The translations under genes were made by a program, and so were the position numbers. This document shows, piece after piece, positions 1 through 45,284 of a DNA stretch of 45,284 nt. Source of the stretch: a bacterium (GTDB taxonomy: Bacteria > Hinthialibacterota > Hinthialibacteria > OLB16). Numbering within the stretch: position 1 is the stretch's first letter; each line of letters begins with the position of its first letter. The notes under the pieces were generated by a model. That model ran no database searches. It saw nothing but the letters and a program-made list of their open reading frames with translations, and was not told the DNA's origin. The stretch spans positions 1 to 45,284 of the forward strand of contig JAJVIK010000027.1 of assembly GCA_022072055.1 (NCBI GenBank), written 5' to 3'.

Positions 1-77
1 GTCCCCCATCCTCTTCGACTAAGAGGCTCTTCTTGGTTCCGGGCTTGGCTCGATCCGTCGGATTCGGCCCCTTTTTT
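1..77 (-). CDS. IS5-family transposase, second frame (OrfB), partial
   Basis: After the A6G4 run at 68-77 the -1 frame reads GPNPTDRAKPGTKKSLLVEE, the conserved continuation in this family, where a K(V)GxNPTDRGKxGxKRS motif begins the OrfB part with the DDE catalytic domain. Only about 25 residues lie within the window. In the IS427 group the two frames are normally joined by -1 translational frameshifting, so this need not be a dead copy. Whether it is active cannot be judged without the rest of the element. Confidence 0.7.
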
Positions 78-450
78 CGCCGGGGAATCGAGCTTTCCCC
101 AGACAGCAGTCCGCCGCCTGCCATTCCCAACTCAGACCCTTCAGTTCGTCACATTCGTTGACCAGCACGGCCCACAAGACCTCGAACAGGTCATCTCGAC
201 TCCAGCGTTGGAACCAACGATGGACGGAACTGTCATCTCCGAAGATCGACGGCAACTGGTTCCACTGGCAACCACTGCGTGCAATGAAAATGATCCCATT
301 GAGGGCTTGACGGAAGTCGATCCGAGGGCGTCCGGTTTTCGCTTTCGGATAGTGTTCATCCAGGATCGGCTTCAAAATCGCCCAGACGGCGTCCGGCACC
401 GTCCAGATGGTCTTCAACGGAACGACTTCGACTTTTCTCCTTCGACTCAT
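19..450 (-). CDS. IS5-family transposase, first frame (OrfA)
   Basis: This is the N-terminal DNA-binding half of an IS427-type transposase. Recognisable features are the early WxxPDAVWAIL helix, the GRPRIDFRQALNGIIF segment, SGCQWNQLP and the later WEWQAAD motif, which in relatives leads into CLGKARFGG. I chose the ATG at 450 because a strong AGGAGGGGG ribosome binding site lies just upstream on the reverse strand; an upstream in-frame start at 486 has none. The frame ends at a TAG at 19-21, but the family sequence actually continues in the -1 frame after a run of six A followed by four G (reverse strand; window 68-77). Confidence 0.8.
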   Translation of the reverse strand: MSRRRKVEVVPLKTIWTVPDAVWAILKPILDEHYPKAKTGRPRIDFRQALNGIIFIARSGCQWNQLPSIFGDDSSVHRWFQRWSRDDLFEVLWAVLVNECDELKGLSWEWQAADCCLGKARFPGEKRGRIRRIEPSPEPRRAS

Positions 451-582
451 GATTCTCCCCCTCCTAAAGGCTGTCCCTTGCCTCATCTATCGGCACCTCA
501 ACAGCACACTGAAGGTGTTTTGAGATGATTTCTAAGTCAAACGCGAATACTCCTGAGTCCTTGGCTGAGGACCTTTTTCGGC

Positions 583-1185
583 ATGGCTGTCTTCGCGTTG
601 CCACTGGTCTCAATTGCAATGGCATCGCCCTTCTTAATGGAACTCGCCTTGCATGACATCTTCGAGCGCGCCTCAACTGAGGGGAAACTCAGGTTCTTTT
701 CAGTATTCCTTGCCCCTGTAATTCTGGCGAGACCATTCATAATAGGCGGAATGATTTACACTTTTGTTCGGATCGGAAAACATCTGGAACATGCCTGGCA
801 CAGCCACACACTTCCTGTCGTTTCCAAGACGTATGTCCGTATTGCTTTTGTAGGAATGGTCCTTGTGTCATTTGAAATCACCCTTTTCTTTATGCCGCTC
901 TTCACTGACCGAGTGCTGTTGCCCACAGACTGGTTAACGACACTCTCTTTCCTCACCTGCGCAGCCACTTGGGCGATCCCGTTGGCCACCCCAGGCTGTC
1001 CTGCAAATGTCGAGGATCTGAAGTGGCGTGACTTATCCATCCTGATTTCCTCTCTTGCCCTAACGCTGGTCGCCCTGTACATGAGTGACTACACTACCAT
1101 TTACCCCATCCGTGCCGGCGCCGCGAGCATCGTGAGTATCGCTTTCAACTACTTCGCCATGCACTGGATGTACCGGCGGAATTGA
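583..1185 (+). CDS. Hypothetical multi-pass membrane protein, possibly 5'-truncated by the IS
   Basis: A protein of 200 aa that I do not recognise. It has about five hydrophobic segments (roughly residues 2-18, 38-60, 87-108, 120-138, 150-168, with another near 175-195) and very short loops, so it should be an inner-membrane protein. The reading frame stays open upstream of the ATG at 583 back to a stop at 526-528, just inside the presumed IS end. The residues encoded there (for example LLSPWLRTFFG) look like membrane-protein sequence. The first helix is therefore probably incomplete. Base composition is visibly richer in A/T than the neighbours, which suggests different origin. No ribosome binding site is clear at 583. 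Confidence 0.55.
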   Translation: MAVFALPLVSIAMASPFLMELALHDIFERASTEGKLRFFSVFLAPVILARPFIIGGMIYTFVRIGKHLEHAWHSHTLPVVSKTYVRIAFVGMVLVSFEITLFFMPLFTDRVLLPTDWLTTLSFLTCAATWAIPLATPGCPANVEDLKWRDLSILISSLALTLVALYMSDYTTIYPIRAGAASIVSIAFNYFAMHWMYRRN

Positions 1186-1311
1186 GGCTCCACGAATGCG
1201 CGGGATCGGAGCATTCATTCACATCCTTCGGATCATCCCCGCTGCCTTCGCGCTGCGTCGATGGGGAGAGGTGTCCCCCGCCTTGCCCTGTGTTACCCTT
1301 CCCCAACCGCG

Positions 1312-2832
1312 ATGACCGAGCCGGAAGAGCGACTGTCCCGGGCCGAAGAGCGCTTCGAGGAAATCCGAAGGTCTGTCGGACTCTGGCTGGGGCCGGTTGT
1401 GTTCCTCGCGCTCCTCGCCACCCCCTTCCCCAACCTGTCTCCGGCGGCGCACCACCTCGCGGCGATCCTCGGACTGGTTCTGATCTACTGGATCTGCGAG
1501 CCGATTCCGCTGCCGGTCACCGCGCTGCTCGGCCCCTGCCTGTGCGTCGTGTTCCGAATCGCGGACGCAAAGGAGCTGCTGGCGTGCTTCTCGGACCCGG
1601 TCATCTATGTCTTTCTCGGCAGCTTTCTCCTCGCGGAGGCCATGATGGTCCATGGCCTGGACCGCCGCATCGCCCTTTCCGTGCTCTCTCTGCGCTGGGT
1701 GGGGAACAGCGTCTTTCGGGTCCTCTTCGTGTTCGGGGGGATCGCCGCCGCGCTTTCCCTCTGGCTGAGCAACACCGCCACCACGGCCATGCTCTTGCCC
1801 GTGGCGATTGGGATTCTGAGCGAGGTCGGCGCGCTCCATGGGGAAGGCCAATCGGGGGAGACAAGCGAGCCGCCCCGACGGATCAGTCGCGGACTCCTGC
1901 TGCTGACCGCCTATGGCGCTTCGGTCGGCGGTCTGGGAACCCCCATAGGGACACCCCCCAATCTGATCGGAATCGGCATGATCCACAAGCTGCTTGGGGT
2001 TCAAATCAGCTTCACCGATTGGATGAAGCTGGCGGTCCCGGTGGTCGTGGTCATGTATCTCGCGCTGTTTGGATTGATCCTCCTCCTTCACTCCCCGGAG
2101 CTGAGACGGGTGGAGGGGATGGCGGCTTACTTCAAGGAGCGCCGCCGGTCGCTGGGCCCTTGGACCCGCGGACAGGTAAACGCGCTCCTGGCCTTCCTGG
2201 TCGCGGTCACCCTCTGGTTGGTTCCGGGAGTGCTCGGTTTGTTCGGAGGAATCAATTCCGCAATTCTCTCCGAGTATCAGGCGCGAGTCCCCGAGGGGAT
2301 CGCCGCGATCCTCGCGGCCAGCCTGCTGTTTATCCTCCCGGTGGACTGGCGGGCCAGGCGCTTCACACTGAGTTGGCGGGAAGCCACCCGGATCGATTGG
2401 GGGACCATGCTGCTCTTCGGCGGCGGGATCGCCCTGGGGTCGCTGGCCTTTTCAACCGGCTTGGCGGAAGCCCTGGGGAGGGTGGTCCTCGAAACCACCG
2501 GCGTGCGGAGTCTGTCGGGCATCACTTTTCTCTCGATTCTGCTGGCCATTATCCTGAGCGAGACCACCTCGAACACCGCTTCGGCCAACATGATGATCCC
2601 GGTTGCCATCGCGGTGGCGCGGGCGGCCGGGGTGGACCCGATCCTTCCGGCGCTGGGGGCCTGCATGGGGGCGAGTTACGGCTTCATGCTCCCGGTTTCC
2701 ACCCCGCCGAACGCCCTGGTTTACGGGACCGGGAGGATCCCCATCTCCTCCATGATCAAGACCGGCGTGGTCTTCGATGTGATCGGGCTGTTTCTGATCT
2801 GGGGAGCTCTCATGCTTGGGATGGTCGGATAG
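1312..2832 (+). CDS. DASS/SLC13-family sodium-coupled anion symporter
   Basis: Predicted inner-membrane secondary transporter of 506 aa for dicarboxylates, citrate or sulfate (divalent anion:Na+ symporter family, as CitT, SdcS or VcINDY). Two SNT signature motifs are present, SNTATTAMLLP at about residue 153 and SNTASANMMIP at about residue 420; in the family these form the two substrate/sodium sites. The matching P-rich GTPIGTPPNLIGIG and SYGFMLPVSTPPNALVYG loops follow each of them. There are about 11-12 hydrophobic segments. A charged N-terminal helix (residues 2-20) precedes the first. Start taken at the ATG at 1312; an in-frame ATG at 1261 would add 17 residues, and neither has a good ribosome binding site. 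The substrate cannot be read from sequence. Confidence 0.9.
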   Translation: MTEPEERLSRAEERFEEIRRSVGLWLGPVVFLALLATPFPNLSPAAHHLAAILGLVLIYWICEPIPLPVTALLGPCLCVVFRIADAKELLACFSDPVIYVFLGSFLLAEAMMVHGLDRRIALSVLSLRWVGNSVFRVLFVFGGIAAALSLWLSNTATTAMLLPVAIGILSEVGALHGEGQSGETSEPPRRISRGLLLLTAYGASVGGLGTPIGTPPNLIGIGMIHKLLGVQISFTDWMKLAVPVVVVMYLALFGLILLLHSPELRRVEGMAAYFKERRRSLGPWTRGQVNALLAFLVAVTLWLVPGVLGLFGGINSAILSEYQARVPEGIAAILAASLLFILPVDWRARRFTLSWREATRIDWGTMLLFGGGIALGSLAFSTGLAEALGRVVLETTGVRSLSGITFLSILLAIILSETTSNTASANMMIPVAIAVARAAGVDPILPALGACMGASYGFMLPVSTPPNALVYGTGRIPISSMIKTGVVFDVIGLFLIWGALMLGMVG

Positions 2833-2903
2833 GATCAGGGGGAGCGGACGGTGGAATGAGGAGTGCGGAATCGCGGAAGACGCGCGCTGATGGAGGATGG
2901 AAG

Positions 2904-2989
2904 ATGAGCTACCGTGGACATATCAAAAACGGCGTTGTGGTCCTCGACGAGCCGGCGGCGCTGCCGGAGGGCGCGGCGGTGGAGGTGGA
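2904..2989 (+). repeat. Antitoxin 5' duplicate, copy 1
   Basis: 86 bases matching 3636-3721 with four mismatches (positions corresponding to codons 6, 14, 22 and 26; three of the four are silent). The likeness starts at the ATG and stops abruptly within the gene. Confidence 0.9.
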
Positions 2990-3140
2990 CGCGGTGAGCG
3001 CAAGCTGTACCGCCGATGTTGCGTGTAAGAAAACCCGTTTCCAGGACCGTTACGGGTCGGTCATCGGCGCCATTTCCGGGATGCCGCCTGACCTAGCTGA
3101 GAACCATGACCATTACCTTCATGGTCGTCCCAAGAAATGA
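2904..3140 (+). CDS. DUF104-like antitoxin of tandem PIN module 1
   Basis: A 78-aa protein with the N-terminal beta-strand motif YRGHIKNGVVVLDEPAALPEG, resembling the DUF104/AF2212 family of small antitoxins (expected pattern: extended strand, NGVL/NGVV, hydrophobic-P-EG). Its ATG has a GGAGG site upstream, and its stop overlaps the start of the following PIN toxin by four bases (ATGA), the usual arrangement in type II toxin-antitoxin pairs. The C-terminal half (about residues 30-65) is variable and ends in a conserved YLHGRPKK. The first 86 bases are a near copy of the antitoxin at 3636. Antitoxin function is inferred from family likeness and context. Confidence 0.75.
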   Translation: MSYRGHIKNGVVVLDEPAALPEGAAVEVDAVSASCTADVACKKTRFQDRYGSVIGAISGMPPDLAENHDHYLHGRPKK

Positions 3141-3535
3141 GGACAGTGTTCGCGGACACGTTCTATTACTTGGCGCTTCTCAGCAAGGACGATGCCGCTC
3201 ATCTCCGCGCCGCCCGTATCGTGCCGGACCTGGACTTGGGGGTTGTCACGACGGCGTGGGTCTTGACGGAAGTGGCTGACGCCTTCTGTGAACCGGGGCA
3301 ACGGGGTGTCTTCATGGAGCTCCTCAAGGCCCTGCGGGTTGACCCTGATGTTACCTTAGTTCCGCCCAATGAAGAGGTTTTCGGAGCTGGTCTTGATCTC
3401 TATGGGCGGCGTTCCGATAAAGACTGGTCCCTCACCGATTGCATCTCTTTCGTGGTCATGGAGCGCCATGGGCTTTCCGAGGCCCTCACCGCCGACCACC
3501 ACTTTGAGCAGGCCGGATTCGTGCTTCTCCTATGA
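3137..3535 (+). CDS. PIN-domain (VapC-like) toxin of tandem module 1
   Basis: A 132-aa PIN-domain ribonuclease, the toxin of the pair begun at 2904. The acidic residues of the fold are visible: D7 in VFADTFYYLALL, a Glu in VLTEVADAF, and Asp residues in DKDWSLTDCISF and TADHHF. These would bind the metal ions for RNA cleavage. It overlaps the antitoxin by four bases. The last third (from codon 93) is identical in DNA to the same part of the toxin at 3869, while the first two thirds are only distantly similar. The C-terminal end FVLLL differs from the other copy. Confidence 0.85.
   Translation: MRTVFADTFYYLALLSKDDAAHLRAARIVPDLDLGVVTTAWVLTEVADAFCEPGQRGVFMELLKALRVDPDVTLVPPNEEVFGAGLDLYGRRSDKDWSLTDCISFVVMERHGLSEALTADHHFEQAGFVLLL
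3414..3520 (+). repeat. Toxin 3' duplicate, copy 1
   Basis: 107 bases identical, without a single mismatch, to 4146-4252. It covers the codons for the two C-terminal acidic PIN motifs. Identity ends three codons before the first toxin's final LLL region. Confidence 0.95.
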
Positions 3536-3635
3536 ACCTCGGAATCAGGACCGTGCATCTCGAAATGCAACCTCGGGGCCTGGCGGTGAGAACTCTGGCT
3601 TTGGTAGAATGATCAAGTGCGTGGGAGACCAAGCG

Positions 3636-3721
3636 ATGAGCTACCGTGGATATATCAAAAACGGCGTTGTGGTCCTTGACGAGCCGGCGGCGCTGCCGGA
3701 AGGCGCGGCGGTCGAGGTGGA
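3636..3721 (+). repeat. Antitoxin 5' duplicate, copy 2
   Basis: Matches 2904-2989 with four mismatches. The flanking bases on both sides are unrelated. Confidence 0.9.
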
Positions 3722-3872
3722 GGAAGTTGAATCCCCGAATGAACAGGGGAGCAAGAGAACCGACCCAACTCTTCATGAGTGCCTCAAGTCAGTCATCGGG
3801 AAGGCTCAAGGTCTGCCTCCGGATGCTTCCAGGAACAAGTACCACTACTTGTATGGGAGACCTAAAGCGTGA
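3636..3872 (+). CDS. DUF104-like antitoxin of tandem PIN module 2
   Basis: A 78-aa paralogue of the antitoxin at 2904, with the same strand motif YRGYIKNGVVVLDEPAALPEG and the same closing YLYGRPKA, but a different middle (about residues 30-65). The middle and tail of such antitoxins usually contact the toxin, so pairing specificity probably lies there. Start is the ATG at 3636, preceded by a GGGAG-like site. The 3' end overlaps the GTG start of the next toxin (GTGA). The sequence between 3541 and 3635 may hold its promoter, but I see no convincing boxes. Confidence 0.75.
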   Translation: MSYRGYIKNGVVVLDEPAALPEGAAVEVEEVESPNEQGSKRTDPTLHECLKSVIGKAQGLPPDASRNKYHYLYGRPKA

Positions 3873-4267
3873 GCGGCGCCTTTGCTGACACGTCCTACTT
3901 TATCGCCTTATTGAGTCCGCGTGACGAGTTACACCTTGAGGCCACCCATCTTTCCCGGGTCTATGACGCCCGAATCCTCACTACCGAATATGTTCTACTG
4001 GAGGTGGCCAATTGGCTCTCGGATTCGGGTGATCGGCGACTGTTTTCGGCTCTCCTGGGGGATCTGCGCGCTTCTCCAAGAGTCCAGATCCTTGAGAGCT
4101 CTCCTGAACTCTTCGAGATGGGGGTGCGGATGTACCACGAACGGCCCGATAAAGACTGGTCCCTCACCGATTGCATCTCTTTCGTGGTCATGGAGCGCCA
4201 TGGGCTTTCCGAGGCCCTCACCGCCGACCACCACTTTGAGCAGGCCGGATTCAAGAACCTCCTGTAG
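3869..4267 (+). CDS. PIN-domain (VapC-like) toxin of tandem module 2
   Basis: A 132-aa PIN-domain ribonuclease toxin. Metal-binding acids are visible at FADTSYFIALL, LLEVANWL, DKDWSLTDC and TADHHF. It begins at a GTG overlapping the antitoxin stop. Its N-terminal two thirds are clearly diverged from the module 1 toxin (shared pattern FADT..Y..ALLS and TT..VL.EVA), but 107 bases near the 3' end are identical to that gene, including silent positions. That pattern points to recent recombination or gene conversion between the neighbours. Both genes keep intact reading frames, so both modules may be functional. Confidence 0.85.
   Translation: MSGAFADTSYFIALLSPRDELHLEATHLSRVYDARILTTEYVLLEVANWLSDSGDRRLFSALLGDLRASPRVQILESSPELFEMGVRMYHERPDKDWSLTDCISFVVMERHGLSEALTADHHFEQAGFKNLL
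4146..4252 (+). repeat. Toxin 3' duplicate, copy 2
   Basis: 107 bases identical to 3414-3520 in direct orientation, 732 bases apart. Could serve as a site for homologous recombination that would delete or amplify one module. Confidence 0.95.
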
Positions 4268-4277
4268 CTGAATTTGA

Positions 4278-5318
4278 ATGGCGACCCACCCTCCGGTTAC
4301 CGTTTTCATGCCGGTCTACAACGCGGACCCGTTTGTCGGCTCGGCCATCGAAAGCATCCTCCAGCAGTCCTTCTCCGACTTTGAACTCTTGGTGGTGGAT
4401 GACGGCTCCACCGACCGGTCAGTGGACGTGATCGAAGGCTACAGGGACCCGCGCCTGCGACTCATCCGAATCGAAAACAAGGGCTGCTATCCGGCCCGCA
4501 ACGCCGCGCTTGCTGAGGCCCGCGGGGTCTACCTCGCCAACCAGGACGCGGACGACATCAGCTTGCCGGAGCGGCTTGAGAAACAGGTCCGCTTCCTGAA
4601 GGAGCATGAACCGGTGGTACTGCTTGGAACGACCACCCTGGGCTGCGACCTGGCGGATACCTTTCGCCTCCCCCAACCCACTCATTTCTTAAGGGACAGC
4701 TCCTCGACCATCCCCCATCTCGTCGAAACCAGAAGTGTCCAATCCACCAGCGCGTTCACCTGCGCCACGATGATGCTTCGGAGGAGTCTGCTGGAGCGCA
4801 TCGGACCCTACGATGACAGGCTTTGTTTCGGGGCGGATGTGGATTTTGTGGCGCGCGCGGCGACAGTGGGCAAAGTGGCTTGTCTTCCGGAGCCGCTGTA
4901 TGTCTTTCGGATCACTCCGGGATCGATCAGCGGCGCGGGTTCGCGGATTCAGCGTGAGATCCTGTCCATTGTCTCAGGAGCTTTCGCGCGCACCGGGCCT
5001 CGGAGGATTCGCGAGTTCAACGAGGATGAGGTCGCGAGACTCCTGCGATTGGCCGAGACGCGGAGGAACCTCCCGAGGGCAAGCGAGCGCATCAAGTGGG
5101 CGTACTACCACACGCGCCTGGCGACCCTGCTCCGAGTCAACGGACATTTCCGGGAGTCTCTCAAACACTCGTTCAAGGCCATCGCCCTGGCGCCGGAGAA
5201 TCTGTTCAAGGACCGCAAGTTGCTGGGGAATCTGGTTAAGGGAGGTATGAGGGGGATACTCGGCTGGCCTCACCAACCCTCCGCCGTCGGTCCGGATTCC
5301 ACAACCGTCCGAAAATGA
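4278..5318 (+). CDS. Family 2 glycosyltransferase
   Basis: A 346-aa cytoplasmic GT2 (GT-A fold) glycosyltransferase, probably acting in surface polysaccharide or O-antigen assembly. It opens with the hallmark strand VTVFMPVYNADPFVGSAIES, then LLVVDDGSTDRS (about residues 38-49) and the DADD metal/nucleotide-sugar motif in ANQDADDISLPERL (about residues 89-102). No membrane segment is seen. The last 100 residues are Arg-rich and helical. It sits directly after the PIN modules (10-base gap) and its 3' end overlaps the convergent HEPN gene by 83 bases. The donor and acceptor sugars cannot be told. Confidence 0.9.
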   Translation: MATHPPVTVFMPVYNADPFVGSAIESILQQSFSDFELLVVDDGSTDRSVDVIEGYRDPRLRLIRIENKGCYPARNAALAEARGVYLANQDADDISLPERLEKQVRFLKEHEPVVLLGTTTLGCDLADTFRLPQPTHFLRDSSSTIPHLVETRSVQSTSAFTCATMMLRRSLLERIGPYDDRLCFGADVDFVARAATVGKVACLPEPLYVFRITPGSISGAGSRIQREILSIVSGAFARTGPRRIREFNEDEVARLLRLAETRRNLPRASERIKWAYYHTRLATLLRVNGHFRESLKHSFKAIALAPENLFKDRKLLGNLVKGGMRGILGWPHQPSAVGPDSTTVRK

Positions 5319-5790
5319 GCGTGTAGAGGTATAGGCGGGCGCTGTCGGTCTTGCGAACGTCGCGCCATTTGAGGAACGCCTCTTCGGCCTTGTCCACAAG
5401 GTCCTTCGCATCAGTGGGAGTGAAAGTTTCCGCCAAATCATAATCAGCTCTGTGACGCCCCTCCTGTAATTCCCTGAAGAGCGATGCGATCCTGCGGAGA
5501 TCCTCCGGGACTCTGTCCCCGCCCGGCAGACCCTTGATATGTTCTGGGAGAGTTCCCCCCTCGAAAGATGACGAAGCCTCCTTCATTGTGGAATGATCGA
5601 AACCCCGCTTCACGCGGGACCGGACTTTCTCGTCCCGGGCGATTTCACTTGAAGTCTCATCGATGAGGAGGTGAAAAAGCGCGTAATATGCCGTTGACAC
5701 GGCTCTTCTTCGCCGAGCTTCGTTGGGGTCTCCAGCGCTACCGGAGAGAAGTTGCTTGGCCAGGGTGAGCAAATCGTCGTGATAGCTCAT
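5236..5790 (-). CDS. HEPN-domain protein, putative toxin/RNase of a two-gene module
   Basis: A 184-aa HEPN-fold protein. The helix motif RRRRAVSTAYYALFHLLIDE (about residues 26-45) is typical of the family, and the Rx4-6H active-site motif of HEPN ribonucleases is present as R106-x6-H113 in FRELQEGRHRADYD. The C-terminal helix has the ARLYLYTLIFGRLW pattern common to stand-alone HEPN proteins. Its ATG overlaps the stop of the upstream gene by four bases, so the two are co-translated. The 3' end runs 83 bases into the opposite-strand glycosyltransferase. RNase and toxin activity are inferred from the family; some HEPN proteins only bind nucleotides or partners. Confidence 0.75.
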   Translation of the reverse strand: MSYHDDLLTLAKQLLSGSAGDPNEARRRRAVSTAYYALFHLLIDETSSEIARDEKVRSRVKRGFDHSTMKEASSSFEGGTLPEHIKGLPGGDRVPEDLRRIASLFRELQEGRHRADYDLAETFTPTDAKDLVDKAEEAFLKWRDVRKTDSARLYLYTLIFGRLWNPDRRRRVGEASRVSPSYLP

Positions 5791-6116
5791 TCTTGTCCGA
5801 CCCTGCCAAGGCTCTCCATTTCTGAAACTGTCCGAAATCGGATGTAGGGCAAGTGGCTGGAGTCAGCCTTCCGTACCGCTCGGTCGAGATTTTCGCGGAT
5901 TCGCCGCACATTTGATGAAAAAACCTCCTCCTTGGCGGCGTCATCCTCGAGCTCAACCCAAACCCACACCCCCGGATCTCCGGCCCAGTCATCTCCCGTC
6001 TCAAACATCAAGCTGTGGACGCCGTTCGGAAGTTTTCCTTTGAGCGCCTTCTCCACGTTCCGAGCTATGCGCTGGGCATGCCGATCGCCGGTCTTGCTCC
6101 GCCATTTCTTCCGCAT
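5787..6116 (-). CDS. Unnamed partner of the HEPN protein, putative antitoxin
   Basis: A 109-aa soluble protein of mixed alpha/beta character that I cannot assign to a named family. It contains an acidic strand VWVWVELEDDA near residue 50-60 and a closing LPYIRFRTVSEME strand. It does not have the GSxRxG...DxD pattern of the MNT nucleotidyltransferases that usually pair with HEPN proteins. Small proteins with a similar layout (helix, acidic V-rich strand, helix, xYxRF strand) occur next to HEPN genes, so I infer a partner or antitoxin role. Start is the ATG at 6116 with a GGAG site just upstream. It is transcribed away from the giant gene at 6344. Confidence 0.55.
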   Translation of the reverse strand: MRKKWRSKTGDRHAQRIARNVEKALKGKLPNGVHSLMFETGDDWAGDPGVWVWVELEDDAAKEEVFSSNVRRIRENLDRAVRKADSSHLPYIRFRTVSEMESLGRVGQE

Positions 6117-6211
6117 CTCCCAACCCTCCGTCAGTCATCATCCGTAAGTCCATTCAGGTTGACAAGTCCCGAATTCCCGCAAGCCCATGCGTGAAAGCGG
6201 CGAAAAATCTG

Positions 6212-6240
6212 TTGACGATCCAAGAGACATGTCCTAACTT
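6212..6240 (+). promoter_or_regulatory. Sigma70-type promoter for the giant secretome operon
   Basis: TTGACG at 6212-6217 and TAACTT at 6235-6240, separated by exactly 17 bases. It lies about 100 bases before the TTG start at 6344, in the only gap upstream of the three large genes. It would give a leader of roughly 95 bases, within which 6259-6284 has an imperfect inverted repeat (CCCTTCA / TGAGGG). Confidence 0.6.
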
Positions 6241-6343
6241 TAGACCAACTGCTATTGGCCCCCTTCAGCCTCGCGCTTGAGGGGATGTTCTACACCAAAT
6301 CGCTGTTGATTCGGGCACCGGTCAAAGAGGGAGGCGCAGCGCC

Positions 6344-9300
6344 TTGGCTCCAAAGGGGAAAGGCTCCTTCATAGGCTATCGGTGGGTGTGGGGAGCGCTG
6401 GCAGCGGCGCTCTGCCTGGGTGAGTCGGTTTGCCTTGCCCGGGACCTCACCATCGGGAATGTGCCGTTCACCATGACGGTCACCCCGCGGATCAACAACC
6501 TCGCCACCTTCAAGCGATACCACCTCAAGGACATCGAATCCGCCCAGGCCCTCCAGGTCAGCGCCTATGTCTACTGTAGGGTCGAGTGTCCCGACGGCAA
6601 TCCGATGACGGATGATTGCGAGACGCTCCCGACCTCGGTCACGATGCGCTGGTCGGTCATTGACGCCACCGGAACGATCATTACCTCGGTCACTTCGCTC
6701 ACCAACGGAGTCGGCTGGAGCGGGTTCGTTTTCGATGACTTTTTTGAAATCTATTACACGCAGTTGGGGACGATTTCGATCCCTCTGGCGGGCCTCGACC
6801 TGGAACGCAAGCAGTACCGAATCGAGGCCGAGGTCGATCCCTTCAACGCGATTGCCGAAACCGACAACGGAAACAACGAAAGCACCTCCACGGACTCGTT
6901 CTTTTATACGATTTTTTCAGGAATTCTGAATTATGGCATGATCCCCACTCAGCTCACTTCGTTGAGCCTGGGGGGCCTTTGTGTGGTCTTTCCCGGTTCG
7001 CCGGTGATTCCCCTATCAGCGGCCATGGCGGAATGGACTCATGAGTGGGGGACAAGCAGCTTCTCGCCGAATCCAGCCTGTTATCACGACTCGCTCAACG
7101 CCGATGGTTTCTCGATAGACCTCACCGTGGCCGGGGGGACCCCGGCGGTCAACATCGGAACACTGGGCGGGACCACACCCAGCGGACTGATGGCCGAAAT
7201 CCGGAATGTCACCCTGGACTCCGGGGGCGCGCACTTCTCGCAAGCCGCGGTGTTCCTTCCCGATGAGGTCACCTTTCACAACCTGAAGACCCCTGGGGAT
7301 CCCAAGCAGGGCTACCAACCGTGCGGAAGGAACAAATTCGATTTCTTCTCCGCCATGGGCGACTTTGTCAACATTTATGACATCCCCGAACTGAACCAGG
7401 CGACACAATACGCCTATCACGGCTACGGCCACCCCTTTGTCCTGTTCGCCGACAGCGCCCGCTTCAAGCTGGGGGGGATGGACGGACTCTTCCTGGACAA
7501 TGTCCACGCCATGCACGCCCACTTCCCCTCCTATCACAACCTGAATCCCAAGGACCCGCGTGGTCCCACCAAACAGCGCAAGGGTTTTCCCACCAACGAT
7601 GTGGTCTTCATGGGCTATGACGCCACCCCGATTGCCCTGGCGCTGATCAACCCGAATGGAATCCAGGCCCAAGACCTCAACTTCAGTGATAACCCACCGG
7701 TGCTCACCACCCCGCGGACCTCCTTCCCTCAAGGGAGGATGTACTGGAACGCCTCCTTTAAGACCACGGTCGCCGATAATCGCCTGGTTCCCCAAAAGCT
7801 CCCAGTCCACAACTATCGGATGAAAGCGCGTCAGACCTGCCCGGATGATGATTGCGGCGACCCGATGGGGCCGGAAAACTACGATGTCTCCACGGATGAT
7901 GGGGATGTCTGGATGACAGACGACGGCTCCCTGGGGAGCCGCTTTACACTCCTCGGAAAGAACACCGAGTGGGGCAAGTGGGATTCCGGCAGCCCGACCT
8001 TCCGGCGCGATGACAGCCCGAAGGCGGGTGTTTTCTACCTCCCGGGAACTTATCTTCCGGGAACCTCAGACCCAGCGGTGCGCCGTGTGGCGCAGGTGCT
8101 GCTCGGTTCACGCCTGTTCGATGGGGCCGGCGGAGTTCCAGAGACCCTCTCGCCGCTTCTGGAGGGCGGCGGCGGCTCCCACGCCGACCAGGGCAACGGG
8201 TTCTACGCCGGTCTGACCATGGGGCCGGAGCGTCTTGAGACCCTTAACATGGGCGCCGGGGAGCTTCTTGAGGACGATCAGCTGATTCGCTTCAACGGAA
8301 ACTCCACTCACGACAGCTTCGATATCACCGACTACACCAAGTATTTCCTGCGCCCTTCCGGAGTCACCGGGGTGTTTAACACCAGCTTCATGGGCGTGCT
8401 GAACATTTACGGCTACGACATCGATTTCCGTCGCTTCGCCTTCCGCCAGGTGTACAACAAGCTCGACGGCAAGACCTTCCTCGATGGGACCCTCGACATT
8501 CCCTATCCCTGCGATATCACCGTGTCGTTCCTGGAACTCGACCTGCTCTGCAGCGGAGACCTCGGTTCCGGGGAGGTGGACAGCGAACCGGAAACCGATT
8601 GGCGCCACCCGGACGGTGTGGACAACGACGGCGACACCTTCACCGACGAGGGCAACCAGGTGCTCTCCTACTGGCAAACTCCCATCTCGATTACCGGGAT
8701 GGCCTTTGTCCCCACCGCGATGAGCGGCGACGCCTGCCTGGACAACGAAAACAAGGAACTTCAACTCCAGACGCTTGATGATGTGAACGGGATCGAGAAC
8801 ATCCTCACGATGAAGGCCATCTACCCGGTCAATGGGAAGTTGAAGAACCAGACCATGACCAGCGCGGCGGAAAACACCTACGACAAACCCCAGTCGAGCG
8901 CCGAGCCGGGGTTCAGCATCCGCTTGGAAAAGGCGTACCTCAATCAGCTCGCCAATTACCCGATGGCGCAGGAGGGATTCCTGGCCACGGCGGGCCTCAC
9001 CGATGTGCCGCTGTTCAACGACATGGAGACGCTGCTCCATCTGGATAACCCCACCCCGACCGGATTGGAGCTTCCGGATGAATCCTTCGAGATTCATGTC
9101 TTCAAGGATGAATCCGACACCGACACGGACAAGAACGGCATCCCGGACGCGTACGGCTCGAATGTGACAAATTACCGGAACCAACTCGCCAATGGCGAGG
9201 ACGCCCCCGAGTCGGGCGACCCCAGACCGCGCGCGAAATACTCCTGGCCCGCATCCGGGTTGCTTGAGCTCAATTACCCGCTCACATATAACCGCTCGGA

Positions 9301-12037
9301 TGGCTCCACTTCCCCACAATTCCTCGGGATCAAGAAGGTCTACAACCTGATCAGCGACAGCAATCCGGTCATCACCATCAATAGCGTGCCGGATTATATC
9401 AACCCGATCCGGACCAAATTTTCGTTCGGGGTGAGCGCCGACTTCGCCGCGATCACCAATTTCCAGGTGAACCTGAACGACCTGGGCGATATCGACGATT
9501 TCCTCCACACATACCTGGGGGTCGATCCGAGCTTCAGCCTTGAGGACATTTTCCAGAATGTGCTCGACGCCGAAAACATTGTGAAGTCCATCACCGGCGG
9601 GGACCTCACCCAAGTACTCGCCCCGATTGTGGACGCCGCCCTGGACGCCGGACCGGTGGACTCGGTGATCACCGATTTCGCCGACGCCATCGGGGTTGTG
9701 AACCGCATACCCCAGGAAGTCAGCGCCCTGACCGCGGACGTGCTGGATGAGTTCCGCGCCCAACTGCTCGCGGAGATCACCGGGGGAGCGGTCCCCCTGA
9801 ACGGCCCCTCCGGCTTCCTTCAGACTCTGTTCGATGATCTCGCCGCTTATGTCGCCGCGCCCGAGGACATTGTCAACGCTTATCCCGGCAATCCGCACAC
9901 CCCGGCTGAGATTGAGGCCTTCCTCGAAGCCTTGGAGGAGATCCGCAACCGTCTTTCGCAAGTCGAAAGCCTTCTGGACGATGTCCACGACGGCATCTCC
10001 ACGGCCAAGGACGAGGTCAACGACCTTTCCGACGACCTCGACGCGGCCCTGGCGGACGCCACCGCCCTGCTCACGGCGGTCAAGAACATCCTCAGCAACC
10101 CCGCCATGGGGCTTGGGGAGTTCTTGGGGCTTGCCAACAACCCGATCATCCAAACCGTTGATGACGTGAAAGACACGGTCCGCGATGTCCTTGAGGCCAT
10201 CAAGTCGGTGGACATCCACCTGATCGCGGACGCTCTTCAAGCCGCCGCTCAACTCGCGGGCGGTGACATCGACACCTCGCTGCTGGACGACATTGTGAAC
10301 ACGATTGATTCCCTCACGAGCTCGTTGGAGGAGATCATCGACCAAGCCGAGAACCTCCTCCAAGGGCAGTATGGCGCCATGCCCACCCTTTTCGACGACG
10401 CCGAAATGCTCCTCGACCAGGTCCTTGCCAGCCTCAACCAGGTCAACACGCAGATGGACGGGATCATCGCCATCCTGATCGGCTACATGGACGCCGCGGA
10501 CGATCAGGTCGGCGCGGTTCGAGGCGTGGTCCAGAGCCTGCGCGAACTGGTCACCGCCGATCCGCCCGATCCGGACATGGCGATCCTTCCGGACTACAAC
10601 GCCCTTCTCGATCTCGGACGCGACAAGCTCAACGATCTCGCGATGACCCTGGTGGACGATCTTCTCGCCCAATTCCCCACCGGCATGCTGCACGACGAGC
10701 TCGCCAACATCGACAGCCTCATTTCGGGCGACCCGGCCAACGCCTTCCAACACGCCTTCGTGGACGCGATTGAAGACCTCGTCGGCCTGCCTCTAGAGCA
10801 GGCCCAGATGGAGCTGGTCAATGAGCTCCAGATGGTTCTGGAACAAGCGGTGAGCGTGCTGCCCACCCCCGACGCCGACGACATCAAGGGGATCATCCGC
10901 AACGCGATCCTGAACAGCGACCCGGTGATCGACTTGAACGAGGCCTTTTATGATCTGCTCTCGCCCGTGGCGGACGCCGTGGACGAAGTCGCCACTCAGT
11001 TCACCAGCAGTATCAACAACCTGATCCAGCAGGCCATCGAGGCGGTGACCGAGGCGATCAACGCCGCGATTGATTCGGTCACAAGCGCCATTGCGGATTT
11101 CGACCTGGTGGGCGGGCGCCTGGACGGCTACGCGATTGTCAACCAGGAGGAGCTGGAGCAGCTCCACATCGAGGCCGAGTTCACCTTCGGCGGGACCCCC
11201 GATCCGACCACCTATTTCGCCGCCCTCGACATCACCAGCTGGAACTCCGAGAACGGGAAGGGGGCCTGTGTCGACGATGGGACCGGCTTGATCGACGCCG
11301 TGATTTCCACCCGCGACATCTCCGCCGAGATGCTCGGCCTGCCGATCGGCATCAAGGAGGCCGCGCTCGGATTTACGCTTGACCAGGGGATTCCCATCGG
11401 GGTCTTCGGGCGGGTTTACACCTCCGGCGAGCTCAATTTCGAGGCCGCGGCGATCCGCGACATCGGACTCGAATTCGGGATGGGGGCCATCGAGAACTAT
11501 GTCGGCGGCAAGGCCGCCGGACGCTTCGATTCGTACACGATCAATGTGATCGCCTTCTACTTCGGAAAGACCTGCGACTATGGGGTCCTTGAGCGTCTGG
11601 ATCCCGAGGCCGCCGCCTTCATCGGCGAAATGGTTCCGCTGATCGGAATCTATGTCCGCGGCGCGGTGTCCGCTCCGATCATCAACTACGGGTGCTTCCT
11701 CACCATCGGCGCCGGGGTCGATCTGGGGGTCTGGTTCCTGAACGACACCTTCGGCGGCCTCTTCGGCGGATCGGTGTACGGAGAGGCGATCTGCCTGGTG
11801 TCGATCCGCGGCAAGATCACCCTGCTGGGCCAGAAATCGGGCGAGTATTTTGAGTTCGCCGGAAACGCCTGGATCGCCGGGGGCATCGGCTTCTGCGAAC
11901 CGGAGGATTGGAACAGCATCGCCGATGTTCGCGATGACGACTGGTGCCTTACCGGGGACGCCCAGTTCGGCGGAACCTACAGCACCGAGAACAACGATTT
12001 TGAACTGATGGGACCCGACTTCAGCTGTTGCGATTAG
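6344..12037 (+). CDS. Giant exported protein (1897 aa) with CARDB-like, helical and beta-rich regions; function unknown
   Basis: Not recognised as a whole. Residues 1-33 form a Sec signal peptide (hydrophobic WVWGALAAALCLGESVCLA, cleavage likely before RD). Residues about 40-165 look like a CARDB-type beta sandwich ending in AIAETDNGNNES. Around 753-766 is a DGVDNDGDTFTDEG calcium-site motif and around 920-932 a second one, DTDTDKNGIPDAYG. From about 1026 to 1590 the chain is acidic and almost wholly helical with heptad-like stretches, probably a long coiled rod. The last 300 residues are glycine- and beta-rich with several cysteines, ending in CCD. The start is TTG at 6344; no in-frame ATG fits before the signal peptide. 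No C-terminal anchor is evident. First gene of a three-gene unit. Confidence 0.8.
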   Translation: MAPKGKGSFIGYRWVWGALAAALCLGESVCLARDLTIGNVPFTMTVTPRINNLATFKRYHLKDIESAQALQVSAYVYCRVECPDGNPMTDDCETLPTSVTMRWSVIDATGTIITSVTSLTNGVGWSGFVFDDFFEIYYTQLGTISIPLAGLDLERKQYRIEAEVDPFNAIAETDNGNNESTSTDSFFYTIFSGILNYGMIPTQLTSLSLGGLCVVFPGSPVIPLSAAMAEWTHEWGTSSFSPNPACYHDSLNADGFSIDLTVAGGTPAVNIGTLGGTTPSGLMAEIRNVTLDSGGAHFSQAAVFLPDEVTFHNLKTPGDPKQGYQPCGRNKFDFFSAMGDFVNIYDIPELNQATQYAYHGYGHPFVLFADSARFKLGGMDGLFLDNVHAMHAHFPSYHNLNPKDPRGPTKQRKGFPTNDVVFMGYDATPIALALINPNGIQAQDLNFSDNPPVLTTPRTSFPQGRMYWNASFKTTVADNRLVPQKLPVHNYRMKARQTCPDDDCGDPMGPENYDVSTDDGDVWMTDDGSLGSRFTLLGKNTEWGKWDSGSPTFRRDDSPKAGVFYLPGTYLPGTSDPAVRRVAQVLLGSRLFDGAGGVPETLSPLLEGGGGSHADQGNGFYAGLTMGPERLETLNMGAGELLEDDQLIRFNGNSTHDSFDITDYTKYFLRPSGVTGVFNTSFMGVLNIYGYDIDFRRFAFRQVYNKLDGKTFLDGTLDIPYPCDITVSFLELDLLCSGDLGSGEVDSEPETDWRHPDGVDNDGDTFTDEGNQVLSYWQTPISITGMAFVPTAMSGDACLDNENKELQLQTLDDVNGIENILTMKAIYPVNGKLKNQTMTSAAENTYDKPQSSAEPGFSIRLEKAYLNQLANYPMAQEGFLATAGLTDVPLFNDMETLLHLDNPTPTGLELPDESFEIHVFKDESDTDTDKNGIPDAYGSNVTNYRNQLANGEDAPESGDPRPRAKYSWPASGLLELNYPLTYNRSDGSTSPQFLGIKKVYNLISDSNPVITINSVPDYINPIRTKFSFGVSADFAAITNFQVNLNDLGDIDDFLHTYLGVDPSFSLEDIFQNVLDAENIVKSITGGDLTQVLAPIVDAALDAGPVDSVITDFADAIGVVNRIPQEVSALTADVLDEFRAQLLAEITGGAVPLNGPSGFLQTLFDDLAAYVAAPEDIVNAYPGNPHTPAEIEAFLEALEEIRNRLSQVESLLDDVHDGISTAKDEVNDLSDDLDAALADATALLTAVKNILSNPAMGLGEFLGLANNPIIQTVDDVKDTVRDVLEAIKSVDIHLIADALQAAAQLAGGDIDTSLLDDIVNTIDSLTSSLEEIIDQAENLLQGQYGAMPTLFDDAEMLLDQVLASLNQVNTQMDGIIAILIGYMDAADDQVGAVRGVVQSLRELVTADPPDPDMAILPDYNALLDLGRDKLNDLAMTLVDDLLAQFPTGMLHDELANIDSLISGDPANAFQHAFVDAIEDLVGLPLEQAQMELVNELQMVLEQAVSVLPTPDADDIKGIIRNAILNSDPVIDLNEAFYDLLSPVADAVDEVATQFTSSINNLIQQAIEAVTEAINAAIDSVTSAIADFDLVGGRLDGYAIVNQEELEQLHIEAEFTFGGTPDPTTYFAALDITSWNSENGKGACVDDGTGLIDAVISTRDISAEMLGLPIGIKEAALGFTLDQGIPIGVFGRVYTSGELNFEAAAIRDIGLEFGMGAIENYVGGKAAGRFDSYTINVIAFYFGKTCDYGVLERLDPEAAAFIGEMVPLIGIYVRGAVSAPIINYGCFLTIGAGVDLGVWFLNDTFGGLFGGSVYGEAICLVSIRGKITLLGQKSGEYFEFAGNAWIAGGIGFCEPEDWNSIADVRDDDWCLTGDAQFGGTYSTENNDFELMGPDFSCCD

Positions 12038-12054
12038 GCTGAGATGGAATTGCG

Positions 12055-15000
12055 ATGCGCACTATGACCTTGGACATACGCACCGGAAACCGAGCCAGGC
12101 TCTTGGCAACCGCGCTGGGATTCTGCCTGGGATTTTCCGCGAGCGCGGCGGACCGGATGTATTTCACCGGGATGGTGGAGCCGAACGCCGACACCCTCAT
12201 GAACCAAGTGGTCCTGGTTTGGGGACCGCTGGAGCAAGCCATCCCGGATGACCTCACCGGCTTCCGACTGTATCGCCGCCCGATGGCCGGGGTGTTTGCC
12301 CAGATCGCCGAGCTGCAACGGGGTTTGGCGGACCAAGCCACCATTCTGTCTTTTTTCGCGGAGCCGGGAGAGGACGCGCGCGCGGCGGATATCGAGGAAT
12401 GGGCCTTCAACAGCAGCGGCGGCGCAGTGGTCGGGATCACCGAGACTGTGGCCTATCTCCACGACATTTTGAGCGTGACCCCCGGCCACCCCAACTACAA
12501 CCCGATGAATGTGGTCTTCCTCTCTCGAATGAACCCGAACGTGGCGCGCGCCCTGGGGCTGGCGTACATCGACAGAAACGCGCTTCCGCCGGGGAGTTAT
12601 GAGTACATGCTGACCGGCCTCATGGGAACCACCGAAACCCTACCCCTCGGCAAGACTGTGGTGGACAGTTCGGTCGAGGATGTGTTACCCGCTCCCGGCG
12701 GGTTTTCGCAGGTCTTTGTCGGCGGTTGCTCGGTGATCGGAAGGGGCTTGGATGACCGCCGCATTCACTTCCGCTGGGATGTGCCGCTTGAACCGGAACG
12801 TCTGCGCCAGCGCATCCTCACCTATGGGTATGATCTGTTCCGCTCGGACGCCCCGCTGGCGCTGGGTCCGAATGATTTGCGCAACATGCAGATGTCGGGC
12901 ATGTTCAACCCGGCGCTCACCAAGGTCAATCGGGTTCCGATCGTGGTCGCTGGGCAACCGGCGGCGGAGGGCCGCGAAAGCTATCTGGCCATCGACCAGG
13001 GCGACTACAACAACTTCAATTACCTCCAGCGCGGACGAACCTACTCCTACTATTTGGTGGCGCGCGACCTCACCGGCAAGTATTCCGAAATGGCGCCGGC
13101 GCTCACCGCGATGGTTCCGGACGCCAATCCGCCTCCGGCTCCTTGGGGTGTGCGCTCCGAGGAGGTCAAGGACCCCATGACCCCCACCATCCCACGCCTT
13201 CAGATCGTGTGGGATGAGATGGACAAGCCCAATTTCCTCAAGAATTACGGGACTCGGCGGCATTTCGTGAATCCCCCCGCCTACGCCAATCCGCTCGAGC
13301 TCCACTATGTCCCGGATGGGGAGCAGATCGAGCCGAAGAACCTCCGTGAAGTCGATTTGGATGTGGACCGCTATCTCCTCTTCCGCTTCTTCACCCAGGA
13401 AGACGCGCAGGGCTGGGGAGTGGACAGCGACGTGGACTACTGGCCGGACGAGATCGAGGACGCCTCCGGGACCGACAAGTGCGATCCGATGAGCCATCCG
13501 GCGGGGAACCCTCCGGAGCTCGCGGCGATTATCCCGACCTCCGACGCCACCACGCTGCGGACGCTCCGCAACGGGATGAAGCAGCGCTTTTTCCGCGACA
13601 CGGTCCCAATCGACGACAACCATGTCTACTGGTACCGCTTGATCGCGGTGGACCCGTTCGACAACCAAAGCCCGCTTTCACCCCCGGTGCGCGGAGTCCT
13701 ATGGGACCGTGACCAACCCGACCCCGACGCCGAAATCACCAAGGAGCGTTGCCGATACACGGTGGAGAGGGACCCCAACTGCTTTTTCACCGCGGGTGGA
13801 ATCCGGATTAAGGCCTCGGACGAATCCGCGGCCCGTGAGAACCCCGAGGAAGGACGAGCCCGATCCGTTTGTCTGTATGAGGTGTGCGTGGAGCGCGATC
13901 CCTTGGGCAACCCCATTGGCGAAACCCTGGTCTTCATCCTCGAGAAAGAGATTCGGCAGAGGATGGCGATCATTCTCATCGATGACCTGACCCGGATTAT
14001 GGACTGCCGCTCCCTCTGCGGGGATCGGAGGGAAGATCGGAGCGCGATTTTCGTGCTCCGCTACTACGATGCGCGGGGGCACATCCTCGCTTCATCCGAA
14101 TACTTCTCCGGACTCATTTGCCAAACGCAGGGTCCCGATTGCTTCATCCTCAAGGAGGACTGCAGGGAGGTTCCGGTTGATCCCGGCGAGACCCTTGATC
14201 CGGGGGACGACATCCACATCTGTGTCGAGCTCAAGGCCGGTGAGCGCGCGCGCATCTTCCATGAGCTCAATGGGAAGATGACACCGTTCAAAACCATTCA
14301 CGCCGCCTCGGATGTGGCCCTCATGGATTACTGCGAGGATATCGACCTCACCGCGATTGTTCCGGCGGGGGCCTGCTTGGGCGTGAGAGTGTTCAGCAAG
14401 AACAATGTCGGGTCGTTCATCAAGTACTTGAACTGTGTCACCATCCCCTCCGGAACGCCGGAGGCGCCGCTGATGCACAGCGTGGATCCCGCCGGAACCA
14501 ACCTCGCGCCCAAGTTCACGGTCCGCTGGGCCGCGCAGAGCGAGGGGCTCTCCGCTTTTGTCCTGGCGATGCGTCACCAGAAGGATGTCCGATTCGAAAC
14601 CTACTGGATCGATGATTCCAACGGGGCAATCTCGTATTTGAACGGCCTGTACGAAGTCATGGTGGACCTGAACCCGGCCACCGACCTGTACAAGGAGTGG
14701 TGCTTCGAGGTTCGCGCGGTGGACAAGACCCTGCGAAGCAGCCCCTGGTCGGAGGAAATGTGCGAAACCTGGGAGCCGGAGCCGGGAGACCACCTGACTT
14801 GGCCACCGGTCCCCGAAACCCCCGCTGGGAGCGGAATCCTCGCCTATTTCCTGGCCACGCCGCTAATGCCTCAAGTGGTGCTGGTGCTCAGCGAGGATCT
14901 CACCGGCAAGATCAATCTGGACAATCGCTGCAATGTCCAATTTCCGGATTGCCGGGAAACCCAAGGGGAGGGATGCCTGCGGCCGTTCACCTTCTTCTGC

Positions 15001-15381
15001 ACCGGGATCTGCGATGAACTCAAGGCGGCCAATCAGTATGGAAAGTTCATTGTTTTCCGTCAGGAGGAAGGGAAGGACTTTGTCCAGGTCAGCCCCCTGA
15101 TCGACACCTTCTGGTGCTACCGCGAGGAGACCAAGCCCGCCGGCGGCGGATTGATCAGCCAGGAAATCCTGGATGATCCCTTTGTGTTCCTCGCGGCCCC
15201 CAACCCGAGCTTCATCTTTCCGGTGCCCATCCGCCCGGAGGTGAGCGGTCTCCGGCTGCTTTTCGCGGACAATTACCCGTGCCGGCGCGGGAGCAAGGTG
15301 CGCTATCAGGTGATGGTGGTGGATCCGATCACCGGCGAGGGAACCGCCATGCACACCAGCAACTGGCTGGATATCCCCTGA
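12055..15381 (+). CDS. Large exported multi-domain (fibronectin type III-like) protein, 1108 aa; function unknown
   Basis: Second gene of the unit, 17 bases after the first. Signal peptide at residues about 15-31 (LLATALGFCLGFSASAA, cleavage before DRMYF). The mature part consists of repeated beta domains resembling fibronectin type III modules: VVLVWGPL...LTGFRLYRRP near residues 45-80, RGRTYSYYLVARDLTGKYS near 325-345, VYWYRLIAVDPFDNQSPLS near 525-545 and WCFEVRAVDKTLRSSPWSE near 883-901. About twenty cysteines in the second half suggest disulfides, fitting an extracytoplasmic place. Two Met starts (12055 and 12064) are possible. No enzyme motif was found; a scaffold or surface role is an inference from the domain style. 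Confidence 0.8.
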   Translation: MRTMTLDIRTGNRARLLATALGFCLGFSASAADRMYFTGMVEPNADTLMNQVVLVWGPLEQAIPDDLTGFRLYRRPMAGVFAQIAELQRGLADQATILSFFAEPGEDARAADIEEWAFNSSGGAVVGITETVAYLHDILSVTPGHPNYNPMNVVFLSRMNPNVARALGLAYIDRNALPPGSYEYMLTGLMGTTETLPLGKTVVDSSVEDVLPAPGGFSQVFVGGCSVIGRGLDDRRIHFRWDVPLEPERLRQRILTYGYDLFRSDAPLALGPNDLRNMQMSGMFNPALTKVNRVPIVVAGQPAAEGRESYLAIDQGDYNNFNYLQRGRTYSYYLVARDLTGKYSEMAPALTAMVPDANPPPAPWGVRSEEVKDPMTPTIPRLQIVWDEMDKPNFLKNYGTRRHFVNPPAYANPLELHYVPDGEQIEPKNLREVDLDVDRYLLFRFFTQEDAQGWGVDSDVDYWPDEIEDASGTDKCDPMSHPAGNPPELAAIIPTSDATTLRTLRNGMKQRFFRDTVPIDDNHVYWYRLIAVDPFDNQSPLSPPVRGVLWDRDQPDPDAEITKERCRYTVERDPNCFFTAGGIRIKASDESAARENPEEGRARSVCLYEVCVERDPLGNPIGETLVFILEKEIRQRMAIILIDDLTRIMDCRSLCGDRREDRSAIFVLRYYDARGHILASSEYFSGLICQTQGPDCFILKEDCREVPVDPGETLDPGDDIHICVELKAGERARIFHELNGKMTPFKTIHAASDVALMDYCEDIDLTAIVPAGACLGVRVFSKNNVGSFIKYLNCVTIPSGTPEAPLMHSVDPAGTNLAPKFTVRWAAQSEGLSAFVLAMRHQKDVRFETYWIDDSNGAISYLNGLYEVMVDLNPATDLYKEWCFEVRAVDKTLRSSPWSEEMCETWEPEPGDHLTWPPVPETPAGSGILAYFLATPLMPQVVLVLSEDLTGKINLDNRCNVQFPDCRETQGEGCLRPFTFFCTGICDELKAANQYGKFIVFRQEEGKDFVQVSPLIDTFWCYREETKPAGGGLISQEILDDPFVFLAAPNPSFIFPVPIRPEVSGLRLLFADNYPCRRGSKVRYQVMVVDPITGEGTAMHTSNWLDIP

Positions 15382-15390
15382 GCGTAACGG

Positions 15391-18300
15391 GTGAAGCGGC
15401 GAAAGAAGACCATGAAGAGCGAACGAATGCAGACATTCCGGTCCTTCCTTCCGTGCCTGACCGCGATCCTCGCGCTCGGGGGCGGCGCCTTCGCGTACGA
15501 CCCCGAAACCAACGAGAATGTGCTGGTCTTCGACGCTGCCGGAAATGTCCTCAAATCCTTCCATGTCGGGGATTACACCACCCTGATCGACGCCGCCAAC
15601 ATCCATTCCGAGGAATACAGCCCCGGCTCTCCCCCAAACCTCGATTCGACCGGAACCACGCCTTACCTGTACATGGGCGGGGAACGGTGGGTGCCAAACG
15701 ACCTGTCAGGACAGTTTCCGGTCTTCCCGAGCGCCCTGCCGGAGGTTTCGCTGTTCAGTTTCGGCGAGGCCCTGCTCCCCAGTCCTTCCTCGGCCACTCC
15801 CGGCGTGTCCCTCACTCCCGGCGGGGGCGCATACCCCCATTCTCTCCAGGTCGAGGTGAAGGGGTTCCCGCCCTCCTCCACAGTCGAGGTGTATGACGAG
15901 GGGACCGGGATGTGGAACATCTTTGGGAATTCCACCTCGGTGATCCTGATCCAGAGCCGCAACCTCCAGGTTCGCAGCTTGGATGGCGGGATCTATTCGC
16001 CGATCAAGTCGGTCACTTACACGATTGTTCAGGATGCGACCGCGGACACGGACTTTGATGGCATCCCCGACCTGATCGAAGTCGAGCTCTCCATGGAACA
16101 CCCTTCGATCCCGTTTGATCCGTTCGTTCCGGACGCCGGGAAGGATTCGGATTTGGATGGCCTGCCGGACCTTGATGAAATCCTCCGCGGCTCGGATCCG
16201 GAAGGGGCGGACCTTGACGGAGACGGATGGAGCGACGCGGATGAGGTCGCGATGGGAACCAACCCGAACAACCCAGCCGATTTTCCTCCCGGTCCGGTCC
16301 CGGTCTATGCTCCACCGCTCCTTCCAATTGACACCGATGGGGACGGTTGGGCGGACTTCGACGAGATCTTGCGCGACACGCTAGCCAACGACGCCTCCAG
16401 CCTCCCCACCGCACGCTGGCTTTATGAAGTGGAGAGCATCGCCGATGGAGGAGTGTCCGGCGCCGTGGTCTGCCCGACCTGTGAGCGCCACCTTTCGGTC
16501 GCTGAAGTGGCGGGCGCTGCACTGCATTCCGCGACACTTGTGGACGACACCTTCATGGGGGTGCGGACCCCGCGCGGGCGTCCCTCGCTGATTCGGTTCG
16601 CCTCGAAATCGGAACGTGTTCTCGGCGCGCTCACGCAGATCGACACCAGCTGGTCGGCGCGGCGTTTCCTGCCCGCGGTGCAGGATCCTTCACCGGGGGA
16701 TATCGATCCCGCCGATTGGTATGAGGCGGGCAAAGGGCCGGTGGACTTGCTCGCCAACTGGCTTGCCGCATACGAGGCGCTTCTCGACGCCAATCTGCTG
16801 CTGCCGGCGGTGAACGTGGTGGTCTCCGCCACGACAACAGCGCCCGCCGCCCTGCTCGATCGCGCGCTGACCTTCGCCGAATGCGCACGCCTTGGACGCC
16901 AGCCGACCTTCGAGGAGTGCAGCGGCATCGCCGGTCGAATCGGGATCAGCCCCTCGCGGAAGGCGGTGGATGCCCTTTCCTCGCGTCTCCAGATTCCCGC
17001 CCAGGTTCCCGACTCGCTCCTTCCGGGCGAGACCCCTGAAACCTTCCGTACCCAGGGACGTCGCCTGAACGCCCTCATGGAGGACCTGCAGGCGCTCGCC
17101 GAAAACACCGATCTCCAGGCGCGGCTCCTCGAGTGCTACGCGATGTTTGCCGCGGGTCAGGACCTGGAGGTCTTGATCTTCCAGAAGACCGGGAACCTGA
17201 ACCTGTTCTATCCCGTGGTCCTGGCTCTCAGTCTCTCCTACCAGGAGATGATGGATTCCGGTTATCCCCTCTGCCTGCTCCTCGATCCCTTCGCCGATCT
17301 GGACGCCGACATGCTGGCCAATTTCATCGAGGCGCTGGGGTACAACAAGGGTCGCGAAACCAGCATCTTCCACCCCGACACGGATGGAGATGGAATCTCC
17401 GACACCGAGGACAATTGCCCCACCGTGGCGAACGGATCCGGCGATGGCGACAGCAATGGGGCCGGGGATAGTTGCGATCCGGACGACGATGGCGATGGTC
17501 TCCAGGATGTGGTCGAGGATGGCCTCGGATCGAACGGGGGAGTTGTGGACACGGATGGCGATGGTTGGCCGGATGGCGCTGAGTTTCTGATGGGACTGAA
17601 TCCGGTCAATCCGAACGACGCCATCCTGCGCCACGAGACGATTCCCTCCACCTCGGCCTTCGCGACCGAGGTCTATCCCAACCCGGTGGTCGGGGCTCCT
17701 CCCTTTGTGTTCGCCAACCCGGTGACCCAAGACAGCGGGCTTTCGACCCTCGCGAATCTCCGCACGGTGACCAACCTCTCCTTCCAGCATCGAGTGGAAA
17801 AGGACCCGGGCCAGGGTGGCGCCTTGGGACCCGAGCAGATTTCTTATCTGGTTCTGTCGCACGCGCCGAGCGGGTGGAATCGAGGTCGTGTGGCCGTGGG
17901 GAACGCCGCTGCGCATGTTGTCTTTGCGGTTCCGTTCCCCTTTGGAATCAAGCCGTTGGTGTTCGCAATGATCCAGTCTGAAAATGATCCGACGCGGACT
18001 TACTATCCGGAAGTCACCAACATTACAAACACGGGATTTTCGGTTCGTGTGCGCGCCAACGCCGCCCAGACCCCACCCGCGGCCTACATGGAGACCGTGG
18101 CCTGGGTCGCCTTCCTCCCCGGAACTCTCCCGGTCCCCGGCGAAGCCTCGAGCGCCATGGTGAGCTCGGTCAGTCAAACCATTCCGTTCTCGTCGGCCTT
18201 TGCCGCTCCCCCGGATATCCTGGTCTCCTTGGAGGGAGTCGGGACCCAAGTCCTGGTCTCAAATGCGACTACCACCGGTTTTGACGCGCGGATTGTGAAT

Positions 18301-18957
18301 GACGCCGTGGTGGGCGGGACCCCGGCCCCGCAACGTCTTTCCTGGATGGCCCTTGGCCCCAAGGCGTGCGAGGACCCCGACCACGACGGCATCTGTTCGG
18401 ATGTGGACAACTCCCCCATGGTGTATAACCCCGACCAGGTCGACACCGACATGGATGGGATCGGGAACGTGGAGGATGTGGACGCCGACAATGACGGTCT
18501 TCCCGACATCTATGAGATCGGCATCGCCGATTGCGGTTTCTCTCCATTCAACAGCGACAGCGACGGCGATGGAATCGACGATGGAGATGAGGATTACGAC
18601 GGTGACGGCTTCAGCAATGAAGAGGAAGTGAATGGGGGTTCGGATCCGTTTGATCCCAATCAAGGCCCGGGCGATGTCACCCCCACTCCGAGTCTGACCG
18701 CCACTTCTCCCTTCCCGCCCACGGCGACCCCCACCCCTTCAATCACTCGCACCCCGACACAAACCGCAACCGCGACTCGAACACTCTCGCCCACCATCAC
18801 CTCGACCCCCTCGGTGACCCCGACGCAAGGGTTGATCATCTACAATCCAATCTATGTGTTCGAGGTGCTCTTCAAAGAACCGGTGACACCGATTAAACTC
18901 TACGAACTGGCGAAGTACTGGTATCTGCCGGGGCCGACTCCCACGCCGACTCCTTGA
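15391..18957 (+). CDS. Large exported calcium-repeat protein with possible H-type lectin-like domains, 1188 aa
   Basis: Third gene of the unit, 9 bases after the second. Signal peptide with a KRRKK-rich start and core CLTAILALGGGAFA, cleaved before YDPETN. Thrombospondin type 3-like Asp repeats (DTDFDGIPD, DSDLDGLPD, DLDGDGWSD and similar) lie at residues about 217-293, 663-733 and 993-1090. Two tandem beta domains at about 787-986 have the IPFSSAFAAPPDILVSL...TGFDARI pattern of H-type lectin-like modules. A Pro/Thr linker (about 1096-1146) precedes a short terminal piece ending in PTPTPTP. GTG at 15391 is used here; ATG at 15412 is an equally good start. Likely calcium-stabilised and on the cell surface or released. 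Confidence 0.8.
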   Translation: MKRRKKTMKSERMQTFRSFLPCLTAILALGGGAFAYDPETNENVLVFDAAGNVLKSFHVGDYTTLIDAANIHSEEYSPGSPPNLDSTGTTPYLYMGGERWVPNDLSGQFPVFPSALPEVSLFSFGEALLPSPSSATPGVSLTPGGGAYPHSLQVEVKGFPPSSTVEVYDEGTGMWNIFGNSTSVILIQSRNLQVRSLDGGIYSPIKSVTYTIVQDATADTDFDGIPDLIEVELSMEHPSIPFDPFVPDAGKDSDLDGLPDLDEILRGSDPEGADLDGDGWSDADEVAMGTNPNNPADFPPGPVPVYAPPLLPIDTDGDGWADFDEILRDTLANDASSLPTARWLYEVESIADGGVSGAVVCPTCERHLSVAEVAGAALHSATLVDDTFMGVRTPRGRPSLIRFASKSERVLGALTQIDTSWSARRFLPAVQDPSPGDIDPADWYEAGKGPVDLLANWLAAYEALLDANLLLPAVNVVVSATTTAPAALLDRALTFAECARLGRQPTFEECSGIAGRIGISPSRKAVDALSSRLQIPAQVPDSLLPGETPETFRTQGRRLNALMEDLQALAENTDLQARLLECYAMFAAGQDLEVLIFQKTGNLNLFYPVVLALSLSYQEMMDSGYPLCLLLDPFADLDADMLANFIEALGYNKGRETSIFHPDTDGDGISDTEDNCPTVANGSGDGDSNGAGDSCDPDDDGDGLQDVVEDGLGSNGGVVDTDGDGWPDGAEFLMGLNPVNPNDAILRHETIPSTSAFATEVYPNPVVGAPPFVFANPVTQDSGLSTLANLRTVTNLSFQHRVEKDPGQGGALGPEQISYLVLSHAPSGWNRGRVAVGNAAAHVVFAVPFPFGIKPLVFAMIQSENDPTRTYYPEVTNITNTGFSVRVRANAAQTPPAAYMETVAWVAFLPGTLPVPGEASSAMVSSVSQTIPFSSAFAAPPDILVSLEGVGTQVLVSNATTTGFDARIVNDAVVGGTPAPQRLSWMALGPKACEDPDHDGICSDVDNSPMVYNPDQVDTDMDGIGNVEDVDADNDGLPDIYEIGIADCGFSPFNSDSDGDGIDDGDEDYDGDGFSNEEEVNGGSDPFDPNQGPGDVTPTPSLTATSPFPPTATPTPSITRTPTQTATATRTLSPTITSTPSVTPTQGLIIYNPIYVFEVLFKEPVTPIKLYELAKYWYLPGPTPTPTP

Positions 18958-19205
18958 GGTTGAGGTCCTTTCGGCGCACTCATTGACAGGGGTTGTTGGG
19001 TTTCTTTATCCTCCCTGCCTTTCAAGGAGCCGGTGTGCCGATTGCGCACGCCCGGAGGGGACCGGTATATCAAGGCCTGGGAAACCGCCCGCGACTCTGG
19101 CTCGTTTAAGGTGAGATCAGGTTTCGCGCGGCGCGGACATGCGTCCGACGCCAGGTTATTCCATGAGGACCCAAATAAACCAAACCGTAAGGCGGAGGAA
19201 GTTAG

Positions 19206-19559
19206 ATGCCTTTGACGAAGAAGCAACTGGACGAGTTGAAGCAGCTCTTGCTCCAGGAACGAAATGAAATCCTGCGAGGTGTGCGCAAGGGGGCCACTGG
19301 GGAGGCCTCCATGAGTGGGGATTTGGTCGACCAGTCCACCGACCTTTCCGAACGTGAAATGGAGCTCGAACTGGCCGAACATGACCGCGAACGGCTCCTG
19401 CAGGTCGAGGAAGCCCTCCATCGCATGGCGGAGAATGTCTATGGCGTCTGCCTTGAGTCCGGCGAGGAGATTCCTTACGAGCGTCTCAAGGCCGTGCCGA
19501 CCGCGAAATACACGGTCCGCTGCCAGGAGATGCTCGAACGGCGTCGTTACCTCCAGTAA
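19206..19559 (+). CDS. DksA/TraR-like protein with degenerate zinc finger
   Basis: A 117-aa member of the DksA/TraR family, which bind the RNA polymerase secondary channel. It has the N-terminal coiled coil (residues about 5-80) and the C-terminal YGVCLESGEEIPYERLKAVP finger region. Of the four cysteines expected in the zinc site only two remain (in GVCLES and TVRCQE); the other two positions are Ser and Thr. This resembles zinc-independent DksA2-type variants known from Pseudomonas. A GGAGGAAG site precedes the ATG. The 248 bases before it contain TTGACA at 18983-18988 with only a weak -10. Close downstream lies aroK (38-base gap), possibly co-transcribed. Confidence 0.85.
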   Translation: MPLTKKQLDELKQLLLQERNEILRGVRKGATGEASMSGDLVDQSTDLSEREMELELAEHDRERLLQVEEALHRMAENVYGVCLESGEEIPYERLKAVPTAKYTVRCQEMLERRRYLQ

Positions 19560-19597
19560 CCCGGACCCAGATACATCAGAGAGACGGAGAAGCCGCC

Positions 19598-20119
19598 TTG
19601 AACCTGGTGTTTATCGGTTACCGAGGGACGGGCAAGACGGCAGTCTCGGAGGAGGTGGCGCGTCTCCTCGGACGCGAGCGGGTCGGGATGGATGCCGTTC
19701 TGGTCGAACGCTTTGGGAAGTCCATCCCTGAGTTTGTCGCCGAGAACGGTTGGGATGCCTTCCGGGATGCCGAGGCGGCGCTCGCTGCGGAGCTCGGCGC
19801 TCGGGATCACCTTGTGATCGACTGCGGCGGGGGAGTGATCGTCCGGAATACCAATGTGGAGGCCCTCCGCGCCAACGGGCGGGTGGTCTGGCTCACCGCC
19901 TCGGTGGAGACCATCGCGCGCCGCATCCAGGGGGACACCCAGCGTCCATCCCTCACGGGAGCCAAGTCCTTCATCGAGGAAATCGAGGAGGTCTTGAGTG
20001 TCCGCCGTCCTCTCTACTCCAAAGCCTGCGACCATTCGATTGACACCGACACGCTCCCGATCCATGAGGTGGTTCAAGCGGTTCTGGCATGGTGGCAGAG
20101 CGAGACTCCCCTCGTCTGA
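19598..20119 (+). CDS. aroK: Shikimate kinase
   Basis: A 173-aa P-loop kinase phosphorylating shikimate with ATP in aromatic amino acid synthesis, cytoplasmic. Walker A is FIGYRGTGKTAVS at residues 5-17. The shikimate-binding segment follows the family order: GMDAVLVERFGKSIPEFV, then WDAFRDAEAAL (Arg of the FR..E motif), then DCGGGVIVRN. The lid region QRPSLTG and adenine-side R in VRRPLYSKA are present. Length matches the family. The start is TTG at 19598 with a GGAG-like site upstream; no ATG is available at this position. Confidence 0.92.
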   Translation: MNLVFIGYRGTGKTAVSEEVARLLGRERVGMDAVLVERFGKSIPEFVAENGWDAFRDAEAALAAELGARDHLVIDCGGGVIVRNTNVEALRANGRVVWLTASVETIARRIQGDTQRPSLTGAKSFIEEIEEVLSVRRPLYSKACDHSIDTDTLPIHEVVQAVLAWWQSETPLV

Positions 20120-20215
20120 CACCCCCACGGCCACCCCCGAGGGACTGAATACCCCTCCAGTCAGCCACGTCTGAGGAGCGAGGGCGGGAGTCCCTCGGCT
20201 CGCGCTCGAAGAGGA

Positions 20216-20244
20216 TTGAAAGAGCCGGGCGAAAAGAGGATAAT
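20216..20244 (+). promoter_or_regulatory. Sigma70-type promoter before the tetraheme cytochrome
   Basis: TTGAAA at 20216-20221 and GATAAT at 20239-20244 with a 17-base spacer. Transcription would start near 20251, leaving a leader of about 60 bases that contains the hairpin at 20261-20282. Confidence 0.65.
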
Positions 20245-20260
20245 CTGTTCTGTTATTCGA

Positions 20261-20282
20261 TTTCCCGACAGGGGTCGGGAAA
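20261..20282 (+). promoter_or_regulatory. Perfect hairpin in the cytochrome leader
   Basis: TTTCCCGAC at 20261-20269 pairs with GTCGGGAAA at 20274-20282 around an AGGG loop: nine uninterrupted base pairs, about 10 bases after the likely transcription start. It could be an operator for a dimeric regulator or an RNA-stabilising 5' stem-loop. Ribosome binding site GGAGG follows at 20301-20305. Confidence 0.6.
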
Positions 20283-20312
20283 AGAGCGTTTTCCCCGCGT
20301 GGAGGTGTGATT

Positions 20313-20888
20313 GTGATCGCCCGTCACCTATTGTCCCTGATCCTGGTCGTTGCCCTGATGCCCGCGTTCGCGGCGGACGAAAAGAAAGAGTACAAAGCGG
20401 TTGGCGCCAAGAAGTGCAAGATTTGCCACAGCACCGACAAGAAGGCCGGCACACACTTCAAGGTGTGGGAGGAAAGCGCCCACGCCAAGGCGTTTCAGTC
20501 CCTCCTCACCGACAAGGCCAAAGAGGCCGCCAAGAAGCACGGCATCGAGGATCCCTCCAAGGATGAGCGCTGCCTGTCCTGCCATGTGATGAAAGGCTCG
20601 CCCACGCCGGAAGAGGGCGTGACCTGCGAATCCTGTCACGGCGCCGCCGAGGGTTATCTCAAGCCGCACGAAAAGGAGGGGCTTGAGGTCGCGGTTACCC
20701 TGGGAATGAAACCCCTCAAGAAGATGTCGCCGGAAGACCAGGCCAAGGCGTGCATGGAGTGCCACAAAGCCGACCCGCTGAACGAGTTCCACAAGGAGTT
20801 CAAGTGGGAGGAGTACTTCCCGAAGATCGACCACTCGAAGGCCACTTCCCCGGCCGTGCTTGAGAAGCGCAAGGCCGAGGGCAAGTAA
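20313..20888 (+). CDS. Periplasmic tetraheme cytochrome c (cytochrome c554-like)
   Basis: A 191-aa exported electron carrier. Signal peptide LLSLILVVALMPAFA, cleaved before ADEKKEY. Four CxxCH heme-attachment motifs follow: CKICH, CLSCH, CESCH and CMECH. Additional His residues (THFKVWEESAHAKAF) could serve as distal ligands. The order and the FKVWEESAHAKAF pattern resemble the cytochrome c554/c-prime multiheme family. GTG at 20313 fits the GGAGG site (7-base spacing) better than GTG at 20307. The gene stands alone with its own promoter and a terminator after it, so no redox partner is apparent nearby. Confidence 0.9.
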   Translation: MIARHLLSLILVVALMPAFAADEKKEYKAVGAKKCKICHSTDKKAGTHFKVWEESAHAKAFQSLLTDKAKEAAKKHGIEDPSKDERCLSCHVMKGSPTPEEGVTCESCHGAAEGYLKPHEKEGLEVAVTLGMKPLKKMSPEDQAKACMECHKADPLNEFHKEFKWEEYFPKIDHSKATSPAVLEKRKAEGK

Positions 20889-20916
20889 TCCCCGATTGAT
20901 TCAACCTCCGCCAGGT

Positions 20917-20951
20917 CCCACCGCGCCGAGAGCGATTCTCGGCGCGGTGGG
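20917..20951. terminator. Long GC hairpin between two convergent genes
   Basis: CCCACCGCGCCGAGA at 20917-20931 pairs perfectly with 20937-20951 around a GCGAT loop. It occupies the 67-base gap between the cytochrome gene and the reverse-strand lpxC-fabZ. No T tract follows on either strand, so it may end transcription weakly, protect 3' ends, or act with Rho. Confidence 0.65.
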
Positions 20952-20955
20952 TGAC

Positions 20956-22272
20956 TCAGGAAATCTGCATCGCCTCTTGCTTGACAATCGCAAAGGTGAG
21001 AGTGGCCTCGGCCACGGTCTGGCCATCCACGCGCGCCACGCAGTCCACCACCCCGGTTGTCTTCCGGAACTTCTTGAGCTGGCACTCCACCTCCAGTCGA
21101 TCTCCAGGCACGACCGGTCTGCGGAACTTGGCCCCATCCACCCCGAGAAGATAAGCGTACTTGCCGTGATTCTCCGGGAGCGACAGGATCCCCGCGCCGC
21201 CCACCTGCGCCATCGACTCCAGAATCAGCACGCCCGGCATGATCGCCTGATCGGGAAAGTGCCCCTGGAAGAACGGCTCGTTGCCGCTCACGGACTTGTA
21301 CCCGGCGAAAAGACCGGTCTGCGGGTCCACGTGCGTGATCCGGTCCACCAGGAGAAACGGATAGCGGTGCGGGAGAAGCTTCTTGATGCTCTCGTGCCCG
21401 ATAGGAACCTTGAAGACCGGGCGTCCGCGCTTGATCCCCAGCGTCCGCTCGATCTTGCGCACAAACTCCACGTTGAAGGCGTGCCCGGAGCGCACCGCCA
21501 CGATGTGCGCCTTAAGCGGCGCCCCCAGCAATGCGAAGTCCCCGATAACGTCCAGAATCTTGTGGCGGATGATCTCGTCCTCGAAGCGCAGGTCCTGGTT
21601 GATGAACCCGTCATCCCCGATCACCAGGGCGCAATCGAGCGAGCCGCCCTTGATCTTCCCCTCGGCGCGAATCCGCTCGACATCCCGGAGAAAACAGAAG
21701 GTCCGCGCCGGGGCAATCTCCTTCACAAAGGTCTCGGGGGTGATCAGAAAGCTCGCCGAGCGAATCCCAATAGCCGGATGGTCGTAATTGATCTTGAAGG
21801 TGATTTCGAGCGTGTTGGAGGGAACCACCGCGAGCTCCAGCCCGTTCTGGAACATCCAGATCGGCTCGGTGATCGCGATAGTGTGGCGGGGGCGGTCCTG
21901 GCTGACCAGTCCCGCCTCGAGGAGGACATCCACGTAGGGCTTGGCGGAGCCATCCCCGACGGGAGGCTCATTGCCCTCCACCTCCATGATGAGATTGTCG
22001 ATGCCCAACCCCCGAACGGCGGACAGAACATGCTCCACGGTATGAAGCTGCTCCTCCCCTCGGCCCAGCGCGGTTTGGAGAATCGATTCCTCGATCACCA
22101 CATTGTCGGCATCCACCTCGACCCTCGGCTTCCCCGGCAAATCGGCCCGGACGAAGGCGTAGCCGTGGTCGGGCGGGGCGGGTTTGAAGGTGATCGTGGT
22201 CTGGTTTCCGGTGTGTAGGCCGATTCCGGAGAGGGAGATTTCCCTCGCAATAGTCTGCTGCAAAGCGCTCAT
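20956..22272 (-). CDS. lpxC: Bifunctional LpxC-FabZ (UDP-3-O-acyl-GlcNAc deacetylase / 3-hydroxyacyl-ACP dehydratase)
   Basis: A 438-aa cytoplasmic fusion. The LpxC half (residues 1-280) catalyses the committed deacetylation of lipid A synthesis; its zinc ligands are visible as H81 (in HTVEHVLSAVRGLGIDN, with base E80), H237 and D241 (HKILDVIGD), and H264 (SGHAFN). The FabZ half (about 290-438) dehydrates 3-hydroxyacyl-ACP; catalytic H338 (QGHFPDQAIMPG) and E352 (LESMAQVGG) are present. Such fusions are known in Bacteroidota and several related phyla. ATG at 22272 matches the LpxC N-terminus; the longer upstream frame is not used. Shows that the organism makes lipopolysaccharide. Confidence 0.95.
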   Translation of the reverse strand: MSALQQTIAREISLSGIGLHTGNQTTITFKPAPPDHGYAFVRADLPGKPRVEVDADNVVIEESILQTALGRGEEQLHTVEHVLSAVRGLGIDNLIMEVEGNEPPVGDGSAKPYVDVLLEAGLVSQDRPRHTIAITEPIWMFQNGLELAVVPSNTLEITFKINYDHPAIGIRSASFLITPETFVKEIAPARTFCFLRDVERIRAEGKIKGGSLDCALVIGDDGFINQDLRFEDEIIRHKILDVIGDFALLGAPLKAHIVAVRSGHAFNVEFVRKIERTLGIKRGRPVFKVPIGHESIKKLLPHRYPFLLVDRITHVDPQTGLFAGYKSVSGNEPFFQGHFPDQAIMPGVLILESMAQVGGAGILSLPENHGKYAYLLGVDGAKFRRPVVPGDRLEVECQLKKFRKTTGVVDCVARVDGQTVAEATLTFAIVKQEAMQIS

Positions 22273-22455
22273 GTTGTGGTTTCGGGACCTCCTCACGGGG
22301 CTGGAATCGCGCGCCCCTCGGAGAGAATAGGCAAAGTCCGGTTTGAAAGCCAGAACCGGGGAGAAGTCGGGAAACCGAAGCTTGACCTCCACCCTACGGC
22401 GCCGAGAGACCTCGGACCTGAGGCCGTGTCCAGTTGGGCGACTGGCTCCGGTTAC

Positions 22456-22484
22456 TTGCCGAAGAGAGTCGGCTGGGCGATACT
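22456..22484 (+). promoter_or_regulatory. Promoter for the Phd/RelE pair
   Basis: TTGCCG at 22456-22461 and GATACT at 22479-22484 with a 17-base spacer, 41 bases before the GTG at 22526. Moderate match only. Confidence 0.45.
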
Positions 22485-22525
22485 TCCCCCGTAAAGGTAG
22501 ACTGGAAAGTGGAGGGATATCGGTC

Positions 22526-22783
22526 GTGGAGCGGGTTTCGATCAGCGATTTCAAAAGAGACTCCGCGCGAGTTCTCAACCGAGTGAGGACGATGGGCGAG
22601 AGGATTGTGATCCACAGCCGTGACGAGGATCTGGCGGTGGTCGTCTCGCTGGAAGAGGCCGCTCTCCTTCGCAGACTTGAGGATGAGCATGACCTTGAGG
22701 AGGCGCGTCACGCCAAGGAAGAAGTTGCTCTCAGGGGCGCGGTCCCCCTCTCGGCCATCAAGAGGCGTTTCGGAGTCGACTGA
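22526..22783 (+). CDS. Phd/YefM-family antitoxin
   Basis: An 85-aa antitoxin. The N-terminal DNA-binding fold reads VSISDFKRDSARVLNRVRTMGERIVIHSRDEDLAVVVSLEEAALL, with the usual order of helix, RV.....IVI strand and the VVVSLEE strand-helix turn. The charged C-terminal helix (residues 50-85) would wrap the toxin. GTG start at 22526 has a GGAGGG site nine bases upstream. The RelE-like toxin follows four bases after the stop. Such pairs usually repress their own promoter; the divergent 250-base gap to lpxC would hold that operator. Confidence 0.85.
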   Translation: MERVSISDFKRDSARVLNRVRTMGERIVIHSRDEDLAVVVSLEEAALLRRLEDEHDLEEARHAKEEVALRGAVPLSAIKRRFGVD

Positions 22784-22787
22784 TTCC

Positions 22788-23048
22788 GTGGCCTATGAAG
22801 TCGTTTTCTCGCCGCGCGCTGAGCGGGACTTGGAAGGTCTCCCGCAGGTAAGCCGTGTTCGAATTATTCGAAAGGCTGAGTCGCTGGCGAGAACGCCCAG
22901 ACCTCCGGGTGTCGAAAAGCTGGAGGGCATGGATAAGACGTATCGAGTGAGAGTTGGGGACTTCCGAATTGTCTACGAGATACAGGATAGCGCGCTTGTG
23001 GTCCTCGTTCTTCGTGTAGGGCACAGGCGAGAGGTTTACCGCCATTGA
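22788..23048 (+). CDS. RelE/ParE-superfamily toxin
   Basis: An 86-aa toxin of the RelE type, expected to cut mRNA on the ribosome. Characteristic segments are YEVVFSPRAERDLEGLP at the start, the GVEKLEGMDKTYRVRVGDFRIVYEI core and the VVLVLRVGHRREVYR end. Basic residues (R, K, R) of the active face are retained. Start is GTG at 22788, four bases after the antitoxin stop. Complete and apparently functional. Confidence 0.88.
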   Translation: MAYEVVFSPRAERDLEGLPQVSRVRIIRKAESLARTPRPPGVEKLEGMDKTYRVRVGDFRIVYEIQDSALVVLVLRVGHRREVYRH

Positions 23049-23102
23049 CTCGAGCTCCTCGATGGTCTGAGTCCTCCACACGGATTCCCTCACTGGACAC
23101 GA

Positions 23103-24383
23103 ATGCCTCTGGCCAAGACGGCCCAAAAGAAGTATTATCGTACCGTTTTCATGGTCAACATGGGCGACACCGAGAGAGGCTGTTCCAACTGTCGTTCAGC
23201 ATCCTACCTCGCCTCCCCCGCCCGAGAGGGTCCTTCAGCGCGCCTGTTTCTGGCTCTCGCCACTCTCTGCACCTTTGCGTTGGGCGCAATTGCAGGCGGC
23301 GACTCCCTCAAGGTCGCGCCTTCCGAGGTGGGACTGATTCCCCCCGTGGCCCAAGGCCCGGTCTCCCCAGAAGAAGCTGGGAAGTGGCTGGACCGAAGCG
23401 TGAAACTCGGGGATGTCTCCCCCTCGGCGCTTGAGATTGAAGTCTTCAACTTGATCAACCAGGCCCGGGCGAATCCCGGGGCCTTCGGCTATGGGTATCT
23501 CACCCCCGCCCCACCGCTCCACTGGAATGCCGCGCTGCTCTACATCGCCTGGGTCCACAGCCAGGACATGGCCACCGAGAACTATTTCAACCATGACTCC
23601 TACAACCTGGTTGGCGGGCAACTGGTCTTTGACCGTAGCTGGGTGGATCGGGTGAGAAGCCAGTACCCGTTCAACACCAACATCTCCGAGAACATCGCCT
23701 GGAACACCAGCGGCTCGGCCCAGGGCATTGTGCAGGCCTGGATGGACAGCCAGGGGCACCGTGAGAACATCATGAACATCAGCGGGATCTACACCGAGGG
23801 GGCCATCGGGGTCGCAACGGGAAACGGGAAGACCTATTGGACCCATGACTTCGGGGGCCGCGAGATCTCGTACAACCTGGAGATTGCGAACCTTGCGTTC
23901 AATCCTCCCTCTCCGAACCCGGGGGACACGGTGAATGTGTCCTTCCAGATCAACAACCTCGACCAGACCGACGCTTTCCCCGTGGAGGTTGTCGTGTACC
24001 GAGGAAACCCGCACTCCGGCGGGACACCCCTCACGAATGTTTACTCGATGAGCCAGATCGTTCAGTCAGGGGTGGCCTATGGCCTGAATGGGAACCTGAA
24101 CACCACGGGCTATCCCACCGACACCGAGATCTATGTCTGGCTCGATCCGAATTCACGGTTCGCCGAGACCAATGAGTCCGACAATCTGATCCATCGCGTT
24201 CTGTTCGAGGGAGGCGGCCTTCTTTGCGACCTGAACGCGGATGGCTTGGTCAACGGCCTCGACATCTTCCGATTCGCGCGCGGCTGGTGTCAAAACGACC
24301 CGACCTGCAATCTGGATGGGGTCGGGCATGTGTCCGCCGGCGATTTGCTTCTTTTCGCCGGAAACTGGCCGACGGACCATTAA
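23103..24383 (+). CDS. Exported CAP-domain (SCP/PR1-like) protein with CARDB-like domain and dockerin-like tail
   Basis: A 426-aa exported protein. A hydrophobic segment at about residues 47-63 (LFLALATLCTFALGAIAG) serves as signal peptide after an unusually long N-terminal part; later starts at 23151 or 23160 are possible. The CAP domain (about 107-258) shows EIEVFNLINQARANPG, LHWNAALLYIAWVHSQDM, HD, SENIAW and the HRENIMN motif, with the conserved His/Glu residues. A CARDB-like domain follows (about 262-372, ending FAETNESDN). The C-terminus is a dockerin-like type I repeat pair (DLNADGLVNGLDIFRFA ... DGVGHVSAGDLLLFA). It is probably surface or extracellular; its substrate is unknown. Confidence 0.9.
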   Translation: MPLAKTAQKKYYRTVFMVNMGDTERGCSNCRSASYLASPAREGPSARLFLALATLCTFALGAIAGGDSLKVAPSEVGLIPPVAQGPVSPEEAGKWLDRSVKLGDVSPSALEIEVFNLINQARANPGAFGYGYLTPAPPLHWNAALLYIAWVHSQDMATENYFNHDSYNLVGGQLVFDRSWVDRVRSQYPFNTNISENIAWNTSGSAQGIVQAWMDSQGHRENIMNISGIYTEGAIGVATGNGKTYWTHDFGGREISYNLEIANLAFNPPSPNPGDTVNVSFQINNLDQTDAFPVEVVVYRGNPHSGGTPLTNVYSMSQIVQSGVAYGLNGNLNTTGYPTDTEIYVWLDPNSRFAETNESDNLIHRVLFEGGGLLCDLNADGLVNGLDIFRFARGWCQNDPTCNLDGVGHVSAGDLLLFAGNWPTDH

Positions 24384-24448
24384 GGGCGGTGTCCACTCCG
24401 TCTTCACCGAGAGAGTAATCGGATTTTGGCATCCAATCCAACTCGCGG

Positions 24449-24477
24449 TTGACACTCTCCCCCACCGTCCCTAGCAT
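24449..24477 (+). promoter_or_regulatory. Sigma70-type promoter for the acyl-CoA synthetase unit
   Basis: TTGACA at 24449-24454 and TAGCAT at 24472-24477 with a 17-base spacer, about 100 bases before the ATG at 24585. Confidence 0.65.
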
Positions 24478-24584
24478 TCGCTCCCATCCAGGTCTTGGCG
24501 TCGCCTGAACCGTTTCAGGCGCGCTGTGTGGCGCCGATGGGCGCTTCAACTTTTCGCAAGCGCGGGCTTCCCCCGGAGGAACAC

Positions 24585-26081
24585 ATGGTCAACCTTTACA
24601 CCGAGTTCGAGAAATCGGCGCGGGCTCATGCCGAAAGGCCCTTCCTCACCTATGAGGACCAGGACATCTCCTATGCCCAAGTTCTGGACGCCATCAAGCG
24701 CTTGGCCGCCAAGCTTCTCGAGCTGGTCCCCGGCAACTCCTCCGAACCGGAAAACCACATCGCCCTCTTCGCCCCGAATCTGCCCGGCTTCGTGATTGGT
24801 TTCTATGGAACCCTGGCCGCCAACAAGACCACTGTCCCGATCAACTTCCTGCTCAACCCCAATGAAATCATGACCATTGGGATGCACGCGGGCATCCGGA
24901 TTGTCCTCGCCTCCGGTCCGCTTTACGAAAAGGCGGTTGAGATGTCCCGCGCGGTTCCGATTACCGTGCTGAGGATTGAAGACTTCTTCGCGCCGGGACC
25001 GGTCCCCGAGCTTCCGGCGGTCTCGCGCGGCGATGACGACACCGCCGTGCTGATGTACACCTCCGGCACCACCGGCATGCCCAAGGGGGTCGAGCTGACC
25101 CACACCAACATCCATGACAACTACTCCAATGTGGTGGGGGCTTGGCCGTTCCACGAAGGCAACACCTTCATCGGAGTGATCCCGCTGTTCCATTCCTTCG
25201 CCATGACCGCGCTCCTGGTCTTGTCCGGCTACATCGGCGCGCGGCTCGTGCTTCTGCCCCAATTCATGCCGCAGAAGCTGATCGAATACTTCCTCAAGTA
25301 TCCGGACTGCATCTTTTTCGCGGTGCCCCCGATGTTCAAGGTTTTGGGGCAAATCGCCCTTTCGAAGGGGCTTAAGTTCCCCAACCTCAAACTCTGCGTG
25401 TCCGGCGCCGCCGCGCTCCCGATGGATGTGAAGGAGATCTTTGAAAGGGGAACCGGCGTGGATCTCTTCCAAGGCTATGGACTGACCGAAGCCAGCCCGG
25501 CGGTCAGCTTCAACCTTCCGGGCGCGCACAAACCGGGGACCATCGGTCGACCGATCCCCCATGTCCGGGTGGAGATTTGGGACGATGAGGGCAAGCCCCT
25601 GCCGACCGGCCAGGTTGGGGAGCTTGTGGTCTTCGGAAAGAATGTGATGAGGGGTTACTACAAGAACCCCCAGGCCACCGCCCAGGCGATCAATCCGGAT
25701 GGCGGCCTCCACACCGGCGACCTGGCCAAGATCGACGAGGAGGGCTTCATCAGCATCGCGGGGCGCAAGAAGGAGCTCATCATCTGCGCGGGCGAGAACA
25801 TCTACCCGACCGAGATCGAGCATGTCCTTGGCGCGCATCCGGGAGTGGCGGACGCCGCGGTCATCGGGATCCCGCATCCCACCAAGGGCGAGGAGCCGAA
25901 GGCCTTTGTCGCCCCGGTCCCCGGCGCGACCCTCGATCCCGCCGAACTCAAGCAGCTCTGCAAGGAAAAACTGGCCGCTTTTAAGGTCCCCGCCGAGATC
26001 GAAATCCGCGAATCCCTGCCCAAGAACCCGACCGGCAAGGTGCTCAAGCGAGTCCTGGAGGCCGAAATCGGAAAGGCGTGA
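24585..26081 (+). CDS. Long-chain fatty-acid--CoA ligase (ANL superfamily)
   Basis: A 498-aa adenylate-forming enzyme that activates a fatty acid with ATP and joins it to CoA, cytoplasmic or membrane-associated. The ATP loop MYTSGTTGMPKGVELTH is at about residue 160, the adenine-binding GYGLTEASP near 302, the TGDLAKIDEEGFISIAGRKK hinge near 380-400 followed by GENIYPTEIE, and the catalytic Lys in the C-terminal NPTGKVLKR. Start is the ATG at 24585, directly after GGAGGA; a longer frame from 24495 lacks a site. Two LolA-like genes follow at 95 and 57 bases, hinting at a lipid/lipoprotein unit, though that is an inference. Confidence 0.92.
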   Translation: MVNLYTEFEKSARAHAERPFLTYEDQDISYAQVLDAIKRLAAKLLELVPGNSSEPENHIALFAPNLPGFVIGFYGTLAANKTTVPINFLLNPNEIMTIGMHAGIRIVLASGPLYEKAVEMSRAVPITVLRIEDFFAPGPVPELPAVSRGDDDTAVLMYTSGTTGMPKGVELTHTNIHDNYSNVVGAWPFHEGNTFIGVIPLFHSFAMTALLVLSGYIGARLVLLPQFMPQKLIEYFLKYPDCIFFAVPPMFKVLGQIALSKGLKFPNLKLCVSGAAALPMDVKEIFERGTGVDLFQGYGLTEASPAVSFNLPGAHKPGTIGRPIPHVRVEIWDDEGKPLPTGQVGELVVFGKNVMRGYYKNPQATAQAINPDGGLHTGDLAKIDEEGFISIAGRKKELIICAGENIYPTEIEHVLGAHPGVADAAVIGIPHPTKGEEPKAFVAPVPGATLDPAELKQLCKEKLAAFKVPAEIEIRESLPKNPTGKVLKRVLEAEIGKA

Positions 26082-26176
26082 CCCCCGGAGAGTTCCCGCG
26101 ACAAATCTTTCCTGTCCCAAGGAAGTCGGGTATCCTCAGTTCAAGATTGATTGAACCGAACGAGGATTCCTTCTCC

Positions 26177-26875
26177 ATGACCCGCTTCGCCGCGCTTCGA
26201 CTGGCGCTCTTCGCCACTTTCTTCCTCTCCAATATCCCCGCCCAAGGTCAAGGCATCCAGCAGGTCATCCAGGGCATGCAGGCGCGCTGGGCCCGCATCC
26301 AGGATGCTTCCGCGGTGATCGAGATCCAGACCTGGGACAAGAGCAAAGGGGACAAGGTCGATGTCTTTTACGGCCAGATATACTATCGCGCGCCGGAGCT
26401 GATCCGCTTGGAGTACTCCCCCGCGCCGGAATCGGTCACCGGGACCCCGAAGCTCTATCCGCTCGGCGAGAACAAGTTCATTTACATTCATGATGGCCGG
26501 AAACTCCTGCGCTACAGCCATTCCCAGAAGGGCTGGTTCGATCAGGTCGGCAACGATCCCGTGATCTCCATGGTCAATCAGATCACCGACATCAACAACT
26601 TCAATGTCGAGCGCTTCCTTTCGATCTACCAAGTGGCCGATGTTCGTTCCGACAATTCGCTCGGGATCCCTTGCTACATCCTCCGCGCCGAGCCGAAGGT
26701 TCGGGGCGGGCAACACCCGCGCCAATTGTTGTGGATCAATCAGCGGACCTATCTTCCGCTGGAGGCGATCCTGGCGCGGAGCACGAATGAGGTGAGTTGC
26801 TTCTTCCACAAGGTCGATCAGAACCCTCGGCTGCCGTCCTCGGTTTTCTCGACCCAATGGAGAAAGCCGGAATAG
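26177..26875 (+). CDS. LolA-like periplasmic lipoprotein carrier, copy 1
   Basis: A 232-aa exported protein. Signal peptide LRLALFATFFLSNIPAQG at residues 7-25. The mature part matches the outer-membrane lipoprotein-sorting (LolA-like) beta-barrel fold: QVIQGMQARWARIQDASAVIEIQTWD, then YYRAPELIRLEYSP, FIYIHDGRKLLRYSH, and the closing LLWINQRTYLPLEAILAR strand in which the carrier interprets modification of its cargo. ATG at 26177 has a GAGGA site and gives a proper signal peptide; an upstream in-frame start at 26078 would bury it. LolA-like proteins carry lipoproteins or lipids across the periplasm. Confidence 0.8.
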   Translation: MTRFAALRLALFATFFLSNIPAQGQGIQQVIQGMQARWARIQDASAVIEIQTWDKSKGDKVDVFYGQIYYRAPELIRLEYSPAPESVTGTPKLYPLGENKFIYIHDGRKLLRYSHSQKGWFDQVGNDPVISMVNQITDINNFNVERFLSIYQVADVRSDNSLGIPCYILRAEPKVRGGQHPRQLLWINQRTYLPLEAILARSTNEVSCFFHKVDQNPRLPSSVFSTQWRKPE

Positions 26876-26932
26876 GGAAGTCGGGAACAACCCGGGTTTA
26901 GGGGCCCGGGAGCCGGGAAAGGGGAGAGAGTC

Positions 26933-27832
26933 ATGTATCGTCACAGCGCACTCAGTGTCACTCTATGCGCGGCGCTCGCGCTGTTCGCGAGCGCGCCTTC
27001 CACGGCCATCGGGACGCGGGAGTTCTTCGAGCGCCTCCAGGAATCCTGGAACGCCATCCGGACTTTTCAGGCCGAGGTGATCCAGGAGTCGCGCTACTCC
27101 TCGGATGGCCTGGTTCAGATGTATCAGGGGAAGATCTTCCTCGCTGAGGATGGGCGCATCGCTTACGACTATGACCTCACCGGGGAGTGGAACGACCCCT
27201 CCCTTGTTCGCTCGAGCGCCAAGGGGAAGGAGTCCGCCGCCGCTCCCAAACCAGGTTCACCCGAAAGCGAACCAGTCAAGAAAGGAGGAGCCTATCGCGC
27301 CGCCGCGGATGTGGTGATCCACTACGATCCCGAGCGGGACTTGCTCGTTGAAAGCCCGGAGGACGAGACCGTGTTGATCCAGGTGTTTCGAGGCATGCTC
27401 GGTTCGGGAGATTTCAACGCGGATCGTTTCCGCGAGGAGAACAAGATCAGCGACATCAGCGAAGCGGTCATGGAGGATGGGAGAGCGATCTACAAGCTGG
27501 TCGCGATTCCGAGAAAAGGATCCCCCGCCTACAACTGGGCCAAGCAGTCGGGGAATAAGGAGCTCAACCTGCGTCAGGAGCTGTGGGTCGAGGCCGCGAC
27601 CATGCGCCCAATCAAGGCGGTGCTGCTCTCCGAGGATGAATCCACCTCGGTCACCTTGCGCAACGCCAAGGTCAACGAACCGCTCGACCCCAAGGTGTTT
27701 CTCCTCACCCCCAAGGATGGGAAGCTCCCCACCAAGGTCCGACGCGGCTCCTTGAGCGAATCGAGCCCGAAGCCTTCCCAGAAGGAGTTCCAGGGAGTTC
27801 CGCTTGAGGAGATTCCGGTAGAGAGGAATTGA
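26933..27832 (+). CDS. LolA-like exported protein, copy 2, with low-complexity insert
   Basis: A 299-aa exported protein, 57 bases after copy 1. Signal peptide LCAALALFASAPSTAIG. The fold order again fits LolA: FFERLQESWNAIRTFQAEVIQES, LVQMYQGKIFLAEDGRIAYDYD, DVVIHYDPERDLLVES, ELNLRQELWVEAATMRPIKAVL. Compared with copy 1 it carries an extra charged segment at about residues 92-122 (Ser/Lys/Pro/Glu-rich) between two strands and a Ser/Pro-rich C-terminus. Sequence likeness to copy 1 is low, so this is an old pairing rather than a recent duplication. AGAG-rich purine sequence precedes the ATG. Confidence 0.7.
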   Translation: MYRHSALSVTLCAALALFASAPSTAIGTREFFERLQESWNAIRTFQAEVIQESRYSSDGLVQMYQGKIFLAEDGRIAYDYDLTGEWNDPSLVRSSAKGKESAAAPKPGSPESEPVKKGGAYRAAADVVIHYDPERDLLVESPEDETVLIQVFRGMLGSGDFNADRFREENKISDISEAVMEDGRAIYKLVAIPRKGSPAYNWAKQSGNKELNLRQELWVEAATMRPIKAVLLSEDESTSVTLRNAKVNEPLDPKVFLLTPKDGKLPTKVRRGSLSESSPKPSQKEFQGVPLEEIPVERN

Positions 27833-27955
27833 GGGTCACGCTTTTCCACGCTCGGATTGGATCTCACTTGAGAAAAAGGCGGTTGCGAAAAAGGATCCTT
27901 GCGTTCAGGTCACGGGTCGGCATTCTCTTAGAGAGCGAACGCGGAGGTGAGGGTG

Positions 27956-28237
27956 ATGAATCAACGGCTGACAATCACCCTCCCGGAGGAAACGGTTCAG
28001 TTGACGGACCGGACGATTCCAAAGCGGGAGCGGAGTCACATCATCAATGAGGCGGTTCAGCAATACTTGAGGAACGCCGCGCGGAAGCGGCTCCGAGATT
28101 GCCAGGTGCTCAATCAGATCCGGTCCGTTGACAATCGGCGACTCAAACGAAGGCTTTTCATGGTCTCCCCGGAGACCATGAAAAGGGTCGATGAGGCCCT
28201 CTCGATCAGTCTTGGATTGACCGACCTCGGACGGTGA
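27956..28237 (+). CDS. Fused antitoxin (ribbon-helix-helix) head and MazF toxin tail, probable TA relic
   Basis: A 93-aa protein. Residues 2-40 are a ribbon-helix-helix DNA-binding domain of MazE-like antitoxins (RLTITLPEE...RSHIINEAVQQYL). Residues 49-88 read QVLNQIRSVDNRRLKRRL...ETMKRVDEALSISLGL, which is the C-terminal end of MazF/PemK toxins (family pattern QIRTxDxxRL...MxxVDEALxISLxL). The antitoxin tail and most of the toxin, including its catalytic N-terminal half, are missing, so an in-frame deletion seems to have fused the two genes. GGAGG site eight bases before the ATG. It may still bind the old operator. Confidence 0.7.
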   Translation: MNQRLTITLPEETVQLTDRTIPKRERSHIINEAVQQYLRNAARKRLRDCQVLNQIRSVDNRRLKRRLFMVSPETMKRVDEALSISLGLTDLGR

Positions 28238-28246
28238 TTGTCTCCC

Positions 28247-29398
28247 TCACCCTTTCTTCAGCGCCTCCACGTAGTCCGTTTTCTCCCACGTGAAGTCGTC
28301 ATCCTCTCGCCCGAAGTGGCCGTAGTTGGTGGTCTTAGAGTAGATCGGGCGGCGAAGTTTGAGACGTTCGATGATCGCGCGCGGACGCAGATCAAAAACC
28401 CTCCGGACACGCGCCGCGATTTCCGTGTCCGGGATGGTTCCCGTGCCGAAGGTGTTGACCATCAGCGAAACCGGTTGAGCAACGCCGATGGCGTAAGCCA
28501 CCTGGGTTTCACAACGCTCCGCGAGTCCGGCCGCGACAATGTTCTTGGCCACATGCCGCATGGCGTAAGCAGCTGAGCGATCCACCTTGGTGGGATCCTT
28601 GCCCGAGAAGGCCCCGCCGCCGTGACGGCCCATGCCGCCGTAGGTGTCCACGATGATCTTGCGTCCGGTGAGCCCGGCGTCCCCATGCGGCCCGCCGATC
28701 ACAAAACGACCGGTCGGATTCACATGGAACTTGGTGTCCTTGTCCAGCATGTTCGCCGGAATGACCGGCTTGATCACCTTTTCCACGATGTCCTTCTGAA
28801 TCTGCGACTGGGTCGCTTCTTCATCATGCTGGGTCGAGACCACGACCGCGTCCACGCGGGCAGGTTTCCCCTCCACATACTCGACAGTCACCTGAGATTT
28901 TCCATCCGGGCGGAGGTACGGAAGCACGGAATCCTTACGGATCTGGGTGAGGCGCTCGGTGAGACGGTGCGCGAGGTAGATCGGCATCGGCATCAGGGTC
29001 GGGGTCTCCTTGCAGGCATACCCGAACATCATCCCCTGGTCCCCGGCGCCTTGCTCGTGATCGTCCTTCTCATCCACGCCCATCGCGATATCCGGGGATT
29101 GCGGATCGATGGCCACGAGCACCGCGCAGGTCTTCCAATCAAAGCCCATGCTGGCATCGGTGTATCCGATGCGTTTGATCGCGCTGCGCGCCACCTGCTG
29201 GAAATCCACGAAACACGAGGTTGTGATCTCCCCCGCGATGACCGCCACCCCAGTGGTCACCATCGTTTCGCACGCCACGCGCCCCATCGGGTCCTGGGTG
29301 AAGATGGCGTCCAAAACCGAATCGGAAATCAGGTCGCAAATCTTGTCGGGATGGCCTTCCGTGACCGATTCCGAGGTGAAGAAAAAACGCTCGCTCAC
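28247..29398 (-). CDS. metK: S-adenosylmethionine synthetase
   Basis: A 383-aa cytoplasmic enzyme making S-adenosylmethionine from methionine and ATP. Both signatures are visible: [17 protein letters not shown] (about residues 113-129) and [19 protein letters not shown]. The N-terminal [18 protein letters not shown] includes the catalytic His. GTG at 29398 with GGAGG eight bases upstream gives the normal family start; the longer frame to 29440 adds 14 atypical residues. It lies 51 bases after the nucleotidyltransferase in the same direction. No SAM riboswitch is visible in the short leader. Its 3' end is only nine bases from the convergent relic gene. Confidence 0.96.
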
Positions 29399-29449
29399 TG
29401 CACTGTCCTCCAAGGGTCGTTTGGATGGGGCCAACCCCACCCTGCATCT

Positions 29450-30445
29450 CTAAATCTCCGCCGGCGATTCTCCAAACCGAATTTGCGCGGAATCGCCCAC
29501 GTTCAAGCTCTGAAAGGATCCCTCCACGACCGATGAATCGCCTAGGAGCGAACCCTTGAGCGCCGCCCGCCGGACCGTGGAGTTCCGATTGATGATGCTG
29601 TCCTCGATGATCGATTGCTCAATCTGGCTCCCCTCGGCGATGGAAACATAGGGGCCGATAATCGAGTCCACCAGGGTCACGCCATCCGAAATGTAAACCG
29701 GCTCGCGGATGATGCAACCCTCCACCGGAACCAAGCGCGATTTCGTTGTCAGCAAGGCCCGGTTCGTCTCCAGGAGGGTCTCCGGCTTCCCGCAGTCGTA
29801 CCACCCCTCCACCGGGAAGGTGGTCATCGCCACCCCTTGCCTGAGCATGATCGCCAGGGCGTCAGTGAGTTGGTACTCCCCCTTGGTCCTCCGGTCCTGT
29901 TCGATGATCAACTTCTCCAGGGCGGCTCGAAGAACCGCGGTGTCCTGAATGAAATACAAGCCCACAATCGCCAGGTTGCTCGGCGGTGGATCGGGTTTTT
30001 CGATCAGGTCCGTGATGAAACCCTCCTTGACCACCACCACGCCGAACCGGCGCGGGTCCTCCACTTCCTTCACTCCGATCGAGCAGACCCCGCCGCTGAG
30101 CACCCCCTTGAAGGAGCATTCAAACACGGTGTCGCCCAGCACAATCAGTCCTGGGCCGCCGGTGAGGTAGTCGCGCGCCAGATAGATGGCGTGCCCCAGC
30201 CCCAGGAGTTTTTCCTGGCGGACTACGTGGACCTTGAGGTTATAGTGCCCGGTCACATAGTCGGTGACCTGCTGGCCCCGGTAGCCCACAATCAGCACGA
30301 CCTCATCCACCCCGACCTCGATCAGCCGCTCCAGGATGTGTCCCAGGATGGGCTTCCCGGCCACATGGATCAGGACCTTGGGAGTGGTATGGGTGTGGGG
30401 GCGCAGGCGGGTGCCCTCGCCCGCGACCGGAATAATGGCCTTCAT
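29450..30445 (-). CDS. Sugar-phosphate nucleotidyltransferase (RmlA/GlmU-like)
   Basis: A 331-aa enzyme forming a nucleotide sugar, probably dTDP-glucose or a related donor. The N-terminal signature AIIPVAGEGTRLRPHTHTTPK (residues 3-23) with the pyrophosphorylase Gly/Arg/Lys residues, VGYRGQQV, LGLGHAIYLA and LVVLGDT-like (VLGDTVFE) metal-Asp motifs are present. From about residue 240 it continues into hexapeptide repeats (left-handed beta helix: VYISDGVTLVDSIIGPYVSI and on), as in long-form glucose-1-phosphate thymidylyltransferases. ATG at 30445 is used because the family start is unmistakable. It probably feeds the neighbouring GT4 glycosyltransferase. Confidence 0.88.
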   Translation of the reverse strand: MKAIIPVAGEGTRLRPHTHTTPKVLIHVAGKPILGHILERLIEVGVDEVVLIVGYRGQQVTDYVTGHYNLKVHVVRQEKLLGLGHAIYLARDYLTGGPGLIVLGDTVFECSFKGVLSGGVCSIGVKEVEDPRRFGVVVVKEGFITDLIEKPDPPPSNLAIVGLYFIQDTAVLRAALEKLIIEQDRRTKGEYQLTDALAIMLRQGVAMTTFPVEGWYDCGKPETLLETNRALLTTKSRLVPVEGCIIREPVYISDGVTLVDSIIGPYVSIAEGSQIEQSIIEDSIINRNSTVRRAALKGSLLGDSSVVEGSFQSLNVGDSAQIRFGESPAEI

Positions 30446-30542
30446 TGGGTGCTTTTTGGGGCCCTTAACATGAATCTGGGGTGGCTCGTGTTCCGGCCAC
30501 CCCGGGAACTCCAGGCGAGTATGTCCCAAAGCGGAGGGGGGG

Positions 30543-31730
30543 TCAAGGATGGCTCCGAACGGATTCCTGATAGAGCGCCTCCACATTCCCGGCAAAGGTC
30601 CGCGGGGAGTACACCCGGCATGCCAGTTCGCGCGCGTTTCGCCCAAGGCGGGCGCGCTCCGAGGGGTCCTCCGCCAGCCGCCGGACAGCGCGCGCGAACT
30701 CCTCCGCCGTGTCGGCCACCAGGAGGTGCTCCCCATGACGGCACTCGATCCCCTCATGGCCGATGGAGGTGCTGACCACGGCCATGCCCGCGGCGAAAGC
30801 CTCCAAGAGCTTGTTCCGAACCCCCGCCGCGATGCGCAGCGGACAGAGGTAGATGTCCTCCTCAAAGAGGTGATCCGACATGCGCTCCACATATCCGGTG
30901 AAATGATAGCGAGCATCCCGCCGGACCTCGTCGAGCTCGCGAGTCGCACCAAACCCGACCACCTCGATGGGCAGCTCGAATCCAAGCAGGGGTTGTATCT
31001 CCTCCCGATACCAGAGCAGCGCATCCATGTTCGGCAAGTAGTAGAGAGTGCCGGTGAAGACGCCCCGAACACTTCCATCTCCGCGAGCGCGAGGTTGAAA
31101 GTCGTCCGTGTCCACCGTGTGAGGCAAGACATGAATCGAGGACTCGACCCCATGTTTGAGCAAGGCCTGGCGGTCCACCTCCGAGCAGACCACATGGTGA
31201 AAACCGGTCGCTAACAGATTCGCTTCCCAGGGGGGGATGAGACGGTGCTCGCGACGGTCGATCCAACCCTTGAGACGACCCACCGGGTGGCGGATCGCGC
31301 GCTCGTAGTAGAGCGACAGCGCATCGGGGAAATCCACGATCACGGGGCCGCTATAGACTTGCCTCGCGGCGATTGCATACGGGGCCATCCGGAAGCGGTC
31401 CACATGGAGGACCTCCGGCGGGTTGCCCCGCAAGTCCTCGAGAAGTTGCGCCTCGAGCGTTCCGCTCGCGCAGTGGAGGATGCGAAGCGGCTCCTCTCCA
31501 AACCAGCCCGCGAGACAGCGCCGCCAGCGCTTGACTCTTGGAAGAACAACGGAGCGGACACGGATTCCTAGCGCCTCAAGCGCCTCTTCGGCATCCCGAA
31601 CCGGTCCCGGGTCACGGATGCAGTGGAGGGTGACCTCATGACCGCTTTCCGAGAGCTGTTTGAGAAAGGAAAACCCCCGCCGTCCATAGGCGCCGGAGGG
31701 AACCTGGGGGGACACAAAACAGACGCGCAT
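30543..31730 (-). CDS. Family 4 (GT-B) glycosyltransferase
   Basis: A 395-aa GT-B glycosyltransferase. The N-terminal Rossmann half begins RVCFVSPQVPSGAYGRRGFSFLKQL. The C-terminal donor domain has VFTGTLYYLPNMDALLWY, the VVGFGATREL strand and the LCPLRIAAGVRNKLLEAFAAGMAVVSTSIGHEGIE segment, in which the E of the EX7E-type motif binds the nucleotide sugar. It resembles the exopolysaccharide-associated GT4 proteins of the TIGR03087 kind, but I would not insist. First gene of the reverse-strand run leading to the nucleotidyltransferase (97-base gap) and metK. Divergent from the RND exporter with only 51 bases between. Confidence 0.85.
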   Translation of the reverse strand: MRVCFVSPQVPSGAYGRRGFSFLKQLSESGHEVTLHCIRDPGPVRDAEEALEALGIRVRSVVLPRVKRWRRCLAGWFGEEPLRILHCASGTLEAQLLEDLRGNPPEVLHVDRFRMAPYAIAARQVYSGPVIVDFPDALSLYYERAIRHPVGRLKGWIDRREHRLIPPWEANLLATGFHHVVCSEVDRQALLKHGVESSIHVLPHTVDTDDFQPRARGDGSVRGVFTGTLYYLPNMDALLWYREEIQPLLGFELPIEVVGFGATRELDEVRRDARYHFTGYVERMSDHLFEEDIYLCPLRIAAGVRNKLLEAFAAGMAVVSTSIGHEGIECRHGEHLLVADTAEEFARAVRRLAEDPSERARLGRNARELACRVYSPRTFAGNVEALYQESVRSHP

Positions 31731-31781
31731 GGCCCGATACTATCGTGTGGCTTTTCCGGTTGTGCTAGGGTGAACCTCCTT

Positions 31782-34094
31782 ATGCTGGGTCGCATCTTCC
31801 GGTTCATTGTCGCCTATCCGGCAACCGTGATCGCCGCGCTCCTGCCCCTCGTCGCGGTCTGCGGTTATCTCACCTTTCAGGTTGGAGTCGAGAACAACAT
31901 CCGGATCTGGTTCGCCGAGAGCGACAAGGCCATGAAGCAGTATGACAGCTTCCTGCAGCGCTTCGGGCGGGATGTCGCGGTCAGCGTGGTCTTTCACGGC
32001 GACAACCTTTTCACCGAGGAGCGCCTGGCCGCCCTGAGCAAGGCCGCCAAGAGGCTCCGGGAGCATCCGGACTGGTTCGAGGACGCCACCTCGGTGGGGG
32101 AGGTTTACGACCGCTGGAAGGACATTCAAAAGGAGCGCTTCGGCGAGGACACCACGAAGGACGCGGCGGCCCTGATCGAGCGCTTCAAGCAAGAGCTTCT
32201 CCGCTCCGATCTCTTCCGAGGGCTGCTGGTGTCCGGCGACGCCAAAGCCATCGCGCTCAATTTCTCCTTCACCGAAGAGGGGAACCGCTGGAACCGACCG
32301 GCCGCGCTGGCCCTGGCGCGCGAGGTGGCGGTCGAGGCCGCCGGCGGCGCCCCCTTCGACATGGTCGGGCAGCCGGTTCATGGCGCCGAGCTCGACCGCC
32401 TCTCGCTACGGGTGAAGAAACTCTATTCGGCCATCATCGGGGTGGCCTTTGTGATCCTGCTGTTCACGTTTCGCTCGATTGGGCTGGCCGTGTGCGGAAT
32501 CCTGTGCGTGGTCGCCACTCTGTTTATCCTTCAGGCCTATGTTTACTTCCGGGGCCTCGACCTGAACGTGGTCACCTCGGCGATGCCCACCCTGGTGATC
32601 GTGATCTCGCTCTCCAATGTCATCCATCTGTGCACCGAGTTTCGCCAGGAGCTCGCCAAGGGGATCGAGCCGGGCGAGGCGCTTCGCTCCGCGGCGGGAC
32701 AGGTCTTTTGGCCCTGCCTGCTCAACGCGACGACCACCTCGCTGGGGTTCCTTTCGCTCATGACCAGCGGTCTCGGCCCGATCCGCAATCTCGGCGAACT
32801 TTCGGCTATCGGGGTGCTCCTCGCCTTCATTGTATGCATGCCGGTCATGACCGCGGGCATCTCCCTGTTCCGAAACTCGGTCGCGCGCGCCGTGGCGAAG
32901 CGCCCCCCCAAATCGGAGGAGGCCGAATTCTTCTATCATGTCGCCGGCTTTGAGTATGAGTATCGACGCGAGATTGTTTATGGCGCGCTGGTGGTCCTCG
33001 GAATCGCGATCTGGTCGGTGATGCATCTCCGCATCGAGACCAATCCGCTGGAGTTCTTCCCGAGGAACAGTGAGTTCGCCCAAGCCCATCACCGGGTGGA
33101 AACAACCTTCACCGGCCTTTCCCCCTTCAGCATCGAGGTCACCGGCAAGAGCTCCATGCTGGAGGAGTCGAACCTGCGCGCGCTGGAGATGATCCAGAAC
33201 TTCATGGCCACCGATCCGGAGATCAAGGATTCCATCGCGCGCAGCGCCTCGCCCGCCGATTTCATCAAGGAGATGAACCGCCTGGCCCGCGGCGGCGGCG
33301 ATTTCATGGGTTTCATCCCCCCGGATGACGATGTTCGCGGGCGGATACTGGATGGAATGACCGGCGGCCTCAAGGACATCCTCCGGAAGCGCTTCCTCGC
33401 GGATGAGGACAAGACCGCGCGCATCGCGGTCCGCGCCAACACCTTGAGCTCCTCGGAATACTCCCATCTGCTGGAACGGTTGGAGGGGTGGATCGAAAAA
33501 ACCTTCCGGGGCGAGCTGGACGCTCAAATCACCGGGGTTGTCCCGCTGATTAACAGCGCCCAGGACACCATCCTGAGGAGTCAGATTCAGAGCTTCTCGA
33601 TGGCGATTCTGACCATCTTCGCGGTCTATGTGATGCTCCTACGCAATCCGTTCGCCTCGTTGGTGGTGATGATCGCGAACCTGATCCCGATCTTTGTGAC
33701 CCTCGGTTCGATGTATTGGCTGAATATATCCCTCAACGCCTCCACCGCGATGGTCGCCAGCGCGGCCATCGGCATCACGGTCGATGACAGCATTCACTTC
33801 CTCCACCGCTACCGCCAGGAGCTGCGCAAGCTGGGACGTCGCAAGCGGGCGATCAGCGCCACGCTGCGCTCCAGCGGCAAGGCGATCCTCACCAATTCGA
33901 CGGTGAACGCCATCGGGTTCTCGGTGCTGCTCCTCTCCGGATTCATGCCGACCGTCTACTTCGGCGGGTTGTTGGCGCTGGCGATGTGGACCGCGGTGAT
34001 CGGCCTATTGGTGATTCTGCCCGCTTACATCCTGGTCTTCGGAGTGGCCGGGAAGGAACGTGAGACCGGGCACGCGGAGGAGCCACACTCGTGA
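31782..34094 (+). CDS. RND/MMPL-superfamily exporter (COG1033 type)
   Basis: A 770-aa inner-membrane protein with twelve predicted helices in the two-fold RND pattern: one helix at the N-terminus (residues 8-34), a large periplasmic loop, then five helices from about 205 on; the pattern repeats from about 395. The first half contains the sterol-sensing-type stretch ending GLGPIRNLGELSAIGVLLAF, the second ends in SAAIGITVDDSIHFLHRY with the Asp pair that relays protons. COG1033 exporters move lipids or hydrophobic compounds such as hopanoids. ATG at 31782 is preferred; GTG at 31770 is possible. It overlaps the next gene by four bases, so the two are translated together. Confidence 0.88.
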   Translation: MLGRIFRFIVAYPATVIAALLPLVAVCGYLTFQVGVENNIRIWFAESDKAMKQYDSFLQRFGRDVAVSVVFHGDNLFTEERLAALSKAAKRLREHPDWFEDATSVGEVYDRWKDIQKERFGEDTTKDAAALIERFKQELLRSDLFRGLLVSGDAKAIALNFSFTEEGNRWNRPAALALAREVAVEAAGGAPFDMVGQPVHGAELDRLSLRVKKLYSAIIGVAFVILLFTFRSIGLAVCGILCVVATLFILQAYVYFRGLDLNVVTSAMPTLVIVISLSNVIHLCTEFRQELAKGIEPGEALRSAAGQVFWPCLLNATTTSLGFLSLMTSGLGPIRNLGELSAIGVLLAFIVCMPVMTAGISLFRNSVARAVAKRPPKSEEAEFFYHVAGFEYEYRREIVYGALVVLGIAIWSVMHLRIETNPLEFFPRNSEFAQAHHRVETTFTGLSPFSIEVTGKSSMLEESNLRALEMIQNFMATDPEIKDSIARSASPADFIKEMNRLARGGGDFMGFIPPDDDVRGRILDGMTGGLKDILRKRFLADEDKTARIAVRANTLSSSEYSHLLERLEGWIEKTFRGELDAQITGVVPLINSAQDTILRSQIQSFSMAILTIFAVYVMLLRNPFASLVVMIANLIPIFVTLGSMYWLNISLNASTAMVASAAIGITVDDSIHFLHRYRQELRKLGRRKRAISATLRSSGKAILTNSTVNAIGFSVLLLSGFMPTVYFGGLLALAMWTAVIGLLVILPAYILVFGVAGKERETGHAEEPHS

Positions 34095-35491
34095 GGGGGT
34101 TTCGCCGCGCTTCTTGGCTCATGCTTCCGGTTCCCGCTCTGTTTCTCGCGCTGGCCTCCGGCGCGGAGGAGCTCCCCCAGACCCTCTTCTCCCGGTTGCT
34201 GGGCGCGCGCGCCGACCTGGTCGAATCCGCCACCTTCGATCTCTCCATCGCCTCCGAAACCCGCAAGGTCAGCATCGACTCCTTCTACATCAAGACCAAG
34301 CTGGTTACCGTGGAGGAATACAGCCGCTATTTGGATGAAGCCACCAAGGAGGCGGAGCCGGAGTATTGGAGGGTGATCTCAAAGACCCCCGACAAGCCGG
34401 TCGTGGGACTTGATCTGCGTCAGATCGTTCCGTTTCTGAAGTGGCTCAACGCGCGAGAGGGAGCCACCATCTACCGCTTGGCCAGCGAGGCGGAGTGGAG
34501 GCGCGCCCAAGCGCTCGGCGCGCTCACCGACCTCTCGGAGGGCTATGGCGAGTTCCTCCTGGACCGCTATAGCGAATCTTTCGAGGAATGGGATGTCCCG
34601 GAAGGGACCCTCCGCAACCCCTTCGGCCCGATCTTGGGACTGAATGTGGTCGGGATGCGCCTTAAGCCGGATGGTTCGCTGATCCGCGGAGCCATCGCCC
34701 CGGATCATGTGAGCCTTCGAGTCGGGTTTCGGTACGCCTTCAGCCCGAAAGGACCCGGCCCCTTGGGGGCGCGAATGATGAAGGAGGGCCTTCTCGCGAG
34801 GGGCCTCCCGGCTGGGAATCCCGCCCCCGGGGCCGCCGCCTCCGCTCCCAGAGCGCCTGTCCTCCCGCGCGTGGACAGCGGCGCGTTCAGCGACCTGTTC
34901 GCGGAGCTCGCCAAGCTCCGAAGCCAAATCCTGGTCGAGTCCGAGGCGCATCGCGCCAACCACCGGACATACCAGCTCATGGAGGCCGCCCAGCGGCATC
35001 CTCTGGTCCTGGCCGGGAAGGCTGCCCCGGAGAATCTCCGCAAGGCGGGTCTGGATGCCGCAGGCTATGAAAAGCTCGCGGCCTCGATTCAGCCGATTAT
35101 CCAACCGATGGCGCCCGCTTTTGTCGCCCGAGTCTATGGCGAGGTGATCCGAGAGACCTTCCAGACCATGCAGCCGCGCGATTCCGAGGATCAACGCTTC
35201 TTCCAGACGGTGGGTCCCATGGCCCAAGCGGCACAGGGGATGGCCGCGAAGCCGCCTCAGTTTCCGTTCCAGGAAGGAACCTCGCAACACGCCGTGGCGA
35301 TGTATCTGGTTGGATTCGAGCTCGAAAAGTTTGCAAAGCTCTGGCGGGACACGGTGGGACGCTACCCCCCTGAGATCCGGGAGAAAGATCTTCGCGCCGA
35401 GGCTATCGCCGAGCAGCTCTCCCAGAAATTCCCGAACGAATTCGAGGCCGCGCTCGCGGGGATGCGTCCTCAGACCCCAGGCAAACCCTGA
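34091..35491 (+). CDS. Exported protein with degenerate FGE/sulfatase-modifying-factor-like domain
   Basis: A 466-aa exported protein starting at GTG within the RND gene's stop (GTGA). Signal peptide SWLMLPVPALFLALASGAEE. Residues about 58-215 follow the formylglycine-generating-enzyme-like fold: VSIDSFYIKTKLVTVEEYSRYL, PVVGLDLRQIVPFLKWLNAREGATIYRLASEAEWRRA, and a closing SLRVGFRYAF in place of the usual RxxGFR. The copper-binding cysteines of true FGE are absent, so it is probably a binding or structural version. Residues about 265-440 are helical and unassigned. Co-translation suggests it works with the exporter at the periplasmic side; that is inference. Confidence 0.75.
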   Translation: MRGFRRASWLMLPVPALFLALASGAEELPQTLFSRLLGARADLVESATFDLSIASETRKVSIDSFYIKTKLVTVEEYSRYLDEATKEAEPEYWRVISKTPDKPVVGLDLRQIVPFLKWLNAREGATIYRLASEAEWRRAQALGALTDLSEGYGEFLLDRYSESFEEWDVPEGTLRNPFGPILGLNVVGMRLKPDGSLIRGAIAPDHVSLRVGFRYAFSPKGPGPLGARMMKEGLLARGLPAGNPAPGAAASAPRAPVLPRVDSGAFSDLFAELAKLRSQILVESEAHRANHRTYQLMEAAQRHPLVLAGKAAPENLRKAGLDAAGYEKLAASIQPIIQPMAPAFVARVYGEVIRETFQTMQPRDSEDQRFFQTVGPMAQAAQGMAAKPPQFPFQEGTSQHAVAMYLVGFELEKFAKLWRDTVGRYPPEIREKDLRAEAIAEQLSQKFPNEFEAALAGMRPQTPGKP

Positions 35492-35497
35492 AGGGTC

Positions 35498-37549
35498 TCA
35501 GGAAACCGAGGTCTCCCGGCAGGCGCCGTGGCTCTTGATGTGCGCCATCAGAACCGCGATGTCCGCGGGTGAGACTCCTTCCACCCGCGCGGCTTGCCCC
35601 AGGGTAAGGGGGCGCGCGCGGTCCAGACGGTGGCGCGCCTCCATACGCATCCCCTGCAATTCCAGATACTTCAGGTCCGGGGGGATGGCGCGGCTCTCCA
35701 TCCGTTTCTGCTCCTCGATGAAGCGCTCCTGACGCTCCAAGTAGCCCCGGTATTTGATGGTAATCTCCACTTGCTCGATGACACGGGGGGGGAGGGCGGG
35801 GAGCGGGGGGAGTGGCGGCGAGGAGGGCAGGTCCGGGCGCGCCCCAAGTTCAGTCCCCCCGCGCAGGTCCGGGCTTACGGCCGGACCTGCAAGCTGTTTC
35901 GACCGCTCCGCGGGCGATGGGGACGCAGGGGCGTTCTCATCCGAGAGAATCCAGCCCAGATCGGAGTAGCGGATCCCCGTGCGTTCTAGGACCTCAGCCA
36001 ATGTGGAGGGCTTCTTGAACTCGCCTGGACTGAGCGATTCTACCCGGGCGCGGATATCCGCGCGGGGGGAGATTCGGGTCAAACGTAGGCGAGAGATTTC
36101 ATGGTCCGCCGCCATGCGGATCGCCCGGACTTCATCGCTCCACTCCTTTGGAACCAGTCCGATCGCTGTCGCACGGGGGGTGAGACGCAGATCGGCGTTG
36201 TCCTGGCGGAGAACCAGGCGGTGCTCGGCGCGGCTGGTGAACATTCGGTAAGGTTCGGTCGCGCCTCGAGTCACCAGGTCATCAATCAACACCCCAATAT
36301 ACGCCTCGTCTCGTCCCAGGATGAACGGGGATTGTCCCCGTGGATACAGAGCGGCGTTGATCCCCGCGATGATTCCCTGCCCCGCCGCCTCCTCATACCC
36401 GGAGGTCCCGTTGATCTGTCCCGCGAGGAACAGGTTGGGGGTGGACTTGACCGCGAGCGTTGGCCAGAGCTCGGTAGGGTCGATGCAGTCATACTCCACG
36501 GCATACCCCGGGCGAACCATTTCAACCTCTTCGAGCCCCTCGATGGTGCGGAGGAAATCGATCTGCACATCCGCCGGAAGGGATGTCGAGACTCCGTTGG
36601 GGTACACCTCTATCACATCGAGCCCATCCGGTTCGAGAAAGATCTGGTGGCGCGGCTTGTCGGCGAAGCGCTTTACCTTGTCCTCGATCGAGGGGCAGTA
36701 GCGCGGCCCGACCCCCTGAATCTCGCCTGAGAAGAGCGGCGAGCGGTCAAAACTCCGGCGGATCACTTCATGGGTTCGCTCGTTGGTGTAGGTGATATGG
36801 CAGGGCAACCCCTCCTCGATCAAGGGGTGAATGCCGTGCGACTGGCGGTAAGAGAAACGATAGGTGAGCGGTTCGCTGGGCTGCTTTTCCAGGCGATCCC
36901 AATCAATGGTTTCCCGATGGAGCCGCGCGGGGGTCCCGGTCTTCATGCGCCCCAGCCGGAGACCGAGCCTTTGAAACGAGGTGGAGAGCCGATCCGCGGA
37001 GCGCTCCCCAACTCGACCCCCGACCTCCTTGACCTCCCCTTGATGCATCAACCCGCGAAGAAAGGTGCCGGTAGTGATGACCACGGCTCGGGAGGTGAAC
37101 TCGCGCCCATCCGCAAGTCGCGCCCCCGCCGCGCGGTATCCGCTCGGATGGCGGGTGTCCCGCTCAAGGATCAGTTCGGCGACCTCGCCTTCGATCACTT
37201 CAAGGCCAAGCTGGCTTGCGGCGAAGTCTCCGGCGAAGCGGGCGTAGGCCGCGCGGTCGCACTGCGCTCGTGGGCTTTGAACCGCCGGGCCCTTGGAGCG
37301 ATTGAGCATGCGAAAGTGAATCATGGCGCGGTCGGTTAGCGCGCCCATTGCGCCGCCGAGGGCATCCACCTCGCGCGCCATCTGCCCCTTGGCCACTCCG
37401 CCGATGGCCGGGTTGCAGGACATGCGCGCGATGCCGGTCTTGTCGAAGGTGAACAGCCCGACGGACATCCCCAGCCGCGCGCCCGCGAGAGCCGCCTCCA
37501 ACCCGGCGTGCCCGGCGCCGACCACGATCATGTCGAAGGAGGGGGTCAT
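35498..37549 (-). CDS. mnmG: tRNA uridine-5-carboxymethylaminomethyl modification enzyme MnmG (GidA)
   Basis: A 683-aa FAD protein that, with MnmE, modifies U34 of tRNAs. The FAD-binding [17 protein letters not shown] is at residues 11-27. Family motifs [38 protein letters not shown] and [16 protein letters not shown] (where the conserved Cys and Gly-rich loop sit) are all present, as is the C-terminal helical MnmE-binding region with the [10 protein letters not shown] motif. It is about 50 residues longer than usual because of a Pro-rich insert at roughly residues 535-585 between helical segments; the insert contains a palindromic DNA repeat. ATG at 37549; the PIN toxin lies 32 bases upstream in the same direction. 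Confidence 0.95.
35863..35890. repeat. Palindromic REP-like repeat inside mnmG
   Basis: GCAGGTCCGG at 35863-35872 is the exact reverse complement of 35881-35890, with an eight-base spacer. A further direct copy of the arm, GCAGGTCCGGG, is at 35827-35837. It falls in frame in the non-family insert of MnmG. The form (GC-rich arms around GCTTACGG) is like small interspersed palindromes of some uncultured phyla. Confidence 0.8.
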
Positions 37550-37581
37550 GGAATTCTCTCAGCTGACCGGACTTGAGAATG

Positions 37582-37959
37582 TCAGGCGGTGAGACACTGG
37601 ATGCCATATCGGAGAAGAATGGAATCGCGTGTCACAAGGATGAGATGCTCAATTTCCGCCTGTGCAACCAGCATCCTATCAAATGGGTCCTCGTGGTGCC
37701 TCGGTAGTTCCACCGCGTGGATCGCATGGTCCATGGTGACCGCAAGCTCGGAGAAGCCTGTTTCCCGAATCGCACCCTTGAGATCATCCGGAGACTCCAG
37801 CTTTCCGAGCGTTTTCTTGATGGAAATCTCCCAGGCGCTCACGGCGCTCACGTAAATGCTGTTCCTTGGGTTGACGATTTCCCTCCTGACAACCTCCCTG
37901 ATGGTCCGAGGGGACGAAAAGGTCCACAAGAGAATATGAGTATCCAGAAGCAATCTCAT
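37582..37959 (-). CDS. vapC: PIN-domain toxin (VapC-like) of a Phd/PIN pair
   Basis: A 125-aa PIN ribonuclease of the group with an LLLDTHILLWTF start (D6). Other acids: E in SAVSAWEISIKK, D in HEDPFDRMLVAQA and D in VTRDSILLRYG. This set (DTH..LW, S.WE, DPFDR) is the common hallmark of PIN toxins that pair with Phd-type antitoxins. It overlaps its antitoxin by four bases and is followed 32 bases later by mnmG in the same direction, so read-through into mnmG is likely. Confidence 0.92.
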   Translation of the reverse strand: MRLLLDTHILLWTFSSPRTIREVVRREIVNPRNSIYVSAVSAWEISIKKTLGKLESPDDLKGAIRETGFSELAVTMDHAIHAVELPRHHEDPFDRMLVAQAEIEHLILVTRDSILLRYGIQCLTA

Positions 37960-38192
37960 GTTTTCTCTCCACGGAATGCCGCCATGATTTCCGGAGGGAG
38001 CTCATCGAAGTCGTCAGCGATACGGACCTTCCCTTTCCAACATCCGAGTTTCCTGGGCTGTGGCTCCTCGACTGGAACCAGTCGGACCATCGGTTTTCCC
38101 GCCTTTCCTATGATGACCTCCTTCCCGTGGGCAGCCTCATCGACCAGCCGTGATAATTGGGTTTTGGCCTCATGAATATTGGTGACTTTCAT
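37956..38192 (-). CDS. Phd/YefM-family antitoxin
   Basis: A 78-aa antitoxin with the classic NIHEAKTQLSRLVDEAAHGKEVIIGKAGKPMVRLVPVEE N-terminal fold, split here as NIHEAKTQLSRLVDEAA and IIGKAGKPMVRLVPV. The C-terminal part (residues 45-78: WKGKVRIADDFDELPPEIMAAF-like) is the toxin-neutralising extension typical of Phd antitoxins paired with PIN toxins. ATG at 38192 and four-base overlap with the toxin gene. Confidence 0.92.
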   Translation of the reverse strand: MKVTNIHEAKTQLSRLVDEAAHGKEVIIGKAGKPMVRLVPVEEPQPRKLGCWKGKVRIADDFDELPPEIMAAFRGEKT

Positions 38193-38262
38193 AAATGACT
38201 CTCCCCACTGAACTTAGCTTAGTCTACCTGAAGGATGCGGACCGAAACAAGGTGAGTGATGA

Positions 38263-38523
38263 TCACGGAGTGCGCCCCCGAGGCCTGTCTTCTGACTCGG
38301 AAGGCTTCTTACGCGAAAGCCCGGCCGCGAGATACGAATATGCCACCAATATCGGTCCTAAATTCAATGCGAGGCCCGCAGAGAATCCGATGGGGGCCAG
38401 CCGCAACTGTGCTCTCTCCAATTCCGCCATGCTTGGCGCCTGTTCAACATTCGTGAGCGCATTGGATAGAACCGCCCACATCGGTAATCCAATTACCGCC
38501 CAGGCCATCAGTCCGAGCCCCAC
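38263..38523 (-). CDS. Small two-helix membrane protein, hypothetical
   Basis: An 86-aa unrecognised protein with two hydrophobic helices (residues about 2-22 and 48-68) and a strongly charged tail (RKKPSESEDRPRGRTP). Its GTG start lies inside the last codons of the PIN gene at 38508, overlapping by 16 bases. The gene lies between two toxin-antitoxin pairs in the same direction. Reality rests on the membrane pattern and the tight packing only; no family match is claimed. Confidence 0.45.
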   Translation of the reverse strand: MGLGLMAWAVIGLPMWAVLSNALTNVEQAPSMAELERAQLRLAPIGFSAGLALNLGPILVAYSYLAAGLSRKKPSESEDRPRGRTP

Positions 38524-38969
38524 CAGCAGAACCGTGAAACATCGAGGCCCGGTTTGGGCGCGTGGACCATGCGAGCCAGGGGGCCGCCCGCGAGCTTTTG
38601 AACAAGCTTCCTGTCCGCGGTGATGACCACGCAGTCCAGGCGAAATGCAAGGGCAAGATAGGCGCTGTCGTAAATGCTCAGACCAGTCGATAGCGCGATT
38701 TCAAGCGGCTGGGTGGGCAGCTCCGCCACCGGGTGGAGCATTATGGAACCCACGCTTGGACCGCGCATGATCCGAAGCGCCTCCTCCTGCTGTATTTCCG
38801 CGCGGCGAGACTTCTTCCAAAGCACGCTCCCGATTTCAAGGAGGAGCAAATCGGGAGCGTGGAATTCCGCTTCCCCTTCAAGCACTTCCAAAGCAGGGAG
38901 AGTTCCCACCTCGGGTATATACCACTTGACAACGACGCTGGCATCCAAGACCAGCCTGCTATTGATCAC
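38508..38969 (-). CDS. vapC: PIN-domain toxin (VapC/FitB-like)
   Basis: A 153-aa PIN ribonuclease. Acidic motifs: D9 in LVLDASVVVKWYIPE, E in PDLLLLEIGSVLWKK, D in LSIYDSAYLALA and D in VVITADRKLVQKL. This pattern belongs to the VapC group whose antitoxins are ribbon-helix-helix proteins. It overlaps its antitoxin by 11 bases. The last 20 residues, after LVQKLAGGPLA, are longer than in typical members and overlap the next small gene. Confidence 0.9.
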   Translation of the reverse strand: MINSRLVLDASVVVKWYIPEVGTLPALEVLEGEAEFHAPDLLLLEIGSVLWKKSRRAEIQQEEALRIMRGPSVGSIMLHPVAELPTQPLEIALSTGLSIYDSAYLALAFRLDCVVITADRKLVQKLAGGPLARMVHAPKPGLDVSRFCWWGSD

Positions 38970-39192
38970 GGTCTTCGCGGATCAGGTCCGTGCTGTCGGA
39001 AGGAAACCTCCGCCCCTCAAAGTGCTTTCGAATTTCCAGTATCTCCGCGAGGAATTCGGCGTTGGACTTGCCGGCTGCCTCAACAAGGATGTGCCGAAGC
39101 TCCGCTTCCAGGGATCGATGATTCCGTCGCGCGCGCTCCTTGAGACGGTCGATCACCTCAGACTCCACTTCCCGAATCAAGACTTGGGCCAT
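38959..39192 (-). CDS. FitA-like ribbon-helix-helix antitoxin
   Basis: A 77-aa antitoxin. The DNA-binding N-terminus AQVLIREVESEVIDRLKERARRNHRSLEAELRHILVEAA matches the FitA group (Arc-type RHH with RSLEAELR), quoted here in parts: VLIREVESEVIDRLKERA and RSLEAELRHILVEAA. The acidic tail DSTDLIREDRDQ would occupy the toxin's groove. A clear AGGAG site precedes the ATG, and a promoter is visible at 39223-39250. Autoregulation is usual in this family. Confidence 0.9.
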   Translation of the reverse strand: MAQVLIREVESEVIDRLKERARRNHRSLEAELRHILVEAAGKSNAEFLAEILEIRKHFEGRRFPSDSTDLIREDRDQ

Positions 39193-39222
39193 GCCGACAC
39201 ACCTCTCCTGTTTACTTACATA

Positions 39223-39250
39223 ATGATAGCAGACCCATCAAGGGGAACAA
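39223..39250 (-). promoter_or_regulatory. Promoter for the FitA/VapC pair (reverse strand)
   Basis: On the reverse strand TTGTTC (39245-39250) and TATCAT (39223-39228) are 16 bases apart and about 30 bases before the FitA start. The A/T-rich TTACTTACATAATGATA around the -10 region is a plausible operator. Confidence 0.45.
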
Positions 39251-39374
39251 CCCTGGAGAGTCGGGTCGAGCGCTTCACCTCCTTTTCCTGAGCTGAATCA
39301 GACTGCATGATGGAGTCATTCCCCCGCAAGGGACCGCTGCCGCGGATCCAGCGGCGCGAGGACTGGAGGATGGC

Positions 39375-40400
39375 ATGCTCGAACTCCCCATTATTCGCCG
39401 AGGTCGGTCGATCGGCTTTTCCAACGGCGGTTGGAAGTACGATCGCTACCCGGAACTCGAGTCGCTGGATGCCGGAAAAGCGATCACGGTGGCCGAGCTG
39501 AAAGGCCCCGGGGTGATCCGCCAGATTCACTCCACCCGTCACAACCCCGCCGAGTTGTTCGCGCGGGGCGTGGTCCTCGAGATCCGGTTCGATGAAGCTC
39601 CAACCCCCGCGGTGCTGTGCCCGCTCGCGGATTTTTTCGGGGATGGCTGCAACGGAAAGGGCATGGACTTCACATCGCTGTTCATCGAATGCGCGCCCTG
39701 GAGTTACAACTGCTACATCCCGATGCCATTTGAGAAATCGGCGCGAGTGATGCTCCGCAACGACACCCACGAAAACACGGCCAACTACACTTTTGTCGAA
39801 TGGGAAAGGCTATCCCAGTGGAGGCCCGACCTGGGTTATTTCCACGCGGCCTTCGAGCGGAAGTGCTTTCAGCTCACCCCCGAGAGTGATGTGGAATTCC
39901 TCCACCTCAAGGGGGCCGGTCATATCCTTGGAAGGCAGTTCAGCGTTATCACCGATGAACCGATCTTTCGGGAGTTCCAGTTTGTCATGGAGGGCAACAA
40001 CGAGGTGGACATCGATGGAGCGGAGCGAGCCCTTGATTACCTTGGGTCGGAGGATTCGTTTACCTTTTCATGGGGATTCCGAGGGACTTTCACGGGACTC
40101 CGGGCGGGGATGCCATTGGCACATGTCGGGCCGGTCAACCTGCTCTCGGTCCATCGGTTCCACGACCACGCCCCGATCCGCTTTGACCGGGAGCTTCGTT
40201 GGCACATCAACTGGCGCCACGAGGAGCACATGATTCACCGCCCGGAATGGCGCGAAGCGGTGGCCCGGGATGGTTGCTGGGTGGATTACGCAACCGTCCA
40301 TTACTGGTACCAGGACAACCCTGGCGGTTACGATCACAAGGCCCTCTCTCGCGTGGAGGACCGCGCCAAGGAGATGCTGAGGCGGTCGGTCAAGGCCTGA
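39375..40400 (+). CDS. GH172-family (DUF2961) glycoside hydrolase
   Basis: A 341-aa protein of the DUF2961/GH172 family, whose studied members are alpha-fructofuranose-acting difructose-anhydride enzymes and D-arabinofuranosidases. Family segments include AGKAITVAELKGPGVIRQIH, LEIRFDEAPTPAVLCPLADFFG, and the later EGNNEVDIDGAERALDYLGSEDSFTFSWGF and YQDNPGG blocks, quoted in part. No signal peptide is present, so the enzyme should be cytoplasmic, unlike many relatives. GGAGG precedes the ATG. It is followed 21 bases later by msrP, an unusual neighbour. Substrate unknown. Confidence 0.85.
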   Translation: MLELPIIRRGRSIGFSNGGWKYDRYPELESLDAGKAITVAELKGPGVIRQIHSTRHNPAELFARGVVLEIRFDEAPTPAVLCPLADFFGDGCNGKGMDFTSLFIECAPWSYNCYIPMPFEKSARVMLRNDTHENTANYTFVEWERLSQWRPDLGYFHAAFERKCFQLTPESDVEFLHLKGAGHILGRQFSVITDEPIFREFQFVMEGNNEVDIDGAERALDYLGSEDSFTFSWGFRGTFTGLRAGMPLAHVGPVNLLSVHRFHDHAPIRFDRELRWHINWRHEEHMIHRPEWREAVARDGCWVDYATVHYWYQDNPGGYDHKALSRVEDRAKEMLRRSVKA

Positions 40401-40421
40401 TAAAACTGAAAAGGAGTCGCC

Positions 40422-41420
40422 ATGCACATCCCCAAACATCACCCTGGCTGGATCAGGGGACTTCAGCCCACCCCCGAAGAGCTGTACCTCAATCGACGGA
40501 GGTTCCTCCAGGGCCTGGGGCTGGCGGCCATCGGAGGGGCAGGTCTGCCCCTACTCGGCGCGCAGGCCGCACCGCCTGGAAGCGGCTCTTCAGTCCGGGA
40601 GATCCAGGGAGCCACTGGAACTGTCACTCAACAAACCGCCCCATCCGACATCTACCCCGCCCCGCGCAACGAAAAGTTCAAACTGGATCGTCCCATCACC
40701 GATGAGCGCGTGGCCGCCCGGTACAACAATTTCTATGAGTTCACGGTCGAGAAAGACTTGGTCTGGATGCTGGTGGAGAAGTTCCGGACTGAGCCCTGGC
40801 GAATTGAGATCGGTGGGCTGGTCGAGAAACCGGCGACCGTGGACTTGGATGAGCTCATTCGGGCAATGCCGATGGAGGAGCGCCTCTACCGTCACCGCTG
40901 CGTGGAGACCTGGGCCATGGCTGTCCCGTGGACAGGATTCCCACTGTCGGCGCTCCTCAAGGAGGTTCAGCCCAAAAACAGCGCCACGCATGTTCGCTTC
41001 GTGAGCTTCCTGCGTCCCGAGGAGGCCCCCGGCCAAGCGGAAGACCGCCGCAGCCCCTGGCCCTACCAGGAAGGTCTCACGATTGCGGAGGCGATGAACG
41101 AACTCACGTTGATCGCGACGGGAATCTACGGGCATCCCCTGCCGAAACAACATGGCGCGCCGATTCGCCTGGTAACCCCCTGGAAGTATGGGTTTAAGAG
41201 CATCAAGTCGATCCGGAAGATTGAGCTGGTGGATCACCAGCCCGCGACTTTTTGGAACACTCTGATCCCGGACGAGTACGACTTCGCCGCCAATGTGAAC
41301 CCCGGCAAACCCCATCCGCGCTGGTCACAGGCCACGGAATGGATGATTGACACGCGAGATCGTCGCAAGACACTGCTCTACAACGGGTACAAGGAGTTCG
41401 TGGCGGGACTCTACGGATAG
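40422..41420 (+). CDS. msrP: Protein-methionine-sulfoxide reductase catalytic subunit MsrP (YedY)
   Basis: A 332-aa periplasmic molybdopterin enzyme that repairs oxidised methionines in envelope proteins. The Tat signal NRRRFLQGLGLAAIGG lies at residues 24-39 and there is an AxA site at 48-50. The molybdenum-ligating Cys is C160 in YRHRCVETWAMAVPWTGFPL. The YNNFYEFTVEKD, HGAPIRLVTPWKYGFKSIKS and closing NGY segments are typical. Length equals E. coli MsrP. No membrane subunit MsrQ follows, so the electron donor must be elsewhere. AAGGAG site eight bases before the ATG. Confidence 0.96.
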   Translation: MHIPKHHPGWIRGLQPTPEELYLNRRRFLQGLGLAAIGGAGLPLLGAQAAPPGSGSSVREIQGATGTVTQQTAPSDIYPAPRNEKFKLDRPITDERVAARYNNFYEFTVEKDLVWMLVEKFRTEPWRIEIGGLVEKPATVDLDELIRAMPMEERLYRHRCVETWAMAVPWTGFPLSALLKEVQPKNSATHVRFVSFLRPEEAPGQAEDRRSPWPYQEGLTIAEAMNELTLIATGIYGHPLPKQHGAPIRLVTPWKYGFKSIKSIRKIELVDHQPATFWNTLIPDEYDFAANVNPGKPHPRWSQATEWMIDTRDRRKTLLYNGYKEFVAGLYG

Positions 41421-41873
41421 GCCCAACCTTCCTGGTCCTCCACCCCACCGAATTGGCCGGGTTTACTCCCCCCTTCCTGTTGGCGTCAATAGATACCCAC
41501 ACCTTACCCGCCCCTTGTGTGGCATGTCCTCGGCGGGGCCCCATCAGGGTGAAGCGGGTTTGGAAAGAGGGCCTGAAACGATTATCTTTGTGGCGCGGCA
41601 AACATGCGGCACTCAATCCGAAGCAGCGGAAATTCACGGCGAACCGGCCATTTCTGTCTCTGATTTGTCAATTTGAACAGAGTCTTAACTTACTGAATTC
41701 ACTTGGTTTATGTAATTTTTGAGGGTCTCGGAAGATTATTTCGCAATTGGTCCCACGATTGCGCTTACAATACTCTGGTGGCGTAACCTGTGGGGCGTCC
41801 ACCCGTTTGCATCAATGAACCAAAACATCCCGCCTATCTTTGGGGCGGAAAAGGTATGGGGAAGGAGGTTGTT
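41421..41873. other. 453-base non-coding stretch
   Basis: No supported gene. The second half (about 41640-41770) is notably richer in A/T than the window. An inverted repeat CGCAAT ... ATTGCG spans 41741-41762, and TACAAT at 41766-41771 could be a -10 box for the small gene at 41874, but no good -35 pairs with it. No tRNA-like fold or terminator for msrP was found. Confidence 0.5.
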
Positions 41874-42149
41874 ATGCCATCTTTGGCTGAGTATCCGGTT
41901 CCGGTCACCCGGTGGGTGAAGGACCGGAATGCGATTCAATTCTGTGTCGATGACCTCAAGCGCAGCAGGGTCGCCTTCGCGGTGGCGAAGCGAAACGACG
42001 AGTATTCGATCTGGCGCGAACTCATGGCGGATGATCCCGAGGATCTGATCGCCGAGAAGGCGCCGGAGATGTTTGTGGAGCGATATGGGGAATTGGGCCC
42101 CCAACCCGAGCTTCCCAAGAGCCCGAGACGAACCGCTCGCGCCGCGTAA
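41874..42149 (+). CDS. Hypothetical small protein, 91 aa
   Basis: Not recognised. A soluble, charged protein with an N-terminal strand-rich part (AEYPVPVTRWVKDRNAIQFCVDDLKRSRVAFAVAKR) given here in parts: PVPVTRWVKDRNAIQFCV and KRSRVAFAVAKR. An acidic middle (ELMADDPEDLIAEKAPEMF) and a basic tail rich in Pro, Lys and Arg follow. The ATG at 41874 has a strong AAGGAGG site seven bases upstream and the gene ends before a textbook terminator, so it is very likely a real single-gene transcript. Function unknown. Confidence 0.75.
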   Translation: MPSLAEYPVPVTRWVKDRNAIQFCVDDLKRSRVAFAVAKRNDEYSIWRELMADDPEDLIAEKAPEMFVERYGELGPQPELPKSPRRTARAA

Positions 42150-42179
42150 AGTCGTTCACCCTCAGAAGCGAAGATCAAG

Positions 42180-42217
42180 AGCCCCTCGGGTCAAGCACCC
42201 GAGGGGCTTTTCCTTTT
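42180..42217 (+). terminator. Intrinsic terminator
   Basis: AGCCCCTCGGGT at 42180-42191 pairs perfectly with ACCCGAGGGGCT at 42197-42208 around CAAGC, followed by TTTCCTTTT. Ends the small gene at 41874. Confidence 0.92.
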
Positions 42218-42312
42218 AGGCAACGACGCTGTGTTGGTTAGCGGTCCGGTTTCGGCTATCATCGGCGCGCGTGAGATCGGACACGCTCACGCCAAGGGAC
42301 GGAGGTCAACCC

Positions 42313-43806
42313 ATGTTTTTCCATCACAACCCCCCTGGTCGAGTCCGTCGCCCACATCGCGTTCCATTCATGCTCCTAGTTTGGACGCCCGGCTTGGCGC
42401 TGATGTCGCTCTCCGCAAGCGCCACCCTCACAGTGACCAGTGGTCTTGCGGACTATCAGGTCTTTCAGCGTTCGGCCACCGACACAGTGACCCTGCGAGT
42501 GGAAGGGGAAGCCTCCACCGCGGGAAAAATTGTGGCCACTCTATCGAGTGACGGAAAGCCGCTTGAAGGTTTCGACAAGCGGGAAATCGCGCAAACCGGC
42601 GGCGGGGCCTGGAAGGGAACCCTACACGGCGTTCCCCTGGGGGGGCCGTACACGGTCAGCCTCACGTTGGTCGGGGCGGAGGGCAACCCGGTGGGAGAAG
42701 TGGCCTTCAAGGGGGTCCTGGTCGGAGACCTGTGGCTCATGGCTGGCCAATCCAACATGCAGGGTTACGGAGACATGGTGAATGTGGAGCCTCCCAGCGA
42801 CCGTGTGAATGTATTCCGGATGCGCGGGCAGTGGGATGTCGCGGTGGAGCCGCTCCATCGCTTGCACGAATCCGTGGACCGAGTGCATCGTGGCGAAGCG
42901 CCCATGCCCTCGCTCGACGAATCCGACGCGGCTACCGCAAGACTCCAGAAGGGGACGGGTCTCGGGCTTCCATTCGCCAAGCAGATGGTGGCGCGCACCG
43001 GGGTTCCCGTGGGCTTGATCCCCTGCGCGCATGGGGGCACCTCGATGACTCAGTGGGACCCCAAGCTCCGCGGCAATGGCGGGGATTCCCTTTATGGCTC
43101 GCTACTCGGAGCCCTCAAGGCGGTGGGAGGACGAATCGCGGGGGTGCTTTGGTACCAGGGCGAGGGGGATTCCGGCGGCGACCAGCCCGCGATGTATACA
43201 CAGAGGTTCACCGAGCTGATCCAAGCCTTGCGTGAGGATGCCGGGAATCCCAATCTTCCGTTCTACTATGTCCAGATTGGGACCTTTGCGCATCCCAACA
43301 AGGCCCTGGTTCCAGGCTGGAACTCCATTCAGGAGCAGCAGCGCAAACTTGAGGAGACGGTCCCCAACACCGCGGTGGTGGCTTCGGTGGACCTTCCCTT
43401 GGATGACCTGATTCACATCGGAACCGAGGGCCTCAAGCGGTTGGGGAAGCGTCTGGCGAACGTGGCCATCGGCAGCCCCTCGCGTGGCCCCCGACTGGAC
43501 CATTTGGAGAGGGCGCCCGGCGGGTTGCGGGTGGTCTTCAGGGAGGGGAGTGGAAAGCTCCAAACCCCGAGAACGCGAGTGTCGGGGTTCACAATCCATG
43601 ACGCCTCCGGCGAGGATCTGTGCCTCATCTACAAGCAGTTGGTCGATCCGCAAAACCCGAACGCGGTCTGGCTCGGACTTGTGAGTGACCCTCCCGAGGG
43701 CGCCCAACTTTGGTACGGACATGGACTCGCTCCCTTCTGCAACCTGGCCGACACCGAAGACATGGCGGTCCTGGTCATGGGACCGATCCCGATCCCCAAG
43801 CCCTGA
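42313..43806 (+). CDS. Exported sialate O-acetylesterase-like (SASA/SGNH) hydrolase
   Basis: A 497-aa exported esterase. Hydrophobic signal at about residues 21-36 (FMLLVWTPGLALMSLSASA). The SASA domain shows the nucleophile block LMAGQSNMQGYG (Ser at S147), ACHGG-like CAHGGTSMTQWD, the LWYQGEGDSGG loop and a C-terminal DDLIHIGTEG with the catalytic Asp/His pair. Such enzymes remove acetyl groups from sialic acids or from other sugars such as xylan. Residues 37-135 form a beta-sandwich preceding the catalytic domain, as in family members. ATG at 42313 has GGAGG seven bases upstream. It overlaps the next gene by one base (TGATG). Confidence 0.9.
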   Translation: MFFHHNPPGRVRRPHRVPFMLLVWTPGLALMSLSASATLTVTSGLADYQVFQRSATDTVTLRVEGEASTAGKIVATLSSDGKPLEGFDKREIAQTGGGAWKGTLHGVPLGGPYTVSLTLVGAEGNPVGEVAFKGVLVGDLWLMAGQSNMQGYGDMVNVEPPSDRVNVFRMRGQWDVAVEPLHRLHESVDRVHRGEAPMPSLDESDAATARLQKGTGLGLPFAKQMVARTGVPVGLIPCAHGGTSMTQWDPKLRGNGGDSLYGSLLGALKAVGGRIAGVLWYQGEGDSGGDQPAMYTQRFTELIQALREDAGNPNLPFYYVQIGTFAHPNKALVPGWNSIQEQQRKLEETVPNTAVVASVDLPLDDLIHIGTEGLKRLGKRLANVAIGSPSRGPRLDHLERAPGGLRVVFREGSGKLQTPRTRVSGFTIHDASGEDLCLIYKQLVDPQNPNAVWLGLVSDPPEGAQLWYGHGLAPFCNLADTEDMAVLVMGPIPIPKP

Positions 43807-44285
43807 TGCTGACAGTTCGACGCGCGCGGTTGGAGGATATCGAGGCGATAACCCCGCTTTGGCTCGACATGATGCGTGAACACGAGTCTCGCGATCCCCG
43901 CTTCAAGTTGGCGACATCGCCTGAGGCGGCCTACAAGGGGCAGTTTCGGGAGATGATCGAGAACCCGGACACCGCGGTGTTCCTCGCGGAGGAAGAGGGC
44001 CGCGCGGTGGGATACCTGATGGCCCTGGTGCTGCGCAATCCCCCTTTTTTCCCCAACAATTCCTATGGCTTTGTGGCGGAAATGGCGGTGGCCCCCGATT
44101 TCCGCCGAACAGGGGTTGGCAGGCGGTTGTGGGACCGCGCGCTTGGATGGTTCCGACGAAAGGGGGTCCAAAATGTTCAGCTGAATGTTTCCAGAGCCAA
44201 TGAAAGCGGGATGCGGTTCTGGAACTCGGTGGGATTCCGTGAATTCCTGACCATTCAATGGCTGGACCTGGAGGTGGAAACTTGA
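43806..44285 (+). CDS. GNAT-family N-acetyltransferase
   Basis: A 159-aa cytoplasmic acetyltransferase using acetyl-CoA. Motif A, VAEMAVAPDFRRTGVGRRLWDRA, carries the (R/Q)xxGxG/A pyrophosphate loop (RRTGVG), and motif B follows as VQLNVSRANESGMRFWNSVGF. N-terminal VRRARLEDIEAITPLW is the usual opening. It starts at an ATG one base into the previous gene's stop and is itself overlapped by the TTG of the next gene, so three genes seem to be translated as a unit. Substrate unknown. Confidence 0.9.
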   Translation: MLTVRRARLEDIEAITPLWLDMMREHESRDPRFKLATSPEAAYKGQFREMIENPDTAVFLAEEEGRAVGYLMALVLRNPPFFPNNSYGFVAEMAVAPDFRRTGVGRRLWDRALGWFRRKGVQNVQLNVSRANESGMRFWNSVGFREFLTIQWLDLEVET

Positions 44286-45151
44286 ACACGGCCCTCGCGC
44301 TCTTGCGGGGAACACGCCCGCGTCAATGGCCCAAGAACGCGTTTGTGTTCGCAGCCTTGGTCTTTGCCCCGAAGCTTAAGGACCTGGATGCGGATCTTCG
44401 AACCCTGGCGTGCTTCGTGATTTTCTGCCTGGTTTCCGGCGCGGTCTATCTGGTCAATGACATCCGCGATCTCGAAAAGGACCGTCTCCACCCCATCAAG
44501 AAACGGCGCCCGATCGCAAGCGGGGAGCTCTCGGCCTCGCTGGCGGGATGGTGCGCGGCCCTGTTCATGGCGATGGGCCTCCTGGGGTCCTGGGCGCTCA
44601 CTCCCAAGTTCACCTGGATCCTTTCAATCTATATTGTTCTCAACCTGCTTTACAGCTTTCTTCTCAAGCACGAGGTCATTATCGATATCCTCCTGATCGC
44701 CATCGGTTACCTGCTACGAGTGGAGGCGGGCGGCGTGGTGATCGATGTGACCATTTCCAATTATCTCTGGTTGTGCACGATTCTGCTCGCCCTCCTGCTC
44801 GCCATCGGCAAGCGCCGTCACGAGCTCCTCATGGTGGAGGACGCCGCCAACCATCGGGCGATCCTTAAGGAGTACAGTCCCGAGCTGTTGGATCAGATGA
44901 TGGGAGTGACCACCGCCTCGATCCTGGTGTCCTACGCCCTTTACACCCAAGAGGCGGTCGGTGGGGAAAAGAACCTGATCTGGACTGTTCCATTCGTGAT
45001 CTACGGCATCTTCCGGTACCTCTATCTGATCCATAAGAAAGAGATGGGCGGGGACCCGGCGGAGATTCTGTTCGAGGATTGGCGAATGACCCTGAACATC
45101 TTGCTGTGGGTGGTGGTGTCGGTGGTCTTTATTTACCTTGACCTCAATTAG
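44282..45151 (+). CDS. UbiA-family decaprenyl-phosphate phosphoribosyltransferase
   Basis: A 289-aa inner-membrane prenyltransferase that joins phosphoribose (from PRPP) to a polyprenyl phosphate, first step toward the arabinofuranose donor in the best-known case (mycobacterial Rv3806c type). The family opening TRPRQWPKNAFVFAALVFAP, the metal motif YLVNDIRDLEKDRLHPIKKRRPIASG (NDxxDxxxDR) and the later LLAIGKRRHELL segment are present, with eight to nine helices. TTG at 44282 is chosen because GGAGGT lies six bases upstream; an ATG at 44258 would give a nine-residue addition. Product use here is inferred. Confidence 0.9.
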   Translation: MNTALALLRGTRPRQWPKNAFVFAALVFAPKLKDLDADLRTLACFVIFCLVSGAVYLVNDIRDLEKDRLHPIKKRRPIASGELSASLAGWCAALFMAMGLLGSWALTPKFTWILSIYIVLNLLYSFLLKHEVIIDILLIAIGYLLRVEAGGVVIDVTISNYLWLCTILLALLLAIGKRRHELLMVEDAANHRAILKEYSPELLDQMMGVTTASILVSYALYTQEAVGGEKNLIWTVPFVIYGIFRYLYLIHKKEMGGDPAEILFEDWRMTLNILLWVVVSVVFIYLDLN

Positions 45152-45284
45152 TGGGAACGGGCCTGCGTCATGAAAGTGGGGGAAGATCAGGCAGCACGGT
45201 CTTCCCAATAATCCTCCAGCCGTCTGGAAAGCGTTGCGCATCGCAGGGCAAGGATGGCGTTGGCGCCGCGTAGGGACCATTCCA

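Follow-up and report, generated by a model that had tools for sequence, protein, structure and literature searches.

Three adjacent genes, which we call P1, P2 and P3, form a conserved set in the bacterial phylum Hinthialibacterota. Their linkage, gene order and near-universal tight spacing hold across genomes, P1 and P2 diverge in a correlated manner, and lineages have swapped the end of P3. With about even confidence, we read the set as a calcium-stabilised extracellular surface adhesin in which P1 and P2 would form the scaffold and P3 an exchangeable binding tip; we favour adhesion over a coat or a matrix because the P3 end is exchanged between lineages.

Three tightly spaced genes for large exported proteins

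The window (the whole stretch of DNA analysed, 45,284 nucleotides) is one whole contig from a genome of 5.86 Mb. The three genes lie on the same strand and are separated by 17 bases (P1-P2) and 9 bases (P2-P3) (Table 1). At local composition, open frames this long would arise at random with P ~4e-26 (P1), 1e-15 (P2) and 1e-16 (P3), and G+C by codon position is of the coding-DNA type (0.61/0.41/0.80 for P1). We take P1-P3 to be real genes because homologues are found at 20-65% identity. A sequence-only reading of this DNA had described three tightly spaced genes of these lengths and gaps, and the coordinates, coding G+C and homologues bear that description out. At the same time, the one good promoter it proposed was not recovered: no + strand site upstream of 6344 passed our promoter scan, in which promoter-like sites occurred at chance level (2 found vs 3.1 expected), and the sole strong + strand site, at 18983, lies 3' of P3 and 5' of the next gene, which is dksA-like.

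Read from sequence, the N-termini of all three proteins resemble Sec/SPase I signals without a lipobox, in agreement with the Sec signal peptides reported earlier; in P1 this is the sole 19-aa stretch with a mean hydropathy above 1.6. Just as the earlier reading had it, none of the three proteins has a catalytic domain or, in its sequence, a standard anchor signal (a lipobox, an RTX or LPxTG motif, or a hydrophobic helix at the C-terminus). The ends of the window P1 and P3 carry no known anchor by which they could attach to the cell, and we count this against the adhesin reading.

Table 1. Positions of P1-P3 and their parts in the window
Feature	Position	Strand	Extent	Basis or remark
P1	6344..12037	+	1897 aa, TTG start	Signal-peptide-like N-terminus; homologues in 9/14 class genomes
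P1 signal-peptide-like N-terminus	6344..6442	+	aa 1-33, ends ...SVCLA-RD	Read from sequence
P1 beta-rich region	6911..9463	+	aa ~190-1040	Distant relative in P1'
P1 acidic amphipathic helical region	9491..11143	+	aa ~1050-1600	Alpha moment
P1 C-terminal amphipathic beta domain	11141..12034	+	aa 1600-1897	Alignment, amphipathicity
P2	12055..15381	+	1108 aa, ATG start	Signal-peptide-like N-terminus; Fn3-like module chain
P2 Fn3-like modules		+	e.g. aa 34-215, 210-360, 355-560, 800-920	Internal repeats, relative P2'
P3	15391..18957	+	1188 aa, GTG start	Constant core and lineage-specific C-terminal tip
P3 core	15508..17616	+	aa 40-742	TSP3 calcium repeats at aa 219-330 and 663-742
P3 tip, H-type lectin	17878..18375	+	Best stretch aa 928-969, second stretch upstream	PF09458
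P3 second TSP3 block	18442..18630	+	aa 1018-1080	Motif positions; thrombospondin-2 match
P3 Pro/Thr-rich linker and C-terminal tail	18664..18957	+		Ends LYELAKYWYLPGPTPTPTP

Distribution and linkage

Profile searches found P1 in nine genomes of a sample of 14 species of the class, and P2 in exactly the same nine; as the next nearest genomes are listed only as 'same domain', the class stands here for the phylum. The five genomes without P1 and P2 are 90-94% complete, so that the absences are for the most part likely to be genuine, while single ones may be gaps. The nine genomes hold 11 gene clusters, and the set spans three or more families of the phylum. P2 lies directly 3' of P1 in every cluster (11/11) and P3 is third in 10 of the 11, being absent from cluster G010c and truncated at a contig end in G002. 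Order and strand (P1-P2-P3) are uniform and tight spacing is near-universal, with a P2-P3 overlap of 4 bases in five clusters and of 1 base in another. In an all-against-all comparison of the flanks the conserved block was P1-P3; beyond it, one upstream gene was common to two loci only. The homologues are therefore not unlinked, and because P1, P2 and P3 are linked in nine genomes, the shared extracellular assembly proposed from sequence alone is a well-supported inference.

Outside the class, P1 was absent from two genome samples that overlap, one of 290 and one of 386 genomes. A plasmid collection queried with its C-terminal part gave nothing, and no homologue appeared in 50,697 phage records or IMG/VR (P1) or in IMG/VR (P2). 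Within the samples searched, the P1-P3 set is restricted to the phylum Hinthialibacterota.

One relative, Candidatus Hinthialibacteria bacterium OLB16 (G001; contig LMZT01000052.1, 56,423 bases), belongs to the same GTDB family as the window genome. Its P1 appears split into four ORFs that overlap by 4 bases. Fission of the gene and coupled translation were considered as causes and dropped, as each junction corresponds to a single lost base relative to the window protein.

Architecture of P1 and P2

P1 reached the cut-off of no family in Pfam or NCBIfam, and PDB profile searches with P1, P2 and P3 gave no meaningful match. The first 190 aa of P1 contain a CARDB-like stretch that falls below the cut-off (PF07705, 14.3 bits vs 22.7, E=0.049); of the modules named earlier, CARDB is thus not upheld as a firm call, and the calcium repeats (of the TSP3 type) and the lectin (H-type) of P3 score above their cut-offs (see below). 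Most invariant columns of P1 lie within aa ~550-1030. The helical region, which is shorter in family f2 (~400 aa), has an alpha moment of ~0.9-1.3 vs ~0.35-0.73 elsewhere in the protein, and the C-terminal domain has invariant cysteines at 1642, 1784, 1817, 1851, 1868 and 1895. The conserved cysteines are consistent with an extracytoplasmic site. AlphaFold models of the P1 C-terminal domain (pLDDT 30) and of the first half of P2 (pLDDT 28), each built from the window and the OLB16 relative only, were unusable, and we count both against the adhesin reading.

Matches in P1 to ATG17, prominin and similar Pfam families are effects of amphipathic helix composition, and PADLOC matches to ZorA and LeoA (E ~0.007) were discarded as they are located in the helical segment. 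The helical part also matches PHROG tape-measure families (best E=4.7e-8), and P3 weakly matches a tail-fibre C-terminal family (E=0.016), as might be seen if the operon encoded phage or prophage tail proteins such as a tape measure and a fibre. We give almost no credence to this explanation: the tape-measure matches are confined to the amphipathic helical segment, where they are compositional, homologues are missing from the phage records and IMG/VR, the N-termini are signal-peptide-like, and no phage genes were found among the window genes scanned.

The strongly amphipathic beta segments of P1 (aa 650-750 and 1650-1850), along with its acidic amphipathic helices and their weak apolipoprotein-like similarity, could alternatively point to a lipid- or polymer-conducting beta-groove or barrel, with the operon serving as an envelope transport system. 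However, P1 has no AsmA, TamB, MCE or barrel match at the Pfam/NCBIfam cut-offs, its C-terminus, being acidic and rich in Cys, does not resemble barrel signals, and the lectin and TSP3 modules of its partner P3 do not fit such a system, all of which makes transport highly unlikely.

P2 had no Pfam match above cut-off in any member. Its sub-regions are mutually alike, indicating internal repeats (for example, modules 2 and 3, E=1.9e-7), and in family f1 it carries a calcium-type insert, DSDVDYWPDE, near aa 455-475. Its distant relative P2' is homologous to P2 over 419 columns (E=1.4e-26), scores above cut-off for an Ig/Fn3-type Pfam family and matches the Fn3 structure 3mpc, and therefore P2 is a chain of Fn3-like modules. 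The fibronectin-like modules of the earlier reading, invisible to Pfam in P2 itself, are in this way recovered through P2'.

A constant P3 core with variable ends

All members share the P3 core with its TSP3 calcium repeats (PF18884, TSP3_bac, 49.9 bits vs curated cut-off 25 in the window), and in five members of family f2 an additional FG-GAP propeller stands at the N-terminus. Beyond the core, P3 differs between lineages. The window protein and that of G001 end in an H-type lectin, TSP3 repeats and a Pro/Thr tail; those of G007 and G009 in a second FG-GAP propeller; those of G010a and G010b in a repeat without a Pfam match; and those of G003 and G006 have almost nothing after the core. In the window, the H-type lectin (PF09458, 35.9-38.8 bits vs cut-off 24) is confined to the tip, and the second TSP3 block matches thrombospondin-2 repeats of solved structure (E=1.8e-7). 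Against the adhesin reading we count that non-adhesive proteins, too, contain H-type lectin and FG-GAP modules.

In G005, the tail position of P3 is occupied by a dockerin (24.7 bits vs cut-off 22.9), and in the window genome 15 matches to dockerin and 3 to cohesin exceed the cut-off. Together with the lack of an anchor signal and the presence of Pro/Thr linkers, this would fit P1-P3 being released, unanchored polymer-binding or matrix proteins, acting in polysaccharide capture or biofilm in the style of cohesin and dockerin. Such a role seems unlikely to us, as a dockerin is recognisable in one P3 only, the window P3 does not match the family (PF00404) at its tail or elsewhere, and P1-P3 have no catalytic domain.

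Coupled divergence and exchange of P3 ends

The identity matrices of P1 and P2, with the in-genome copies of G010 included, correlate with r=0.97, or 0.92 when the family of the window is left out, a level reached in 0/5000 permutations. P3 divergence, likewise without the window's family, correlates with that of P1 and P2 at r=0.50 and 0.43. This weaker correlation of P3 was counted against the adhesin reading, as was the lack of P3 in G010c.

In the tree of the P3 core, G009 groups with G010a (support 0.97), the same pair as in the P1 and P2 trees (support 1.0). At the same time, the G009 tip matches that of G007 (47% identity over 425 aa, E ~1e-104) and the G010a tip matches that of G010b (37% identity). 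The core tree thus agrees with P1 and P2 while the tips disagree, and therefore the tips were passed between clusters that were otherwise inherited together. The FG-GAP module is also present inside other giant proteins of the phylum, which are a possible source of the exchanged module.

A sister system with a different third gene

Two genomes only, at G010:C29 and G009:C160, carry a consecutive row of P1', P2' and a third gene. P1' (1650/1798 aa) has an N-terminal FG-GAP propeller and a beta region, with no helical part. Its middle beta region is collinear with that of P1 (score 37.6 vs at most 20.8 in 30 column-shuffled controls); similarity between the C-terminal domains of P1 and P1' was not significant (24.8 vs a shuffled maximum of 22.8). 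The third gene (558/547 aa) appears by eye unrelated to P3, and has no Pfam or meaningful PDB match. Its motifs NCYGMS, GGHTMAV and YDPN, read by eye, resemble those of papain-like/C39-like peptidases, which suggests a predicted papain-like cysteine peptidase-like protein. If this is right, P1/P2 would be a platform with the third gene as a variable partner, and a sister pair with a different third gene does suggest a general platform.

In its broadest form, this explanation makes P1/P2 a general display or export platform with the third gene as cargo and adhesion as one of several uses. The two rows, the homology of P2' to P2, the collinear middle of P1', the seemingly unrelated third gene with its peptidase-like motifs, and the P1-P2 pair without P3 in G010c all speak for it. 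We nevertheless consider it rather unlikely, given that the sister system is limited to two genomes, that P1' lacks the helical region and has a propeller at its N-terminus, and that the peptidase call consists of motifs picked out by eye.

Relation to known systems

We found no paper on the P1-P3 genes, and the papers found that name the phylum give taxonomy or abundance only; in agreement with the sequence-only reading, a described system with this set was not found in the libraries searched. In function, the closest parallels are RTX adhesins and the TraA/TraB pair. In RTX adhesins of the LapA/AhLap type, a giant single chain on the cell surface is extended by tandem beta-sandwich modules and stiffened by Ca2+, and modules that bind ligands lie near one of its ends; the chain also contains nonapeptide rolls of the RTX kind, a signal for type I secretion and a retention domain at the N-terminus (PMC12077191, PMC7493085). 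The tandem Ig/Fn3-like extenders of P2 and the lectin binding module at the P3 end are similar, whereas the window has three Sec-type proteins, of which P1 and P2 match no known family. The RTX nonapeptide motif GGxGxD does not occur in P1-P3, and no Pfam match in them, at E up to 1, resembles an RTX-type (LapG-type cleaved) retention domain.

TraA/TraB of Myxococcus are operon-encoded surface partners comprising a polymorphic receptor with a variable recognition domain and a Cys-rich stalk, and TraB carries TSP3 repeats (PMC12045341). TSP3 repeats in one partner, here P3, are a shared feature. In contrast, there are three genes here rather than two, no sequence relation was found, and the window proteins have no OmpA-like, beta-barrel or MYXO-CTERM match in Pfam or NCBIfam. 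Judged by their sequences, P1-P3 would resemble RTX adhesins and TraA/TraB in function and belong to neither, because they have no RTX repeats and no OmpA or barrel match, and score far under the thresholds of the TSP3 cohesion families.

The cell-cell cohesion proteins MtsC/MtsD and CglD (NF047638, NF047639, NF033765) also have TSP3 repeats in common with P3; the NCBIfam scores are far below the cut-offs (50.4 vs 350, 30 vs 800 and 23.4 vs 400 bits), and the best stretches are the TSP3 blocks and adjoining sequence. Thrombospondins (PDB 1yo8, 2rhp) have calcium-binding type 3 repeats like those of P3, but are animal proteins of which the repeats only match. Likeness to cohesin-dockerin systems lies in the dockerin of G005, which is of type I, and in the occurrence of both domain types in the window genome; on the other hand, the operon has no scaffoldin or enzymes, and the window P3 differs in having no dockerin match. 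We would place the P1-P3 set with the large, modular surface adhesins that depend on calcium; two of its protein families, P1 and P2, are unnamed.

A possible surface adhesin with exchangeable ends

In the adhesin reading, P1, P2 and P3 would leave the cytoplasm via the Sec route. P1, with beta regions flanking the helical segment and a Cys-containing C-terminus, and P2, with its Fn3-like chain, would form a constant scaffold that sits on the cell surface and extends outward, and P3 would join this scaffold through its constant core, stiffened by Ca2+-binding TSP3 repeats. The P3 end would then display a binding module (two H-type lectin stretches in the window; a beta-propeller, a dockerin or another module in relatives), so that swapping the module may alter what the cell binds. 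We infer the physical complex of P1-P3, its surface location and which part of it anchors, and the ligand would be a glycan or another polymer. Overall, the earlier interpretation is partly supported: a linked assembly is well supported, with adhesion now favoured, and there is no support for one good promoter or for CARDB as a firm assignment.

The set may bear on how Hinthialibacterota make contact with their surroundings, and P1 and P2 are two large families that match nothing by sequence in Pfam, NCBIfam or the PDB. A wider interpretation, which we offer tentatively and with low confidence, is that P1/P2 may be a new extracellular platform of one uncultured phylum, carrying varied third proteins (binders with exchangeable ends or peptidase-like proteins), and thus a modular surface machine unrelated to RTX adhesins, autotransporters and pili. 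If the adhesin reading is true, the swapped ends would directly record the binding targets of each lineage.

Variants and relatives of the operon genes

In OLB16 (G001:C52; L063 / L072), from the same family as the window's genome, P1 is divided into four ORFs by breaks resembling three single-base losses, and the adjoining P2 and P3 are both intact; the breaks could reflect either sequencing error or true decay. P2 of the Hinthialibacterota genome G005 is split over two ORFs, and the frame obtained by joining them contains TGA and TAA; this gene may be frameshifted or a pseudogene. In G010, another genome of the phylum, the P1-P2 pair is present three times in diverged form (L067, L068, L070), twice accompanied by P3 and once without it.

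The sister three-gene system (G010:C29, G009:C160) comprises P1', with an FG-GAP propeller, an Fn3-like P2', and a third protein that has papain-like Cys/His/Asp motifs but matches no Pfam family. In most of the phylum's genomes (G003 and G006-G013), the FG-GAP propeller module of P1' recurs within giant open frames, the longest of which has 3818 codons.

Coordinates of additional features
Feature	Position	Remark
Sister system, G010 copy	L085:4967-14102 (G010:C29)	
Sister system, G009 copy	L086:7345-16898 (G009:C160)	
G005 P2, first ORF	L069:9186-9998 (G005:C12)	split P2 spans L069:9186-12108
G005 P2, second ORF	L069:10204-12108 (G005:C12)	
Exported-looking protein	window 23103-24383	CAP (cysteine-rich secretory) domain above cut-off; CARDB-like stretch
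DUF2961 gene	window 39375-40400	close to oxidoreductase gene
Sulfite-oxidase-type molybdopterin-binding oxidoreductase gene	window 40422-41420	

Dockerins and cohesins

Outside the P1-P3 operon, the window's own genome holds 15 dockerin and three cohesin matches, all above cut-off, and the dockerins examined (L077-L079) are located at the C-termini of their proteins.

Follow-up and report, generated by a model that had tools for sequence, protein, structure and literature searches.

Introduction

In MazEF systems the antitoxin MazE is bound by the β1–β2 and β3–β4 loops of the toxin MazF, with the C-terminal part of MazE in contact, and catalysis by the toxin relies on Arg25 and Thr48 as key residues (as outlined in PMC7354611). 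Antitoxin and toxin pieces in a single chain are known in nature from 195 genes catalogued in PMC11980606, in which an antitoxin domain is fused to a RelE/ParE-superfamily toxin domain; the table of that catalogue has no MazEF row. Fusions of MazE to MazF have been engineered (PMC10305079), and no natural MazE–MazF remnant was seen among the papers listed by our literature searches.

Here we describe a frame on contig JAJVIK010000027.1 that, like the RelE/ParE fused genes, links antitoxin and toxin segments in a single polypeptide, but that keeps only a third of the toxin. Comparison with intact operons indicates that it is very probably the remnant of a mazEF operon, in which MazE residues 1–48 became joined to MazF residues 83–123 by deletion. 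With the MazF, EndoA and PemK toxins (PF02452; 4of1, 4mzm, 4mdx and 4me7) the fusion has the last 41 residues in common; relative to EndoA it is without the first 74 residues or so, including Arg25, Thr48 and the MazE-binding loops. It also resembles the mazE–mazF pairs of Pseudanabaena plasmids, in the start of MazE, the end of MazF and their order and strand, but mazE and mazF are complete there and overlap by 19–22 bp, whereas the fusion lacks 317–320 bp of the middle and is left as one frame.

Results

The window, by which we mean the whole stretch of 45,284 nucleotides analysed, holds a 93-codon open frame on the plus strand at 27956–28237. It has no internal stop and yields a product of 93 amino acids, in agreement with the first-pass annotation, which had called the frame intact. 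The ribosome-binding site that the annotation described as strong, GGAGGTGA at 27943–27950, is indeed a good one, with the qualification that positions 27949–27957, up to the start codon, are able to pair with 27974–27982. This 9 bp inverted repeat (27949–27982, plus strand; fold z −2.4) may represent an operator, a hairpin at the start codon or a chance occurrence. No promoter was found in a scan that used the sigma-70 pattern only. Another inverted repeat, of 14 nt and 93% (27970–27983 and 28229–28242), flanks the body of the gene.

The head of the fusion (27956–28099) corresponds to MazE residues 1–48, the ribbon-helix-helix DNA-binding part of the antitoxin. It is identical at 25 of 48 positions (52% by tblastn) to a Pseudanabaena MazE encoded directly 5′ of a MazF, and at 26 of 48 to a second version. 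In profile searches it stays under the cut-offs (RHH_1, 13.4 bits against 20.5; NCBIfam MazE NF050104, 15.7 against 65), and two intact relatives of the head are also weak in the same libraries, scoring from below cut-off to just above. A ribbon-helix-helix start had been assigned to residues 2–40; the identity was right and the extent too short, as the MazE match reaches residue 48. The tail (28106–28228, fusion residues 51–91) equals Pseudanabaena MazF 83–123 at 24 of 41 positions (59% by tblastn) or, in the other version, MazF 82–122 at 21 of 41. The PemK_toxin profile PF02452 finds MazF similarity in fusion residues 43–85 (E 4.1e-5, 24.2 bits against a cut-off of 23.1), and solved MazFs are matched by residues 50–90, the best being the S. 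aureus MazF chain 4of1 (E 2.7e-6). The earlier assignment of a MazF end to residues 49–88 was thus correct in kind but not at its edge, the match running from about residue 51, possibly 47–48. Between head and tail lies the putative deletion junction (Cys-Gln, 28100–28105), which can be placed only to within a few codons because many MazFs have R-D-S at the fusion's R-D-C. Two final codons past the MazF match, with the stop, complete the frame (28229–28237).

Much of both proteins is missing. Only positions 65–108 of the 109 of the PF02452 profile are present, and the alignment of the tail to EndoA starts at residue 75 or 76 (75–115 or 76–116 only), so that the Arg25 and Thr48 region and the MazE-binding loops lie outside it. 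What is left of the toxin is, we presume, the last strand and the C-terminal helices of full MazF. When whole MazE and MazF, from Pseudanabaena (L019) and from a genome of the same class (L003), were compared by tblastn with 4 kb of the window around the fusion, the head and tail stretches alone were matched, with no further mazEF remnant; MazE beyond residue 48 had no match there, and thus its C-terminal, toxin-binding half is gone. Beside the antitoxin head there is no separate complete toxin gene, metK lying on the opposite strand about 10 bp past the stop. AlphaFold2 modelled the fusion with a mean pLDDT of 79 and a pTM of 0.41, predicting a single long helix from residue 23 to 68 through the junction; in this model the head, for which the alignment has no rows, is poor and the tail is without a MazF-like strand. 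The MazF of L003, modelled without an alignment, reached a pLDDT of 36.

Full mazEF operons with ends matching those of the fusion exist in a related genome and on plasmids. Among 98 genomes searched (the organism's own and related ones) matches were present in five, its own included. One of these, G011 of the same class, has both halves about 330 bp apart, in an intact two-gene operon (L003, 995–1629) of overlapping frames for a 94-residue antitoxin and a 131-residue MazF; the fusion is identical to it at 20 of 46 positions in the head and 22 of 41 in the tail, and differs in no longer being intact. A tblastn search of 72,556 plasmid records gave nine with a match, and in three of these, all Pseudanabaena (NZ_CP112879.1 at 45393–45988, NZ_AP017562.1 and NZ_CP112876.1), a single locus matches the query over at least 80% of its length in two segments; the annotation there gives a hypothetical protein and, after it, a PemK/MazF toxin. 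Three templates imply losses of 320, 317 and 320 bp. Neither this particular operon in intact form nor a strain predating the deletion turned up among the genomes searched, so the event is not directly observed.

The head–tail fusion was found in none of the 13 other genomes of the phylum, in none of the 97 others of the set of 98, and in none of the nine plasmid and seven phage records having a match. In another phylum 311 of 398 genomes match, and among the matches listed all start at query residue 26 or later, none reaching the head. Low-sensitivity scans of genome contigs and of viral contigs, which depend on short exact patterns, returned one relative (L016, an ordinary mazEF) and none, respectively. 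The first-pass annotation had asked whether the fusion is kept across species, and the genomes, plasmid records and phage records searched contain no second species with it.

The fusion sits between two converging genes, an upstream neighbour encoding a 299-residue protein without a Pfam family (P0004; 26933–27832, plus strand) and metK downstream (28247–29440, minus strand). In a genome of the same family (G001) the homologues of P0004 and metK are likewise convergent, separated by 49 bp that contain no mazEF, so the operon was either inserted in this organism's own lineage or lost from its relative; in G002 the two counterparts are on different contigs. Third-position GC of the fusion is 0.72, slightly below the 0.74–0.84 found for most of the window's long genes.

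The tail is no more diverged than the tails of working MazFs are from one another. Compared with the Pseudanabaena pair L019, the intact operon of the related genome (L003) scores 24/41 in the tail and 26/48 in the head, and the fusion 24/41 and 25/48. The C-terminal MazF motif QIRxxD..RL ... ISLGL is kept: ten columns are invariant in 11 MazF tails and the fusion retains nine of them, the sole exception being at the junction. Given that the tail shows no decay, the deletion probably happened late relative to the age of the family. Absence of decay reflects either a recent deletion or selection, and a single sequence cannot separate the two.

Discussion

The matching ends of full mazEF operons, together with the absence of the fusion from every other genome searched, support one of the two readings offered by the first-pass annotation, that of a fossil left by a deletion. 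The starting point would have been an ordinary mazEF operon sitting between two converging genes. Loss of the middle follows from the comparison with intact operons, most simply through one internal deletion of about 320 bp, which would have removed MazE from residue 49 through MazF residue 82 and left the two stumps in one frame by chance. Such an in-frame join has about one chance in three, which counts against the remnant reading. No toxin activity would be expected of the product, because Arg25, Thr48 and the antitoxin-binding loops of MazF lie in the lost part, nor would it be a working antitoxin, since it is without the C-terminal half of MazE that binds the toxin. What remains is at most a leftover DNA-binding head, which may still occupy the old operator. 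The fusion is most likely a recent, harmless leftover and not a new kind of regulator. If so, a mazEF operon can die safely in one step, toxin core and antitoxin tail being removed together, after which the cell is neither poisoned nor in need of the antidote. There is also a caution here, in that profile matches on both halves of a short frame should not be taken for a new domain architecture.

The other reading offered by the annotation, a single-protein regulator or decoy that binds MazF partners, appears improbable to us. Under it the MazE head would bind DNA and the MazF tail would serve as a new dimerisation or partner-binding piece, making the protein, for example, a decoy for further MazFs or a repressor of other mazEF operons. 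The open frame, the good ribosome-binding site and the retained MazF tail residues are in its favour, as is the existence of natural toxin–antitoxin fusions, although those catalogued carry toxins of another superfamily. An open frame, that ribosome-binding site and a tail without excess drift also fit selection on the product. Against a regulator stand the lack of a second species with the fusion among the genomes searched and the predicted model, in which one long helix crosses the junction and the tail has no MazF-like strand. A cognate partner was sought within the genome at eight other PemK/MazF places, whose local alignments to the tail range from 14/34, the best-scoring, down to 6/36 and 6/14; since none of these proteins matches the tail closely, the decoy idea is without an evident partner. 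One of the eight (L014, G000:C10:114437–114649, minus strand) is itself truncated, its 71-residue frame matching residues 38–110 of another MazF of the genome (L010), and tblastn over its 3.2 kb locus did not find the start part. A variant in which the product of the deletion was later recruited, becoming an orphan regulator or decoy for mazEF-type operons in the form of a ribbon-helix-helix repressor with a MazF tail, and in which the palindrome within that tail (described below) doubles as the metK terminator, seems to us very improbable. A demonstrated activity of the product would make this a case of a regulator arising from such a deletion; short of a second species that retains it, the fusion is ordinary. 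That the join was made by an error of assembly or binning we regard as exceedingly improbable: the assembly, with 32 contigs, 96.6% completeness and 2.05% contamination, may be a draft, but the join is internal to a contig of 45 kb, and P0004 and metK, which flank it, are adjacent in the related genome too.

A further proposal concerns the DNA of the tail and is compatible with the remnant reading. The part of the frame that encodes the MazF tail contains a perfect palindrome (28154–28185) with 15 bp arms and a 2 bp spacer. It lies 62 bases past the metK stop and is the nearest strong hairpin behind that gene. The stretch may have been kept for the sake of a metK terminator and not of its protein, in place of the 9 bp hairpin found in the P0004–metK gap of the related genome, and we consider this doubtful. 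Its perfect arms of 15 bp exceed the longest arms of 9–11 in ten shuffled windows, a scan marks it as resembling a terminator on the metK strand, and a perfect hairpin is also present in the convergent gap of the window at 20889–20955. However, the stem is followed by a poor T-run, chance alone would give the scan 0.9 sites of this kind, and a terminator would account for the palindrome and not for the fusion. As to the origin of the palindrome, when the same protein was recoded with synonymous codons, two of 2000 draws had an arm of 15 and one had an arm of 14, so the protein sequence permits the palindrome but seldom yields it, and chance is disfavoured. Derivation from a repeat element was rejected, neither arm occurring elsewhere in the genome at up to one mismatch. 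Our guess would be that one arm was copied onto the other by template switching, for which the sole support is Phe68, a residue unseen in 11 other tails.

The window contains three other perfect hairpins, with arms of 12–15 bp. The one in the convergent gap already mentioned, at 20917–20951 between two converging frames, is a perfect 15 bp hairpin without a T-run. Elsewhere, at 6344–18957, three very long frames (1897, 1108 and 1188 amino acids) follow one another on one strand.
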